From Myxococcota bacterium (lineage in GTDB: Bacteria > Myxococcota_A > Polyangia > HGW-17), in the NCBI GenBank assembly GCA_018821305.1, contig JAHJMN010000189.1:1-55114 (forward strand): a stretch of 55,114 bases of DNA, written 5' to 3'. How positions within the stretch are numbered: position 1 is the first letter of the stretch; each line of letters begins with the position of its first letter. The notes below the pieces were generated by a model that worked only from the letters and a program-made list of their open reading frames with translations, did not search any database and had not been told where the DNA came from. Positions 1 through 55,114 of the stretch are shown one piece after another. The position numbers and the translations under genes were made by a program.

Positions 1-80
1 CAAAAACACTCACCTTCAAAGTAAACGCCCTGCTCCTGACCCCTGTTTTCCTGAATTCCTGTCTGCCTGTAATTATTATG
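1..80 (+). repeat. CCTG array repeat, copy 1 (window edge)
   Basis: CCTG occurs at 29, 35, 42, 50, 58 and 66, so the last four are spaced exactly 8 bases apart. The same phased pattern occurs near 26053 and, on the other strand, near 39557. The copy lies downstream of the minus-strand HAD gene and may continue beyond the window edge. Confidence 0.55.
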
Positions 81-138
81 CAAGATTGTATTTATTGACT
101 AATTCACTCGGAAGTTCACTAACCGATCAGCATTGGGT

Positions 139-1227
139 CTAATTGGGATTCAGTGATTCCTTTTTGATGTCATTAATTCCTGGTTTCCAAACAAACCAGT
201 CGCCGGATTTATTATTTTGAGCTTCTTCGTGGACGGAATACAATTTTTCATTCGATATTATTGATATCTTTGGACCTAGAGTTGCCTTCATGAAGGCAAG
301 GTCCGAATCTGAATCACCGGCAGAAAATACTATTTGATACCCCGCTGGCAAATATTTCTCAAGGCACTTGATTTTTCCCATCTTGTAATTAACAACCGGC
401 ATTCCATTCACCTGAAGAAACATCTTTTGATTTGATTTTATAGTATTATTCTCAAGGGAGTAGGGAATCCCAAGTATGCGGTCAACAGAAATATTAAAAA
501 ACGCAGTTAACTCTTCAATAACAAATTGTGGAGAAGCTGTTAGTACAATAATCGGAATATTTCGTGATTTAAGTTGCTCAGAAAAGTACCGAAATACAGC
601 CCGTATCCGAATACGATCTGGAACAATCACACCATTTATTTTACTCACCGCATTAAAATCGTTGGTAGTTATTTTCTTAAAATACGACTGAAGCAGTTTT
701 CTTAAATCCTCGCGATTATATCCGTCCAGCATAAGACCAACCATAGCGTATGACGGGTTAAAATAATTTTCATCATAATTTACAAAAGCTTTTTCGCCCT
801 GAGGATCTTTAAAAGTATAATAGATGCGTCGTAAAAAATTATTATATTCAAAACAATCATCTTTATTGCAATTACTCTCAAAACCAGACAGGGCGTGCTT
901 AACACTTTGAGACAAAAAATGAACGTCTCTATACCACGACATGTTTGCAAGTTTTACATGCCCACTTGTCAGGTGATTAAATACCAGATCGCCAACGTCA
1001 CCATCAATAACAGTATTATCCCAATCCCATACTGCAACAAACCTCATATCCCTTAAATTGTCAGAATCGAAGGATTTAATCTGTTTTACAAGATTCAGCA
1101 ATCCAGTGGAATCAGTGTGACCAGCTTTTTTGTTCATTGATCTTTTCCCCGCCAAATTATAAGCGAAGATTAAATTTAGAGCAAGAACAATCCCAATTGT
1201 TGTATACCGAATCAATATCAGCCTCAA
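139..1227 (-). CDS. Membrane-anchored HAD-family phosphatase
   Basis: The product resembles the phosphoserine-phosphatase-like branch of the HAD superfamily. Motif I reads DWDNT, motif II is a Thr in VLTASPQF, a conserved Lys sits in YKMGKIK, and the acidic motif is GDSDSD. These are the nucleophile Asp and Mg-binding groups for phosphomonoester hydrolysis; the substrate is unknown. I place the start at a TTG at 1227 because GGAG lies 8 bases upstream and the first residues (RLILIRY then a hydrophobic run to about residue 25) make a signal anchor, which would put the enzyme outside the inner membrane. The frame stays open to another TTG at 1353, and an ATG at 1137 would give a soluble form. 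It stands alone, transcribed away from the PP2C gene. Confidence 0.75.
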   Translation of the reverse strand: MRLILIRYTTIGIVLALNLIFAYNLAGKRSMNKKAGHTDSTGLLNLVKQIKSFDSDNLRDMRFVAVWDWDNTVIDGDVGDLVFNHLTSGHVKLANMSWYRDVHFLSQSVKHALSGFESNCNKDDCFEYNNFLRRIYYTFKDPQGEKAFVNYDENYFNPSYAMVGLMLDGYNREDLRKLLQSYFKKITTNDFNAVSKINGVIVPDRIRIRAVFRYFSEQLKSRNIPIIVLTASPQFVIEELTAFFNISVDRILGIPYSLENNTIKSNQKMFLQVNGMPVVNYKMGKIKCLEKYLPAGYQIVFSAGDSDSDLAFMKATLGPKISIISNEKLYSVHEEAQNNKSGDWFVWKPGINDIKKESLNPN

Positions 1228-1420
1228 TTTAAAGTCTCCAATATTTTCCACTGGTATTCGTCTATAATTATTTCCGTTTTCAAAGAAAATATGAGTGCCC
1301 TGAGTTAAAAATGAGTTCACCTGGATATAAGGAATATCAGGACATACATTCAATAGACGATAAATGTTATTTTTATGTTATACATTTGCTAGATTTTGGA
1401 TAATGATGGGATCAAACAGT

Positions 1421-1561
1421 TAATATCCTGAAATACCGGTTTTGATTTTTCACCGGTTTTTAGATCGGGATAAACTACCACAATATCTTGAATTTACTGG
1501 CAGTTGCCTGTTAGGATTTTTTCTAAAAATCCTTAGAAAAGCGAATTACATGTTACGATCT
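1421..1561 (+). repeat. Structured intergenic repeat, copy 1
   Basis: Divergent member of the hairpin repeat family. It begins with TATCCTGAAATACCGG and holds a perfect 9-bp stem at 1513-1533 (AGGATTTTT, loop TCT, AAAAATCCT) followed by GCGAATTACA. The order (CCTGTTA, hairpin, GCGAATTACA) matches the copies at 2506 and 11457. It fills the gap upstream of the PP2C gene. Confidence 0.6.
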
Positions 1562-1597
1562 ATACGATACAAATTCTCCAGTATCCAGGATTTTCGG

Positions 1598-1626
1598 TTG
1601 ACTTTATTTTGATCTTATTACATAAA
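1598..1626 (+). promoter_or_regulatory. Candidate sigma-70 promoter of the PP2C gene
   Basis: TTGACT (1598-1603), a 17-base spacer and CATAAA (1621-1626) lie 43 bases upstream of the ATG at 1670. The -35 matches 5 of 6 consensus bases and the -10 matches 4 of 6. Confidence 0.4.
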
Positions 1627-1669
1627 TGATTGTTATTTTTCTGAAATAACTTTGAGGGTTTCCAATATA

Positions 1670-2428
1670 ATGCTTCTTATTTCCTACAGCATGTCTGATA
1701 TCGGTAAAAAAAGGAAGAACAACGAGGATTTCTTTTATGCTGATGATACTCTTGGTCTTTACATCGTAGCAGATGGAGTTGGGGGTCAGGACCGGGGCGA
1801 AGTTGCAAGTCTTGAAGCAGTAGAAAATATGCAATGCTGGATTCTTCGCCACAAGGGCATGTTGGAAAAATATCGAGAAAACCCAACGCAGAATTACATT
1901 TATAACATAAGAAGAATGCTCGAAAGTGGAGTTCAGTCAAGTTGCTATCTGGTTTTCGGCCTTGCTCAACAACTCGAACCCGGTTCCCGAATGGCAACAA
2001 CGATGAGTGTTGCCCTGTTTGTTGATAACATGCTTTTTGTGGGCCAAGTTGGAGATTCTCGCATCTACAGATTCAGAAACGGGATGGTTGAACAACTTAC
2101 TGAAGACCACACTTTGCTTAACTATCAATTAAAACATGGTCTTATTTCACCCTCTCAAGCAGCAAATTCTAAAAAGAAAAGTAATGTTATTACACGGGCC
2201 GTTGGTCAACTCGATTATGTTGAGGTAGATACATTTAATTTTACAGTTGAACCATCTGATCGATACATTTTGTGCAGCGATGGGCTCCATGGGTACTTTA
2301 GAAATCTTGATGAAATTGGCGAAATTTTAAAACACGATCTTCCGACGGTTCCAGGAAGATTTATCGAACTTGCAAATTCAAGAGGCGGTAAAGATAATAT
2401 TACTGTTATTGCACTGGAACTGCTCTGA
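1670..2428 (+). CDS. PP2C-family Ser/Thr protein phosphatase
   Basis: Metal-dependent protein phosphatase of the PrpC/Stp1 type, about 252 residues, which is a bare catalytic domain. Visible signatures are the N-terminal NNEDFF segment, VADGVGG, GDSRIYR, a CSDGL block and a C-terminal GGKDNITV metal-binding Asp. I choose the ATG at 1670, 9 bases after GAGGG, over the TTG at 1652. No membrane segment is present, so it should act in the cytoplasm on phospho-Ser/Thr proteins. A Ser/Thr kinase at 46332-48080 is a possible partner but is far away; no kinase is adjacent. Confidence 0.9.
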   Translation: MLLISYSMSDIGKKRKNNEDFFYADDTLGLYIVADGVGGQDRGEVASLEAVENMQCWILRHKGMLEKYRENPTQNYIYNIRRMLESGVQSSCYLVFGLAQQLEPGSRMATTMSVALFVDNMLFVGQVGDSRIYRFRNGMVEQLTEDHTLLNYQLKHGLISPSQAANSKKKSNVITRAVGQLDYVEVDTFNFTVEPSDRYILCSDGLHGYFRNLDEIGEILKHDLPTVPGRFIELANSRGGKDNITVIALELL

Positions 2429-2460
2429 TCTTTAAAGGTTTGAAAAAATGATGTTTTCAT

Positions 2461-2563
2461 CAATTTTTAAGGCCAGATAGATTTCGCAAGTTGAAAATAT
2501 CACTAGTGACCGGATAGAATTTTTAATAAAATTCTTCGCGAAGCGAATTTCCGGACACGAACT
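2461..2563 (+). repeat. Structured intergenic repeat, copy 2
   Basis: Outer arms GTGACCGGA (2506) and TCCGGACAC (ending 2558) pair around two hairpins: a perfect 8-bp stem AGAATTTT/AAAATTCT with loop TAAT (2516-2535), and TTCGC/GCGAA with loop GAA. The copy at 11457 has CCTGT/ACAGG and AGGATTTT/AAAATCCT in the same places, so paired bases have changed together. It ends 14 bases before the next start codon, just upstream of its ribosome binding site. Confidence 0.75.
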
Positions 2564-2577
2564 ACTTACAGGAACTT

Positions 2578-4176
2578 ATGATGCGTCCTGCCGTTTTTAT
2601 GTCTTTTACGAAATTCCTTATTTACATATTAATTTCAATTCAATTCTTGTTAAGTTCCTGCACAGCATGGACTATATATAATCTTTCTGAAGATGGTGAA
2701 ACTGTCACCTGCGACCATATTGGCATGGAAATATTAAAAGAAACAAAAGGGTGCTCAGTAATATCCGGGGAAATTATTTCTCTACCGAATTTACCATCTG
2801 ATACTGATTTTATTGAATTCTCTGTAATAGATAATAAAAACAATATTCTTTTCTCTTCTCAGCATAATTCTTCCGATACAGTTGAAGTTGAATTTCCAGT
2901 GTTATCACCAGGTATCGAGTCTGTCAGTATAGTTTTTTCAGATGATTCAGGCGCTGTGATTTCAAGAACATATTTTGAGTATTCACCTCTTTTTGCTGGC
3001 GTTAAATTTAATAGAGAAATTAATATCTTCAGAAAAGAACTCAATAATATTGTCCCTGCTCCTTTCTGTTCCTTTGATGGACCTTCCATTGAACCAGAAA
3101 AAATCAGATCGGTTTTCAGTAAAAATGGTAGGTTTCTTATCGTTTCCAGTTCTGTATTTGAACCATCTCCGGGATTCATGGATCCATTTGTTGAACATAC
3201 ACCATCAGGAGTGGAAACTATTATTTATGATGCGGTTAACTGTTCAGAAATACAAAGGATATCCGCTTCAGGAGGTATTGACTCCATCACATATAACCCG
3301 GGAAATGAACCTGGTATTTCTACATTTGTTTATGCTGCCCTTACAAATGAACAATGGACTATTAACAGACTTTTTTATAATGAGAAAACAAAGGAAAAAA
3401 ATCTTTCCACTATTTCTATCCCGATGGTTTCTTTATCATATCCGCCATGGCTTTTTTCCACCGGTGATTCAATTTTCATTGGAGATACGTCTGGGAGATA
3501 TTCAACATTTACTGAAAATGGAAAAATATTCTATGGTCCTGTAGAAAATCCTGACGACTTTCTTCTTTGTGAATCAACAGGTGTTTCAGTGCCCGCTGGT
3601 CATATTCCTCTTCCGGACAGAAGTGGGTTTTTCGTAAATTGCATCGGAATTCAAGACGAAGTTGTTTTTAATAATATAAACTTTGTTGATCTGTCCAACT
3701 CACCTCCGACAATTGTTGCCGAGAATGCTGATGTTTCCAATCGAATAATTCCTTTTTCAATGTCAATGAACCACTTTGGTTCTTTTTACCCCATCCATGG
3801 TTTTGTATCCGGGAATTCAAATATTTTTGATTGGCTGATTTTTCACGGTGATAATACTGGAATTCTTTCCAGAGAGATCTCACTTCCTCATCTCGAAACA
3901 AACTTAATTTTTTCAACCCCCATTGATGAGGAAAATATTCTGATTTACCAGAGTATAATGTTCAGTTCAGTTCCTGGGGGAGCAATTTTAAATACTTTGA
4001 CCTTTGAATCAACGCTTACGGCTGTTCCGCTTAATTTTGCTGTATACGTTCATGACAATGTGTTATTGATTTCAACTGATGATGGGCTTTTTTTAGATTC
4101 TTTTGAGGCCGTTAAAAATAACAACGCCCTGATTGTATCCACTGACCCATATCTGCATATTGCGTCACAATATTAA
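2578..4176 (+). CDS. Predicted large lipoprotein, function unknown
   Basis: A 532-residue protein that I do not recognise. The N-terminus (MMRP then a hydrophobic run ending FLLSSC) is a lipoprotein signal with Cys about 28, so it should be lipidated and exported. The rest is rich in Ser, Thr, Asn and alternating hydrophobics with no obvious catalytic motif, suggesting a beta-rich, possibly propeller-like extracytoplasmic domain; that is inference. Two adjacent ATGs (2578 and 2581) follow AGGA at 2570-2573. It sits between the PP2C gene and tatA with a structured repeat directly upstream. Confidence 0.6.
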   Translation: MMRPAVFMSFTKFLIYILISIQFLLSSCTAWTIYNLSEDGETVTCDHIGMEILKETKGCSVISGEIISLPNLPSDTDFIEFSVIDNKNNILFSSQHNSSDTVEVEFPVLSPGIESVSIVFSDDSGAVISRTYFEYSPLFAGVKFNREINIFRKELNNIVPAPFCSFDGPSIEPEKIRSVFSKNGRFLIVSSSVFEPSPGFMDPFVEHTPSGVETIIYDAVNCSEIQRISASGGIDSITYNPGNEPGISTFVYAALTNEQWTINRLFYNEKTKEKNLSTISIPMVSLSYPPWLFSTGDSIFIGDTSGRYSTFTENGKIFYGPVENPDDFLLCESTGVSVPAGHIPLPDRSGFFVNCIGIQDEVVFNNINFVDLSNSPPTIVAENADVSNRIIPFSMSMNHFGSFYPIHGFVSGNSNIFDWLIFHGDNTGILSREISLPHLETNLIFSTPIDEENILIYQSIMFSSVPGGAILNTLTFESTLTAVPLNFAVYVHDNVLLISTDDGLFLDSFEAVKNNNALIVSTDPYLHIASQY

Positions 4177-4238
4177 TTTATTTCCTGATACCCAACCGGA
4201 AAATCTGGCACATCAGGGAATTTATGAAAGGTTTTATT

Positions 4239-4430
4239 ATGATAGGCACCACAGAACTCATCCTGATTCTGATTATTCTTGTCGTGATTTTTGGAGCAAC
4301 TAAACTTCCGAAACTTGGAGACGCACTTGGGCGTTCCATAAAGAACTTTAAAAGTGCAGTAAAAGATGGTAAAGAAGGAAAAAATGAGAAAGTTGATAAA
4401 TCCGACAGTGACAAGAATAAAGAGGCCTGA
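4239..4430 (+). CDS. tatA: Twin-arginine translocase subunit TatA/TatE
   Basis: A 63-residue protein with the TatA layout: a short N-terminal membrane helix (ELILILIILVVIFG), the hinge residues of the LPKLGDALG segment, then an amphipathic helix (RSIKNFKSAVKDG) and a charged tail. TatA oligomers form the pore for export of folded, often cofactor-bearing proteins. I use the ATG at 4239, 7 bases after AAGG, rather than the in-frame ATG at 4224. The stop overlaps the next start (TGATG), so it is probably translated with the spermidine-synthase-like gene. No tatB or tatC is in the window. Confidence 0.85.
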   Translation: MIGTTELILILIILVVIFGATKLPKLGDALGRSIKNFKSAVKDGKEGKNEKVDKSDSDKNKEA

Positions 4431-5980
4431 TGACCACATCTGACGGAAAATCAATGATTCCTGTCCAACTGGAAAGAGGGGAAACACTGCTTTTGCTGGT
4501 GGCTGTTTTCATCACTTCCATATGCGGTCTTGCCTATGAACTGCTGATAGGTGCTACAGGGGCGTTTATCGCTGGTGATGGTGTAAAGCAGTTTGCTTTT
4601 ACCATCGGAATCTTCCTTTCATCGATGGGATTGGGGAGCTACCTCAGCAGAAAAGTTCCTTCATCTCAAGCACTTCAAGTCTTTATATCATCGGAATTAC
4701 TGATTGGATTATTAGGAGGAATATCACATCCGGTTTTATATTTATTGTATGCATATTCTTCGTCTTTTTCTGTGGCTTTCTACGCTCTCCTTATAATTAT
4801 TGGCTCATTGACAGGACTGGAGATTCCGCTGGTAACAAGAGTTCTTGCCAAGTCATCCCCTTTAAAACTGAATATCAGTAATGTTCTCAGTCTGGACTAC
4901 CTTGGCGCTTTAATTACCACAGTGATGTTCCCACTTATACTACTTCCAACCCTTGGACTCTGGTATACATCAGTGATGTTTGGTCTTTTAAACACAATAC
5001 TGGCAGGGATAATTCTCTTTACATTTCGCCGAGCTTCCTGGTTCCGAAAGATAATCCCAGCATTTTTAATAACATGCTTTGTTTTATTGGTCTTAGCCAT
5101 TGGGGGAAGAGAATTCATGGCTGCCGCAGATAATCGTATATATGCAGATGAAATCATTTATTCAAAACAAAGCTCATATCAAAAAATTGTTCTCACTCGC
5201 TGGCAAAATGACCTTCGACTTTTCCTCAATGGAAACATCCAGTTCAGTTCTTTAGATGAATACCGTTATCATGAGGCTCTAGTACATCCCGCAATGTCTG
5301 GAGTACCAAGCAGGGAACGAGTACTTATTCTCGGGGGTGGGGACGGACTTGCAGCTAGAGAGGTTTTTCGGTATAAAGATGTAAAACATGTGGATCTTGT
5401 AGATCTTGATCCCGAAGTTGTTAAACTTGCTAAAACAAATTCACACATTTCAAAACTGAATGAAAATTCTCTTAAAGATCAAAGACTTCACTATCATGCA
5501 ACTGATGCCTGGCTGTTCGTCAGAAATCTTAAGGATAAGTATAATATTATTATTGTGGATCTTCCAGATCCTTCAAGTGAAAACCTTGTTAAACTTTATT
5601 CCAGGCAATTTTATGAGGGTCTAAAACACCACCTTGCCGCAGACGGAGCCATTTCTGTTCAGGCGACAAGTCCTTACTTTAACAAGAAAAGCTTTTGGTG
5701 CATAATTAAAACAATGAGAGGGGCTGGTCTTAAAGTGTCTCCTTTCCGTGCTCAGGTTCCGTCTTTTGGTGAGTGGGGTTTTGCTCTGGGTACAAAATTC
5801 AATTTTGATCCGGGAAAAGTTAAACTTGGAGTAAAAACGCGCTATCTTTCTAATGAAATAATGAAATATCTTTCAGTTTTTCCGAAGGATTTAGTTGAAA
5901 TGGATGTTACAATCTCAACACTTGATCATCCGGTAATTTTGAAATACTACCTTGATGATTATGGTACCTACTTCAAGTAG
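4430..5980 (+). CDS. Polytopic membrane spermidine-synthase-like protein
   Basis: The N-terminal half (about residues 15-230) holds roughly seven hydrophobic helices. The C-terminal half is a class I methyltransferase fold of the spermidine synthase family: YQKIVLTRW, the glycine motif LGGGDGLAARE, the acidic VDLVDLDPEVV that binds the nucleoside, and DLPDPSSENLVKLYS near the active site. Polyamine synthases carry aspartates in this last region; DLPDP conserves them in part. Such membrane fusions are widespread, but their product is often unproven, so aminopropyl transfer should be treated as likely rather than certain. It is 1-base overlapped with tatA and its TAG stop begins a repeat-rich gap. 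Confidence 0.8.
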   Translation: MTTSDGKSMIPVQLERGETLLLLVAVFITSICGLAYELLIGATGAFIAGDGVKQFAFTIGIFLSSMGLGSYLSRKVPSSQALQVFISSELLIGLLGGISHPVLYLLYAYSSSFSVAFYALLIIIGSLTGLEIPLVTRVLAKSSPLKLNISNVLSLDYLGALITTVMFPLILLPTLGLWYTSVMFGLLNTILAGIILFTFRRASWFRKIIPAFLITCFVLLVLAIGGREFMAAADNRIYADEIIYSKQSSYQKIVLTRWQNDLRLFLNGNIQFSSLDEYRYHEALVHPAMSGVPSRERVLILGGGDGLAAREVFRYKDVKHVDLVDLDPEVVKLAKTNSHISKLNENSLKDQRLHYHATDAWLFVRNLKDKYNIIIVDLPDPSSENLVKLYSRQFYEGLKHHLAADGAISVQATSPYFNKKSFWCIIKTMRGAGLKVSPFRAQVPSFGEWGFALGTKFNFDPGKVKLGVKTRYLSNEIMKYLSVFPKDLVEMDVTISTLDHPVILKYYLDDYGTYFK

Positions 5981-6190
5981 TGTCCATTCGCACTTTGCTT
6001 GGCTAGTTACTGTCCTGAAATACGGTTTTTTTTTCGTCAGTTTTTTCCTCGGGACTCTCACTGTTTTCGCAGAAAACAGTTGTCGTCTTTGACGATTTCC
6101 TTCGGAAATGCGTTTTAGACAGTGACCGCAAGGTGTTGAAAATATTGATAGTGGCCTGTTAGGATTTTCAATAAAATTCTTCGGGAGTTT
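5978..6190 (+). repeat. Structured intergenic repeat, copy 3, with three added hairpins
   Basis: GTTACTGTC (6006) pairs with GACAGTGAC (6117). Between the arms lie three back-to-back stems: CTGTTTTC/GAAAACAG (6061-6079), TCGTC/GACGA (6083-6095) and TTTCC/GGAAA (6096-6108). After them comes the shared core (CCGCAAGGTGTTGAAAATAT) and an AGGATTTT/AAAATTCT stem that is imperfect here. The 3' end is degraded (TTCGGGAGTTTAG). Confidence 0.7.
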
Positions 6191-6230
6191 AGTGCGTTCT
6201 CAAAAACTGAAGAGATTTGAGTAACTTTTT

Positions 6231-6248
6231 ATGCCTTTATTCAGGCAT
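6231..6248 (+). promoter_or_regulatory. Short stem-loop upstream of the zinc-finger/TPR gene
   Basis: ATGCCT (6231-6236) and AGGCAT (6243-6248) form a 6-bp stem with a 6-base loop, ending 23 bases before the ATG at 6272 and upstream of its GGGAG. It may be part of the 5' leader or an operator; nothing distinguishes these. Confidence 0.3.
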
Positions 6249-6271
6249 GTGAATATTACGGGAGTAACCTC

Positions 6272-8296
6272 ATGGATATCAGTTGTGATCAATGCGGAAC
6301 TGAATATGAATTTGAAGACGAAGACATTGCACCGGAAGGCATTCGCGTAAAGTGCGAAGTCTGTCAGAACATATTTTTTATATCAAGAAATGGAATTCAA
6401 TCAGGTAACGAAGAGGACGAACCTACAGGACAACCACAACTCGAACATGAAAAAACATTTATGATTCGTCAGGAAGATGGGCAGATCCTTAAATTTCATG
6501 AACTTGAAACTTTACACGAATGGATCCTGGAAGGTATAGTCGGGGAACTTGATGAGATTTCAAGCACCGGAGATAGTTGGGCTGCTTTAAAAGATCTCCC
6601 TCAACTGGAGGAGGTTTTCCGTACACTTCGTAGAAAAAGTAGCAGTAAAAGCGATGCCTTCAGTATCTCTAATCAAGCTATGAGAGTTGAAGAAACAGAT
6701 CACCACTTGGGCGCAGTGAGTATAAATGATGATGAGCCAGAATTTTCACCTGAAGTGAACGAAAAGATCACTAAAAATGAGATAAAAAAGAAGGAAGAGT
6801 CTTCTGGCTCATCAAAGATTGCTTGGATTATAGCTGTTTTTATACTGATTGCCGGAGTCTCCGGTGGGATTTTGATGTACATGGGAATTGTCCCTTCCCC
6901 TTTCAATAAATCTCGTAGCAAATCGAATGACTCCCTAAAAGATATTACCGTAACAGACCCAGCAAAAAAAATGGAAACGGCCTATGAAAATGCAAAAAAC
7001 CGAATGGAATCGGGTACAGAATCCGATTTTCAGGCAGCCCTTGATATGCTGAAACCATGCACATTACCCCGGTGTATGGAGCTGGCTTCTTTCATTGAAG
7101 CACTGTGGTCCTGGTATCTGCTCGAGGACATTCATCTACTGGAAAAAGAGAAGGGTCTTAATGAAAAAAGAGTAAATGCTTTAAAAAAGGCAAGAACGAA
7201 ACATGCCCGGAATTCCGTAAATTTGATAAAAAACAAGCCCGAAACCGATTACGGATTCGCCGCTGCGGCAATTTCTGCTTTTATTCTTAAAAAAGACTGG
7301 ACGTCAAACCTGAAAAAAGCTTTCAGTTCATTTCCTTCTGCTCCTCCTGTGATTTTTGCTGACTTTATAATGAAGAAAAAGGAGGAACTTACGGATCCGT
7401 TTATGAAGACTCTTCAGGATGCTGTTAAAAATTTTGAAAAAACAAGAAGAACTGATGTTGTGTATCTCCAATACTCAATTGCTTTACGCTTCGAAGATCT
7501 GGAAGCTCCGGACAAAGCAAAAATTATTTTTGATGGCATCTGTGATCGATACCCTCGTAATCTGAGAGCATGCAACCGTGGAGTCTTACTTTCCAAATCT
7601 AATCCGACTAATCCTGCTAAAACTGGTCCTGATTCCATGCTTCCCGATGTCAAACCGGAAAAACACGGTAAGAAAGATGGCGATAGTAAAGATGATTTGA
7701 GCTCAGGTGATTTTGATTCATATTTTACAAAAGCCGAACAATTTTATAAGGTTGGGAATAAGAAGAAAGCCAAAAAACTTTACTTAAAAGCTGCCTCTAA
7801 GGATCCCACCAGCGCTGACGCTTTTAACGGTGCTGCATGGTGCGATATGGATCTTGGTAATCCAACCGGGGCAATTTCTAACTTTAAAAAAGCTCTCGCT
7901 CTGGTATCCCATTATGGCCGTTCAAGATATGGTCTTGCGGAAGCATTGAATCAAGTCGGCCGCAAAAAAGAAGCCCTCACCGAATATAGAATTTTTATAA
8001 AAAACCACTCCGGAAGTCATTTCGCTACCCGAGTAAAAGCTCAGATTCTTACACTGGAAAAAGAAACTGGGGATACAAGTTCTACAATTATTCTTGAAAT
8101 GGCTCCGGAAGTTAAGCCTGAACCGGTTATGAAACCTGAGCCGGAAATGAAACCTGAGCCGGAAATGAAACCTGACTCTGTAAAACCGGAGATGAAGCCG
8201 GAACCCGAAATGAAACCTGACTCTGCAAAACCGGAGATGAAGCCGGAACCCGAAATGAAACCAACTGCAAAGCCCGATGCGGAAATGAAACCGTAA
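6272..8296 (+). CDS. MJ0042-type zinc-finger / GYF-like / TPR membrane protein
   Basis: Residues 1-40 form a zinc finger of the MJ0042 type (CDQCG ... CEVCQ). Residues about 65-115 (DGQILKFHELETLHEWI ... DSWAALKDL) look like the GYF-like domain often found beside it. A single membrane helix follows (about residues 183-207, KIAWIIAVFILIAGVSGGIL), then a long charged region with tetratricopeptide repeats (about 480-600). The last 60 residues are a Pro-Glu-Met-Lys repeat. This layout is common in Myxococcota and deltaproteobacterial proteins of unknown role; scaffolding is a reasonable guess. GGGAG stands 7 bases before the start. It is followed 14 bases later by sppA, probably in one operon. 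Confidence 0.75.
   Translation: MDISCDQCGTEYEFEDEDIAPEGIRVKCEVCQNIFFISRNGIQSGNEEDEPTGQPQLEHEKTFMIRQEDGQILKFHELETLHEWILEGIVGELDEISSTGDSWAALKDLPQLEEVFRTLRRKSSSKSDAFSISNQAMRVEETDHHLGAVSINDDEPEFSPEVNEKITKNEIKKKEESSGSSKIAWIIAVFILIAGVSGGILMYMGIVPSPFNKSRSKSNDSLKDITVTDPAKKMETAYENAKNRMESGTESDFQAALDMLKPCTLPRCMELASFIEALWSWYLLEDIHLLEKEKGLNEKRVNALKKARTKHARNSVNLIKNKPETDYGFAAAAISAFILKKDWTSNLKKAFSSFPSAPPVIFADFIMKKKEELTDPFMKTLQDAVKNFEKTRRTDVVYLQYSIALRFEDLEAPDKAKIIFDGICDRYPRNLRACNRGVLLSKSNPTNPAKTGPDSMLPDVKPEKHGKKDGDSKDDLSSGDFDSYFTKAEQFYKVGNKKKAKKLYLKAASKDPTSADAFNGAAWCDMDLGNPTGAISNFKKALALVSHYGRSRYGLAEALNQVGRKKEALTEYRIFIKNHSGSHFATRVKAQILTLEKETGDTSSTIILEMAPEVKPEPVMKPEPEMKPEPEMKPDSVKPEMKPEPEMKPDSAKPEMKPEPEMKPTAKPDAEMKP
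8135..8260 (+). repeat. In-frame tandem repeats in the zinc-finger/TPR gene
   Basis: Two 18-bp units (8135-8152, 8153-8170) are followed by two 45-bp units (8171-8215, 8216-8260) that differ at one base (GTA for Val versus GCA for Ala). They encode Lys-Pro-Glu-Met tracts at the C-terminus. The near-identity implies recent expansion, and unit lengths are multiples of three. Confidence 0.9.
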
Positions 8297-8310
8297 CCAG
8301 GAGAAATCTT

Positions 8311-10092
8311 ATGAATTACAAATTTTTAATTTTATCAGCCGTTTTTTTATTCTCCTGTAGCGGTAAAAACCGTAAGGAAAATAGAACTGAGCAGGAAAAA
8401 GACAATACTGGAAAAATTGCAAGTACATCTTCTACCAGTAAGCCCGCAAAGGCAGGGAATAAAGCTTTGATTTTGAAACTTTCCGGAACAATTTCCGATT
8501 CAAAAAGTCCCTCCCCTTTTGCAATGAAAAACACAGTGCTATCAAGTCTTTTCCGTGATATTAGAAAGGCTGTAAACAAAGAGGACCCTGCCCTTCTGGT
8601 AGTAAAACTTGAAGATTACAGCGCTTCTCTTTCCACAGTATGGGAATTAAGAAATTTCATTAAAAAATTAACCAGCGAGAAAAAAATTAAGGCTTGGATC
8701 TACCTTGATCACATGGACGGAAGAAACTTTCTCCTTTCCAGTGCTGGAGAGCACATTGCTATGAGTCCTGCAGGTAATTTTTCCTTTGCTGGAATGAGTA
8801 TGCAGAGTCTTTTTCTTGCTGATTTTCTCGCATCTTTCGGACTTAAAGCAGATTTTTTACAGGTTGGCAAATTTAAAGGAGCTGCGGAAAATCTCACCAG
8901 GAATTCAATGTCCCCGGAATTGAGACAAAGTCTTGAACAATTAGTTTCATCAATTTACACAAGTCTGATATCAGAGAAATGCCGGATTGGAAAAAAATGC
9001 GTTGACTCGGAGGTTTCAAAACTTGTCGATGCTGCTCCCCTGACCGCAGAAAAAACTTTCAAAGCCGGTCTCATTGATGCTGTTTCCACCTGGGAAGACT
9101 ACGAAGAAAAATTTCTTGCGGGATATAAGATAAAAGTAATAAAGAAAGAAAAGAAAAAGCAACCTGGTCTAATGGAACTTCTAAACCCTGGAAGTGCAAA
9201 AAACACTGTCAATAAGCCTCATGTTGCCTTTATTGTTGCTGAAGGGGAAATTTCCTGGGGCTCTAAAAAAGCAAGTGACTTTCTGGATACGGAAAATTCT
9301 GTTACATCCTCTACTCTTGTTAAAACCGTTGAAAAACTTAGAAAGGACAAGAATGTTAAAGCTGTTGTCCTTCGAATAAATTCACCCGGTGGCAGTGCCC
9401 TTGCTTCAGACATAATTTGGAGCGCTCTTGATAAATTAAATAATGAAAAGCCCCTTATAATTTCCATGGGAAACATGGCTGCAAGTGGTGGTTATTATAT
9501 TGCCAGTGCAGGTCGTTATATCTATGCAACTCCTTTTACATTGACAGGTTCAATCGGTGTTGTCGGTGGGAAAATTGTTATGGGGGGAGCCGCAGAGAAG
9601 TTAAAAGTTAAAATAGAAAATGTTTCAAAAGGGAAAAATTCTTCTCTGAACAGCCCCTGGTCCGCCTTCTCCCCCTCTGAAAGGGAAAGTGTTGGAGCAA
9701 CTATGCGGGATGTATATGAACTTTTTAAGAAAAGAATCCTTAAACGTCGAAAAATAAACAATCTTGAAGAAATTGCGCAAGGTCGAATATGGTCAGGGTC
9801 GGATGCTAAGAAAGCCGGATTAGTTGACGAATTCGGCTCACTCTATGATGCAGTAGAAAAAGCCAGGAATCTTGGAGGATTAAAGGCAGATGATCCTGCT
9901 GTAAGTTACCCGCGACCAAAACCGTGGTTTGAAGCATTTACTGAAATGTTTGATCCTGATGCCTCAATCCCTTCCTATTTTATGGGCGAACTTCCAACTC
10001 CTTCTATCCGCAGGCTCCATAAATATCGAAAACTGTTTGGAACTGGAGAAAAAGTATTTGCACTGACGATTCTACTAGACTGGAATTTTTAA
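8311..10092 (+). CDS. sppA: Signal peptide peptidase SppA, 67K (two-domain) type
   Basis: A 593-residue protein with the tandem ClpP-like domains of long-form SppA, which degrades cleaved signal peptides in the membrane. The general-base Lys is in GKFKGAAEN (residues 187-189) and the nucleophile is Ser392 in GNMAASGGYYIA, preceded by the oxyanion-loop segment RINSPGGSA. Unlike the E. coli enzyme, which has a membrane anchor, the N-terminus ends in LFSC (Cys16), so it looks like a lipoprotein. AGGAG lies 7 bases before the ATG. Its TAA overlaps the next gene's ATG (TAATG). Confidence 0.9.
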   Translation: MNYKFLILSAVFLFSCSGKNRKENRTEQEKDNTGKIASTSSTSKPAKAGNKALILKLSGTISDSKSPSPFAMKNTVLSSLFRDIRKAVNKEDPALLVVKLEDYSASLSTVWELRNFIKKLTSEKKIKAWIYLDHMDGRNFLLSSAGEHIAMSPAGNFSFAGMSMQSLFLADFLASFGLKADFLQVGKFKGAAENLTRNSMSPELRQSLEQLVSSIYTSLISEKCRIGKKCVDSEVSKLVDAAPLTAEKTFKAGLIDAVSTWEDYEEKFLAGYKIKVIKKEKKKQPGLMELLNPGSAKNTVNKPHVAFIVAEGEISWGSKKASDFLDTENSVTSSTLVKTVEKLRKDKNVKAVVLRINSPGGSALASDIIWSALDKLNNEKPLIISMGNMAASGGYYIASAGRYIYATPFTLTGSIGVVGGKIVMGGAAEKLKVKIENVSKGKNSSLNSPWSAFSPSERESVGATMRDVYELFKKRILKRRKINNLEEIAQGRIWSGSDAKKAGLVDEFGSLYDAVEKARNLGGLKADDPAVSYPRPKPWFEAFTEMFDPDASIPSYFMGELPTPSIRRLHKYRKLFGTGEKVFALTILLDWNF

Positions 10093-11312
10093 TGATATCT
10101 TTGTCTTCAAAGTTACATCCTGGGGCAGTTTTAAATGCCAGAAAAAAAAGGTTTCTTAAAATAATTGCTTTCGGAACCGCTTCAGGAGCTATTTTAAGCC
10201 TGATTATAGGTTTCGCTGCAGCCCAAATTATTAAATCTCGTTCAATCAATCCAATTCTTGATTTTTCCTTTATTTTTCCTGTTTCGGTGTTGGCAATTTC
10301 AATCGCTTTCCTCTTTATTCTCCGGTATTTGCTTAACACTACGGTTTTGACTCTCACTGAAGAAAAAATAACTTACCGCCGATTACTAAGTGCTGGTATT
10401 TCCATTTCTATTTCCGATATTGATGGCGGGTTTGTAAAATATGTACCCGGAGGTTCTGCTCTTCTTCTTCGAAGCAAAAACCAGCAGGTTCAGATCGACC
10501 TTAATCGCATTAATTCTAACGAAATACTTGAATTTTTAGTAAACCTGGATCCTGTAAAATTTAATTTTATTAATGAGTTACTACTTCAATGGATCTCTCC
10601 GAAAAATATTAGCAGTGCTAAAAATGAAGAGTTGCTTCGTTTTTATTTACAATATGGTTTTGATGAAAAGGCATCGGAAATTTTATCTACTTCAGGAAAA
10701 ATAAGTTCAGACGATCTTGGGAAGTTATACTTCCTTGACAGGGTAAATCAGGATTTTCTTCTTATGAGGGAATTGATTCCATCATATTTGAAATATTTAA
10801 AAAATCGTCTCCCACAAGAAGATCTTGTCCGCATTTCAATAATTCTGCATCAAAATTCATCTGAAATGTTTTCTGACTGTATGAATTATCCACCGGAAAC
10901 CATCACAAACGAAACACTTGAAAAATGGAAAGAAACTATTAAGTTCAGGAAATATCCTGAGTTGCCATATGGCTCCATCGGTTCAAAAATCATGCAGGGC
11001 ACAGGTAATTATTTGTATTTAAATAAGGAAAAAACCCTGAGTTGGAGAGATGGAATAATAGACCCTGTGTGGATCGTTGGTTATTGTGCAAACTATGGAG
11101 TTCTGGGGATTTCAGATATTGAAATTTATGATATATCAGGAAGACGGTTCTCCATAAACCGTGACACATTTGAGACGCTGATCATGCTGAGAACGCATTT
11201 GCCATGGGCCATGGAGCTTACTAAAGGGAGTTATATCGCTGCGCGCACAAGGTTCAGGAGAAAAAGAATCCTTAGTGCAATTATTCCGGATTCGATCACT
11301 GCAATGAATTAG
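10092..11312 (+). CDS. Membrane protein of unknown function
   Basis: A 406-residue protein that I do not recognise. It has two hydrophobic helices near residues 24-46 and 58-80. The following segment (VLTLTEEKITYRRLLSAGISISISDI ... VQIDLNRI) has the alternating pattern of a bacterial PH-like domain, which is only a fold guess. The remainder is mostly helical, with no catalytic motif seen. It is translationally coupled to sppA by a TAATG overlap. The TAG stop opens a repeat-filled gap. Confidence 0.5.
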   Translation: MISLSSKLHPGAVLNARKKRFLKIIAFGTASGAILSLIIGFAAAQIIKSRSINPILDFSFIFPVSVLAISIAFLFILRYLLNTTVLTLTEEKITYRRLLSAGISISISDIDGGFVKYVPGGSALLLRSKNQQVQIDLNRINSNEILEFLVNLDPVKFNFINELLLQWISPKNISSAKNEELLRFYLQYGFDEKASEILSTSGKISSDDLGKLYFLDRVNQDFLLMRELIPSYLKYLKNRLPQEDLVRISIILHQNSSEMFSDCMNYPPETITNETLEKWKETIKFRKYPELPYGSIGSKIMQGTGNYLYLNKEKTLSWRDGIIDPVWIVGYCANYGVLGISDIEIYDISGRRFSINRDTFETLIMLRTHLPWAMELTKGSYIAARTRFRRKRILSAIIPDSITAMN

Positions 11313-11340
11313 TGTCTATACGGAATTTCGACAAAAACGA

Positions 11341-11455
11341 GGTTTTCAACTTTCTTTAAAGGCCAGATAGACACCGCAAGGTGCTGAAAATATTAGTAGT
11401 GGCCGGATAGAATTTTTAATAAAATCCTTCGCGAAGCGAATTACAGGACAGGAAC
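11341..11455 (+). repeat. Structured intergenic repeat, copy 4a
   Basis: Head-to-tail neighbour of the next copy. It has the shared core (CCGCAAGGTGCTGAAAATAT), then GTGGCCGGATAGAATTTT, loop TAAT, AAAATCCT, TTCGCGAAGCGAA and ACAGGACAGGAACT. Its left arm resembles copy 2 and its right arm copy 4b, so the stem is mismatched, as expected from a recombinant or a half-mutated copy. Confidence 0.7.
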
Positions 11456-11456
11456 T

Positions 11457-11600
11457 AGTTACTGTCCTGTAATACCGAAAATCAAATTTTTCGCCGATTT
11501 TTTGCTCAGGACAGTAACCGCAAGGTGTTGAATTTATTACTAGTGGCCTGTTAGGATTTTTAATAAAATCCTTCGCGAAGCGAATTACAGGACACGAACT
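11457..11600 (+). repeat. Structured intergenic repeat, copy 4b (best-preserved unit)
   Basis: A 144-bp unit with terminal inverted repeats agttactgtcctgtaat (11457-11473) and attacaggacacgaact (11584-11600), 15 of 17 positions complementary. Inside, GTTACTGTCCTG (11458-11469) pairs perfectly with CAGGACAGTAAC (11507-11518). The right half has GTGGCCTGT/ACAGGACAC arms around AGGATTTT/AAAATCCT (loop TAAT) and TTCGC/GCGAA. It ends 22 bases before the next start codon. No open frame encodes a transposase. Confidence 0.85.
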
Positions 11601-11622
11601 ATCTACTTGAGGAGAAGAGGTC

Positions 11623-12939
11623 ATGAAAGTAACATTCGGAAGTCTCAAAGAGTACACAAGATCACGCATTTCTACCAAGTCTACAAGAGAAGCAATACTT
11701 GGAGCCCTTTCTCTCATGAAGGCAGATCCCATGGATATGGAAGTCCGTTTTATCATAACTGATTTGCTTATTTCCACAGGAAGAAAAGATTTACTGGCCC
11801 CGTTTCTTACAAGCAGTGCTGAACTTGCTGTTGTCTCGGGTCATGGAGCATGCGCTTTTTCTTTTACCGCCATGCTTAGAGATCTTGGCTTTGATGTCCA
11901 ACCGGCCATTGAACAAATTGCAGATTTTTACTCTTCCGAAAGTAATGTCATAAGTGAATACGGAACAAGAACCGCACCCTTACCTTCTGATTCTGCTGTA
12001 GATGGTCCCGAAGATCTTCCAAACACTGATGAAGATATACTTAATAATATAGTTACATTCAGCGCCGATCGGACTTCATGGTCTGAACTTCCAGAGAAAT
12101 TGCTTCCAATGCCACTTTTGAGTGATCTTGATACAAACAGTTTCCTTACTATTACTAAAGGTTATCGCCTAAACCGCTTGAAAAAAGGGGACTTTGTAAT
12201 TCGTGAAGGCGAACCAGGAAATTCCTTCTTCATTTGTGCCCTTGGTTCTCTTGATGTATTTAAATCCGACACATATGGCCGGCAGTCGCATCTAGCCAGT
12301 CTGCATGATGGTGCAATTTTTGGAGAAATGGCTCTGGTTCAACTGGCACCGCGCAGTGCATCTGTTGCTTCAACAGGATTTGCCGAGGTCATTGAATTTC
12401 ATGCATCCAACCTTTCTGAAATGGCCGGAGAGCTGCCTATTGTAGCCAAAGCTCTTGATAAATTCACAAGGGATCGACTCATTACAAATCTTATGAATAA
12501 CTCAGCATTTTTTAAACCATTTTCACGTAAGCAGCGTAAAGATTTGCTCCGACATTTTCAAGCTTATGTTGTAGACACCGACACTGTTATACTTAGAGAA
12601 GGTGATGAAGGAACTGGTTTATACCTCGTACTTAGCGGAGAAGTTGATATTATTAAAGATCTCCACGGTCAGAATGAAGTTAAAGTTGCCACACTTGGCG
12701 CTACTGAGAGCTTCGGAGAAATAAGTCTTATTACGGAAAATCCCACTTCCGCAAGCTGTGTTGCCGCTAGAAGAACCACATTACTATTTTTAGCAAGACA
12801 TTATTTCACAAGATTAATACAAAGTGTTCCAGAACTTAAAACATATTTCGAAATGCTTTCATTAAATCGCATTGCAGAAACAAAATCCTTACTTGAAGAA
12901 ATCGAAAATGAAGAGGAAGAGGAGTTTATTTTAATCTGA
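11623..12939 (+). CDS. Protein with two cyclic-nucleotide-binding domains
   Basis: A 438-residue cytoplasmic protein. The N-terminal 150 residues are helical (possible repeat or docking region). Two CNBD/Crp-type beta-roll domains follow, one near residues 185-285 (KKGDFVIREGEPGNSFF ... GAIFGEMALV) and one near 300-420 (DTVILREGDEGTGLYLVL ... ESFGEISLIT). Each has the FGE(M/I)(A/S)L phosphate-binding cassette, but the Arg typical of cAMP binding is Gln/Pro-rich in the first (QLAPRSA retains Arg) and replaced in the second (ENPTSAS). No helix-turn-helix is visible, so it is not a Crp-like activator. The stop overlaps the next start (TGATG), linking it to a membrane lipid gene. Confidence 0.8.
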   Translation: MKVTFGSLKEYTRSRISTKSTREAILGALSLMKADPMDMEVRFIITDLLISTGRKDLLAPFLTSSAELAVVSGHGACAFSFTAMLRDLGFDVQPAIEQIADFYSSESNVISEYGTRTAPLPSDSAVDGPEDLPNTDEDILNNIVTFSADRTSWSELPEKLLPMPLLSDLDTNSFLTITKGYRLNRLKKGDFVIREGEPGNSFFICALGSLDVFKSDTYGRQSHLASLHDGAIFGEMALVQLAPRSASVASTGFAEVIEFHASNLSEMAGELPIVAKALDKFTRDRLITNLMNNSAFFKPFSRKQRKDLLRHFQAYVVDTDTVILREGDEGTGLYLVLSGEVDIIKDLHGQNEVKVATLGATESFGEISLITENPTSASCVAARRTTLLFLARHYFTRLIQSVPELKTYFEMLSLNRIAETKSLLEEIENEEEEEFILI

Positions 12940-13988
12940 TGAAACTGAACAAATCTCAACTGTTCAACTTTGTTGTCTTCTCAGTTGGAACAGCTATAAT
13001 TATTTCCCTGATCTACCGAATCGGCTTAACTCAGACAAAAGATCATCTGAAAACATTTGGATGGAGCTTTTTATGGTTGTTTCCTATTTATTTTATAACC
13101 ATGGTTGGGGATACGGTTTCGTGGCGTCTTCTAATCCGGCATCCAGTATCATTTTTCAAGATTGTAATGGTGGCAAACAGTGGAACAGCTATTAATGCTC
13201 TGACTCCCAGTGGCGATGGGGGGGAATTTGTCAAAGGAAATCTTATTAAAGATGATATTGGTGGCCCTGAAAGTGTTTCCAGTCTTCTTTTATGGAATTT
13301 TATATATTCCGTTACAAAAAAAATCGTTCTCATTGCCGGTCCCATACTATATCTCATATTCGGCCCGTTTGAAGCAGATCCACAACCCATCGGAACCCGA
13401 CTTGCCTGGGGTTTTCTTATTGCGGGACTTGCAACGTCCATACATCTTCCACTTTTCTATATTTTAATAAGGTACTATGGTGTCGAAAAAACGGCCAATC
13501 TAATTCACAAACTTCCCATCATCAGACGAATCGATTCAGGTAAAGTTGTTGATTTTTCAAAAAAAATAGATGAGGCATTTACGGATTTTGGTACCGAGTA
13601 TCGTGGTCGTTTATTTCTAAGTGGTTTTCTACTTCTTATCGCTCACCTCAGTGTATGCTTTGAAATATGGTATGTGCTTAAGATTCTTGGAATGGAAATT
13701 CATCCAATAACCAGTGTTTTTCTTTTCGCTGGCAGTGCCCTTCTACAGACGATTGTGTCCTTTTCCCCTGTTGAAATGGGGGTCACGGAAGCAGGAAGCA
13801 TGGGACTTTACAGGATCATTGGTTTTGACCCGGTTTTCGGTTTTATGCAGGAGTTTATTCGAAGACTCCGAAGGCTTTTATTTAACTTTATTGGCTTAGT
13901 TTACCTTGGATACTGCACGTTTATTGGTTCCAGAAATAAAAATGATAACAATAAGGAAACTTTATCAGAAACGGGAGAAGCATCATGA
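12939..13988 (+). CDS. LPG-synthase-type integral membrane protein (UPF0104/YbhN-like)
   Basis: A 349-residue polytopic protein with about eight hydrophobic helices, matching the lysylphosphatidylglycerol synthase transmembrane domain. Typical family segments are LNALTPSGDGGEFVKG near residue 90 and FSPVEMGVTEAGSMGLYRI near 270. It lacks the cytosolic aminoacyl-transferase domain of MprF, so lysyl transfer is not implied; family members move or modify membrane lipids. It overlaps the CNBD gene before it and moeA after it (ATGA), so the three are co-translated. Confidence 0.8.
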   Translation: MKLNKSQLFNFVVFSVGTAIIISLIYRIGLTQTKDHLKTFGWSFLWLFPIYFITMVGDTVSWRLLIRHPVSFFKIVMVANSGTAINALTPSGDGGEFVKGNLIKDDIGGPESVSSLLLWNFIYSVTKKIVLIAGPILYLIFGPFEADPQPIGTRLAWGFLIAGLATSIHLPLFYILIRYYGVEKTANLIHKLPIIRRIDSGKVVDFSKKIDEAFTDFGTEYRGRLFLSGFLLLIAHLSVCFEIWYVLKILGMEIHPITSVFLFAGSALLQTIVSFSPVEMGVTEAGSMGLYRIIGFDPVFGFMQEFIRRLRRLLFNFIGLVYLGYCTFIGSRNKNDNNKETLSETGEAS

Positions 13989-15196
13989 TTACACCTGCAA
14001 ATGCCCTGCAACTTGTACTAAATGAGACTGAAGTGCTTCCGCCAACATATTACCAATTGAACAAAGCAATCGGATTGTGCCTTGAAACCGAAATTAAAGC
14101 AGATCGCCCCTATCCTGCATTCAATAAAAGTCTGCGAGACGGTTTTGCTGTATACGTTAGAAATGCAGGGCATACTATTCCAATAATCGGAGAATGTGCA
14201 CCTGGGAAAAAGCCTGAGCTCCTTAATTCTGACTCTGCTCTCTCAATTTACACAGGAGCACCCTGCCCTGATGGATGTGAGGCCGTAGTTAAAATAGAGG
14301 ATTGTACAATTAACCCTGACCACACTGTAAGTTTGCCGGCAATCATTATTCCTGGTCAGAATATTGAAAAATCTTCCTCCATTATTATAGATAATCAGAT
14401 ACTTATAGAAAAAGGGAGTGTTCTTACACCACAAACAGCAGCAGTAGCAGCCTCCTGCGGCATCACCCAACTTAAATCAATCAGAAGGCCAGTAATTGCT
14501 GTTATAATAACTGGGGACGAAATTGTAAAATATGGAAAAACTCCGTCCCAATGGGAAATCAGAGACTCAAATTCGGTTCTGATAACGTCTACTCTTGAGA
14601 TGATGGGCATAAAAGATGTATCGGTTCACTATTGCCGAGATAATCCGAGAGATTATGATACTCTCCTCGATTCAATTGAAGCAGATGTTGTAATAATTTC
14701 CGGCGCCGTGAGCATGGGTAAATACGATATTGTTCCAAAGATCCTTGAAAATGCCGGGGTCCGAAAGATTTTCCACAGGATAACTCAGAAACCCGGACGC
14801 CCCATGTATTTCGGAAAACTTAATAAGACACTCTTTTTTGGTCTTCCCGGAAACCCTGCCGCGGTGAAAATGTGCACAGATCGCTATATATGTCCAGCAA
14901 TACAGAAAATGATGGGCCTTCCTGTTCACACTTCAAATATTAAAGCCATATTAGAATCACCAATTTCAGTTTCTGGAAATAGAACTTCATTTCTTTCCGG
15001 GATATTATCCTTTGATAACAAAGTCTTATTCAAACCACTTCTCGATAAAGGGAGTGCTGATATATTTTCAACTATCAATTCAAACTCTTACTGTGTTCTT
15101 GAAGGCGGAGACTATGAACTTGATGCTGGAAGTGAAGTCTCCGTATATGTTCCCCCCTATATTCCTATGTCTTCAGTCTTTGCAAAACCTGAATAA
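13985..15196 (+). CDS. moeA: Molybdopterin molybdenumtransferase MoeA
   Basis: A 403-residue enzyme that inserts molybdate into adenylylated molybdopterin, the last step of molybdenum cofactor synthesis. Visible MoeA blocks are RPYPAFNKSLRDGFAV, ITGDEIVKYG, IRDSNS, SGAVSMGKYDIV and FGLPGNPAAV. The normal SMDGYA reads SLRDGFA here. No other moa/mog/mob gene or molybdoenzyme is in the window; the overlap with the membrane protein gene probably reflects operon sharing rather than function. It converges on the COG2509 gene with 4 bases between stops. Confidence 0.9.
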   Translation: MITPANALQLVLNETEVLPPTYYQLNKAIGLCLETEIKADRPYPAFNKSLRDGFAVYVRNAGHTIPIIGECAPGKKPELLNSDSALSIYTGAPCPDGCEAVVKIEDCTINPDHTVSLPAIIIPGQNIEKSSSIIIDNQILIEKGSVLTPQTAAVAASCGITQLKSIRRPVIAVIITGDEIVKYGKTPSQWEIRDSNSVLITSTLEMMGIKDVSVHYCRDNPRDYDTLLDSIEADVVIISGAVSMGKYDIVPKILENAGVRKIFHRITQKPGRPMYFGKLNKTLFFGLPGNPAAVKMCTDRYICPAIQKMMGLPVHTSNIKAILESPISVSGNRTSFLSGILSFDNKVLFKPLLDKGSADIFSTINSNSYCVLEGGDYELDAGSEVSVYVPPYIPMSSVFAKPE

Positions 15197-15200
15197 ATTA

Positions 15201-16724
15201 TTATACCAGACCTACAATGCCTGCGGCCACTTTCAAACCATCCATGGCGGATGTTGATATCCCACTGGAATGCCCGCTCCCTTCCCCAATTGCATATATA
15301 TCCTTAAGCACTGTACCGTCTTTGTTCCTTGAATACTGCCAGGGGGGAGTTACGCGCGACTCAGGAGCAATGAGAGTACCATCAGAAATTCCCGGGAGAA
15401 ACCGGGAAAGCTTCGAAAGGGTTCTTTTAAGCCTATCTGTATAATCTCCGGGAAATAGCTTCCCAATAATTGCTGGACGTAGACTTCGTAAATAACTGCT
15501 GTCAGTGGGCATACTAAGCCTATCATCAAGAAAATCTCTTATGGTTTGAAAAGGAGCTCCATAATCGTTTCCACCTGCTTTAAAACACTCCTCTTCAATC
15601 CTACTGATAATATTGAGGCTTTCTTTCCATGAAAACCCATCAAGTGAAGTAATTAGCGCAGAGTTTGAAAATATTCCATTTCTCTGGGAATAACTCATTC
15701 CATTTACTGTCAGATGGCCTTTGTATCCACTGGCGCATACGACTTCCCCACCAGGACACATGCAGAATGTTCTGATTTTACCATCGGAATCAGAAAAGTT
15801 ATATTCCGCATGACCAAGATACTTAACATCAGTTTGTCCATATCGTGCCTTGTCAATCAAACTGGATTTATGCTCCATTCTAAGGCCAATCTGTAAACTT
15901 CTTGAATTCACGGTTACACCGATATTTTCGAGCATCAGAGGAATGTTCGTATTATTTCCACCTGTAGCAACTATTAACTTTAAAAATGACAAATCCCCTG
16001 ATTCAAAATTACAAACTATTTCATCGCTTTGCATCTGGATCCTATTAAGATCCTGGTTGAAAATAAATTTACCCCCCGCATTTGTGATCTGATTTCGCAA
16101 AACAGGAAGGATTTTTAAAAGGACATCGGTACCAAGATGAGGATGAGACTGTATTAACACTTCCCCGGGGACGCCAGCTTCAAGAAGCATAAGTTTGAAT
16201 GTATTCCACCACAGAGGTTCATTTCTTCTTGTCGTAAGTTTTCCATCAGAAAATGTTCCTGCTCCTCCTTCTCCCCATAACAATGAGCCTTCATGAGTAT
16301 AAACACCTGATTCCATAAACTTTTTTCTCGCAATACTCCGCTCATGAGCCATGGAACCAGATTCAATTATTACAGGATTTAAGCCAGCTTTTGATAAAAG
16401 CCAGGCGCATGAAAGACCTGCAGGACCCGCCCCAATGATTCCAATTCGATTACAGTATTTTGAATTTGATAAGTCAGGAATAACCAGTTCCAGCGGTTCT
16501 TCCCACAAGATACCTTTATCAGGCTGACGACCTGTAAGAAATCTGCAAGTCAGTATCTTGCGGGGCTTTTTCCTGGCATCAATACTTATTTTTTCTACAA
16601 CTACATCTATAATTTCATCTCTTCCCAAACCAGTCTTGTGTCTGATTTCTCTTCGTATATCTTCTTCAGTATATACCAGAGGAAGAGCAAGTTGTTCAAT
16701 GACATACCACTTCAGATCTGTCAT
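15201..16724 (-). CDS. FAD-dependent dehydrogenase of the COG2509 family
   Basis: A 507-residue flavoprotein. A basic N-terminal domain of about 90 residues (SIDARKKPRK) precedes the Rossmann FAD motif GIIGAGPAGLSCAWLL (near 97-112), and a second pattern KLIVATGGNN sits near 250. The end IYAIGEGSGHSSGISTSAMDGLKVA is the family's FAD-binding C-terminus. CMCPGGEVVCASG is a conserved Cys-containing block. The substrate of this family is not established. Its start overlaps the stop of the CDP-alcohol phosphatidyltransferase gene by four bases. Confidence 0.85.
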   Translation of the reverse strand: MTDLKWYVIEQLALPLVYTEEDIRREIRHKTGLGRDEIIDVVVEKISIDARKKPRKILTCRFLTGRQPDKGILWEEPLELVIPDLSNSKYCNRIGIIGAGPAGLSCAWLLSKAGLNPVIIESGSMAHERSIARKKFMESGVYTHEGSLLWGEGGAGTFSDGKLTTRRNEPLWWNTFKLMLLEAGVPGEVLIQSHPHLGTDVLLKILPVLRNQITNAGGKFIFNQDLNRIQMQSDEIVCNFESGDLSFLKLIVATGGNNTNIPLMLENIGVTVNSRSLQIGLRMEHKSSLIDKARYGQTDVKYLGHAEYNFSDSDGKIRTFCMCPGGEVVCASGYKGHLTVNGMSYSQRNGIFSNSALITSLDGFSWKESLNIISRIEEECFKAGGNDYGAPFQTIRDFLDDRLSMPTDSSYLRSLRPAIIGKLFPGDYTDRLKRTLSKLSRFLPGISDGTLIAPESRVTPPWQYSRNKDGTVLKDIYAIGEGSGHSSGISTSAMDGLKVAAGIVGLV

Positions 16725-17428
16725 TTCCGATCAAACCCTGTCGATTGGAAACCTCGCTGAAAAATACTAATCAGCGCTGCCGTAAATTGTGAAACAGCTA
16801 AAATAATAACCAGAATATCTATTCTTCCTGCAATTAAAAGTGCAATTATCCATAGTGTAAGATCACACTCAGCAAATGGCCAGAATATTGATTTCAATAT
16901 CCCACCAACCCATGGAACATCTTCAGACGGCTTATCAACAAGATCTCCAACTCCCCTCTTCATTTCCATATGTGAAGTGAGCCACTTAGTATACCCCTGA
17001 ATAAGTAGACCACAGGCTGCGACAGAACCGGATACTGCAATAAAAAAATTCCCGTTTTGTTTAAATGCAATCCATGAAAGAACATTAAAAAGTAAGAAAA
17101 AACGTATTATATCAACACTCTTATCAAGATAACTACCGAAATAGCTTGTTTTCCCTTGATAACGTGCGAGTAAACCATCACCATCATCCAAAATCATGGA
17201 TAAAAATAAGAGCACACTTATCAGATAAATATTTGATCCAGTTAAAAGCAGACCTGTGCCAATCAGAGCTAAAATAAAACTGATAATTGTAACGATATTA
17301 GGAGAGAGGAAAGATTTGAAGGGATAAAGTATAAAAGCGGCAATGGGTCTACCGAAAATTATAGATGTAAATTCCCAGTCCAGTGCTTTTTCGGGAAGAG
17401 ACGGCCAATAGCGTTTTTTTTTTTCCAT
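16721..17428 (-). CDS. CDP-alcohol phosphatidyltransferase family membrane protein
   Basis: A 235-residue, about six-helix membrane enzyme. It shows the complete family signature: Asp-x-x-Asp-Gly-x-x-Ala-Arg, eight residues, Gly-x-x-x-Asp-x-x-x-Asp, in the segment DDGDGLLARYQGKTSYFGSY followed by LDKSVD. These aspartates bind two metals and the CDP-diacylglycerol or CDP-alcohol. The acceptor alcohol cannot be told from the sequence. It lies between the FmdB-type gene and the flavoprotein in one minus-strand run. Confidence 0.9.
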   Translation of the reverse strand: MEKKKRYWPSLPEKALDWEFTSIIFGRPIAAFILYPFKSFLSPNIVTIISFILALIGTGLLLTGSNIYLISVLLFLSMILDDGDGLLARYQGKTSYFGSYLDKSVDIIRFFLLFNVLSWIAFKQNGNFFIAVSGSVAACGLLIQGYTKWLTSHMEMKRGVGDLVDKPSEDVPWVGGILKSIFWPFAECDLTLWIIALLIAGRIDILVIILAVSQFTAALISIFQRGFQSTGFDRK

Positions 17429-17451
17429 TAATGATCACACTTTGATTATTC

Positions 17452-17661
17452 TCAGGCAGACTTACTGGAGGAAGTGGTCTTATTTTTAAAATCAGTTTCA
17501 TACCAACCGGTACCTGTCAGTTTGAAACTGGATACGGAAATCATTTTTTTCATGGAATTCTCATGGCATGCGGGACATTCAGTGATTGGTTCATCTGTGA
17601 TATCTTGCAGAATTTCATGTGTTTTTTTACAATTTTCGCATCTGTATTCATAAATAGGCAT
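17452..17661 (-). CDS. FmdB-family zinc ribbon protein
   Basis: A 69-residue protein beginning MPIYEYRCENCKK, the hallmark of the FmdB putative regulatory family, with a second pair CPACH making a four-Cys zinc ribbon (Cys8, 11, 33, 36 approximately). The tail is Thr/Ser/Lys-rich. GGAGGTG four bases before the ATG at 17661 fixes this start over a longer upstream extension. Family members are small and their biochemical role is unsettled. It sits between the sigma factor and phosphatidyltransferase genes. Confidence 0.85.
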   Translation of the reverse strand: MPIYEYRCENCKKTHEILQDITDEPITECPACHENSMKKMISVSSFKLTGTGWYETDFKNKTTSSSKSA

Positions 17662-17755
17662 AAAACACCTCCGGTTGCAAATTAATCCGGAAGAAATAAA
17701 AGTCAAGATTCGATTTTAAATGTAAGCGGTTTAGAAAATGAAAGTAGATTTTTTA

Positions 17756-19036
17756 TCAAAGCATGCCATGTCTGGAGAAGAAGGAGCGAATTTTTCTTAT
17801 GGCACTTTCTTGAATTTGGCGAATTCTCTCACGGGAGAGATTGTACTCGTCACCAATCTCTTTCAATGTAGCAGCTTCATATGCTTCAAGACCATATCTC
17901 TTTCGAATAATGTCCTGCTCCATTGGAGTCAAAACTTCTTCGATAGCTTCCAGACTTAACTTATGCTCCAGAGATGAAATAACCGACGCACAAAGCCCCC
18001 CCTCAGTAGTCTGATCTTCAAGCATTTCAAGAAAAGTGCGTGAATCATCACCATTTACTTTTCGATCAAGGCTCATTGTTCCTTCCTGAAGGTAACACTC
18101 TATTTTGTCTATTTTCCTTGTTGTAGTACCCATTTCTGATGCAATTTCATCAATAGTTGCCGGTCTGCCAAGTTTTAATTGAAGATCTTTTTTCACTTTT
18201 ACAAGTTGCTGATACGATTCGATAAAATGAACTGGAAGCCTGACTGTCCTTCCCTTATCGGCAGTTGCCCTCGACACACTGTGCCGAATCCACCAGGCAG
18301 CGTAGGTTGAAAACCTGTATCCGCGATCGGGATCATACCGATCAACCGCCTTCATGAGCCCGATGTTTCCTTCCTGAATCAGGTCGACTAGATTCAAGTG
18401 CCCATGATGATATTTCCTGGCAACACTGATTACTAAACGCAGGTTTGCTCTGACAAAAATATGTTTATTTTCTATAAGTTCATGATAGGAAGTCATCATG
18501 CGATCGAAGATTCCCAGGATTTGATTGTGAGATCCGTTTCGTCGTTTTAGATTCCGGATATGACGAACAAGATCTTCAAATCTGTGAATCGAACAACCAA
18601 GAAGAATTTCATCCAGATCAGAAATAGCGAGAGAAGTAGCAGCCGAATTCAAAATATCACTACTGCACTCGCCCCGAGTGTTAAATTCTTCAAAAAAGGA
18701 CATAAGAGGAAGCGGAATATCCTGGGAAATGGACTGGAAATCATCCAGTATGTGACTTCGCAACCCGGGAATAAGGAAAACATCCTTCCAGATCTGCACA
18801 CGTAGAGATCTGATCTCATACCCGATCCTGAATTCTTCTTCAGAACTCAGTGTGGAAAACCGTCCCATCTCCCGGAAGTATAACTGAGAAAGCCTATCCC
18901 AATTGGAATAACTCCAATCTTCACTTTCATCGCTTTCTTCTGTTATTTCAGTGATTTGTTCCTGCTGAGGTTCGGTTTCTGACAGGGAAGAATTAAAATT
19001 ATCGGCCCCTTCAAGTTCATCAATAAGTTGAAGCAT
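17756..19036 (-). CDS. RNA polymerase sigma-70 family factor (group 1/2-like)
   Basis: A 426-residue sigma factor. An acidic N-terminus precedes region 1.2 (LSQLYFREMGRFSTLSSEEE). A non-conserved helical insert follows, then region 2 (ANLRLVISVARKYHHGHLNLVDLIQEGNIGLMKAVDRYD and YRFSTYAAWWIRHSVSRA), region 3 (RLPVHFIE, GRPATIDEIASEMG) and region 4 (LTPMEQDIIRKRYGL, TLKEIGDEYNLSRERIRQIQ). The -10 and -35 reading residues look intact, so it should recognise sigma-70-like promoters. Its size suggests a stationary-phase or alternative factor, though a housekeeping role cannot be excluded. GGAGGTC lies four bases before the start. A TATAAT-like hexamer lies upstream at 19120-19125 on this strand. 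Confidence 0.9.
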   Translation of the reverse strand: MLQLIDELEGADNFNSSLSETEPQQEQITEITEESDESEDWSYSNWDRLSQLYFREMGRFSTLSSEEEFRIGYEIRSLRVQIWKDVFLIPGLRSHILDDFQSISQDIPLPLMSFFEEFNTRGECSSDILNSAATSLAISDLDEILLGCSIHRFEDLVRHIRNLKRRNGSHNQILGIFDRMMTSYHELIENKHIFVRANLRLVISVARKYHHGHLNLVDLIQEGNIGLMKAVDRYDPDRGYRFSTYAAWWIRHSVSRATADKGRTVRLPVHFIESYQQLVKVKKDLQLKLGRPATIDEIASEMGTTTRKIDKIECYLQEGTMSLDRKVNGDDSRTFLEMLEDQTTEGGLCASVISSLEHKLSLEAIEEVLTPMEQDIIRKRYGLEAYEAATLKEIGDEYNLSRERIRQIQESAIRKIRSFFSRHGML

Positions 19037-19280
19037 GGAAGACCTCCATAAGCTAAGTTAATTAAGTAAACACACTAAAAACAATTAAACAATTAAGAAA
19101 AAACAAATAAGCAATAGTTATTATAGGTTGTGATTTGTATGATTTCCAGTTAAAAATTTCTTTCGGTATTCCAACCTTCGAACAAAAAGTAAATATTTTT
19201 TCACATTTACTTCTTCCTGCTTCTCTCTACTGCTTTCGGAATAATACGATAGTGACTTAATTTAAAGATAAATGTCTAAC

Positions 19281-21128
19281 TCAATTTTCAAGATTTGTTA
19301 GAATTTCCTTGAGATGCTTTAATAGCAATAGCCGGGATTCATCATCAATGGTTGAGAAGAGTATATCATTCGCCAGATTGGACGCTGTTATCAAAATACC
19401 TGCATGCTGATGACCTTCATTCCTTACTCTCCTCGCATAGTTTACGGCACTTTCTCCAGGCATTCTTGGAATATCCATGAACATGTCATTTCCAGCAATT
19501 TCTTGAAAAATCATTGAGGCTTCATAACTTGTTATGCTTGCTTTTCTAGGGGCAGGAATGGTTGATAATGCATCGGATTGATTTTCTTGATCATGACCAG
19601 TGTTAAACCTGTGAAAAATATAGAATCCGGTAATTAAAAGTAAAATTACAAGTGCAATATATTTCAGGTTTGCAACAATAGATTCATTCCGGTGAACTTG
19701 GCGTGCTGAAATGCGTGCGCTTACCGTTGGATCATAAACAATCCAGCCCTTATCGGGAATGAAGACTCGAACCCAACTGTGAGCATCCAACCCTGTAAAC
19801 CTTACGTGCTTCTGATCCTTTCCATTACGGGAAAAACCCAGAACCAAATCTGCTCTATAGCCAAGTTGTCTTAAAATGAGAACTGCTGCGCTTGCATATA
19901 AGCCACAAGGTCCCTTTCTGGTTTTCTCAAGGAAATATTCCACAGGATCCTGAGTCCCTGCCGAAGGAGCTACATCATCCGAGTAATCAAAATGTTCAAA
20001 ATATTTGTTAAGAACATCAAGAACAAAACCACCCTTCATTATTTCTTTCTCTAATTTTCCAGCAACTCTATTTACGGCCTGATTATCGATTGAAACTGAC
20101 TTAAAAAAAGGATCATTTCTGATAGTATTTGTAATAACGATAGTATACTCAGATGGAGGAGGTATTACTTTTAGACCGTTCCATGGAATTAATCTCTCAT
20201 TTCCGTAAATATTGACTATTGTTCCGTCTATTGGTGCAAAGATTTCTTCAATACCTTCATATTGTTTCACTTCTATTTTATTTACTATCTTTTGTTTAAT
20301 TTGCCCTTTATGCGGTTGTTCTAAATTGACTGGATACCAAATTCCTTTTTCATATCGACTCAGAACAACACCCTCAAGATACAGCCGTCCTTTCAGAGCT
20401 TCTGATGACTTTATTTCTAACAGTAACTTCTTGGAAAGGTTAAGTTTTCCGTATGTGTTAAGATTGAAGTTTCCATGTACATTGAAGCCGGTCCAGGATG
20501 AAACTTTCTTTACCGCAGTAGCCACAGGAACCATAAAAGCAGAAAGAATAAGTGTTGTCACCACCAGAAACGCGGAAGTTGCAAAAATAAAATTGCGCAG
20601 CCAAGGATCCAGGACCTTGCGGCTTTTCAGGAGCCTTTCAACCTCTACCATTCGACTTTCTCTACCTATGCGGTGCTTGATAATATGATGATTTTCGATG
20701 TCATGGCGAAGTAAAAGAAGGTGTGAATTTACAAAAAGTGTGAACAGGAAAAAACTTTCAAGAGCAACAACATATAGAGTCTGCCTGTACAAAGGTATTA
20801 ATACAACTGCGCCACAGAATGAAAAAAGTAAAATAAGAAACTGATTCCTGAAAGCCCGTCTAAGTGAAGAAAAAATAACAACAAACATCAATTGAATAGA
20901 GATGAGTATATTAAATGCATTGAAATCTTTTGATATAAAGTAACCCAACAGACTAACAATAACCAAAATCGCAGGTAATTTCAGATACTTCAAATCAATA
21001 AAAATCAGAAGCAGGGGAAAAATCGAAAAAATACTTAAAAGGCTACCAAGCCTCTGTCCCGCAAGGAGAAAAGAAGCAAAAACTGAGAAAAAGGTAGCAA
21101 TGCGCTCAACAGTTTCAAATGGCATCAT
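19281..21128 (-). CDS. TgpA-like membrane transglutaminase-domain protein
   Basis: A 615-residue protein with about six N-terminal membrane helices, an extracytoplasmic stretch and a transglutaminase-like core. The catalytic triad is visible as Cys in GPCGLYASA, His in GLDAHSWVRVF and Asp in WIVYDPT. Another membrane helix near residue 500 (YIALVILLLITGFYIF) precedes a helical cytoplasmic tail. This is the arrangement of TgpA/DUF3488 proteins, which usually accompany DUF58 proteins and MoxR ATPases. The start overlaps the DUF58 stop by ATGA. No MoxR gene is adjacent. Confidence 0.85.
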   Translation of the reverse strand: MMPFETVERIATFFSVFASFLLAGQRLGSLLSIFSIFPLLLIFIDLKYLKLPAILVIVSLLGYFISKDFNAFNILISIQLMFVVIFSSLRRAFRNQFLILLFSFCGAVVLIPLYRQTLYVVALESFFLFTLFVNSHLLLLRHDIENHHIIKHRIGRESRMVEVERLLKSRKVLDPWLRNFIFATSAFLVVTTLILSAFMVPVATAVKKVSSWTGFNVHGNFNLNTYGKLNLSKKLLLEIKSSEALKGRLYLEGVVLSRYEKGIWYPVNLEQPHKGQIKQKIVNKIEVKQYEGIEEIFAPIDGTIVNIYGNERLIPWNGLKVIPPPSEYTIVITNTIRNDPFFKSVSIDNQAVNRVAGKLEKEIMKGGFVLDVLNKYFEHFDYSDDVAPSAGTQDPVEYFLEKTRKGPCGLYASAAVLILRQLGYRADLVLGFSRNGKDQKHVRFTGLDAHSWVRVFIPDKGWIVYDPTVSARISARQVHRNESIVANLKYIALVILLLITGFYIFHRFNTGHDQENQSDALSTIPAPRKASITSYEASMIFQEIAGNDMFMDIPRMPGESAVNYARRVRNEGHQHAGILITASNLANDILFSTIDDESRLLLLKHLKEILTNLEN

Positions 21129-22084
21129 AATTCCATGTTTATAATAAAATCGTCCGGAGACATTTTCGGAAAAAACCCATCTCCTGATTCAATTTTTGAA
21201 AGAAAAACTTGAATTCGATAATAGTTCTTCTCTCCAGCCACTGGTGTAAGGTAAGAACTTCTCGTAATGATTCCTACTTCATATCCGAGACTTAAAAGCT
21301 CATGAGCCAGGCCAGTTGTTATGGAAATTACTTTTTCAAAATTATCAAATGCTCTAATGTATCCACCCTGAGGATGAGGAATGATCCTGTTATCTATTCT
21401 GAGCCAAACAGGCTGTAACTGATTTCGCGAACTGCGTCTTGTCATAAGTCGATTAGAGCGAAAACTGGCACTCCAGTGTATAAACTTCATATGGTCACCG
21501 GGACGAAAAGGTTTTAAACTGAAATCAAGGTCCTGAACTGCAGATATTGCTCTGGAGTTAATCTTTAATCCGCTTCTATCTTTTTCGGGCCATACCAGAT
21601 GCTCCTCCATCAATTCATAATATCTTGATATTTTTACTAAATTAAACGGGAAAACCGTTGATATCCATACACCTTCAAAACGAATTCTTCCTCTCTGAAC
21701 AAAAGCATGACGATAATATGTGATCTGAGTGTCTAATGATGCAACTTTAAAAAAGTAACAGGGTTTATCAATGGAAATCTGGTTATGTACGTCCTTTATT
21801 TTGAGACTGTACATACTAAGGAATGAACTATTATTTGTAATCCCGAGACCTACAAGGCATGGGTCGTAACATACAAGAGTCCGTGGAACCTTTCGAACTG
21901 GAGTAATCGAGTTAAGTGTAATCACAGCGAAAATTATACTCATGAGGATCATGAGTATAATGGAAGAACCGAGAATTATCAGGCCATGATTTAAATAAAA
22001 AAAACCCGCCGAAAAAAGTATTACAGCACAAATTAAGACAATAACACCCACTGGGGTTATTGAAAATCGGGGATCTTTTTTCAT
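21125..22084 (-). CDS. DUF58 domain protein
   Basis: A 319-residue protein with two N-terminal membrane helices (residues about 10-55) and the DUF58 block FRPGDHMKFIHWSASFRSNRLMTRR near residue 185-210. DUF58 domains resemble von Willebrand A folds and occur with TgpA-like transglutaminases and MoxR ATPases. It is the first gene of the minus-strand run, overlapping the transglutaminase gene, so the two are likely partners at the membrane. Confidence 0.85.
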   Translation of the reverse strand: MKKDPRFSITPVGVIVLICAVILFSAGFFYLNHGLIILGSSIILMILMSIIFAVITLNSITPVRKVPRTLVCYDPCLVGLGITNNSSFLSMYSLKIKDVHNQISIDKPCYFFKVASLDTQITYYRHAFVQRGRIRFEGVWISTVFPFNLVKISRYYELMEEHLVWPEKDRSGLKINSRAISAVQDLDFSLKPFRPGDHMKFIHWSASFRSNRLMTRRSSRNQLQPVWLRIDNRIIPHPQGGYIRAFDNFEKVISITTGLAHELLSLGYEVGIITRSSYLTPVAGEKNYYRIQVFLSKIESGDGFFPKMSPDDFIINMEL

Positions 22085-22334
22085 TTATGAACTCCGTAAA
22101 ATTCGATATATGGTATACCAGAATTGATTTATTTTGTACATTAGCTCTGGATTCTCTTATGGAATAAATATCGAGACCGCTTTCGGCTTAACATAGTTGA
22201 TTGATTACATGTGTTATTGGTTGATTCATGCAATTTTTATTTTTAATCAGTCGCGCAGTTACCGAATCCAGTCAGACCATGGAATTTCACTGTAAATCCA
22301 TAGCACAGGAATTAAAAAGGTTTTTATAAATACC

Positions 22335-23177
22335 ATGAACTGTTACGGTGAAACTGTTTTATATTGGAAAATTAAAGAGTTAGAAGAGACAGCATGGAGT
22401 GGAGTACTTAGCTTTCAAAAGAATGGTGAAAACACTGGCCGGGTTCTGTTCAGTGGCGGTCACATAAGTTGGGCGGAAGGATCCGGACAGAAAGATAATC
22501 TCTTCAAAGCTCTCGTAGAAATAGCTCAAATTGGTAAGGAAGATCTGCTTTTTGCAGAATCGGTATTTCAGGAGAAAAAGGGTAAATCAGATTTTGTAGG
22601 CATATTGGAAGAATATGGTCTTGTTCCTTTCTGGACACTTCGTGAATGTTTAAGAATTCATATCAATTCCGCTTTAATGACACTTTTGGGTGATGAAACT
22701 CTTGAATTTATTGACAATCCTCAACTCAAAATAAGTGCCAGCAAACACGTTTTTACTCTTGAAGAACTGGTGTCGGCCCGTACTTTAGCTGAAGTAAAGT
22801 CATTTAACTTTTTATCCATTCCAGGATTAGAATTTGTTGAAGTAAGAACACATAATGACGGTACAGTAATGCGCTGGCCTGATACGACAAATACCGATAG
22901 TAAAATTGATGATTTCTGGAGTTTTGAAAAACGGTTCCGTTCAAAACTTGAAGATCATTTGGATTTCCCCAAAATGCACTCCTATCATTTTGGTCATGCG
23001 GTATATCTTCATATACCAATCCCGGATTTTTACCGCAGCTCACTGTTCATCAGAATTTCCCCATCAGTCTCTTTTGAAGAAGCGGCTGCTCTCTCAGTTG
23101 ATTATTCAACTCTTATTGTGATGCAGATTTCAAACACTGTAATTCCCATGAAGTCTGTTACAGAAGGAGCCCCATGA
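22335..23177 (+). CDS. DUF4388-like (PATAN-type) protein
   Basis: A 280-residue cytoplasmic protein. Residues 15-70 (WSGVLSFQKNGENTGRVLFS, then GGHISWAEG and DNLFKALVEIAQ) follow the DUF4388/PATAN pattern, in which a beta-hairpin with a small-residue turn precedes helices; such domains occur in deltaproteobacterial signalling proteins. The C-terminal half (about 190-280) is unrecognised. No strong ribosome binding site is visible at the ATG. The stop overlaps the start of the next gene by ATGA, so the two products probably work together. Confidence 0.5.
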   Translation: MNCYGETVLYWKIKELEETAWSGVLSFQKNGENTGRVLFSGGHISWAEGSGQKDNLFKALVEIAQIGKEDLLFAESVFQEKKGKSDFVGILEEYGLVPFWTLRECLRIHINSALMTLLGDETLEFIDNPQLKISASKHVFTLEELVSARTLAEVKSFNFLSIPGLEFVEVRTHNDGTVMRWPDTTNTDSKIDDFWSFEKRFRSKLEDHLDFPKMHSYHFGHAVYLHIPIPDFYRSSLFIRISPSVSFEEAAALSVDYSTLIVMQISNTVIPMKSVTEGAP

Positions 23178-24571
23178 GCGAAAAACAGCGCAATGAATTA
23201 TCAAGTATGCTTGGAAACATGCTTGCAGACCGTTCATTTCTTGAAATTGACCGTCGTCTGCGTAAACCAAACATGTTTTCTATTCTTCGAATGCAGTATC
23301 GACGCAGTATCTATAGCTCGCTTCTGGCATATTTACTCAATCCTCATGAAAATCATGGACTTGAAGATAACTTTTTACGCCTGTTTTTATCTAAAGCTCT
23401 TGCATCAAACCCCGTTGGAATAACAGAAGAATCGGAAATAAGCCCAATTCCATTTGAATCCGTTGAAAAACACATTCTTGATTGGGACCAACTGGATGTT
23501 CTTTCAGCAGATCTCCGGGAAACCATGATAGCTACAGACTTTCCTCTTGGAGATGAAGGTCGCAGTGTTGATATCTGCATATGGAATGAACCGTACAGTT
23601 TCGCAGTGTATGTTGAGAATATGGTTACAGCAAGAGACAGTTGGCGAAAATATCATGGCAGTGGAGTAAAATCAGTAAAAAGTCTATCCAGCGAGTATCT
23701 TCTGGATCTTTATCGCCGCTGGTCTACTGAACGAAGTGAAATTGAATATCAGATTCTTCCAGTTTTTTTAACAAATTCTGGAACACTTCCCGGGGAAACC
23801 CGTTTAACGCGTGTACTCGATTATTCATGGATGGTTGACGAACTAATTGAATTCCTTAATTATCCTACAATATCAGAACATGCTAGAATGCTTTTGTCGG
23901 ACTTTATTGAGCATCTCAGGCGAGAACATGCCGAAGTTCTTGACCCTGATTTTTATAATAAGATAAATGTAATTACCGATATATACGGACCAGCTATATG
24001 CCGTATGCATGATCATGTTGCAGAATGTCGAGGATGTGACAGTGATGATGATATGATCGTAGCTTTTCATGATATTTACAGACGGCACAGTGATACAGTT
24101 GAAACTCTATGGCTTTACAGTGACTCGAAGAATTTCCCCGTAATTAAAGACCTTCGTAAAGAAATTGACAGTCTCAGACACGATGATTCCATGAGAATTT
24201 TCCAGAATCCATCAACAATTAGTGCATCTCATTCATCTTGGCTTTCATTAGATAATTCCCTTGGAAAGAAAAGTGGACTTGAGAGTTTTCTTGCAGAGGT
24301 TTACTTCAGTGCATCCATCGGCACATGTGGAATATTTATTTATAAAGAACCATCAAGAGGGATGCTTGATCGAATCTGGATGAAAGCGCAGGAAATCGCT
24401 GAAGATATGGATATTGAATTATATCCTCGAAAAGATACATCTCATAATTTCCATTTGGTTAAGAAAAGTTACGAAGTATATAACTCACTTGATATTGCAC
24501 GCGATTTTATAAGATTTTATCGAATGATGGATGAGATTTTTTCAGATATATTGCCACCACGTCCAGAATAG
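23174..24571 (+). CDS. Degenerate PD-(D/E)XK nuclease-superfamily protein
   Basis: A 465-residue protein. The segment SSLLAYLLNPHENHGLEDNF (48-67) matches the N-terminal signature of the PDDEXK_4 family, and VDICIWNEPYSFAVYVENM (132-150) matches its core: Asp133, then Glu148-Asn149 and, where the catalytic Lys should be, Met150. WRKY at 157-160 fits the helix that follows. The lost Lys suggests no nuclease activity, or a displaced Lys. The remaining 300 residues are helical and unrecognised. It is coupled to the DUF4388-like gene. Such a pair could be a regulatory or defence module; only the coupling and the motif are observed. Confidence 0.6.
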   Translation: MSEKQRNELSSMLGNMLADRSFLEIDRRLRKPNMFSILRMQYRRSIYSSLLAYLLNPHENHGLEDNFLRLFLSKALASNPVGITEESEISPIPFESVEKHILDWDQLDVLSADLRETMIATDFPLGDEGRSVDICIWNEPYSFAVYVENMVTARDSWRKYHGSGVKSVKSLSSEYLLDLYRRWSTERSEIEYQILPVFLTNSGTLPGETRLTRVLDYSWMVDELIEFLNYPTISEHARMLLSDFIEHLRREHAEVLDPDFYNKINVITDIYGPAICRMHDHVAECRGCDSDDDMIVAFHDIYRRHSDTVETLWLYSDSKNFPVIKDLRKEIDSLRHDDSMRIFQNPSTISASHSSWLSLDNSLGKKSGLESFLAEVYFSASIGTCGIFIYKEPSRGMLDRIWMKAQEIAEDMDIELYPRKDTSHNFHLVKKSYEVYNSLDIARDFIRFYRMMDEIFSDILPPRPE

Positions 24572-24609
24572 TTTTTTATCACTTGCTTGCAAATTTCTAT
24601 ACATTGAAG

Positions 24610-25320
24610 TTAATATCCTGGAGTCTGAATAATGTGGTCAAGACCGCGGAAAATTCCGCAATTTTTTATCAGACCATTATCACCTGTAAATACTAATCCT
24701 TCCAGATAATCCGGCATTTTACTTGAAGAAAATCCAAGATATCTTTTAAGACTTGCAATTACAAAATCATGACTGCAGACGAGGGAAGGCGAAACAGAAA
24801 AAGCGTGTCTTATAAGATCCAGAATCTCCATGGCATTCTCCTTGATTGGTCTAAAACCATCTTCAGCTCCCGATTCGATGAACCTGAAACATTTTTGCCA
24901 GAATAAATCCGGATTCATCTCTGAATATGCTTCTTCTTTAATAAAAGCTCCAGGCAACCCAAGAAATTGTTTTGTTTCAATGTCATCCCATTTAATCGCA
25001 ACACCTGCACCGTGAGCATAATTTAAACATGTATCTATACACCGGGAGACTGGAGATGAAAAAAAAGATTTAAAATGATGTTCTTTGAACACAGCTCCGA
25101 GCTGACTTGCATAATCGCGTCCCTTATCAGTCAACAAAACATCATTGCCCCAATTTCCAGGCTTGATAGGAAATCGGCGTGAGTGACGCACCAGAATACA
25201 GACTTGCAACCCATCATCTAAAAATTTGTAAATTTCCTCAGGAGAAAATAAATGGAACTTCAGGTTGATTGACTCAACACTCTGAGTTGTTTTTGGTTTA
25301 TATGTATCTAAAGATTTCAT
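24610..25320 (-). CDS. Histidine phosphatase superfamily protein
   Basis: A 236-residue protein with a variant catalytic motif, LVRHSRR (RHS for RHG, near residue 40), a Glu in YSEMNPDLFW-like context and the second His in LVCSHDFVI (near 183). This is the phosphoglycerate-mutase-like fold, with a phospho-His intermediate; the substrate is unknown. The phrase FFSSPVSRCIDT is typical of the family. It lies 45 bases after the ArsR gene in the same direction and may be its target. Confidence 0.8.
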   Translation of the reverse strand: MKSLDTYKPKTTQSVESINLKFHLFSPEEIYKFLDDGLQVCILVRHSRRFPIKPGNWGNDVLLTDKGRDYASQLGAVFKEHHFKSFFSSPVSRCIDTCLNYAHGAGVAIKWDDIETKQFLGLPGAFIKEEAYSEMNPDLFWQKCFRFIESGAEDGFRPIKENAMEILDLIRHAFSVSPSLVCSHDFVIASLKRYLGFSSSKMPDYLEGLVFTGDNGLIKNCGIFRGLDHIIQTPGY

Positions 25321-25365
25321 GTTTTTATTAATAAATTCCGACTAAAAACCAGAATTTTATCCTGA

Positions 25366-25749
25366 TTACGGTTTTGACCTTTTCAGACATGTTTCATAGT
25401 TGGGACACAGGTTACAACAATTACAATCAGTTCCTGCACAGATAGATGTGTTGAAAACAAGATTTCGCAGTGTATTTATCATGAAATCAGAATTTACCGA
25501 ATAATAGTGATGCCTGTCCTGACGGCTGGCGATTAGGACACCGGACTTATGCATCTTTGAAAGATGACGTGAAACAACAGAGCGGTCCTGTGGAAGAAAA
25601 GAAGCAATTGTACCAACATCGGACTTGCCATTTTCGAGAAGAAAAACAAGTATTTTCGTTCTCACCGGTTCACTAAACATTTTGAAAAAATTACTATCCA
25701 GCAAATCTTTGAGGATCTTCACACTGACTGAGACTTCTTTTTCTACCAT
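25366..25749 (-). CDS. ArsR-family regulator with a C-terminal cysteine cluster
   Basis: A 127-residue winged-helix repressor-type protein. SEPVRTKILVFLL, the recognition helix DRSVVSRHLSKMHKSGVL and the wing RQDRHHYYSV define the ArsR/SmtB fold. The tail carries six Cys in 18 residues (104, 109, 111, 112, 115, 121), outside the usual alpha-3 metal site; it could hold a metal or an Fe-S cluster. Target genes are unproven; the histidine phosphatase follows it, and the rex-hyd operon starts about 500 bases away on the opposite strand. Confidence 0.85.
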   Translation of the reverse strand: MVEKEVSVSVKILKDLLDSNFFKMFSEPVRTKILVFLLENGKSDVGTIASFLPQDRSVVSRHLSKMHKSGVLIASRQDRHHYYSVNSDFMINTLRNLVFNTSICAGTDCNCCNLCPNYETCLKRSKP

Positions 25750-26251
25750 ATTTTACAACCTCAAAAAGCCATGTACTCGTAGTTCAGACTCATTTTAATG
25801 AATGGACTTATCTATAAGTTCATGATTTCAGATATACCACTCTCATAAAGAGAAGCAAATGCTAAAATTCTTTTAAAAATTACACAACATCTATATGATT
25901 CGCAAGGCAAATCGCATACACCACTTTCGGAATAATAGGATTGTTTTGATTCTTAGACCGCTTCATGAGTAAAAGGATCAAAACGGGAAAAGTACTTGTT
26001 TTCATCCTGCCATTTGTAATTATGCATTGATTTTGAATGTTTAACCGCTGATCCTGAACCTGTTTTCCTGACTGCCTGAGTCCCTGTTAAAAAAATTCAG
26101 ATAAACAGGAAATCAATAGCAGTAACAGGAAAACAGGCTCATTCCTGAAGCATTTCTTTAAACCGAGTCACAATCGTATTACTCAGGAAGCGGTGTATTA
26201 CGACACAAATCTTAACTGTGAAAAAAAAATCAATTTTTTGTGCCACTACTG
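25750..26251. other. Long intergenic region between the ArsR and rex genes
   Basis: No convincing gene is present. It holds the CCTG-array inverted repeat (26053-26137), a 14-base sequence CTTTCGGAATAATA at 25924-25937 that recurs at 19233-19246, and an A/T-rich TGTGAA-start tract at 26217-26241 that could be a weak second Rex site. Confidence 0.6.
26053..26137. repeat. CCTG-array repeat with long inverted arms, copy 2
   Basis: CCTG occurs at 26053, 26059, 26067, 26075 and 26083, mostly 8 bases apart. CCTGTTTTCCTG (26059-26070) is perfectly complementary to CAGGAAAACAGG (26126-26137), and the pairing extends to 15 bases with one mismatch. The sequence between the arms is 55 bases. Confidence 0.7.
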
Positions 26252-26280
26252 TTGACAAAAATTGTGTGAGAAGGTATACA
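26252..26280 (+). promoter_or_regulatory. Sigma-70 promoter of the rex-hyd operon
   Basis: TTGACA (26252-26257), exactly 17 bases, then TATACA (26275-26280): a perfect -35 and a 5-of-6 -10. The expected start point is near 26287, touching the Rex-type palindrome. Confidence 0.75.
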
Positions 26281-26288
26281 AGTCTTAG

Positions 26289-26306
26289 CTGTTAATTTTT
26301 TCACAG
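26289..26306 (+). promoter_or_regulatory. Candidate Rex operator at the transcription start
   Basis: ctgttaattttttcacag is an 18-base palindrome of the form TGT(T/G)AA-N4-TT(C)ACA, matching the known Rex consensus (TTGTGAA-N4-TTCACAA-like). Position right after the -10 would let bound Rex block initiation. This predicts autoregulation and relief when NADH/NAD+ is high. Confidence 0.7.
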
Positions 26307-26340
26307 CGTGAAATTAATAACAGCAAGATGGAGAACCCAA

Positions 26341-26979
26341 ATGAACGCGTCCCGCAAAACAATTGAAAGACTCAGCCATTACCGAATGGTTCTGTCCCGT
26401 CTTTCGGGGCAGGGAGTTCAGAATATTTACAGCCGTGAACTTGCTGCCCTTGCAGATTGCACTCCAGCCCAAGTGCGCCGGGATCTTATGGTCACTGGAT
26501 ATGAAGGAAATCCTAAACACGGTTATAATATTTCTGAACTTAAAAAATCCCTTGATGTGTTTTTTGATTTCAAAGGAAATCTTGTCGCAGTAATTGTCGG
26601 TGCAGGATCCCTTGGAAGAGCTCTCATCGCATACTTCATGCCTAAAAAAACAATGTACGACATTGTTGCAGCCTTTGATTCAGATATGAATAAAACCGGA
26701 AGACTTATCAATGGAACACCATGTTTCCACATCAATGAAATGGTGGAAAAACTTCATGATCTGAAACCAGATATTGCACTGGTTACTGTTCCCGCTGAGT
26801 CTGCGCAGGAAGTTGCTCTTAAACTTGTTAAGTCCGGAGTGTCAGGAATCCTCAACTTTGCACCAGTGAGGCTTAAAGTTCCAGAAAAAGTGTACGTTGA
26901 GAACATCGATGTAACCATGTCTCTTGAAAAAGTTGCCTTCTTCTCAAGGCAATACCGGGAGGAAAAAAATAATGGATAG
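26341..26979 (+). CDS. rex: Redox-sensing transcriptional repressor Rex
   Basis: A 212-residue repressor that senses NADH/NAD+. The N-terminal winged helix (RLSHYRMVLSRLSGQG, LAALADCTPAQVRRDLMVTG) precedes a Rossmann NAD-binding domain with VIVGAGSLGRALIAYF, the AAFDSD acidic end and a domain-swap C-terminal helix (VAFFSRQYREE). The ATG at 26341 follows GGAG by 9 bases and matches the usual length; an upstream in-frame GTG at 26308 would place coding sequence against the operator. The end overlaps hydC, showing rex leads the hydrogenase operon. Confidence 0.93.
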   Translation: MNASRKTIERLSHYRMVLSRLSGQGVQNIYSRELAALADCTPAQVRRDLMVTGYEGNPKHGYNISELKKSLDVFFDFKGNLVAVIVGAGSLGRALIAYFMPKKTMYDIVAAFDSDMNKTGRLINGTPCFHINEMVEKLHDLKPDIALVTVPAESAQEVALKLVKSGVSGILNFAPVRLKVPEKVYVENIDVTMSLEKVAFFSRQYREEKNNG

Positions 26980-27442
26980 TGAAATGACCCTTAATGAAAT
27001 ACTGAGTAATTTCAATGATAAAAGTCGTGATAATCTGATACCTATTTTACAAGAAGAACAACGCCATAGAGGATTTATTAGTCGAGAGGCCATAATCCAA
27101 ATTGGCACTGCACTAAATCTTCCCGTATCTAAAATCTACGGCGTAGCATCGTTTTATAACCAATTCCGGTTTAATGCTCCTGGTAAACATTATATTCAAA
27201 TTTGTCGCGGTACTGCATGCCATGTCAAAGGAAGCGCTCGCGTTCTGGATTCTCTTTTAACGGATATGTCGGTAAAAGCGGGTGAAACAACCAGAGATAA
27301 AATGTTCAGTATTGAAGTTGTCGCATGCGTTGGAGCCTGTAGCCTTGCACCGGTCATTGTTGTGGATAATGAATTTCACGCGAATGTGACTTCGGCGAAA
27401 ATGTCATCCATAGTCAGCAAACTGAGAAAGGAAGAAAAGTAA
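26972..27442 (+). CDS. hydC: HydC-type NuoE-like [2Fe-2S] subunit of NADH-linked hydrogenase
   Basis: A 156-residue thioredoxin-like [2Fe-2S] protein of the NuoE/HndA/HydC group. Ligand motifs are C-R-G-T-A-C (ICRGTACHVKG) and the second pair VACVGACSLAP. The N-terminal helical part (LQEEQRHRGFISREA, GVASFYNQF) is typical. It relays electrons within the hydrogenase complex. I place the start at the ATG at 26972, inside the last codons of rex, since GGGAGGA precedes it. The stop overlaps hydB (TAATG). Confidence 0.9.
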   Translation: MDSEMTLNEILSNFNDKSRDNLIPILQEEQRHRGFISREAIIQIGTALNLPVSKIYGVASFYNQFRFNAPGKHYIQICRGTACHVKGSARVLDSLLTDMSVKAGETTRDKMFSIEVVACVGACSLAPVIVVDNEFHANVTSAKMSSIVSKLRKEEK

Positions 27443-29433
27443 TGACCTCTCTTTTTGAAAAATGCTGTGAAAAGTGCTGGCACTCGGAATCAAAAAAATG
27501 TCCTGACTTCATTTCCTGTCTTACTTCAGGACCTTTATGTCACACAAATGATGCTTGCAAATCTCACCGGGATGGAAAAATAGCTTCCTCCATGCTCAAA
27601 AAAACCAGTGTGCCAGTTATTTATATGGGACTAGGAACATGTGGTCTGGGGGCTGGAGCAGGAAAAACTCTTGGCGCCCTGAAAGAATATTTAAAAGAAA
27701 ACAATATTGAAGCCATTATAAGAAATGTCGGTTGTATCGGGCTTTGTACCCTGGAGCCCCTGATGGATATTAAACTTCCGGGAAAAGCCAGGATTTCTTT
27801 TGGAAATGTTATGCCGAAGGATGTAGGTCCAATCATTAGCGGTGTAATGGAAGGAAATGTGCAACTGCCTGGTCTGGTAGGTCAACATATTTCTGACTCA
27901 GATGAAAAATGGGAGGGTGTATCTCTATTTTTCGATCATCCCTTTTTCCGTAAGCAGAAACGCTGGGTACTGCAGAACTGTGGAATGAATGATCCGGTGA
28001 ACATTGAGGAATATATAATAGGTGGGGGATTCAAAGCTCTCGAAAAAACTTTAAAAAGTATAACCAGAAAAGATCTATGCGATTCAATTGAAAAAAGCGG
28101 TTTAAGAGGTCGAGGGGGTGGAGGATTTCCCACGGGGACAAAATGGAAATTCGCTTTAAATACACCGTCTGATAAAAAATTTATGATCTGTAACGCCGAT
28201 GAAGGTGATCCCGGTGCCTTTATGGACAGGGCCCTTATTGAAGGTGATCCCTATAGATTGATTGAAGGACTTGCTATTGCCGCATACGGAATTGGCGCAA
28301 GTACAGCTTATGTTTACATAAGAGCAGAGTACCCCCTTGCAATTGAAAGACTGAAAGAATCCATCGCAAAATGCGAAGAACTTGGAATCCTTGGCGAGAA
28401 TGTTTTTGATAGTGGATTCTCATTGAAGATTAAAATCAAAATGGGCGCTGGGGCTTTCGTGTGTGGTGAAGAAACCGCCCTTATGCATTCAATTGAAGGC
28501 AAGCGAGGTATGCCTCGACCGAGACCTCCTTTCCCAGCCCAGAGTGGTCTTTTCGGAAAACCTTCCATTGTAAATAATGTTGAAACCCTGGCAAACCTGC
28601 CCTCTATCGTTTTAAATGGTCATGATTGGTTTGCTGCAACCGGTACAGCCTCCTCAAAAGGTACAAAAGTTTTTGCTTTGAGTGGAAACGTCAACCGCAC
28701 AGGTCTTGTGGAAGTTGAGATGGGCACAAAAATAAGTGAAATAATCAACGATATCGGCGGAGGTATTCCAGATGGCAAATCATTTAAAGCCGCCCAAATT
28801 GGAGGGCCTTCTGGTGGATGTATTCCCCCTCAGCACATGGATATTGAAGTTGACTACGAAAGCCTCAAAACCGTCGGCGCTATGATGGGAAGTGGCGGAC
28901 TTGTTATTATGGATGAAACAGCTTGTATGGTAGACGTTGCCAAGTTTTTCATGGATTTCATTCAGAGGGAAAGCTGTGGAAAATGTATCCCCTGTAGACA
29001 GGGAACCGCAAGAATGCTGGAAATTCTTGAGCTCATCACATCCCGACCTGAAAATACTGATTCCATGCGCGCATTAGAGAGATTTCAAGGAATTATTACA
29101 ATGGAACGCCTCGCTGCGGTAATTCAGGACACCTCTCTTTGCGGTTTAGGTCAAACTGCACCTAACCCGGTATTAAGCACACTCAAGTATTTCAGAGATG
29201 AATACGAAGCTCACATTTATGAGCGACGTTGCCCGTCTGGAGTGTGCAGGGATCTTCTTACTTTCACAATCATCGAAGACAAATGCACCGGTTGTACACT
29301 TTGCGCTCGCAAATGTCCCACACAGGCCATCAAGGGCGCAGTTAAAAGTCCACATTACATAATAACTGAAAAATGCATTCGATGCGGTGCCTGTGTAGAA
29401 AGCTGCCGCTTTAACGCAATTGAAGTCAAATAA
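27442..29433 (+). CDS. hydB: HydB-type NuoF-like FMN/NADH subunit of [FeFe] hydrogenase
   Basis: A 663-residue flavin subunit. Order: a Cys-rich start (about residues 8-35, CCEKCWHS ... CPDF ... CLTSGPLCH ... C); a [2Fe-2S] thioredoxin-like domain (GTCGLGAGAG, GCIGLCTLEP); the NuoF core with GRGGGGFPTGTKWKF and CNADEGDPGAFMDR for NADH/FMN; the [4Fe-4S] motif ESCGKCIPCRQG with distal Cys in SLCGLG; and two C-terminal [4Fe-4S] ferredoxin motifs (CTGCTLCARKC, CIRCGACVESC). It oxidises or reduces NAD(H) and is the likely bifurcation site. The N-terminal Cys cluster is not part of the minimal NuoF. It is 1-base coupled to hydC. Confidence 0.93.
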   Translation: MTSLFEKCCEKCWHSESKKCPDFISCLTSGPLCHTNDACKSHRDGKIASSMLKKTSVPVIYMGLGTCGLGAGAGKTLGALKEYLKENNIEAIIRNVGCIGLCTLEPLMDIKLPGKARISFGNVMPKDVGPIISGVMEGNVQLPGLVGQHISDSDEKWEGVSLFFDHPFFRKQKRWVLQNCGMNDPVNIEEYIIGGGFKALEKTLKSITRKDLCDSIEKSGLRGRGGGGFPTGTKWKFALNTPSDKKFMICNADEGDPGAFMDRALIEGDPYRLIEGLAIAAYGIGASTAYVYIRAEYPLAIERLKESIAKCEELGILGENVFDSGFSLKIKIKMGAGAFVCGEETALMHSIEGKRGMPRPRPPFPAQSGLFGKPSIVNNVETLANLPSIVLNGHDWFAATGTASSKGTKVFALSGNVNRTGLVEVEMGTKISEIINDIGGGIPDGKSFKAAQIGGPSGGCIPPQHMDIEVDYESLKTVGAMMGSGGLVIMDETACMVDVAKFFMDFIQRESCGKCIPCRQGTARMLEILELITSRPENTDSMRALERFQGIITMERLAAVIQDTSLCGLGQTAPNPVLSTLKYFRDEYEAHIYERRCPSGVCRDLLTFTIIEDKCTGCTLCARKCPTQAIKGAVKSPHYIITEKCIRCGACVESCRFNAIEVK

Positions 29434-29443
29434 GGGGTAACTC

Positions 29444-31162
29444 ATGATAGAACTGACTATAAACAACAAGAAAGTTACTGCTTCCGAAAATGAAATGCTT
29501 TTGAGCGTTATCCGGCGTGAAGGATTCCATGTACCTACTCTCTGTCATGTGGAAGGACTTACTCCTACCGGAGCATGCAGACTTTGTGTAGTTGAAATTG
29601 AGGGCATCCGTGGTCTTGTTCCAAGCTGTGCATATCCCGTAAGAAACGGCATGGTAGTCCAGACCCACTCCAACCGCCTTATTGAAGCCAGAAAGACAAT
29701 AATTGAACTTCTTTTAGGAACCCATCCTGATGATTGTCTGTATTGCACCAGAAGAGATACATGTGAACTTCTTGGACTTGCAGAGGAACTGGGAGTCAGA
29801 GAAAGACGTTATAAAAAACAACCTCAAATTCCCAAAATTGATGTTTCCAGTCCAGCCCTTATGAGAGACCCGGCTAAATGCATCCTTTGCGGACGTTGCG
29901 TAAGAGTGTGCGAAGAAATTCAGGGTGTTGGAGCAATTGATTTTATAGGGCGAGGTTCAAATTGCGTTGTTGGAACTGCCTTCAACGAAGGATTGAACAT
30001 CTCAAGTTGCGTAAACTGCGGACAATGCATAACCGCATGTCCCACAGGAGCTTTGGTTGAACAAAAGCATATAAAAAGAGTTCTCCAAGCCTTAAATGAT
30101 CCCTCAAAAACAGTAACTGTGCAACATGCACCAGCAGTAAGTGTTACATTAGGCGAAATGTTTAACCTTCCATCCGGCACCGATGTTCAGGGTATAATGA
30201 TTTCCGCTCTGCGCGAAATTGGTTTTGACCAGGTATTTGACACGAGTTTCAGCGCCGATCTTACAATTATGGAAGAAGCTTCAGAGCTTGTCCATCGAAT
30301 ACAAAATAGTGGGAAATTGCCCATGATGACCAGTTGTTCTCCCGCCTGGGTAAAATTTGTGGAGACCTTTTATCCTCAGTTCCTGCCTAACCTTTCCACA
30401 TGTAAAAGTCCCATGCAGATGTTGGGAGCAGTCACAAAGACTTGGTGGGCTCAAAAAAATAACATCCCGCGTGAAAACATCTACAATGTAGCGGTTATGC
30501 CTTGCACGGCTAAAAAATTTGAAGCAACACGGCCTGAAATGGGAGATCTGACACCAGATATCGATGCTGTTCTCACCACAAGAGAACTCTATGAGTTGAT
30601 CCGAATGAAAGGAATCCGCATGACAGAGCTGGTTCCGCAGTTTAACGATAATCCATTCGGTCAGCGCTCTACAGCCGGAAAACTCTTCGGTGCAACTGGT
30701 GGAGTAATGGAAGCCGCCGTGCGCACCGCATACTGGTTAATTACTGGAAAAAATCTAGAAACACCGGTAATTCCCGAAGTCCGTGATCTGGCTGGTGTAA
30801 AAGAAGCTCATATTGAAATAGATGGATTAAAAATTGGGGTTGCCGTTGCGAGCGGACTTGCCAATGCACGGAAGATTCTTGATGACATAGCTCTGGGTCG
30901 CAGTGATATTCAGTTTGTTGAAATAATGAGCTGCCCTGGAGGCTGTATAGGTGGTGGTGGTCAACCTTATGGGACGGATCTTGATGCTGTACGTTCCCGA
31001 ATGCAGTCTCTCTATAAAATAGATCGTGACGAAACAGTGCGGTTCAGTCATGAAAATGAAAGTATCAAAAATCTTTATACCGAATTCCTTGGTAAACCCC
31101 TGGGACATGAGAGTCACAGACTTTTACATACAGATTATTACAAACGGACAGTGATGAAGTAG
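29444..31162 (+). CDS. hydA: [FeFe] hydrogenase catalytic subunit HydA (group A, NADH-linked type)
   Basis: A 572-residue enzyme. The N-terminus holds a plant-type [2Fe-2S] site (CHVEGLTPTGACRLC and a distal Cys), a His-Cys [4Fe-4S] motif (HPDDCLYC ... C), and two ferredoxin clusters (CILCGRCVRVC, CVNCGQCITAC). The H-cluster domain has L1 TSCSPAW, L2 MPCTAKKFEA and L3 SCPGGCIGGGGQP, all intact. It interconverts protons and H2, with electrons passed to HydC and HydB; trimers of this kind couple NADH and ferredoxin. Its TAG stop lies in a repeat fragment (TAGTTCGTGTCCTG). HydE, HydF and HydG maturases are not in the window. Confidence 0.95.
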   Translation: MIELTINNKKVTASENEMLLSVIRREGFHVPTLCHVEGLTPTGACRLCVVEIEGIRGLVPSCAYPVRNGMVVQTHSNRLIEARKTIIELLLGTHPDDCLYCTRRDTCELLGLAEELGVRERRYKKQPQIPKIDVSSPALMRDPAKCILCGRCVRVCEEIQGVGAIDFIGRGSNCVVGTAFNEGLNISSCVNCGQCITACPTGALVEQKHIKRVLQALNDPSKTVTVQHAPAVSVTLGEMFNLPSGTDVQGIMISALREIGFDQVFDTSFSADLTIMEEASELVHRIQNSGKLPMMTSCSPAWVKFVETFYPQFLPNLSTCKSPMQMLGAVTKTWWAQKNNIPRENIYNVAVMPCTAKKFEATRPEMGDLTPDIDAVLTTRELYELIRMKGIRMTELVPQFNDNPFGQRSTAGKLFGATGGVMEAAVRTAYWLITGKNLETPVIPEVRDLAGVKEAHIEIDGLKIGVAVASGLANARKILDDIALGRSDIQFVEIMSCPGGCIGGGGQPYGTDLDAVRSRMQSLYKIDRDETVRFSHENESIKNLYTEFLGKPLGHESHRLLHTDYYKRTVMK

Positions 31163-31199
31163 TTCGTGTCCTGAATTGACAAATTTTTGTCGATTGCCT
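31160..31199. repeat. Structured repeat fragment after hydA
   Basis: TAGTTCGTGTCCTGAATT matches the end of the repeat family (reverse orientation) and contains the hydA stop. It runs into GACAAA/TTTGTC (31180-31193), a 6-bp inverted repeat. TTGACA at 31178-31183 overlaps this and could be a weak promoter for the sensor kinase, although its -10 is poor. Confidence 0.5.
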
Positions 31200-31230
31200 T
31201 ATTTACTATGTGCTACCTGGAGTTATTGAT

Positions 31231-33234
31231 ATGGATAAAAATCGCCTTCAATTGGTTCGGACAATCAAGGATAAATGTAAAACCTGTTACACTTGCGTCC
31301 GTAACTGCCCCGCAAAGGCAATCCGCATTTATGACGGACAGGCTGAAGTAATAACCGATCGCTGTATCGGATGCGGAAATTGCGTCCGAGTATGTACTCA
31401 AAACGCAAAGGAAGTTGTTGACTGCACCTCAACAGCACTGCACCTGCTGGGCTCAACAAAATACCGCACAGTTGCCCTTGTTGCTCCAAGTTTTCCTGCC
31501 GAATTTCATAATATTGACTACAAAACATTTGTTGGAATGCTTCGAAAACTTGGATTTTCCCTTGTAGTGGAAGTTGCGTTCGGAGCCGATATCATCGGGG
31601 AGAAATACCATGAGCTTTATGAGCGCCACCCGGAAAAAAGCTTCATTGAAGCCTCATGTCCAGCAGTTGTATCTTACATCGAAAAATATTATCCACATTT
31701 GACCGAAAATCTTGGACCTCTTGTTTCCCCGATGATAGCAATGTCTAAAATAATTGACCGGGTTTATGGTAGCGATCTTAAAAAAGTATTCATTGGTCCG
31801 TGTATTGCGAAAAAAGGTGAAGCAACGTGTGATCCGGAAACTGGAATTCACTGCAGCATTATGTTCCGCGAACTCCGGGAACTTTTTAAAATGAAAAATG
31901 TAACTCCGGAAAATGTTGAACCATCTGATTTTGATCCTCCCCTTGGCGGAATGGGGCGGGTTTATGCTCTAAGCCATGGATTTTTCCAGACTGCTGGTAT
32001 TTCTGAAAACCTGCTGGCTGGAGACGTAGCAAGCGCAGATGGGCAGACAAACTTCGTTGAAGCGATCAGAGAATTTGATCAGGGAAATCTCAACGTGCGC
32101 CTTCTTGAAATGCTGTGTTGTCAGGGTTGTATTATGGGTGCCGGTTTCACAGCGACAAATCCGCGCTTTTTCCGTCAGGCTAAGGTAAGTGATTATGCGA
32201 GAATGCGTCGCAACTCGTTGAATCGTGAAGAATGGAAAAAATACGTAGAAATCGTTTCCGACTTGGATTATTCACGATCATTTGAAAATGACGATCAGAG
32301 AATCAACAGCCCCACATCCGATCAGGTAATGACGATAATGCATCAGATGGGAAAGCAACTTCCCGAGGATGAACTGAACTGCGGTGCTTGCGGATACGAG
32401 ACATGCATTGAACATGCAAAAGCAATCCACAAAGGACTTGCAGAAAAGGAAATGTGTCTTCCTTACATCATTGACAGGCTGAAAAACACAGTTACAGAGC
32501 TGGAACACAGCCATGATGAATTAGCAAATACGCAAAAAGCACTCATGCACTCCGAACGACTCGCCTCCATGGGGCAATTAGCTGCGGGAATTGCGCATGA
32601 AGTTAACAACCCTCTGGGAGTAATCTTACTTTACTCAAATATTTTACTTGAGAAAGCCAACGAGGCTAATCCTAATGTTGAAGAACTCAGGATGATTGTT
32701 GAACAGACGGAAAGATGTAAACGAATTGTCAGCGGACTTCTAAATTTCGCACGACAGAATAAGGTAGCACGACAACCTGTTGATTTCCCTAAACTCTGTA
32801 GAAGAATCATTGAATCGCTGCATATTCCAGACAAAATAGAAACTGAAGTCAAATTGATTTGTACAGATCCGGTAGTTGAGGTTGATACCGACCAGATGGC
32901 ACAAGTTATAACAAACCTTGCAACAAACTCCGTTGATGCCATGCCCGACGGGGGCAAACTTTCAGTAACGATGGATGGAACAGAGCATAGTGTTACTATC
33001 ATTTTTCGTGATACAGGAAGTGGTATTCCTTCAGAAAATATGGCAAAGATCTTTACACCATTTTTTACTACAAAAAAAATTGGCAAAGGTACAGGACTTG
33101 GTCTTCCGGTAACTTACGGAATAATTAAGATGCACATGGGCCAGATAAACGTTGAAAGCAACACAGATCCTGAAAAAGGGCCCACAGGAACAGCTTTCAG
33201 AATCTCTATTCCACGAGCGGAAGGTGAAAAATAA
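31231..33234 (+). CDS. Iron-sulphur / H-cluster-like sensor histidine kinase
   Basis: A 667-residue soluble sensor. Order: two ferredoxin-type [4Fe-4S] motifs (Cys16-Cys26 and Cys45-Cys55), an Fe-hydrogenase large-subunit-like domain (about 80-345), a RnfB-like [4Fe-4S] motif (Cys384, 387, 392, 409 in NCGACGYETC ... C), a coiled segment, HisKA with phospho-acceptor His456 (AAGIAHEVNNP) and an HATPase domain (N, G1 DTGSGIP, G2 GKGTGLGLP). The hydrogenase motifs are degraded: ASCPAV instead of HydA's TSCSPAW, IGPCIAKK, and LCCQGC instead of CPGGC. It probably senses redox state or H2 and does not turn over H2. ATG 31231 follows GGAG by 8 bases. Confidence 0.9.
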   Translation: MDKNRLQLVRTIKDKCKTCYTCVRNCPAKAIRIYDGQAEVITDRCIGCGNCVRVCTQNAKEVVDCTSTALHLLGSTKYRTVALVAPSFPAEFHNIDYKTFVGMLRKLGFSLVVEVAFGADIIGEKYHELYERHPEKSFIEASCPAVVSYIEKYYPHLTENLGPLVSPMIAMSKIIDRVYGSDLKKVFIGPCIAKKGEATCDPETGIHCSIMFRELRELFKMKNVTPENVEPSDFDPPLGGMGRVYALSHGFFQTAGISENLLAGDVASADGQTNFVEAIREFDQGNLNVRLLEMLCCQGCIMGAGFTATNPRFFRQAKVSDYARMRRNSLNREEWKKYVEIVSDLDYSRSFENDDQRINSPTSDQVMTIMHQMGKQLPEDELNCGACGYETCIEHAKAIHKGLAEKEMCLPYIIDRLKNTVTELEHSHDELANTQKALMHSERLASMGQLAAGIAHEVNNPLGVILLYSNILLEKANEANPNVEELRMIVEQTERCKRIVSGLLNFARQNKVARQPVDFPKLCRRIIESLHIPDKIETEVKLICTDPVVEVDTDQMAQVITNLATNSVDAMPDGGKLSVTMDGTEHSVTIIFRDTGSGIPSENMAKIFTPFFTTKKIGKGTGLGLPVTYGIIKMHMGQINVESNTDPEKGPTGTAFRISIPRAEGEK

Positions 33235-33257
33235 CTCACCTTTCAAGGAGTTTAGCT

Positions 33258-33656
33258 ATGAATTATAATGAAATGAAAGTACTTCTGGTGGATGATGATC
33301 CTGATTTCATCGAACAGCAGAAAGCCCTGCTGAACGCCATCGGCTTTCAGGTAGTTTGTGCCTCTGGTGAAACCGAAGCCGCAAGAATTCTTAATACATT
33401 TAAACCGGATCTTGCAGTTTTAGACTTGATGATGGAAAAAATGGATGGTGGTTTTGTACTGGCTTATCAAATTAAAAAAATGTACCCTGAAACACCAATT
33501 ATCATGACTACTGCCGTTACGAATATTACAGGAATGGAATTCGACGCCACAACAAAAGAAGAAAGATCATGGATAAAGGCGGATGTAATTTTGCCAAAAC
33601 CAGTTCGCTTTGAACAATTAAAGGGCGAAATTAACCGTTTATTTTCCAGGAGTTAA
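33258..33656 (+). CDS. Stand-alone receiver-domain response regulator
   Basis: A 132-residue receiver without output domain: acidic pocket VDDDP, phospho-acceptor Asp56 (AVLDLMM), switch Thr (MTTAV) and Lys (LPKPV). The insert before the Lys (GMEFDATTKEERSWIKAD) is longer than usual. AAGGAG lies 7 bases before the start. Position directly after the sensor kinase makes it the likely phospho-acceptor in a relay. Confidence 0.9.
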   Translation: MNYNEMKVLLVDDDPDFIEQQKALLNAIGFQVVCASGETEAARILNTFKPDLAVLDLMMEKMDGGFVLAYQIKKMYPETPIIMTTAVTNITGMEFDATTKEERSWIKADVILPKPVRFEQLKGEINRLFSRS

Positions 33657-33658
33657 TT

Positions 33659-34804
33659 ATGGACACTACTCATGATAAGCTCAAAGTTTACGTTGTAGAT
33701 GATGAACCAGGAATTTGTCTTGGAATCGGAGCAATACTGAGGGATTTCACTTTTAAGGACAAAGCATCCCTTACCCCTGTGGAGTTTGAGATTTTCATGT
33801 ATAACGATGGTGAAAGTATGCTTTCATCACTGGAAACTTCCGTACCTGATATTCTGCTTTTAGATTGTAAACTTCCAGGAATAAGCGGCCTTGAAATGCT
33901 CGAAGGTCCCCTGGGTGGACGTACTGATATTCTGACTATAATGATTACGGCATATGCGACCATTGAGACCGCTATTCGTGCGACAAAACTCGGAGCTTAT
34001 GATTTTCTTGCAAAACCATTTACTCCCGATGAACTTCGTTACACCATCAGAAAAGCAGTAACCCACATAATGCTCACCCGACAGGCAAGAAAGCTTGAAG
34101 AAGAAAAACGTAAAATACGCTTTGAATTCATTAGTATACTTGCTCATGAACTCAAAAGTCCCATTAATGCTGTGGATGGTTATCTGGACCTGATGCAGAA
34201 TAGAATTCTCGGTGACGACCTTTCTTCTTATATTGATATTATTAAAAAAAGCAGTGACCGCATTGACGGCATGCGAAAAATGATTGGAGATCTTCTGGAT
34301 CTGACCCGGATTGAATCTGGTCAGAAAAAACGTGTAGTTGAAGAAACAGATTTGATTGATCTTGTGAAGAATTCAGTTGAATCCAATACTCTGGCTGCCC
34401 AAAGTCGAAACATCAGTTTTGATCTCGAAATACCAGAAAAGCTTATTATTCCTGCAGATACTGGTGAAATGCAGATTATTCTAAACAACCTTGTGTCAAA
34501 CGCTGTTAAATATAATCGGGATTCTGGTAGAGTCAAAATTTGTATTGCGTGGGATGAGAGTGATAAATTATTGATTTCCGTACAAGATACAGGTATCGGT
34601 ATGACTGCTGAAGAATCGGCACGACTTTTCAACGAATTTACTCGAATAAAAAATGCAAAAACTCGCTTGATTCCCGGAAGTGGTCTGGGACTCTCAATTG
34701 TTAAGAAAATCGCGATGTTATATGGAGGAGATGTAAGTTGCGAGAGTGAACCGGATCGTGGTAGTACATTCCGGGTAAAACTAGATGTTGTTAAAGTACA
34801 ATAA
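33659..34804 (+). CDS. Receiver-histidine kinase hybrid
   Basis: A 381-residue protein with a receiver first (Asp69 in LLLDCKLPG, switch Thr in MITAYA, Lys119 in LAKPF), a coiled linker and then HisKA (His163, LAHELKSP) and HATPase (NNLVSNAVKYN, DTGIGM, GSGLGLSIV). This order suggests that phosphorylation of the receiver controls the kinase, so a signal arriving from the upstream sensor could be passed on. CAGGAG precedes the start; only 2 bases separate it from the previous gene. Confidence 0.9.
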   Translation: MDTTHDKLKVYVVDDEPGICLGIGAILRDFTFKDKASLTPVEFEIFMYNDGESMLSSLETSVPDILLLDCKLPGISGLEMLEGPLGGRTDILTIMITAYATIETAIRATKLGAYDFLAKPFTPDELRYTIRKAVTHIMLTRQARKLEEEKRKIRFEFISILAHELKSPINAVDGYLDLMQNRILGDDLSSYIDIIKKSSDRIDGMRKMIGDLLDLTRIESGQKKRVVEETDLIDLVKNSVESNTLAAQSRNISFDLEIPEKLIIPADTGEMQIILNNLVSNAVKYNRDSGRVKICIAWDESDKLLISVQDTGIGMTAEESARLFNEFTRIKNAKTRLIPGSGLGLSIVKKIAMLYGGDVSCESEPDRGSTFRVKLDVVKVQ

Positions 34805-34822
34805 TTGTGTAAATTATAACAA
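34805..34822 (+). promoter_or_regulatory. Possible second Rex-like palindrome
   Basis: ttgtgtaaattataacaa has the TTGT ... ACAA outer bases of a Rex site and central AA/TT symmetry, but the inner bases do not match. It lies 32 bases before the last receiver gene's ATG. Confidence 0.3.
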
Positions 34823-34854
34823 TTAACTGTGATACAGTGAAAGGAGCAAATCAA

Positions 34855-35283
34855 ATGGCAAAAAAAATTATCTGCATCGACGATGACCAGGATGTAATCG
34901 ATTTCCTCAGCATCACCCTTGGAGCAAAAGGTTATGAACTTGAAACGGCTTCTGATGGAGAAGAAGGCTACAATAAGGCATGCAGTTTCAAGCCTGACAT
35001 GATCGTTCTGGATGTCATGATGTCCCACAGCACGGAAGGCTTCCATACTGCCTACAAATTCCGTCAGAATGAAGATCTGAAATATGTTCCTATACTGATG
35101 CTCACAAGTATCAATCAGGAATTTAACTACAACTTTTCAATGGAAAAAGATGGGGAGTTCCTCCCTGTGGATGATTTTGTAGAAAAACCAATTTCCAGCC
35201 AGCTTCTTCTTGAAAAAACTGCAAAACTTCTTGAAACTCCAAAAGATCAAATCAACATATCCGGCAAGAAAAAAGTTATCTAA
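34855..35283 (+). CDS. Single-domain response regulator
   Basis: A 142-residue receiver with acidic pair CIDDDQ, phospho-acceptor Asp53 (IVLDVMM), Thr in MLTSI and Lys in VEKPI. The ATG at 34855 lies 8 bases after AAGGAG; an ATG at 34837 is less well placed. There is no DNA-binding output, so it should act by protein contact or as a phosphate sink. It ends the hydrogenase signalling run and its TAA is followed by a reversed repeat copy. Confidence 0.88.
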   Translation: MAKKIICIDDDQDVIDFLSITLGAKGYELETASDGEEGYNKACSFKPDMIVLDVMMSHSTEGFHTAYKFRQNEDLKYVPILMLTSINQEFNYNFSMEKDGEFLPVDDFVEKPISSQLLLEKTAKLLETPKDQINISGKKKVI

Positions 35284-35335
35284 CTAGTTCGTGTCCTGAA
35301 ATTCGCTTCACGAAGAAATTTATTGAAAATTTCTA
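35284..35335 (-). repeat. Structured intergenic repeat, right half, reversed
   Basis: Read on the minus strand it is AGAAATTT, loop TCAAT, AAATTTCT, then TTCGTGAAGCGAA and TTTCAGGACACGAACTAG. The 8-bp stem is perfect but differs in sequence from AGAATTTT/AAAATTCT and AGGATTTT/AAAATCCT, a third paired variant. Confidence 0.75.
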
Positions 35336-35449
35336 ACAATAATTTTTACCTATCAATAAGAGTTTGTTTTTTCTGATATATTTCAGAAAATATTCAATTC
35401 ATTTTCAACTGTTTTCAAAAAAAAATAAAAAAAAACTGCAATCGGTGCA

Positions 35450-35480
35450 ACTTCCGTTTTCAAACGGCGAAAATGGAAGT
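35450..35480 (+). promoter_or_regulatory. 12-bp stem-loop in the leader of the 35504 gene
   Basis: ACTTCCGTTTTC (35450-35461) pairs with GAAAATGGAAGT (35469-35480), with one G-U pair and a 7-base loop. It ends about 10 bases before the AAAGGAGGT ribosome binding site and follows an A-rich run. No U-run follows, so it is not a terminator; leader stability or translational control is more likely. Confidence 0.6.
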
Positions 35481-35503
35481 GACTATATCAAAGGAGGTCA
35501 AAA

Positions 35504-36067
35504 ATGTTCGGTATAGATTCAATAGTTAAAATGGCAGCGCCGATTGCAAGTCAATTGATAATGGGCGCAATTCAATCAACCCCGCAAGGAGCAGCAATCA
35601 TGGGCGCTCTGAGCATTTTTCAGCAGTTGAGCAATTCTGGCTCTTCCGGTCCTGATGCTATGACAGCTGGAGTATTACCCGATGCAATCTCAAAATTTAT
35701 TGAGAATGCCCGAAAAATGCTTAATCGGTTTCCATTCTTTGGGCGTCCGGATATGCCAGGGCGAATTCAAAAAAAGGACAGTTCTCAGAGTGAAATCAAT
35801 AGCATTCTCGCTTCCAACATGTCCATTGAAGAAAAGATCCTGATGATCGCCTCAGTAATGACGGACGATATGACTAAGGATCTCGAGAAGCTCCTTAAAA
35901 AACAGGGACAACAGGCAAACGGAACCGGGGGCAGTAACTCCCAGAATCTCGAAAACAAAATTCAAGTTCTCATGGGCAGGATTAACCGCCTTCAAACAAC
36001 ATCAAGTAATATGCTTCAAGCTATGCACACTACAAAGCGAGCTCTGATTTCCAACATAAGAGTATAA
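35504..36067 (+). CDS. Unrecognised small helical protein
   Basis: A 187-residue protein, not recognised. It has no Cys, no signal peptide and no long membrane helix; a Gly/Ala/Ile-rich N-terminus (about 8-45), a Ser/Gly linker, a Pro/Arg-rich stretch (FFGRPDMPGR), two helical blocks and a Gly/Ser/Asn hinge (about 137-146) before a C-terminal helix are visible. A near-perfect AAAGGAGGT precedes the ATG, so it may be highly translated. It is followed 10 bases later by another unknown gene. A secreted or assembling protein is a guess only. Confidence 0.55.
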   Translation: MFGIDSIVKMAAPIASQLIMGAIQSTPQGAAIMGALSIFQQLSNSGSSGPDAMTAGVLPDAISKFIENARKMLNRFPFFGRPDMPGRIQKKDSSQSEINSILASNMSIEEKILMIASVMTDDMTKDLEKLLKKQGQQANGTGGSNSQNLENKIQVLMGRINRLQTTSSNMLQAMHTTKRALISNIRV

Positions 36068-36077
36068 GGAGATTAAC

Positions 36078-36575
36078 ATGAACACCGTAGCAACAAATGA
36101 TCGATTTTCTGAAGAAGAAATTTTAAAAAGAGCCGCTGCCCTTGCAAAAGGAGAGGACGAACCTGGTTTTATACTCAATATACCAAGAGATGAAGTTTAC
36201 TCCATGGCAGCATTGTCACTTCTTTGTGCCCTTTATGGTTCTAAATCTGAGGCAATAACAATAATTGAAGGTGCACGAGCTTTTTTTCCATCTGATGGAA
36301 CCATGGGAACGATTCATGCTCGCATCTGCAGGCTTTTTGAAATGCGCGAAGAACTCTTGGAGATTCTTGTATCTACAGAAAACTGGGCGGAAATGTCGTG
36401 TGAAGACCGTCTGGAAAGAATGGAAATGGCGTTGGAAGAAGGATTTTATGAACAGTTAACCAGGGAAAAATCGAGATTGGGAATAATCCCGGCCCATCTC
36501 ACAGAAAGGCATAAAAATCTTATAGCCCGAATACCTGTTGTGGAAAATCGAAATTTGAACTGCAAGTATAGTTAG
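36078..36575 (+). CDS. Unrecognised small protein, possible helical-repeat partner
   Basis: A 165-residue acidic, helical protein that I do not recognise. Residues about 35-80 (YSMAALSLLCALYGSKSEAI ... GARAFFPSD) have the helix-turn-helix rhythm of TPR-like repeats, which would suit a chaperone or adaptor. It follows the 35504 gene by 10 bases with AAGGAG upstream, so the two are almost certainly co-expressed. The ending is unstructured (ENRNLNCKYS). Confidence 0.5.
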   Translation: MNTVATNDRFSEEEILKRAAALAKGEDEPGFILNIPRDEVYSMAALSLLCALYGSKSEAITIIEGARAFFPSDGTMGTIHARICRLFEMREELLEILVSTENWAEMSCEDRLERMEMALEEGFYEQLTREKSRLGIIPAHLTERHKNLIARIPVVENRNLNCKYS

Positions 36576-36668
36576 TCTGCGGACATATAAATTTTGACTA
36601 ATATTCTTCCAAAACAAACACATACAATATTACAATTATCTCTATGTTTTATTGATAAGATAGAGTTA

Positions 36669-36697
36669 TTGACAATCAAGTCTATTCGGTTTAGTTA
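36669..36697 (+). promoter_or_regulatory. Weak candidate promoter of the FAD oxidoreductase gene
   Basis: TTGACA (36669-36674) is a perfect -35, with TAGTTA 17 bases later. The -10 is poor, so the site is tentative. Confidence 0.3.
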
Positions 36698-36730
36698 TTT
36701 CATGGGTAGGAATTTTATAAGGAATACATC

Positions 36731-38056
36731 ATGAATCACACTGAGAAACTCGACTTATTGTGCAAATCAATTAAAGACAAGGTCGCAAAAAAGGCAGCAG
36801 TTACTTTCGAAAAATCATCTGTTTCCCATTTTGTACCAAATCCTGATGATCCCAGATTTAAAAGGGAAAAAATTAACATCAGGGATTTTAATGAAATTCT
36901 TTCAATAGATACTGAAAACAATACGTGTACAGCGGAAAGTGGAGTCACATTTGAAAAACTTGTTGCAGCAACCCTTGAACACGGACTCATTCCCAAATGC
37001 GTTCCAGAGTTGCGCACAATTACTATAGGTGGCGCTGTTTCCGGGTGCAGTGTTGAATCCATGTCTTATAAATTCGGTGGTTTTCACGACTCCTGCACAG
37101 AATATGAAACGGTCACATCCGATGGTAATATTGTCATCTGCTCTGAAAATGAAAATTCTGATATTTTTCATCTTTTGCATAACTCATTTGGGACTCTTGG
37201 CGTTATAACTTCACTTAAATTTAAATTAATAAAAGCCAAACCATATGTAAAAATGAACTATGTAGTAAAAAATACTATTGAAGAATACCGGGACTTTCTT
37301 GCTGAGTCAATGTCTTCAAATGAAATTGATTTTATTGATGGAATAGTATTTGGCCCCGATCACTTTACAGCTTGTCTTGGAATAATGACTGATGAAGTCC
37401 CCTACCTTTCTTCATATCAGGGTACGGAAATCTATCACCGCAGTGTCCAGACTAAAAATCAAGACTACATGAAAATTCAGGATTATTTTTTCCGTTATGA
37501 TCACGACTGTCATTGGTTAACGGAAACAATTCCACCATTGACTTTAAAGCCTGTTAGAAAACTTTTCGGCCGATGGTTTTTGGGATCTACAAATTTAATC
37601 AAATGGTCCAAACGACTTAGATATATCATGAAAATGAAACGGAGACCAGAAGTTGTCGTTGATGTGTTTATTCCGGGGAAGAATTTCGTTCCTTTTCTTG
37701 AGTGGTATAAATCAGACTTTTCCTTCTACCCTCTATGGGTTGTTCCATACAGATATCCAGAGGTTTACCCATGGATAAACCCTCAGTTTGCAGAGGGAAT
37801 GGGAGATGACAACCTCATCATTGATTTTGCAGTATATGGTAAGAAAAACAATAATCCAAATCTCGATTATTCAAAGTTGCTGGAAGACAAAGTCTATGAA
37901 CTTAACGGTGTTAAAACTTTAATATCCCGAAATCATTATACAGAAAAAAGATTCTGGGAAATATATAACGAGCCTGCCTATAGCGATGTGAAAAAGCGTA
38001 TGGATCCCGCTGGTTTGTTTCTGGATATCTATTCAAAATTTAACAATCAGAAATAG
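36731..38056 (+). CDS. FAD-binding oxidoreductase of the DHCR24-like type
   Basis: A 441-residue flavoprotein with the PCMH-type FAD domain (about 35-190). Segments CTAESGVTFEKLV, the PELRTITIGGAVSGCSVESM block and SYKFGGFHDSCTEYETVTSD resemble delta-24 sterol reductase and related FAD enzymes, with the VGG(x)ISG-like turn and ES.S.K.G pattern. No covalent-FAD His is seen at the usual place. The C-terminal half (about 200-440) is the substrate part. The substrate is unknown; sterols are unlikely to be assumed from context. It stands alone, with AAGGA before the start, and converges on the RqcH-like gene. Confidence 0.8.
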   Translation: MNHTEKLDLLCKSIKDKVAKKAAVTFEKSSVSHFVPNPDDPRFKREKINIRDFNEILSIDTENNTCTAESGVTFEKLVAATLEHGLIPKCVPELRTITIGGAVSGCSVESMSYKFGGFHDSCTEYETVTSDGNIVICSENENSDIFHLLHNSFGTLGVITSLKFKLIKAKPYVKMNYVVKNTIEEYRDFLAESMSSNEIDFIDGIVFGPDHFTACLGIMTDEVPYLSSYQGTEIYHRSVQTKNQDYMKIQDYFFRYDHDCHWLTETIPPLTLKPVRKLFGRWFLGSTNLIKWSKRLRYIMKMKRRPEVVVDVFIPGKNFVPFLEWYKSDFSFYPLWVVPYRYPEVYPWINPQFAEGMGDDNLIIDFAVYGKKNNNPNLDYSKLLEDKVYELNGVKTLISRNHYTEKRFWEIYNEPAYSDVKKRMDPAGLFLDIYSKFNNQK

Positions 38057-38083
38057 ACCAATTTCATTCTAAATTCATTGAAT

Positions 38084-39451
38084 CTAAAATAATTCCGATT
38101 CTACACTTTTTTTCAATCTTTCAAGACGAGTTGGATCAAGTTCTATTTGAATATTTGTCTGACTACTTACATATACTTTGCCCTGTTGGCCTTTTACTGC
38201 TTTGACAAATTTTTTCCTTGCGTACATAACATCGCCGCTACCATTTTTTCTCGCATCACTATATAAAAGAGCAATCGTTGCTGCATCCTTTAATGTTTCT
38301 TTATCAATTTCTATATTGCCTGTAAAAGCAACGACATGTGAACCTGGAAAATCCCTGACATGGAACCAATAATCATTTCCCCTGGCCTTTGAAAAGGTCA
38401 GGGAGTGATTATCAGAAGCCGTTTTTCCGCATAAAATTATAATTCCTGCCTCGGATATATATTTTCTCATGCCAGGCTCAGATTTAAATTTTTCTTTTCT
38501 TTTTTGACCTGACTTGAATTCATTCATAAATGACTGAATGTCATCTTCAGTAAATTCACGGTTTTTTACTTCTACAAGTCGGTCCTGTAGTTTAATAAGA
38601 CGAGTTGATGCTACTTCAATAGTTTTCCTGCCTTTTGTATATTTTTTGTAAAAATATTCAGCTGCTTTTACAGGTCTAGTAACACCTTCCGGAAAAATAA
38701 TTTCACAGGGCCCCAGCCCGTCGGGAGCTTCCGTCCATATTTTATGGCGCTCTAACGGATTCCATTCTGAAAGAGTTATATATATAAGGTCTCCAAGTCT
38801 ACGTAGTTCAAGATCTTTTTGGGCTCTTTTACAATCGCTTTCTATATTTCCTATAAGCTTTTCAAGACGTTTTATTTCAGTTCTTCGTCGTTTTTCAAGA
38901 AGACCAATTACTTTGGCCTTTATTGAATTTTTGTAATCTTCGTAAAACCAGGAAAGGTAATCAATATCTTGTTTTAATAAATTTTGTTGTGGTTGTTCAA
39001 AGACTGCGGGAAGAGAATACAGTGCACCAGGCAAAAGATTTCTTGATACAGAATCAGAAACATAGGCACTGTATTTTATAATATTGTTTTCATCCAGAAG
39101 GAAAAGATTGGAATGTCTTCCAGTAAGCTCACAACATAAAGAGTATCCTGATGAAAAGGCAAATCTAACAATACGATCACCCTGTCGTTCGAGTTTAATT
39201 TCTTCAAGAAAGGCCCCTGTTAAGTGTTTGCGAAGTAGCATACCAAAGGGCGACATTTCTCCACGAGTTGGAATGTTTTCCACCACTGAAATCCATGAAT
39301 AACCAGGAATAACGGAAATCAGCAGAATTTTTTTATCCAGATGAAAACCCCAAATTCCGACCGCAGGCTCAATAATTTTCACCAAACGTTTTCCATATAT
39401 AAAAACAAGATTTTCTACAATGTATTTTAACTCTATAGAGCTTACGTTCAT
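38084..39451 (-). CDS. Short RqcH/NFACT-family protein
   Basis: A 455-residue relative of RqcH/Rqc2, which adds C-terminal Ala tails on stalled 50S-bound nascent chains. The NFACT-N block has MLLRKHLTGAFLEEI, GDRIVRF (the Asp-Arg pair) and TGRHSNLFLL. A coiled coil (about 200-245) and the NFACT-R domain follow (YWFHVRDFPGSHVVAF, then ARKKFVKAVKGQQGKVYV). Compared with the about 570-residue Bacillus protein, the helix-hairpin-helix segment between GALYSLP and the coiled coil is missing. Tail synthesis is thus plausible but not certain. Confidence 0.85.
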   Translation of the reverse strand: MNVSSIELKYIVENLVFIYGKRLVKIIEPAVGIWGFHLDKKILLISVIPGYSWISVVENIPTRGEMSPFGMLLRKHLTGAFLEEIKLERQGDRIVRFAFSSGYSLCCELTGRHSNLFLLDENNIIKYSAYVSDSVSRNLLPGALYSLPAVFEQPQQNLLKQDIDYLSWFYEDYKNSIKAKVIGLLEKRRRTEIKRLEKLIGNIESDCKRAQKDLELRRLGDLIYITLSEWNPLERHKIWTEAPDGLGPCEIIFPEGVTRPVKAAEYFYKKYTKGRKTIEVASTRLIKLQDRLVEVKNREFTEDDIQSFMNEFKSGQKRKEKFKSEPGMRKYISEAGIIILCGKTASDNHSLTFSKARGNDYWFHVRDFPGSHVVAFTGNIEIDKETLKDAATIALLYSDARKNGSGDVMYARKKFVKAVKGQQGKVYVSSQTNIQIELDPTRLERLKKSVESELF

Positions 39452-39480
39452 TTTCTAATCCAATGTGAATACTTGTTATA

Positions 39481-39515
39481 GTTAATGTTCGGTAATACGA
39501 TCTTTTCAAGTTTAA
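39481..39515 (+). repeat. Structured repeat fragment (left arm)
   Basis: The sequence taatacgatcttttcaag is shared with the repeat at 49187-49204, preceded by GTTAATGTTCGG versus GTTAATGTCCTG. No right arm is visible, so it is a remnant. Confidence 0.5.
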
Positions 39516-39556
39516 AACAAATTTGGACTGATTCCACGAATACCTTAATTTTTTAA

Positions 39557-39583
39557 CAGGTAAGCAGGCAAACAGGAATCAGG
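39557..39583 (-). repeat. CCTG-array repeat, copy 3
   Basis: On this strand CCTG tetramers occur with spacings of 7, 8 and 8 bases (CAGG at 39557, 39565, 39573 and 39580 on the plus strand). Words around them (TGCTCCTGA, CCTGTTT, CCTGTTAA) match copies 1 and 2. Confidence 0.55.
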
Positions 39584-39598
39584 AGCATGGTGTAGATA

Positions 39599-39826
39599 TC
39601 AGGCAAGGATCGAAAGAATCGTATTTGATGATTTGCCCTCAAGAAGAGCCTCAAGGAGTGTATCGAGAACCTCGATATCACTTATTGTACTTATTTTTTC
39701 CATTAAATGATCTTCTCCACGCCTATTAAGTCTTTTATATATCGCCCTATAGAAATCACTACGCAGGTTTTTATATGGAACATATTCGATTGCGGTAGAA
39801 GAATAATTTTCGATTTTCTCAACCAT
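39599..39826 (-). CDS. Small unrecognised protein
   Basis: A 75-residue protein with mixed helices and a Leu-rich end (IEVLDTLLEALLEGKSSN). No known motif was seen. It has an ATG start with a purine run (GAGAGAT) about 10 bases upstream. It lies alone between a CCTG repeat and a 320-base gap. A chance frame cannot be excluded, although its composition is gene-like. Confidence 0.4.
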   Translation of the reverse strand: MVEKIENYSSTAIEYVPYKNLRSDFYRAIYKRLNRRGEDHLMEKISTISDIEVLDTLLEALLEGKSSNTILSILA

Positions 39827-40084
39827 AATCTCTCACAGCCTTTCAAAATATCTCCGGAATTGCAATTTTTCCGGTTCTAATGTTCAATTAGTAACTCTTT
39901 TAAATTATTAAGAATATACTAATACACCTATATTTAAAGTTCACTGAAAATAAATTCCAGGACAATGTTCATTGGCAAAATATGCCATGGAGAGATCGAC
40001 GGAGCAATTATTTGAATAAAATCCTTGCAAGTAATTGAAAAATGTAATTAATATTCGAATGAACACATCCTGTCAGATTTTGAT

Positions 40085-40111
40085 ATTTCAATGCATTGTT
40101 TGCATTGAAAT
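40085..40111. promoter_or_regulatory. Palindrome overlapping the 40147 promoter
   Basis: ATTTCAATGCA (40085-40095), spacer TTGTT, TGCATTGAAAT (40101-40111): a perfect 11-bp inverted repeat. It covers the candidate -35 at 40100-40105, as a repressor operator would. Confidence 0.55.
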
Positions 40112-40128
40112 CACGTATCTGTTATTAT
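40100..40128 (+). promoter_or_regulatory. Candidate promoter of the 40147 lipoprotein gene
   Basis: TTGCAT (40100-40105), 17 bases, TATTAT (40123-40128). Spacing is ideal; the -35 is moderate and the -10 is one base from consensus. Confidence 0.45.
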
Positions 40129-40146
40129 CGCGCACTGGAGGTTGTC

Positions 40147-40866
40147 ATGAAAATATCAGCAGCAGCATTTCTCGTATTTTTTTTAATGTCAGCATGCAAT
40201 CTGCCGGGGAAAAAAACAACCTCGGAAAGTTCCACGAATGATCAATCCAAACCATCAAATCAAACTCCCAATCAAGGAATTAGTTTAAGCAAAATACTTG
40301 ATTTTTATGATGAAGTTCAATCCGTTGAAAGTAAATTCCAGACTGAAATCATTGTCGATGGCAACAGTCAGGGCACGAGTGAGGGTACTTATACTTATAA
40401 CAGGGGATCGTCAAGATGGGTTTACTATAAAAACGACAAAGTTATCCGTATTGTTGAGTGCGAACCGGACAGAGCAATAGTGAAAGTTCCTGTTAAAAGT
40501 AAAAAAAATCCGGAAAAAATAGTACAAGAGAAAAAATCAAAATTTCCCTGTGTAATGCAAGCTATTGTTCATTATTCCGGAGCATTCAGCGGAAACACTC
40601 TTACTCGTAAAGAAAATATCTATACCGTTGATAAGCATGATGCAGCCGCCAGGCATATTATTCAGGTTACCCACAAAAAGAGTGGGATGACAATTATCTA
40701 TAAGTTTCTTGATATTAAATTTACTCCTATGCCAGGAAAATCACTACCTGCTCCGGTAAAAACTGAAGAAAAGCCAGCTCCTTCCACGGATAAGGCTCCA
40801 GTTGGTGTGACTAAACCTGCAAATAAAGAAATAAAGAAAACTGAAGAAGAAGAGCCCCCATTATAA
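40147..40866 (+). CDS. Predicted lipoprotein, possibly LolA-like fold
   Basis: A 239-residue lipoprotein with lipobox FLMSAC (Cys17) followed by an Asn/Ser/Gln linker. Residues about 55-195 (YDEVQSVESKFQTEIIV ... GTYTYNRGSSRWVYYKNDK) have the alternating strands seen in LolA/LolB-like sheets; homology is not certain. The C-terminus is Pro/Lys/Glu-rich. GGAGG lies 5 bases before the ATG at 40147, which is preferred over an in-frame upstream start. It begins the run that leads to the RsbW-like ATPase and bactofilin genes. Confidence 0.6.
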   Translation: MKISAAAFLVFFLMSACNLPGKKTTSESSTNDQSKPSNQTPNQGISLSKILDFYDEVQSVESKFQTEIIVDGNSQGTSEGTYTYNRGSSRWVYYKNDKVIRIVECEPDRAIVKVPVKSKKNPEKIVQEKKSKFPCVMQAIVHYSGAFSGNTLTRKENIYTVDKHDAAARHIIQVTHKKSGMTIIYKFLDIKFTPMPGKSLPAPVKTEEKPAPSTDKAPVGVTKPANKEIKKTEEEEPPL

Positions 40867-40927
40867 TCATTTCGCCTACTGACCTTTCAGTAAAGTATAT
40901 CCGGAAATGCCGGATTTTGAGGTATTA

Positions 40928-41869
40928 ATGGCAAGCAAAATAAACCTGTGTATTATTTCAGGAGAAGACCGTGCAATAGTCCCCGCAATTGAGGAAATAC
41001 TTCGCGATACAGGTCAGAATATTAATATTCAATTTGTTTCCTTTGAGGAATGTATAAAAACTGATAAACATCAGTTATGTGTTATACTTACAGGTTCAGG
41101 AGAGGTTGAAAAGACTCTTGAATATGTAAATCAACCTGTATCTTTTGCAAGGAAGATTATTCCCGTACTTTACACTGAAGGCACTCTTGACAATATGATT
41201 GCACTCTTGTCACATTGTGACATTGATCAGGTTATAAGGCGTGAATATAACTGGGAAAACAACCTCCGAGTTGTTCTTAATGTCCTTTTTACCGGTGAAA
41301 TATTCGGAATGGAAAAATACATCGGGAAAGATGATCAGGTTTCTTATCTCAGATTTAATGACTACAAGGGCAGACAGGATGTCCTTGAAAAAGTAAGAAA
41401 TATTGCTCAGGATATGGGTCTGAGGAGAATACGTCGTGAACATGCAGTTGAAGCGGCGGAAGAACTTGTCATGAACGCACTCTATAATGCTCCCCGTGAA
41501 GAAGATGGCGAAATGATTTTTGGGAATATTGATCCACATAAAAGAGTGCAAATGGATTCGCCCAAACCAGTATCTCTTAGATACAGCGTTACTCAGGAAG
41601 GTCTTTATATGGCTGTTAGAGATCGTTTTGGTGCGCTGGATAAAAACACGGTCCTTTCTTACATAAAAAAATGCCTCTACTCGAAAGAACAGATTGACCG
41701 AAAAACCATCGGAGCCGGGCTTGGAATCTTTCTGACTGTTCGAAGGGTTCAATCCTATATTGTTAATGTAGCCCCTGATGTAGCTACAGAGATTATAATA
41801 AGTCTTCGTCAAGCTAAAGAAATTGGGGTTCCAGCAGTAATGGCATTTTTCAGGTATTCAAGGGAATGA
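40928..41869 (+). CDS. RsbW-like ATPase with a receiver-like N-terminus
   Basis: A 313-residue cytoplasmic protein. The first 125 residues alternate strand and helix like a receiver domain but lack a clear acidic pocket. The C-terminal part is a GHKL ATPase of the anti-sigma/kinase kind, with N box AVEAAEELVMNALYNA, G1 RDRFGALDK and G2 GAGLGIFLTV. It lacks a His dimerisation domain, so it may bind or phosphorylate a partner in the way RsbW does. The ATG at 40928 follows GAGG; one at 40907 has a poorer site. ATGA overlap couples it to the bactofilin gene. Confidence 0.75.
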   Translation: MASKINLCIISGEDRAIVPAIEEILRDTGQNINIQFVSFEECIKTDKHQLCVILTGSGEVEKTLEYVNQPVSFARKIIPVLYTEGTLDNMIALLSHCDIDQVIRREYNWENNLRVVLNVLFTGEIFGMEKYIGKDDQVSYLRFNDYKGRQDVLEKVRNIAQDMGLRRIRREHAVEAAEELVMNALYNAPREEDGEMIFGNIDPHKRVQMDSPKPVSLRYSVTQEGLYMAVRDRFGALDKNTVLSYIKKCLYSKEQIDRKTIGAGLGIFLTVRRVQSYIVNVAPDVATEIIISLRQAKEIGVPAVMAFFRYSRE

Positions 41870-42243
41870 AATTAAAAAAACAGCATGAAACCAGTGAAAT
41901 AAATACTTTGATAGGCGAAGGAACTTCCTTCAAGGGTGAATTAAGTTTTGAAGGCACAGTTCGAATTGATGGCACGCTTTCCGGCAATATAAAAGCACCG
42001 TCAGCAACTTTGATAGTTGGCTCAAAAGGCAAAGTAGAAGGCGATATCGTCCTGAAAGAGTTTAACTTATCTGGTCACTTCAACGGAAAAGCAGAAGTAA
42101 CAGAAATAACCCGCCTGTCTTCTTCCAGTAACTTTACTGGCGAACTCCATACTCAGGAATTTCAGGTCGAAAGCGGAGCTCAGTTTAACGGCACCTGTAA
42201 AATGATGCATGAACAACTTAAACCCAACACTAAGTCTAAATAG
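41866..42243 (+). CDS. Bactofilin (polymer-forming cytoskeletal protein)
   Basis: A 125-residue beta-helix protein. Repeated strands (LSFEGTVRIDGTLSGNIKA, LIVGSKGKVEGDIVLKEF, GHFNGKAEVT, QVESGAQFNGTC) match the bactofilin/DUF583 core, which self-assembles into filaments at the membrane. Short charged ends flank it. It starts within the stop of the ATPase gene. Its TAG stop is the start of a repeat fragment. Confidence 0.9.
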   Translation: MKLKKQHETSEINTLIGEGTSFKGELSFEGTVRIDGTLSGNIKAPSATLIVGSKGKVEGDIVLKEFNLSGHFNGKAEVTEITRLSSSSNFTGELHTQEFQVESGAQFNGTCKMMHEQLKPNTKSK

Positions 42244-42275
42244 TTACTGTCCTGTAATTCGCGAAGAAATTATTG
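42241..42275 (+). repeat. Structured repeat fragment after bactofilin
   Basis: tagttactgtcctgtaat followed by TCGCGAAG is the left terminal arm joined to right-half sequence; the middle is missing, suggesting a deleted copy. It begins with the bactofilin TAG stop. Confidence 0.6.
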
Positions 42276-42414
42276 TTGCTTTCAACTGACAGATTGATTC
42301 TTTACTTTCAAATCAATATAATCTAAATAAAACGCACTGTAAAATGTACACCCTTCTGGGTATTAAAGTCTTATATTGTTATATTTTTCGCCGATGTCAG
42401 GTAAAGTAACTTGA

Positions 42415-42472
42415 TAATGTCCTGAAATAATATTATTTCTTCTTCTCGAAGCATATTTCAGAACACGAACAA
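42415..42472 (+). repeat. Structured repeat, short copy upstream of the hybrid kinase
   Basis: TGTCCTGAAATA and TATTTCAGAACA pair at 11 of 12 positions around CTTCTTCTCGAAG. The right end (CAGAACACGAAC) is the usual terminal sequence and lies 17 bases before the kinase start. Confidence 0.55.
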
Positions 42473-42488
42473 ATTAGAGATTTTAAGA

Positions 42489-45400
42489 ATGTTTTTTATA
42501 GTTCTTCATCTAACCATAAGTATCACGGCCCTCCTTCTTGGGATTGCGGTACTGATTCGCAATTCAAAATCGAAGGTTAACAGACTATATTTTATAATAT
42601 CTATTCTTCTTGCAACGCAGGGTTTTGTGGATCTCCATTTTACTGCATCTCCGAGCATTCAATCCGCAGCGTTCTGGTCGAAAATGAGTTTTATATGGCC
42701 TTTCATTTTAGCAGGCTTATTCCATTTTGTACTCCTTTTTACTTCAAACCGGTACTCTTCAAATAAATTTTTAATCCCATTTCTATATATCCCACCTATT
42801 TTTTATACGATATTTTTAGTCTCCGGCAATATGGAAATGAATCAAGTACATACGTCCCACGGGTGGGCTCATGATTATAATAGAAACTCAATACAAGTAA
42901 TTATTACTGGCGTTCTTTCAGCATTTTACAGTCTGATTTCGGTTTTGTATGCCCTTAGATACATTTTTAAAACAAGTGATCGCAGGAGAAAAACCCAGGC
43001 AATTATTGTCTTTGCGGGCACCCTTGTTCCACTTTTGATTGCTATGATTACAACGAGAATGAGTCAAACAGTAGGACTCATTCCCCCTATTCATGCCGCA
43101 GGTTTTTTTGCAGGGTCGATAATAATCGCTATCGGACTTTGGAAATTTGATATTTTCACAGTCAGTTTATCTTCACTACCCGATGATATTCTTGATGGTA
43201 TCCCTGAATCAATTTTTGTAACTGATGAAAAAGGAACAATTCTCCGTTCCAATTTTACAGGCAAACAGTTGACTGAAACTACAGACGAAATGATGGGGAC
43301 AATAAAGTTCCATCACTTGTTTAAAAATTTTGACAGAAAAATTCTGCACTCTCCTGCATCAACCGTAGTTGAACTTAGTCACAATTTAAAAAAATCACCA
43401 GGCTTTATTGAAATTAATATATCAAAACTGATTTCGATTAAGGGCTCAGGACGTGGACGCATCATACTTGTAAAAGATATTTCCGAACGAAAAGCCACTG
43501 AATCCAAGTTTTCTTCCCTTGCAAACAGTGCAATGGAATTTATGCGGTTAAATACAAAAGATGACGTTTTTAACTATATACTGAAAATATTACCCGATTA
43601 TCTTGCAGATTCAATTTTTATTCTTTCTGAGGTGCAGGATGGGCAGGAAAAAGTTACGGTACTTAAAATTGTCGGCCTGGAACATTCAAGATTTATATCC
43701 GCTATTGCTCGCATTGGGCTTGATCCTACTGGTAAAACCTTTGATCTTACACCAAGATTCCGTAAAATCTATTCCAGCCCAAAAATAACAGTTTTCCGTG
43801 AAGGACTTGCTGGGTTTTCTACTTCAAAAAATAATATTTCTCGCAGTTCCCTTAGACTTGCAGGCGAAATGCTAGGAATTACAACCGCATACAACCTTGG
43901 AATATCACATGAAGGAAAAGTATTCGGAGCTCTTACAATTCTTACTTTGAACAACAAAGGTCTGGAAAATCGTGGGTTTATCGAGACTTTTATTTATCAG
44001 GCATCTGTTGCACTTAACAACCTGCAGATGCGATCTGAACTCATAAAAGCAAGAGAAACCGCCGATCTTGCTAATCAATATAAAAGTGCATTTCTTGCCA
44101 ACATGTCTCATGAAATTCGGACACCGATGAATGGAGTCATTGGCATGGTCTCTCTTTTAAAATCCACAGAGACCTCTCCTGAGCAAAATGAGTACCTTGA
44201 AGCTTTAAAGGTCAGTTCCGAAAGTTTGCTTTCTATAATCAATGATATTCTTGATTTCTCTAAAATCGAGGCAGGACGCCTTGAACTCATTTCTGAAAAA
44301 TTTTCAGTAGCCACAATTATTGAGCAGACAAAAGAAATTCTTTCTTTCCGGACCTATGAAAAGAACATTGAATTCATTACTACCTTTTCCAATAATTTAC
44401 CCGATTCAGTTATTGGTGACCCTATCCGGTTAAGGCAGATTCTGCTGAATCTTGCGGGCAACAGTGTAAAATTCACTTCCCGTGGACATGTGAGAATTAA
44501 CTGTTCTGTACTTGCTGATGATTCCGGTGATACTGAGCAGATAAAACTTCTCTTTGAAATAAGTGACACTGGTATAGGCATTCCTGAAGATCGAGTTAAA
44601 TCCATTTTTAATCCATTCACTCAGGCCGATTCTACCACAACGAGAAAGTATGGAGGAACAGGACTTGGGCTTTCAATTTCATGGCGCCTTGTTGAACTTA
44701 TGGGGGGAACCGGAATAAATGTTTCGAGTGTTATGGGAAGCGGTAGTATCTTTAAATTCACCCTTGCTTTCAATAAAGTTGAGGGGTCCAACAGAAAACT
44801 CTATTCTGGACATATAATAATTATTGACACTAATTTTGCCAATATTCTTAACTTGCAAAGCATCCTTGAATATGCCGGTCTCACCGTCAACTCCCTTTCT
44901 GCGTTTCCTACGGATAATCTCAAATCCCTTGAAAACGCAAAAATGATTTTTGTTAATGAGAAAATATTTTTAAGAAATCTTTCTACATTCTCTGGGAATA
45001 AGGAAATAACGTCAAAAGTCTGTCTTTTACCGGACCGAAGTAAGTTTCCCGATGAAATACAGCGACTTAAGAATGTCCGTTTTCTCAAAAAACCATTTAT
45101 CAGTTATACAGTAATGAATCTGTTTCAGGGAATTAAGGACAGTTTTGAGAAAAACCTTAATGATGGCGCACTTATCGCAATTGTACCTTCGTCTATGGTT
45201 GCTTTAGTTGTCGAAGATAATATTGTAAATCAGGCTGTGGCAACAAAAATTCTGGAAAAACTTGGATTGTCATCTGTTATCACATCCAATGGACGTGAGG
45301 CGCTTGATTATCTCTCCAAAAATAAGGTGGATATAGTTTTCATGGATTGCCAGATGCCTGTGATGGATGGCTACGAAGCTACAAAACAAATCAGGGAATT

Positions 45401-45566
45401 GGGAGAGACGAATCCAACCCTGAAAAATCTTCCCATTGTTGCAATGACAGCAAACGCAATGGAGGAAGACCGCAAATACTGCCTTAATGCAGGAATGAAC
45501 GACTACATATCAAAACCTGTGACAGTGGATTCTCTCAGGGAAATAATCTTCGAATATTTACTTTAG
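42489..45566 (+). CDS. Large membrane hybrid sensor histidine kinase
   Basis: A 1025-residue protein. Seven to eight N-terminal membrane helices (about 1-235) precede a PAS-like domain ([20 protein letters not shown]), a GAF-like domain (about 340-510), HisKA ([19 protein letters not shown]), HATPase ([24 protein letters not shown]) and two receiver-like domains. The first (about 770-885) has no acceptor Asp (MIFVNEK); the second is complete ([29 protein letters not shown]). The signal is unknown. The stop overlaps the convergent SIMPL gene by 9 bases. Confidence 0.9.
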
Positions 45567-46319
45567 AAAATACTCAACGTGAACAATTGTTATAATATCC
45601 TTCTCAAGAGAGCTGGTATCATTGTTTCCACCCCAGGATGTGGATGTTGAATTCGCAGGGTTAATATTGATAACGCCCATTATTGCTTTTTTAAGTTTAC
45701 CCAAGGCTGTCGAATCTGTTTTTGCTACTATATTTTCGGCCCGGATTCTTGCATCTGCCGAAGCCTCAGCAAGCATTGCTATCTTTAATTCTCCAATTTT
45801 TGTATAATAATATCTTGGACTTGATGATTGAATTGTAATTCCCTGCTCTAAAAGAGACGTAATTTCACGAGAAATCTTTTCTATTTGGGAAACTTCTTTT
45901 GAAACCACGCTTATAGACTGTGTTATAATATAGCCTTTAAAGACGTTCTTTTCTGTTTGAACATCTCCTGTGGTTTGTTTTTCAACGGCGAACTTCTCTT
46001 CAACGGAAATTGAAGAAACTGAAATCTCCTCCGGCTTTACTTTTCTATCTTTAAGCCATTTTTGTGCTTTATCTATTCCGTTTGCCAGTTCACGATAAGC
46101 GGCAGTTCGATCCATATTTTTAGAAACGATAGTTGCCTCCCATCCAATTAAATCGGAAACTATGCGTTTTTTTGCAGAACCTGTAACTTTTATTGTTCGC
46201 TCCCTTGGGCGCATTTTTACGGTTTTCCATGAGGATGAGGCAATCCAGGTGGAAAAAACTACTGCTACCCCAATTATTGCATAGTTTGCCACGGACATAA
46301 TATTCTTCAGTTTTTGCAT
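45558..46319 (-). CDS. SIMPL (DUF541) domain protein
   Basis: A 253-residue protein with one N-terminal membrane helix (about 12-30), then the SIMPL domain typical of periplasmic DUF541 proteins: [37 protein letters not shown] and [18 protein letters not shown]. The role of the family is poorly defined. It follows the Ser/Thr kinase gene by 12 bases. Confidence 0.85.
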
Positions 46320-46331
46320 TTCAACTCCCTG

Positions 46332-48080
46332 TCACTGTTGAGTGGGATCAATAATGTGTTTGTGAAAGGCTTTCTTTGGCAGTTTTATTTTATGTCTGGA
46401 AACCTTCCTGTAATATTTAACTTTGACCTCAAATTCTGATCCTGGCTCAATATCTTTCAGCAATACCGGAAGATTCATGTATTTATTCCTCTTGGCGGAA
46501 TTTTTACCATCTATAATCTGAATTTGGGTACCTGGGTGGTACGTTGCAATTTCAAGTTCCATTTTAAAAGGCCTTAGCATTGGATTGAGTGGAGACTTGA
46601 CATTGTCCTCGGCAAAAATCTTCTTCTTCCAGGGGAAAAACCCCTTTTTTTCTATAATTATTTCGTGATCTTTTTTATCCAGTGGCAGTTCAACGGTAAG
46701 TGGTGCTGAACCAGCTTTTTTACCATCGACAGTAATTATTGATCCTTCTGGTCCTTGAATCTCTATCCGGTTTAATCTGGGACTTTGTTTATTATCTGAC
46801 GGCGATTTCAAAACAATGACAAGGGCTACAACTACACTTGCAATACCTACAAAAGCCACAGAAAATATTTTAAAAAAATTGGAAAGCCTTTTTTTTGCCC
46901 TTATGCGGTAGAATTCCGTTGGTGTTCTATATTCATTGTATGGAACACTGACAACACTTCCACCTCCAGATATGAGCCCAGTATTATTATCACTGAGACT
47001 TCTTACTCCCATATTTTCCTTGAGTATAATTGTCTGTTCAACTACTTCATTGTCCCAATTCTGGACTTCATTTACCGAAGGTAGTTTCCTGAGACTATTA
47101 TCCTGCAGTATCATAGTAATATCTTCATGGATTTCCTCTGCTGGTGACGTAAGTTCAATCTTAGTTACACCATAATAATAATCCATGAAATCAATTAGTT
47201 CATTTCTACCACCATGCAAAGATGGAATCGAAATAGGAAGCTTTGTAAGTTCATCAAGCATCTGCCTGCTGGATTCAAAACGCAATTCAGGCTTATACGC
47301 CATTGATTTTAATATTATATTTACAAACTCAACGGGGTAAGATTTAGGTACAGGAGGCATAATCCCAGTATTATTTTTGATGGCTTCTACAATTTCCATT
47401 TCCGTTGCCCCGGAATATCTGTGAGTTTTTGTCATCAATTCCAATATTACGGTGCCAAGACTGTAGAGATCACTTCGACCATCAATTTTTCCACTATTTA
47501 CCTGTTCAGGGCTAAGATACGGAATTTTCCCGGTAAGATTGCTTCTCACAGTGACGTCAATGGCATTGCGGGTAAGACCAAAATCAAGCAACTTTACATC
47601 ACCCGACATGCTGCACATGACATTATTCGGACTGAGATCTCTATGAACTAGGTTAAATCTATTTCCTGTCTGATCCTTCAGTTCATGAAGATGTATAAGT
47701 GCCCTCAAGAGTTGCTCTGTCAGATAGTAAAGTAAATTTGGGCGCAGGTTCTCTTTCAGGTCTTTTAGAAGGTTAAAAATATTTTTCAGGTCATATCCTT
47801 CAATATATTCAAGCACCATAAAAGGCTCACCATTTTCATCAAGGCCAGCGTCAAAAACCTGTACAATATTAGCATGGTTAAGTGCAGCCAGAAGGCGAGC
47901 TTCCTTAAGAATCATTCCTTTAAAAAAGTCATTCCCCGTGAAATCAGGAAGTATTTTTTTTATTACAACATTGCGATTTAAAATACCACCTGCATCCGTT
48001 TCTTTTGCAAGATATAGTTCAGAAATACCGCCAACTGCAAATCGCTTTATAATATTGTATTTACTTGCCTGACCGCTCAA
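46332..48080 (-). CDS. Transmembrane Ser/Thr protein kinase with PEGA-like domain
   Basis: A 582-residue Hanks-type kinase. P-loop FAVGGISELYLA, VIKK Lys, HRDLSPNNV, DFG in LLDFGLTR and PYLSPEQV show a complete catalytic domain (about 8-275). A membrane helix follows (about 400-425, ISVAFVGIASVVVALVIVL), then a PEGA-like domain (GSIITVDGKKAGSAPLTVEL). The start is TTG, with GGAG 7 bases upstream. PEGA domains are thought to bind surface polymers; its targets are unknown. Confidence 0.9.
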   Translation of the reverse strand: MSGQASKYNIIKRFAVGGISELYLAKETDAGGILNRNVVIKKILPDFTGNDFFKGMILKEARLLAALNHANIVQVFDAGLDENGEPFMVLEYIEGYDLKNIFNLLKDLKENLRPNLLYYLTEQLLRALIHLHELKDQTGNRFNLVHRDLSPNNVMCSMSGDVKLLDFGLTRNAIDVTVRSNLTGKIPYLSPEQVNSGKIDGRSDLYSLGTVILELMTKTHRYSGATEMEIVEAIKNNTGIMPPVPKSYPVEFVNIILKSMAYKPELRFESSRQMLDELTKLPISIPSLHGGRNELIDFMDYYYGVTKIELTSPAEEIHEDITMILQDNSLRKLPSVNEVQNWDNEVVEQTIILKENMGVRSLSDNNTGLISGGGSVVSVPYNEYRTPTEFYRIRAKKRLSNFFKIFSVAFVGIASVVVALVIVLKSPSDNKQSPRLNRIEIQGPEGSIITVDGKKAGSAPLTVELPLDKKDHEIIIEKKGFFPWKKKIFAEDNVKSPLNPMLRPFKMELEIATYHPGTQIQIIDGKNSAKRNKYMNLPVLLKDIEPGSEFEVKVKYYRKVSRHKIKLPKKAFHKHIIDPTQQ

Positions 48081-48152
48081 AAAGGAACTCCATCAAATTC
48101 ACGTGGTTTATCCAGTAAAGTCTCTAATACGAATTTATGGAGGCAAACCACA

Positions 48153-49178
48153 TTGAAATATAAAAATAATCGTACTAGACTCAAATCAAGTTCAGGTGAG
48201 AATAACACAATGAAGTATATTTCTTCAATTGATAAACTACTTAAAACTTGCACCAAAAATGGGATTTTTCCCGATTATGGCTATAGTATTTTCAAATTGG
48301 ACAATATTATTGAAGGCGGAAATATTAAGATTTTTTTTGATATCGCCAGTGTAACGAAGCCGATTGCTTCTCTGTGCCTTTTACATCTGGTAACAAATCC
48401 AGATGCTCCAATTTCTGAAATTGATGAAAGATTTGTGCCACCTTTAGGTAATAAGTCGTTGTCATCTATTCTCAGACACGAGGCTGGTTTCGTCCCCTGG
48501 ATTGATTTTTTTAAATATGTTAAAAAACCACTGGATATTATTGATTTTTTAAATACTTCAGAACTAATATACGATGTTAATTTGGAAAATAATTATTCGG
48601 ATATTGGGTATATTATTGCAGGAATTCTTTTAGACAGGCTTACTGGGAATTGGCATGATTGGCTTAACAAGGTCCTGCTTAAACTATATATTCCTGAATC
48701 TCAATATATTTTCTACACGGCAAACGATGGTATTTCCCACGCAAAAAATGGCTATGAAAATAGAATAAACGACGACAATGCTTTTTTCTTTGGCAAATTG
48801 TGTGCTCATGCAGGACTGTATTCAAATATCTCTCTTATGTCAGAGTTCTTGATTTCATTGATTTCAAATTATACTGCAGGAAATCACCGAAAAATATATG
48901 ATTACTATTTCAAAAAATCTTCTGATACGGCGCGATTTACTTGTGGGCTGGACACACCATCAATCAATGGTTATACATCCGCCCCATTGTGGCCAATTGA
49001 AAATACCTTCGGTCATCTTGGCTTTTCAGGAACAGCGTTCTGGTTTAACACTCAATTACAAGGAGGAGCAATTCTATTCACCAACAGATGTGCTAACGGA
49101 ACATATTGGAAAATGGATGAGATGAAAAAAGTAAGAAGCGAATTTTTTCGCAATGCTTATTTACAACTAGTTAGTTAA
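48153..49178 (+). CDS. Beta-lactamase-family serine hydrolase
   Basis: A 341-residue protein with class C/EstB-like motifs: Ser-x-x-Lys in IASVTKPIAS, YSD for the Tyr-x-Asn motif (NYSDIGYIIAG), and GHLGFSGT in place of the His-x-Gly motif. It lacks a signal peptide, so it is probably a cytoplasmic esterase or peptidase rather than a resistance enzyme. The start is a TTG behind GGAGG; an ATG at 48210 is an alternative. It is divergent from the Ser/Thr kinase with 72 bases between them. Its stop is in a repeat. Confidence 0.75.
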   Translation: MKYKNNRTRLKSSSGENNTMKYISSIDKLLKTCTKNGIFPDYGYSIFKLDNIIEGGNIKIFFDIASVTKPIASLCLLHLVTNPDAPISEIDERFVPPLGNKSLSSILRHEAGFVPWIDFFKYVKKPLDIIDFLNTSELIYDVNLENNYSDIGYIIAGILLDRLTGNWHDWLNKVLLKLYIPESQYIFYTANDGISHAKNGYENRINDDNAFFFGKLCAHAGLYSNISLMSEFLISLISNYTAGNHRKIYDYYFKKSSDTARFTCGLDTPSINGYTSAPLWPIENTFGHLGFSGTAFWFNTQLQGGAILFTNRCANGTYWKMDEMKKVRSEFFRNAYLQLVS

Positions 49179-49390
49179 TGTCCTGTAATACGATCTTTTC
49201 AAGTTTACGCCGATTTCAGGCACAGGACATTAAGAATGAAGACCTTGAAATTATTATAGTGTTCTGAATAGCATGTTTTCGTAAACATTCTCAATTTTGA
49301 TAAAAATTGAATTTCATTAAAAATTCTATCCGGCCACTATTAATATTTTCAAAACCTTGTGGTTACTGTCCTGTTATACGATCATTTCAA
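49172..49390. repeat. Structured intergenic repeats, two opposed copies
   Basis: TTAATGTCCTGT (49175-49186) pairs perfectly over 12 bases with ACAGGACATTAA (49222-49233); copy 4b has C-G where this has A-T. From about 49300 to 49375 the shared core appears on the minus strand (GGACAGTAACCACAAGG, then TAGTGGCCGGATAGAATTTT). The plus-strand hydrolase gene ends inside it. Confidence 0.75.
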
Positions 49391-49411
49391 ATTTTTTTAA
49401 AGAGGACGAGC

Positions 49412-49879
49412 TTACATTCCAGCGATGATTTTCCAGACACCTTCGTGTTTTTTAAGATCAATTTTCCAGTAATCAGATTTTTTCTTCCACTGTTCTTCAG
49501 TTCCGACCTTAATAAGATAGGATGCATCTATAAATATCTCAACACTTGCAGTCTCAGTATCCTTCCAGTTTATTTTCCGGTATTGCATTTCAAAACGAAT
49601 ATTGCGTGTCAATTTGAAACGTTTTGGCAGAGCCTCTTTTAATCCCTTGTAATCATAGGGAATATCTTCCGTTGTTACAGCAGGCTGGTAATAATCAGGA
49701 TGAGCCATAGCAATTAACCCTGAAGCATCCATTTTCATTAAAGTCTTCCTGTATTTCTCTACAACTTCAATAAGTTCTCTATTCTGCTTATTATCAGGAA
49801 TTTTAGTACCACGAATAAATTTAGGATCGCTACAGGACACTGCAAGAACTGCGACTATTGATAATATTAATATTTTCAC
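49412..49879 (-). CDS. Small predicted lipoprotein, SnoaL/NTF2-like possible
   Basis: A 155-residue exported protein starting GTG-AAA-ATA, 5 bases after AAGGAGC. The N-terminus ends VLAVSC (Cys about 15). The body (ELIEVVEKYRKTLMKMDASG ... WKIDLKKHEGVWKIIAG) resembles small NTF2-like domains that bind ligands, which is an inference from pattern. It follows prmA by 11 bases and ends the minus-strand run. Confidence 0.55.
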   Translation of the reverse strand: MKILILSIVAVLAVSCSDPKFIRGTKIPDNKQNRELIEVVEKYRKTLMKMDASGLIAMAHPDYYQPAVTTEDIPYDYKGLKEALPKRFKLTRNIRFEMQYRKINWKDTETASVEIFIDASYLIKVGTEEQWKKKSDYWKIDLKKHEGVWKIIAGM

Positions 49880-49890
49880 AGAAAGCTCCT

Positions 49891-50739
49891 TTATTGTTTT
49901 TGATATCTGAAGAGAACCCACTCATTTTTTTCTCTTTTGAGTATCGGTTCAATTCCCCATGCATTTTTCACAAACTCCGCCTGCTCTTCAATAATTCCCG
50001 ATAGAATAATAATTCCACCAGGAATAAGAGCATTCATTAGAGTTTCACGAAGTCCAACTAAAACTGCAGGATTTATATTAGCTAAAATAAGGTCAAACTT
50101 GCTGTCCGTTGGTAAATCTGTTGACGCCCAAACGGATACTCCGTTTATTTGTGAATTTTCAAGAGCAACTGGAATAACATCAGGATCGTTGTCAATGCCC
50201 GTAACTTTTGCATCAGGCCATAATTTAGCACTACCAATAGCAAGGATCCCGCTTCCGCACCCCATGTCAAGTACTGCGTTGTAACTTCCGCCTTCTTGTT
50301 TAAGCATATCAATCTCTTCAAGACAAAGCTGAGTCGTTTCATGGTGGCCGGTACCAAATGCCATAGAGGGATCTATCAGGATCTGAATTTCATCACTTGA
50401 AACCACGGGGGGTGAAAAACTGCTCATTACCCGAAAACGACCGGCAGAGACATCATAGTAGTTTTCCCTCCATTTTGTGGACCAATCTTCGGGAACATAA
50501 TCGGTAACCTTAACATTATATGCATGTTCAGGAATCAGATTTTTCAGCCACAAATCAAGTTCAAATAAAAACTGTTCGAGTTCCCCTTCGGCAACCCAGG
50601 TACATACACCTTCTGAGGCTCCAAGGGTAGTTGAATCAGTTACTTGGGATCCAATGGCGCCAATGGTAACTGCATAACCTGCAATTTCATCAAAGTAGTC
50701 ACTTCTGCATTCAATATGGACAGTCTTATATTCAGTCAT
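49891..50739 (-). CDS. prmA: Ribosomal protein L11 methyltransferase
   Basis: A 282-residue SAM methyltransferase. The N-terminal recognition domain (HIECRSDYFDEIAGYAVT) and a linker precede AFGTGHHETTQLCLE, the glycine motif LDMGCGSGILAIG, the acidic GIDNDPD and DLILANINPAVL, all standard for PrmA. It trimethylates Lys and the N-terminus of ribosomal protein L11. The ATG at 50739 overlaps the carbamoyltransferase stop (ATGA), supporting this start over an upstream one. Confidence 0.9.
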   Translation of the reverse strand: MTEYKTVHIECRSDYFDEIAGYAVTIGAIGSQVTDSTTLGASEGVCTWVAEGELEQFLFELDLWLKNLIPEHAYNVKVTDYVPEDWSTKWRENYYDVSAGRFRVMSSFSPPVVSSDEIQILIDPSMAFGTGHHETTQLCLEEIDMLKQEGGSYNAVLDMGCGSGILAIGSAKLWPDAKVTGIDNDPDVIPVALENSQINGVSVWASTDLPTDSKFDLILANINPAVLVGLRETLMNALIPGGIIILSGIIEEQAEFVKNAWGIEPILKREKNEWVLFRYQKQ

Positions 50740-51932
50740 CAGCGCCTTCGCATACAATCTTTTGTGGAAATACGTTTAAGTTGACCAATAATATCAGGAA
50801 TGCGTGTCATCATTGCCATAGCTGAAATGACAAACGGTTTGTAAGAAGCTTCGGAATAAGTACGAAGTCTGTACTTTTCAAATACTTCCCCTGTAACTTC
50901 CCCTTCTTTACATGAAACACCACTGATATCAGCAGGCAGACAGTGCATATAAAGGCCTTCACCGTTTTTCGTAAGTTTCATGAGATCTGCATTGGCTTCC
51001 CAATTTTTAAACTTAGCATTATTTGCAAGAGCCTGTTTTTCAAGTTCTTTAAGGCCCGCCATATCAGAAGCCCGGAGAAGTTCTGTGCGCTGCTGCATAA
51101 CAGTCATCGGAGCCCAGGATTTGGGATAAACTATGTCAGCATCTTTGAAAGCCTCTTCCATACTATGAGCAACAGAGAAACTTCCGCCACTGGCCTGTGC
51201 CTGATTACCTGCATTTGTAACGATTTCAGGTACAAGATCATATCCTTCAGGGTGAGCAAGCACTACTTCCATCCCATAGCGAGTCATTAGTGAAATAATA
51301 CCCTGAGCAACACTGAGTGGCTTACCATAACTTGGAGAATAGGCCCATGTCATGGCAATTTTCTTACCACGAAGATTCTCGGTTCCACCAAAAGTAGTGA
51401 CCAGATGAGACAAATCAGAAAGACTTTGTGTTGGATGATCAAGATCGCACTGGAGATTAATAATTCCAGGACGCTGATGAAGAACTCCGGCTTCAAAACT
51501 TTCATCCAGAGAACGTCCGACCTCCTCCATGTACGAATGACCGTATCCAAGATACATGTCATCTCGAATTCCTATAAGTTCAGTAAGGAAGGAGATCATC
51601 GCCGCGGTTTCTCTGACTGTTTCGCCATGGGCTATCTGACTCTTGGTTTCATCCATATCACTTACTTGAAGGCCAAGTAATTCTGAGGCACTTGCATAGG
51701 AGAAACGCGTCCGGGTGCTGTTATCGCGGAAAATCGAAACCGCAAGCCCGGAATTAAAAGTCCTGATGTCATGACCGTTACGGTGAAGCTCCCGAAGAGC
51801 ACGGGCCAACTCCATCGTGGCATTAACCAGTTCGAAATCATATTCCCAGGTAAGGAGAAAATCCTTATTGTAAAGTTTGCCCTGAGCTTTTTCCAATAAA
51901 CCATAAAGTGAATTTAAATCGAGGCTTCTCAT
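50739..51932 (-). CDS. ygeW: Knotted carbamoyltransferase of the YgeW type
   Basis: A 397-residue member of the aspartate/ornithine carbamoyltransferase superfamily. The carbamoyl-phosphate loop reads NSTRTRFSYASA, with DLDHPTQSLSDL (His-Pro-Thr-Gln) and HCLPADISGVS. Start MRSLDLNSLYG and the long LQVSDMDETKSQIAHGE match YgeW, whose substrate is not firmly known. E. coli ygeW lies among purine-degradation genes; here it follows an imidazolonepropionase-like gene by zero bases (AGGAG, TAA, ATG) and overlaps prmA, so it is translated as part of an operon. Confidence 0.88.
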   Translation of the reverse strand: MRSLDLNSLYGLLEKAQGKLYNKDFLLTWEYDFELVNATMELARALRELHRNGHDIRTFNSGLAVSIFRDNSTRTRFSYASASELLGLQVSDMDETKSQIAHGETVRETAAMISFLTELIGIRDDMYLGYGHSYMEEVGRSLDESFEAGVLHQRPGIINLQCDLDHPTQSLSDLSHLVTTFGGTENLRGKKIAMTWAYSPSYGKPLSVAQGIISLMTRYGMEVVLAHPEGYDLVPEIVTNAGNQAQASGGSFSVAHSMEEAFKDADIVYPKSWAPMTVMQQRTELLRASDMAGLKELEKQALANNAKFKNWEANADLMKLTKNGEGLYMHCLPADISGVSCKEGEVTGEVFEKYRLRTYSEASYKPFVISAMAMMTRIPDIIGQLKRISTKDCMRRR

Positions 51933-53390
51933 TTATACTCCTGTGAAAACCTTTTGTGAAACAGGTTTTCCTTTCTTGATTATTGATTTAACATGCCTTG
52001 AACCAAAATAGTACGGAAGCATGCCGTAGTGATCAAAATTCCAGATTACGATATCAGCATCATATCCGGGTTTTAGTCTACCTTTTTTATCAAAACCTGC
52101 AGCTGAGGCAGCATTAACAGTGACTGCTTCCCATGTTTGTTCCACTGTCATATTCATCTGCAGACAGCCGAAAGACATCATAAGTGGCAGGTTGCAGGTC
52201 ATGGACGTCCCTGGATTCATATCTGTGGCTAAAGCAACTTTAATTCCTCTATTTATAAATTTTCGGGCGTCTGGTTGCATCATTTTTAAAGTAAAGGCAG
52301 CACCCGGCAGCAATACCGCAACTGTCTCGGATTTTTCAAGTGCCTCAAACTCATTTTCTGATACGTTTTCCAGATGGTCCACACTGAGCGCCTTCATCTC
52401 CGCTGCAAGTTTTACTGCGCCAAGACTGTTAAATTGTCCTGCATGAACCCTCACTTTAACACCTGCAATGCTCGCTGCTCTGAAAATTTCAGATGTTTCC
52501 TCAAGAGTATATGCATTTTCTTCACAAAAAACATCAACAGTTTTTATAAGATTAGCACTTACAGCGGCGGGGATTATTGAATCGGTGATCAATTTTATGT
52601 AATCCTGACGCCTGTTTTCAAATTCGCGTGGAATTATATGAGCTGCAAGTAGCGTAGGGGATGTTTCACAGGGAGTCCTTCCGCCCACCTCCTGAATAAT
52701 CCGAAGAGAACGAAGTTCATCTTCAAAATTCAGTGCATAGCCACTTTTTGCTTCACAGGAAGTTACTCCGTTTAAAAAAGATTCACATATTCTTCCAGCG
52801 GCAGTTTCGAAAAGAGTATTGTCTGAGGCTTCTCTTGTTTTTCTTACTGTGTTATGAATTCCACCACCAGCAGCCTGAATCTCATCATAGGAAGCCCCGG
52901 CAAGTCTCATGGAGAATTCCCTGCTGCGATCTCCCGCAAAAACAGGGTGAGTATGTGCGTCAATCAGACCCGGTGATACTGTTTTAAAGCAAGCATCAAT
53001 GATTTCAATACTGGGTAAAGAATCTACTTCGGACAAAAGGTCATCGGTTTGTCCGACTTTTATTATTTTGCCACCGCCAATGAGCACTGCTCCATTTTCA
53101 ATGAATGAGAAATTTCCATTTTCAAAATCAAGGAGTTGAGACGCATTTACAATAAGCAGCTCTGGCTCAGGATGGAATAAAACAGACAAATCATAATGCG
53201 ATTTGATTCCGTCTTCAAATGTAATTTCAAGAACTTGTTTCGTATTTTCAATATTTAATATGCGTGGTGCGATGAGAGTTTCATTATCGGGATATAATTG
53301 AAATGCGGAAAGTTCAAATGTTTTCCCTTTGTCGGAAATCTCAACTGAACTCATACCTTTTGAAATCCGAATACCCAGTATTTCCGGCAT
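51933..53390 (-). CDS. Imidazolonepropionase-like amidohydrolase with extra N-terminal domain
   Basis: A 485-residue protein. The C-terminal 400 residues are HutI-like, with DAHTHPVFAGDRSREFSMRL, AGASYDEIQAAGGGIHNTV, VRVHAGQFN, SVDHLEN and ATDMNPGTS; these bind the metal and imidazolone in histidine breakdown. The first 75 residues (GIRISKGMSSVEISDKGKTF, then LEITFEDGIKSHYDL) are not part of HutI and resemble DUF971. I set the start at MPEIL (53390), after GGGG; ATG 53417 has no site. No hutH, hutU or hutG is adjacent, and the neighbour is YgeW, so the substrate may differ. Confidence 0.8.
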   Translation of the reverse strand: MPEILGIRISKGMSSVEISDKGKTFELSAFQLYPDNETLIAPRILNIENTKQVLEITFEDGIKSHYDLSVLFHPEPELLIVNASQLLDFENGNFSFIENGAVLIGGGKIIKVGQTDDLLSEVDSLPSIEIIDACFKTVSPGLIDAHTHPVFAGDRSREFSMRLAGASYDEIQAAGGGIHNTVRKTREASDNTLFETAAGRICESFLNGVTSCEAKSGYALNFEDELRSLRIIQEVGGRTPCETSPTLLAAHIIPREFENRRQDYIKLITDSIIPAAVSANLIKTVDVFCEENAYTLEETSEIFRAASIAGVKVRVHAGQFNSLGAVKLAAEMKALSVDHLENVSENEFEALEKSETVAVLLPGAAFTLKMMQPDARKFINRGIKVALATDMNPGTSMTCNLPLMMSFGCLQMNMTVEQTWEAVTVNAASAAGFDKKGRLKPGYDADIVIWNFDHYGMLPYYFGSRHVKSIIKKGKPVSQKVFTGV

Positions 53391-53488
53391 AAAAACCCCA
53401 TCAACTGCTTGGGCCATGTACTGATTTTGTCAGATCAACCTATTTTCAGTCAGTACAGTGACTTTGAAGTGCTGATTTTGCTTTCAAT

Positions 53489-53536
53489 GTTCTGGCATAA
53501 AAGATCGTTCCGTTGTGAAAAAATCCCAGAACACAA
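53489..53536. repeat. Degenerate structured repeat
   Basis: TGTTCTGG and CCAGAACA pair over 8 bases around AAAAGATCGTTCCG; ACACAACCTATTTAC follows. The paired change (TTCTGG/CCAGAA for TCCTG/CAGGA) fits the family but the copy is short. Confidence 0.4.
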
Positions 53537-53537
53537 C

Positions 53538-53804
53538 CTATTTACATTCCTTAATCCTGCTCACATATTTTATTCTTATGTCAATCAGAATACTGTCAAG
53601 AAGACCTCTTTCTTCTTCAGTGAGGTTTCCTCTCGTTTTTTCCTGAAGCAATTCAAGAATTTGGATATAATCGCGCGCGAGACAAAGATCTGTTCCAGTA
53701 GCTCCGGATTCAGGATTTTCCTGTTCTCCCATAGCTATGAAAACTTGTGAAGCCAGAGACATTATAAAACCTGCAAAATCAATAGCTTCCTGTTGACTTT
53801 CCAT
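53538..53804 (-). CDS. DUF1844 family protein
   Basis: An 88-residue protein matching DUF1844: FIMSLASQVFIAMGE, LCLARDYIQILELLQEKTRG, NLTEEERGLLDSILIDIRIK. The family is short, cytoplasmic and of unknown function. GGAG stands 10 bases before the start, and the preceding gene ends 4 bases upstream, so they are coupled. Confidence 0.85.
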   Translation of the reverse strand: MESQQEAIDFAGFIMSLASQVFIAMGEQENPESGATGTDLCLARDYIQILELLQEKTRGNLTEEERGLLDSILIDIRIKYVSRIKECK

Positions 53805-53808
53805 TTTA

Positions 53809-54015
53809 TCAGTTCTCCGATTCTTGCGGCAATGAATGATTCAGTCCTGGAACAAGAGTCTCCAGAAGAATTGCTTTATCAGCAGAATCAGGCAATTTTT
53901 CTATTATATCATTAAGTTCAGATGTGGTAATTATACCATCACGGAGATTTCTCTCAATGAGGCGTGTATCAAAAAGATAGCGTTCGGGTATATGTTTTCT
54001 GGAAACTTTATCCAT
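53809..54015 (-). CDS. Small unrecognised protein upstream of DUF1844
   Basis: A 68-residue protein with a charged N-terminus and a helical core (LIERNLRDGIITTSELNDII, EKLPDSADKAILLETLVPG). No family was recognised. GGAG 7 bases before the ATG and the short gap to DUF1844 support it as real. Confidence 0.55.
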   Translation of the reverse strand: MDKVSRKHIPERYLFDTRLIERNLRDGIITTSELNDIIEKLPDSADKAILLETLVPGLNHSLPQESEN

Positions 54016-54172
54016 TTTTAAACTCCGGTATAGAAAAGAACGTTCAGGGAGAGAAATATGTTATCACCGAGTCACCTTGTCAAGTTTAATATCCAATTAT
54101 TATAGTTTTTTCTAAATTTTTCACTGAAGTGTCCCAGCAGAAAATTGAATTACTTACCGTTGATGCGAATTT

Positions 54173-54919
54173 TTATGCCAAATATTTAAATTTCAACCCA
54201 ATGCTTTCAATTCCAAACTTTTCCTTAATGAACTTGCAAACGGGATCAATAAAAAATGATTCACTGACTTCATGTCCGAGGGCAATAAAATTGATACCAA
54301 GCTCTTTACATATATATTGAGCAGGCCCATTGTATTCCCCGGTGATAATTGTGGTCGCCCCTGTCAAAGCCGCCTCATCAATAAAAGATGCACCATCTCC
54401 AGGCATCAAAGCGATCTTCTCAATGGGATCTTTCCCATAATTAAAAACTTTTTCTGCTTCAATAGAGTTTTCATGTAACTTTTCAATAATTTGAGAAAAA
54501 GTTAAGTCTGTTTGACCTGTTACACCGAGCCATTTTCCTCTCATAAACCCATACTTGCCTGTTATTGTTATGTTAAAAAAATCTGCCAGACACTTTGCCG
54601 TCCCGAAGTCTTCGTGAATATCAAGGGGAAGGTGATAAGCAATTACACCGACGTTGTTTTTCACAAGCATTTCAACTCTTTCATAAAGCCATCGGTCGAT
54701 TTTTATATTACTTCCCCAAAACAATCCATGATGGACAAAAAGGGCATTTGCTCTAATTTCTATAGCTTTTTCAATCATTTCCATACTTGCCGTAACTCCT
54801 ACGGCCAATTTATCAATTTCCCCTCTGCAAGCGAGCTGCAGGCCATTTGCGCAGTAATCCTGGATCTGAGAACTATCAAGAATATCATTCAACTCCGTAC
54901 TTAATTTGTTTATGTCCAT
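54173..54919 (-). CDS. Nif3-family dinuclear metal protein (YbgI-like)
   Basis: A 248-residue member of the Nif3/YbgI family. Metal ligands appear in LFVHHGLFWG, AYHLPLDIHEDFG and GHEVSESFFIDP. NGLQLACRGEIDKLAVGVTA is the N-terminal signature. Despite the GTP cyclohydrolase 1 type 2 label, no reaction is agreed for the family. It faces away from the zinc-ribbon gene at 54986. Confidence 0.88.
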   Translation of the reverse strand: MDINKLSTELNDILDSSQIQDYCANGLQLACRGEIDKLAVGVTASMEMIEKAIEIRANALFVHHGLFWGSNIKIDRWLYERVEMLVKNNVGVIAYHLPLDIHEDFGTAKCLADFFNITITGKYGFMRGKWLGVTGQTDLTFSQIIEKLHENSIEAEKVFNYGKDPIEKIALMPGDGASFIDEAALTGATTIITGEYNGPAQYICKELGINFIALGHEVSESFFIDPVCKFIKEKFGIESIGLKFKYLA

Positions 54920-54985
54920 CTTATTTTTCCTATTTTTTGCAAAGGCAATGGTGATTTTAACACAACTTTAATGTATATTGGCCCA

Positions 54986-55114
54986 ATGGATTTGGGTTTA
55001 CTTACTCAGTACCAACTGAATTACACAATCTGCTCTCAATGTAAATACCCGGTTCCCGAGAACTCGGGTTACTGCCTTAACTGTGGTTCATCTTATGGGG
55101 ACATTGCTGGTGAT
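54986..55114 (+). CDS. Zinc-ribbon protein, truncated by the window end
   Basis: The first 43 codons carry Cys-x-x-Cys (CSQCKYPV) and a second pair (YCLNCGSS), a four-Cys zinc ribbon. An in-frame ATG at 54971 is an alternative start; no ribosome binding site favours either. The rest lies outside the window, so the protein's type cannot be given. Confidence 0.6.
   Translation, partial: MDLGLLTQYQLNYTICSQCKYPVPENSGYCLNCGSSYGDIAGD

Follow-up and report, generated by a model that had tools for sequence, protein, structure and literature searches.

Immediately downstream of a bifurcating-type hydrogenase operon, the stretch of Myxococcota DNA analysed here (55,114 nucleotides, contig JAHJMN010000189.1; "the window") carries a gene, T, whose product joins an iron hydrogenase domain (H-domain) to a histidine kinase. 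A preliminary description, made from the letters alone, called this domain degraded and proposed that it may hold either a lone cubane cluster, acting as a redox switch, or a modified H-cluster that senses H2. The locus thus raises the question of what the H-domain binds, and what the attached kinase reports and to whom. How sensory [FeFe]-hydrogenases relay the H2 signal is itself an open question (PMC11376134, PMC13104023). Our analysis identifies T as a histidine kinase with a sensor-type iron hydrogenase domain as its input half. Judging from the sequence, it adjoins the hydrogenase that it probably regulates.

Architecture and distribution of T

The frame is open from 31231 to 33231, with a GTG at 31210 as an alternative start, and the protein contains L1 as FIEASCPAVV, L2 as FIGPCIAKK and L3 as LEMLCCQGCIMG. 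The motifs quoted in the preliminary description (L1 ASCPAV, L2 PCIAK, L3 CCQGC) are read in this frame exactly as given, and its domain order, an H-domain with two ferredoxin clusters, an RnfB-like FeS domain and a kinase, is borne out by the Pfam matches (Table 1). The FeS domain PF04060 occurs in RnfB too. Since 80 named loci encode homologues with the same layout, the arrangement is not a product of chance. T shows the hallmark of sensory HydS, namely two N-terminal [4Fe-4S] sites combined with a C-terminal Cx2Cx4Cx16C motif. The PAS domain of group C HydS gave no Pfam match between residues 411 and 447. In the kinase half, whose nearest types are the ZraS/AtoS kinases, H456 is invariant among T homologues, as are D594, G596, G620, G622 and G624, and N562 and N566 are conserved at 90% or more.

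The AlphaFold2 model of T, built with 66 sequences, has a mean pLDDT of 86 and about 95 in the H-domain; a helix extends to residue 431 and is followed by a low-confidence stretch before the kinase. Its best Foldseek matches are [FeFe]-hydrogenases (apo DdH, TM 0.68 by target, rmsd 3.3 Å), and the kinase model matches ZraS.

Our homologue set comprises the 80 named loci, with 66 full-length sequences used for conservation. By their titles, the short-loop homologues at these loci span more than 15 phylum labels, including Myxococcota, Planctomycetota, Bacteroidota, Hydrogenedentota, Lentisphaerota, Acidobacteriota, Ignavibacteriota, Actinomycetota, Elusimicrobiota, WOR-3, KSB1 and others. Nearly all sources are metagenome-assembled; the nearest named relative, from a Myxococcota MAG, shares 67-70% identity with T.

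Table 1. Positions of T, its motifs and domains, and the neighbouring features in the window
Feature	Position	Strand	Remark
Rex-operator-like site TGTTAATTTTTTCACA	26290..26305	+	directly before rex
Rex-type redox repressor	26308..26979	+	
HydC/BfuC (NuoE-type)	26924..27442	+	
HydB/BfuB	27442..29433	+	
HydA/BfuA, catalytic subunit of bifurcating-type hydrogenase	29444..31162	+	NCBIfam group A6
T gene (BfuT/HydS-type sensor histidine kinase), 667 aa	31231..33234	+	stop ends at 33234
Two [4Fe-4S] ferredoxin sites, C16/C19/C22/C26 and C45/C48/C51/C55	31276..31395	+	Pfam Fer4 pairs; invariant in 66 homologues
H-domain Fe_hyd_lg_C, residues 80-304	31468..32142	+	Pfam, E 3e-44
L1 motif ASCPA, residues 141-145	31651..31665	+	CpI C299 to Ser142
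L2 motif PCIAKK, residues 190-195	31798..31815	+	M353 to Gly189; Lys194 = CpI K358, kept
L3 motif LCCQGC, residues 295-300	32113..32130	+	family-invariant C297-x2-C300
C-terminal FeS domain PF04060, residues 382-411, C384-x2-C387-x4-C392-x16-C409	32374..32463	+	Pfam
Linker, residues 412-446	32464..32568	+	partly helical, partly low-confidence in model
Histidine kinase: HisKA 447-509, HATPase_c 552-663	32569..33219	+	Pfam, both over cut-offs
Stand-alone receiver domain	33258..33656	+	phospho-acceptor Asp in 56/56 rows
REC-HisKA-HATPase (receiver-controlled kinase)	33659..34804	+	Asp in 61/61, His in 60/61 rows
Second stand-alone receiver	34837..35283	+	in close relatives L034, L035, L111; elsewhere less often

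T belongs to a conserved hydrogenase cassette

The genes in the window run in the order rex, hydC, hydB, hydA, T, REC, REC-kinase, REC. Counted over the 80 loci, with only those that have enough flank, HydA lies directly upstream of T in 61 of 71, and HydB and HydC are present in 46/50 and 45/50, respectively. The REC-kinase is found in 60 of 61 loci, a stand-alone REC in 55 and both in 54, and Rex in 27 of 40. The order hydC-hydB-hydA-T-REC-[REC-kinase] is a conserved cassette, often with rex. The phospho-acceptor Asp, the Lys and the His are conserved in the partner proteins of T. The cassette differs at four loci (L043, L052, L061, L081), where HydB has 1100 aa and the receiver gene separates HydA from T.

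Rex is the only DNA-binding protein found in the cassette. The exact 16-bp palindrome form of its putative site, TGTKAANNNNTTMACA, matched once in the window, at 26290-26305; the relaxed consensus TTGTGN8CACAA matched the window no more often than chance. A sigma-54 scan, prompted by the likeness of the kinase to AtoS/ZraS, gave chance-level matches and none before the operon, and sigma-70 and terminator scans gave background levels only.

Two features of the upstream subunits are recorded here. The operon HydA (29444-31162) reads TSCSPAW, with Ser at the position of the CpI cubane ligand C300. HydA1 of A. woodii (7q4v) likewise has Ser there, and PMC11406978 calls this common in BfuA. The N-terminus of HydB (27442-29433) corresponds to the NCBIfam 'CCxxC NuoF prefix' domain.

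The H-domain keeps its cluster site and has lost the proton path

CpI numbering was set from PDB alignments, and residues were compared in an alignment of 63 H-domains. The H-cluster cysteines of T are C143, C191, C297 and C300, which correspond to CpI C300, C355, C499 and C503, and L2 retains P354, C355, K358 and K359. L1 might be taken for a loop that has lost a cluster ligand. This is ruled out because the Cys of ASCP aligns with the cubane ligand C300 and the Ser sits at the proton-relay position C299. Across T proteins, the C299 position is occupied by Asp, Ser, Thr or Ala; the Asp form is found in 29 of 80, mainly in Bacteroidota loci (L055-L107). In prototypical enzymes, no C299 substitution other than Asp is reported to preserve activity (PMC10055695). 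In addition, M353 is replaced by Gly in 80/80 named loci, a count to which the search seed FIGPC itself contributes in part. Leu at the M497 position is invariant in the family, and the proton-path residues E279, E282, R286 and S319 are replaced or missing.

The published signature of HydS is alteration of C299, M353 and M497 with the cluster cysteines kept (PMC10055695, PMC8163306). T has lost these three residues and the proton path, as have the characterised sensory HydS, and it has kept the cysteines. The motifs of catalytic HydA, TSCxPxW, MPCxxKK and MxCPGGC, are replaced in T by EASCPAV, GPCIAKK and LCCQGC, and the TIGR02512 score of 104.6 bits falls below the NCBIfam group A cut-off of 406 bits. 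The four cysteines are (nearly) invariant across the 66 homologues, and A230, P231, S232, S323, P324 and K358, which line the [2Fe] site in HydA, are conserved at 97-100%. Among the 391 non-Cys columns, only 62 are conserved at 95% or more, and the hypergeometric p for this pocket is 1.3e-5. Family searches placed HydF, HydG and HydE in the same genome, over curated cut-offs and together on one contig, C210. The HydEFG-bearing stretch of this contig also contains a 1068-aa kinase-like ORF (L161:1177-4380).

TmHydS and TamHydS lack the same residues as T; both incorporate the [2Fe] subcluster and show slow H2 turnover (PMC8163306, PMC10055695). Because the cysteines and pocket are kept, the losses are HydS-like and HydE/F/G are encoded in the genome, the word degraded does not suit this domain. 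More distant Fe_hyd_lg_C/FeS proteins (L015, L016, L150, L151, L165) diverge in L2 around K358 (PCPVEM in L016); one of their genes, from Parabacteroides (L165), lies with genes for DRTGG, PHP and ATP-binding domains.

A shortened L3 loop

In HydA, three residues part the cubane ligand C499 from the bridging C503; in the T family, only two part C297 from C300. The x2 spacing occurs in 79 of the 80 named loci, and x3 in one (L062, CKGGC). A plain substitution of CPGGC is ruled out, since all homologues but this one read C-x-G-C, and the loop is therefore one residue shorter. The spacing was not built in by the homologue search because the seeds, FIGPC[IV]AK and CVR[ENS]CPAKA, do not include L3. 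T also has a Cys at 296, x3 from C300. Cys is found at this position in 52/80 named loci, the others having Ala, Phe, Ser or Leu, and in only 62% of homologues; the family-invariant pair is C297-x2-C300.

The x3 spacing is present in the HydS-type proteins of R. albus, Acetoanaerobium and Monoglobus, in the PAS-type T proteins L154, L155 and L156, in the hybrid-kinase and SpoIIE-type HydS L147, L148 and L149, and in all HydA examined. C-x3-C is thus kept in HydA and in nearly all other HydS types sampled. On a tree built without the L3 columns, the x2 spacing arises once and is reverted once, two changes in all, across the full range of bootstrap support. Two Bacteroidales T proteins (L152, L157) lack the kinase half, lie inside the clade and have the x2 loop; the short loop is therefore a trait of the clade and is not tied to the kinase. 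Our literature search, outside which lay most subscription journals and supplements, found no description of the shortened L3 loop or of the REC and REC-kinase partners, and the passages of PMC11406978 that we consulted mention neither. The one-residue shortening is apparently an undescribed feature of the widespread T family.

What the H-domain may hold

In our assessment, T is somewhat more likely than not a cytoplasmic BfuT-type kinase that senses H2/redox state, keeps an H-cluster in a shortened loop and feeds a phosphorelay. As a sensor it is supported but unproven. The cubane-only switch of the preliminary description, in which the H-domain would carry [4Fe-4S] without [2Fe] and the kinase would read ferredoxin or redox potential rather than H2, now looks unlikely. 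The [2Fe]-pocket residues (K358, S232, P231, S323 and others) match the cysteines in conservation, whereas a domain with only a cubane would have no need of such a pocket, and the pocket statistics given above argue against it. All 39 of 39 genomes checked encode further Fe_hyd_lg_C proteins, and the homologue L062 has reverted to CKGGC. A cubane-only domain would, however, agree with the family-wide shortening of L3 from cubane ligand to bridging cysteine, and a redox input could come from the ferredoxin domain by itself. The invariant Leu at M497 also counts against an H-cluster, as this exchange hampered [2Fe] insertion in CpI and left it without a properly integrated 2Fe cluster (PMC10055695); TamHydS has Leu at M497 yet matures (PMC8163306).

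The other earlier option, a modified H-cluster, survives because the L3 loop is shortened family-wide; it is the "degraded" part of that proposal that finds no support. In its sharper form, the cluster would have a genuinely different coordination that alters its potential and ligand response. The closer spacing of C297 and C300, by one residue, could change how the cubane or the bridging thiolate is held; alternatively, C296 could replace C297 in CC members. The invariance of C297-x2-C300 beside a variable C296, and the single origin of the short loop, favour such a cluster, but a one-residue change may be absorbed by the loop without altering the cluster, and we hold a different coordination to be possible, if somewhat doubtful. 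That T is an active catalytic hydrogenase with a kinase tail would be in keeping with the complete H-cluster site and ferredoxin clusters. This is very unlikely, given the replaced or missing proton path (C299, E279, E282, R286, S319) and the dedicated HydA encoded just upstream. Slighter still is the prospect of a relic domain without metal-dependent input, attached to a kinase that is constitutive or driven by partner binding. The loss of C299 alone could suggest such decay, but none of the twelve accessory-cluster cysteines or the four of the H-domain varies among 66 sequences that are 42-70% identical to T.

A possible signalling route

According to the H-cluster sensor reading that we prefer, the H-domain would keep a complete H-cluster site in a loop one residue shorter, and would be adapted to slow turnover with a persistent reduced state, not to catalysis. 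H2, or electrons of the hydrogenase pool arriving via the ferredoxin domain, would change the state of the H-domain, and this change would reach His456 of the kinase by way of the C-terminal FeS domain and the linker. Adjacency suggests that the stand-alone receiver encoded next to T, the receiver domain of the adjacent REC-kinase, or both, would then accept the phosphoryl group. The REC-kinase would serve as a second, receiver-controlled kinase in a two-step phosphorelay. Such kinases are a known type (LvrB, PMC13269768). The T system may adjust the adjacent bifurcating hydrogenase in this way, with Rex separately coupling this operon to NADH. We infer [2Fe] occupancy, H2 as the ligand, the order of phosphotransfer and the output, H2 sensing by T being proposed by analogy. 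Exposure of TamHydS to H2 leaves its C-terminal cluster oxidised while its secondary structure changes (PMC13104023). Because that cluster is unresponsive to H2, the signal of T is more likely conformational than an electron chain, and a simple electron chain from the H-domain to the kinase seems doubtful.

T combines the sensor and a complete kinase in one predicted soluble protein, and a receiver and a second kinase are encoded alongside. The signal question could therefore be approached by a direct assay of the effect of H2 on autophosphorylation; to our knowledge, no member of the clade has been purified. In addition, the natural L3 and L1 variants (CC versus AC; Asp, Ser, Thr or Ala at 299; one CKGGC revertant) form a set for studying H-cluster tuning. 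More tentatively, we propose that a bacterial clade in more than 15 phyla, kinase-fused, with an H-cluster or a variant of it in a short C-x2-C loop and without the canonical proton path, might drive an H2-sensing two-kinase phosphorelay from a distinct H-cluster form.

Comparison with known systems

Like T, the group C protein TmHydS of Thermotoga maritima has two N-terminal clusters and a C-terminal FeS domain, lacks C299 and has Gly for M353; it differs in carrying a PAS domain, where the FeS domain of T is joined to the kinase by a linker, and in having Ser instead of Leu at the M497 position (PMC10055695). The group D protein TamHydS of Thermoanaerobacter mathranii shares with T the C-terminal Cx2Cx4Cx16C cluster, Leu at M497, the absence of C299 and the adjoining bifurcating hydrogenase, whereas M353 is Ser, not Gly, and no kinase is fused (PMC8163306, PMC13104023). 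As the group C yardstick we used the HydS-type protein of Ruminococcus albus (plasmid pRUMAL01), which is 34% identical to the N-terminal half of T over 97% of that half. Unlike T, it has CNGSC (C-x3-C) as L3, and its output is a separate, adjoining SpoIIE-family phosphatase. Other combinations exist in single chains of more than 1000 aa: L147 unites a sensory hydrogenase with PAS and a SpoIIE phosphatase, and in L148 (and, by eye, L149) a sensory hydrogenase is fused to a PAS-kinase-receiver hybrid. For the gene at 33659, the LvrB-type kinases offer a comparison of architecture only: the REC-HisKA-HATPase layout is the same, but the organism and the signal are different (PMC13269768).

The closest system is BfuT, described in PMC11406978 as an extra 'group C3' sensory [FeFe]-hydrogenase adjoining BfuABC; of its two forms, one carries a histidine kinase. 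In HydDB, however, C1 stands for a link to a histidine kinase and C3 for a link to a phosphatase (PMC5037454), which makes the C3 label awkward for T. BfuT sub-type V (Hydrogenedentota, HydDB group C3) has the same C-B-A-T order, a kinase domain and adjacency to the bifurcating hydrogenase, and nothing essential separates it from T. T lies directly downstream of bfuA, carries its kinase after the hydrogenase domain and is homologous to the exemplar T protein. The exemplar genome, CSSed162cmA_463 (G068, locus L170), has HydC-HydB-HydA-T-REC-REC-kinase-REC, and its T protein has a CxGC loop, reading LACEGC. Since the exemplar genome of PMC11406978 thus has the same cassette and the same type of T protein, the T gene of the window is BfuT, an already named kind.
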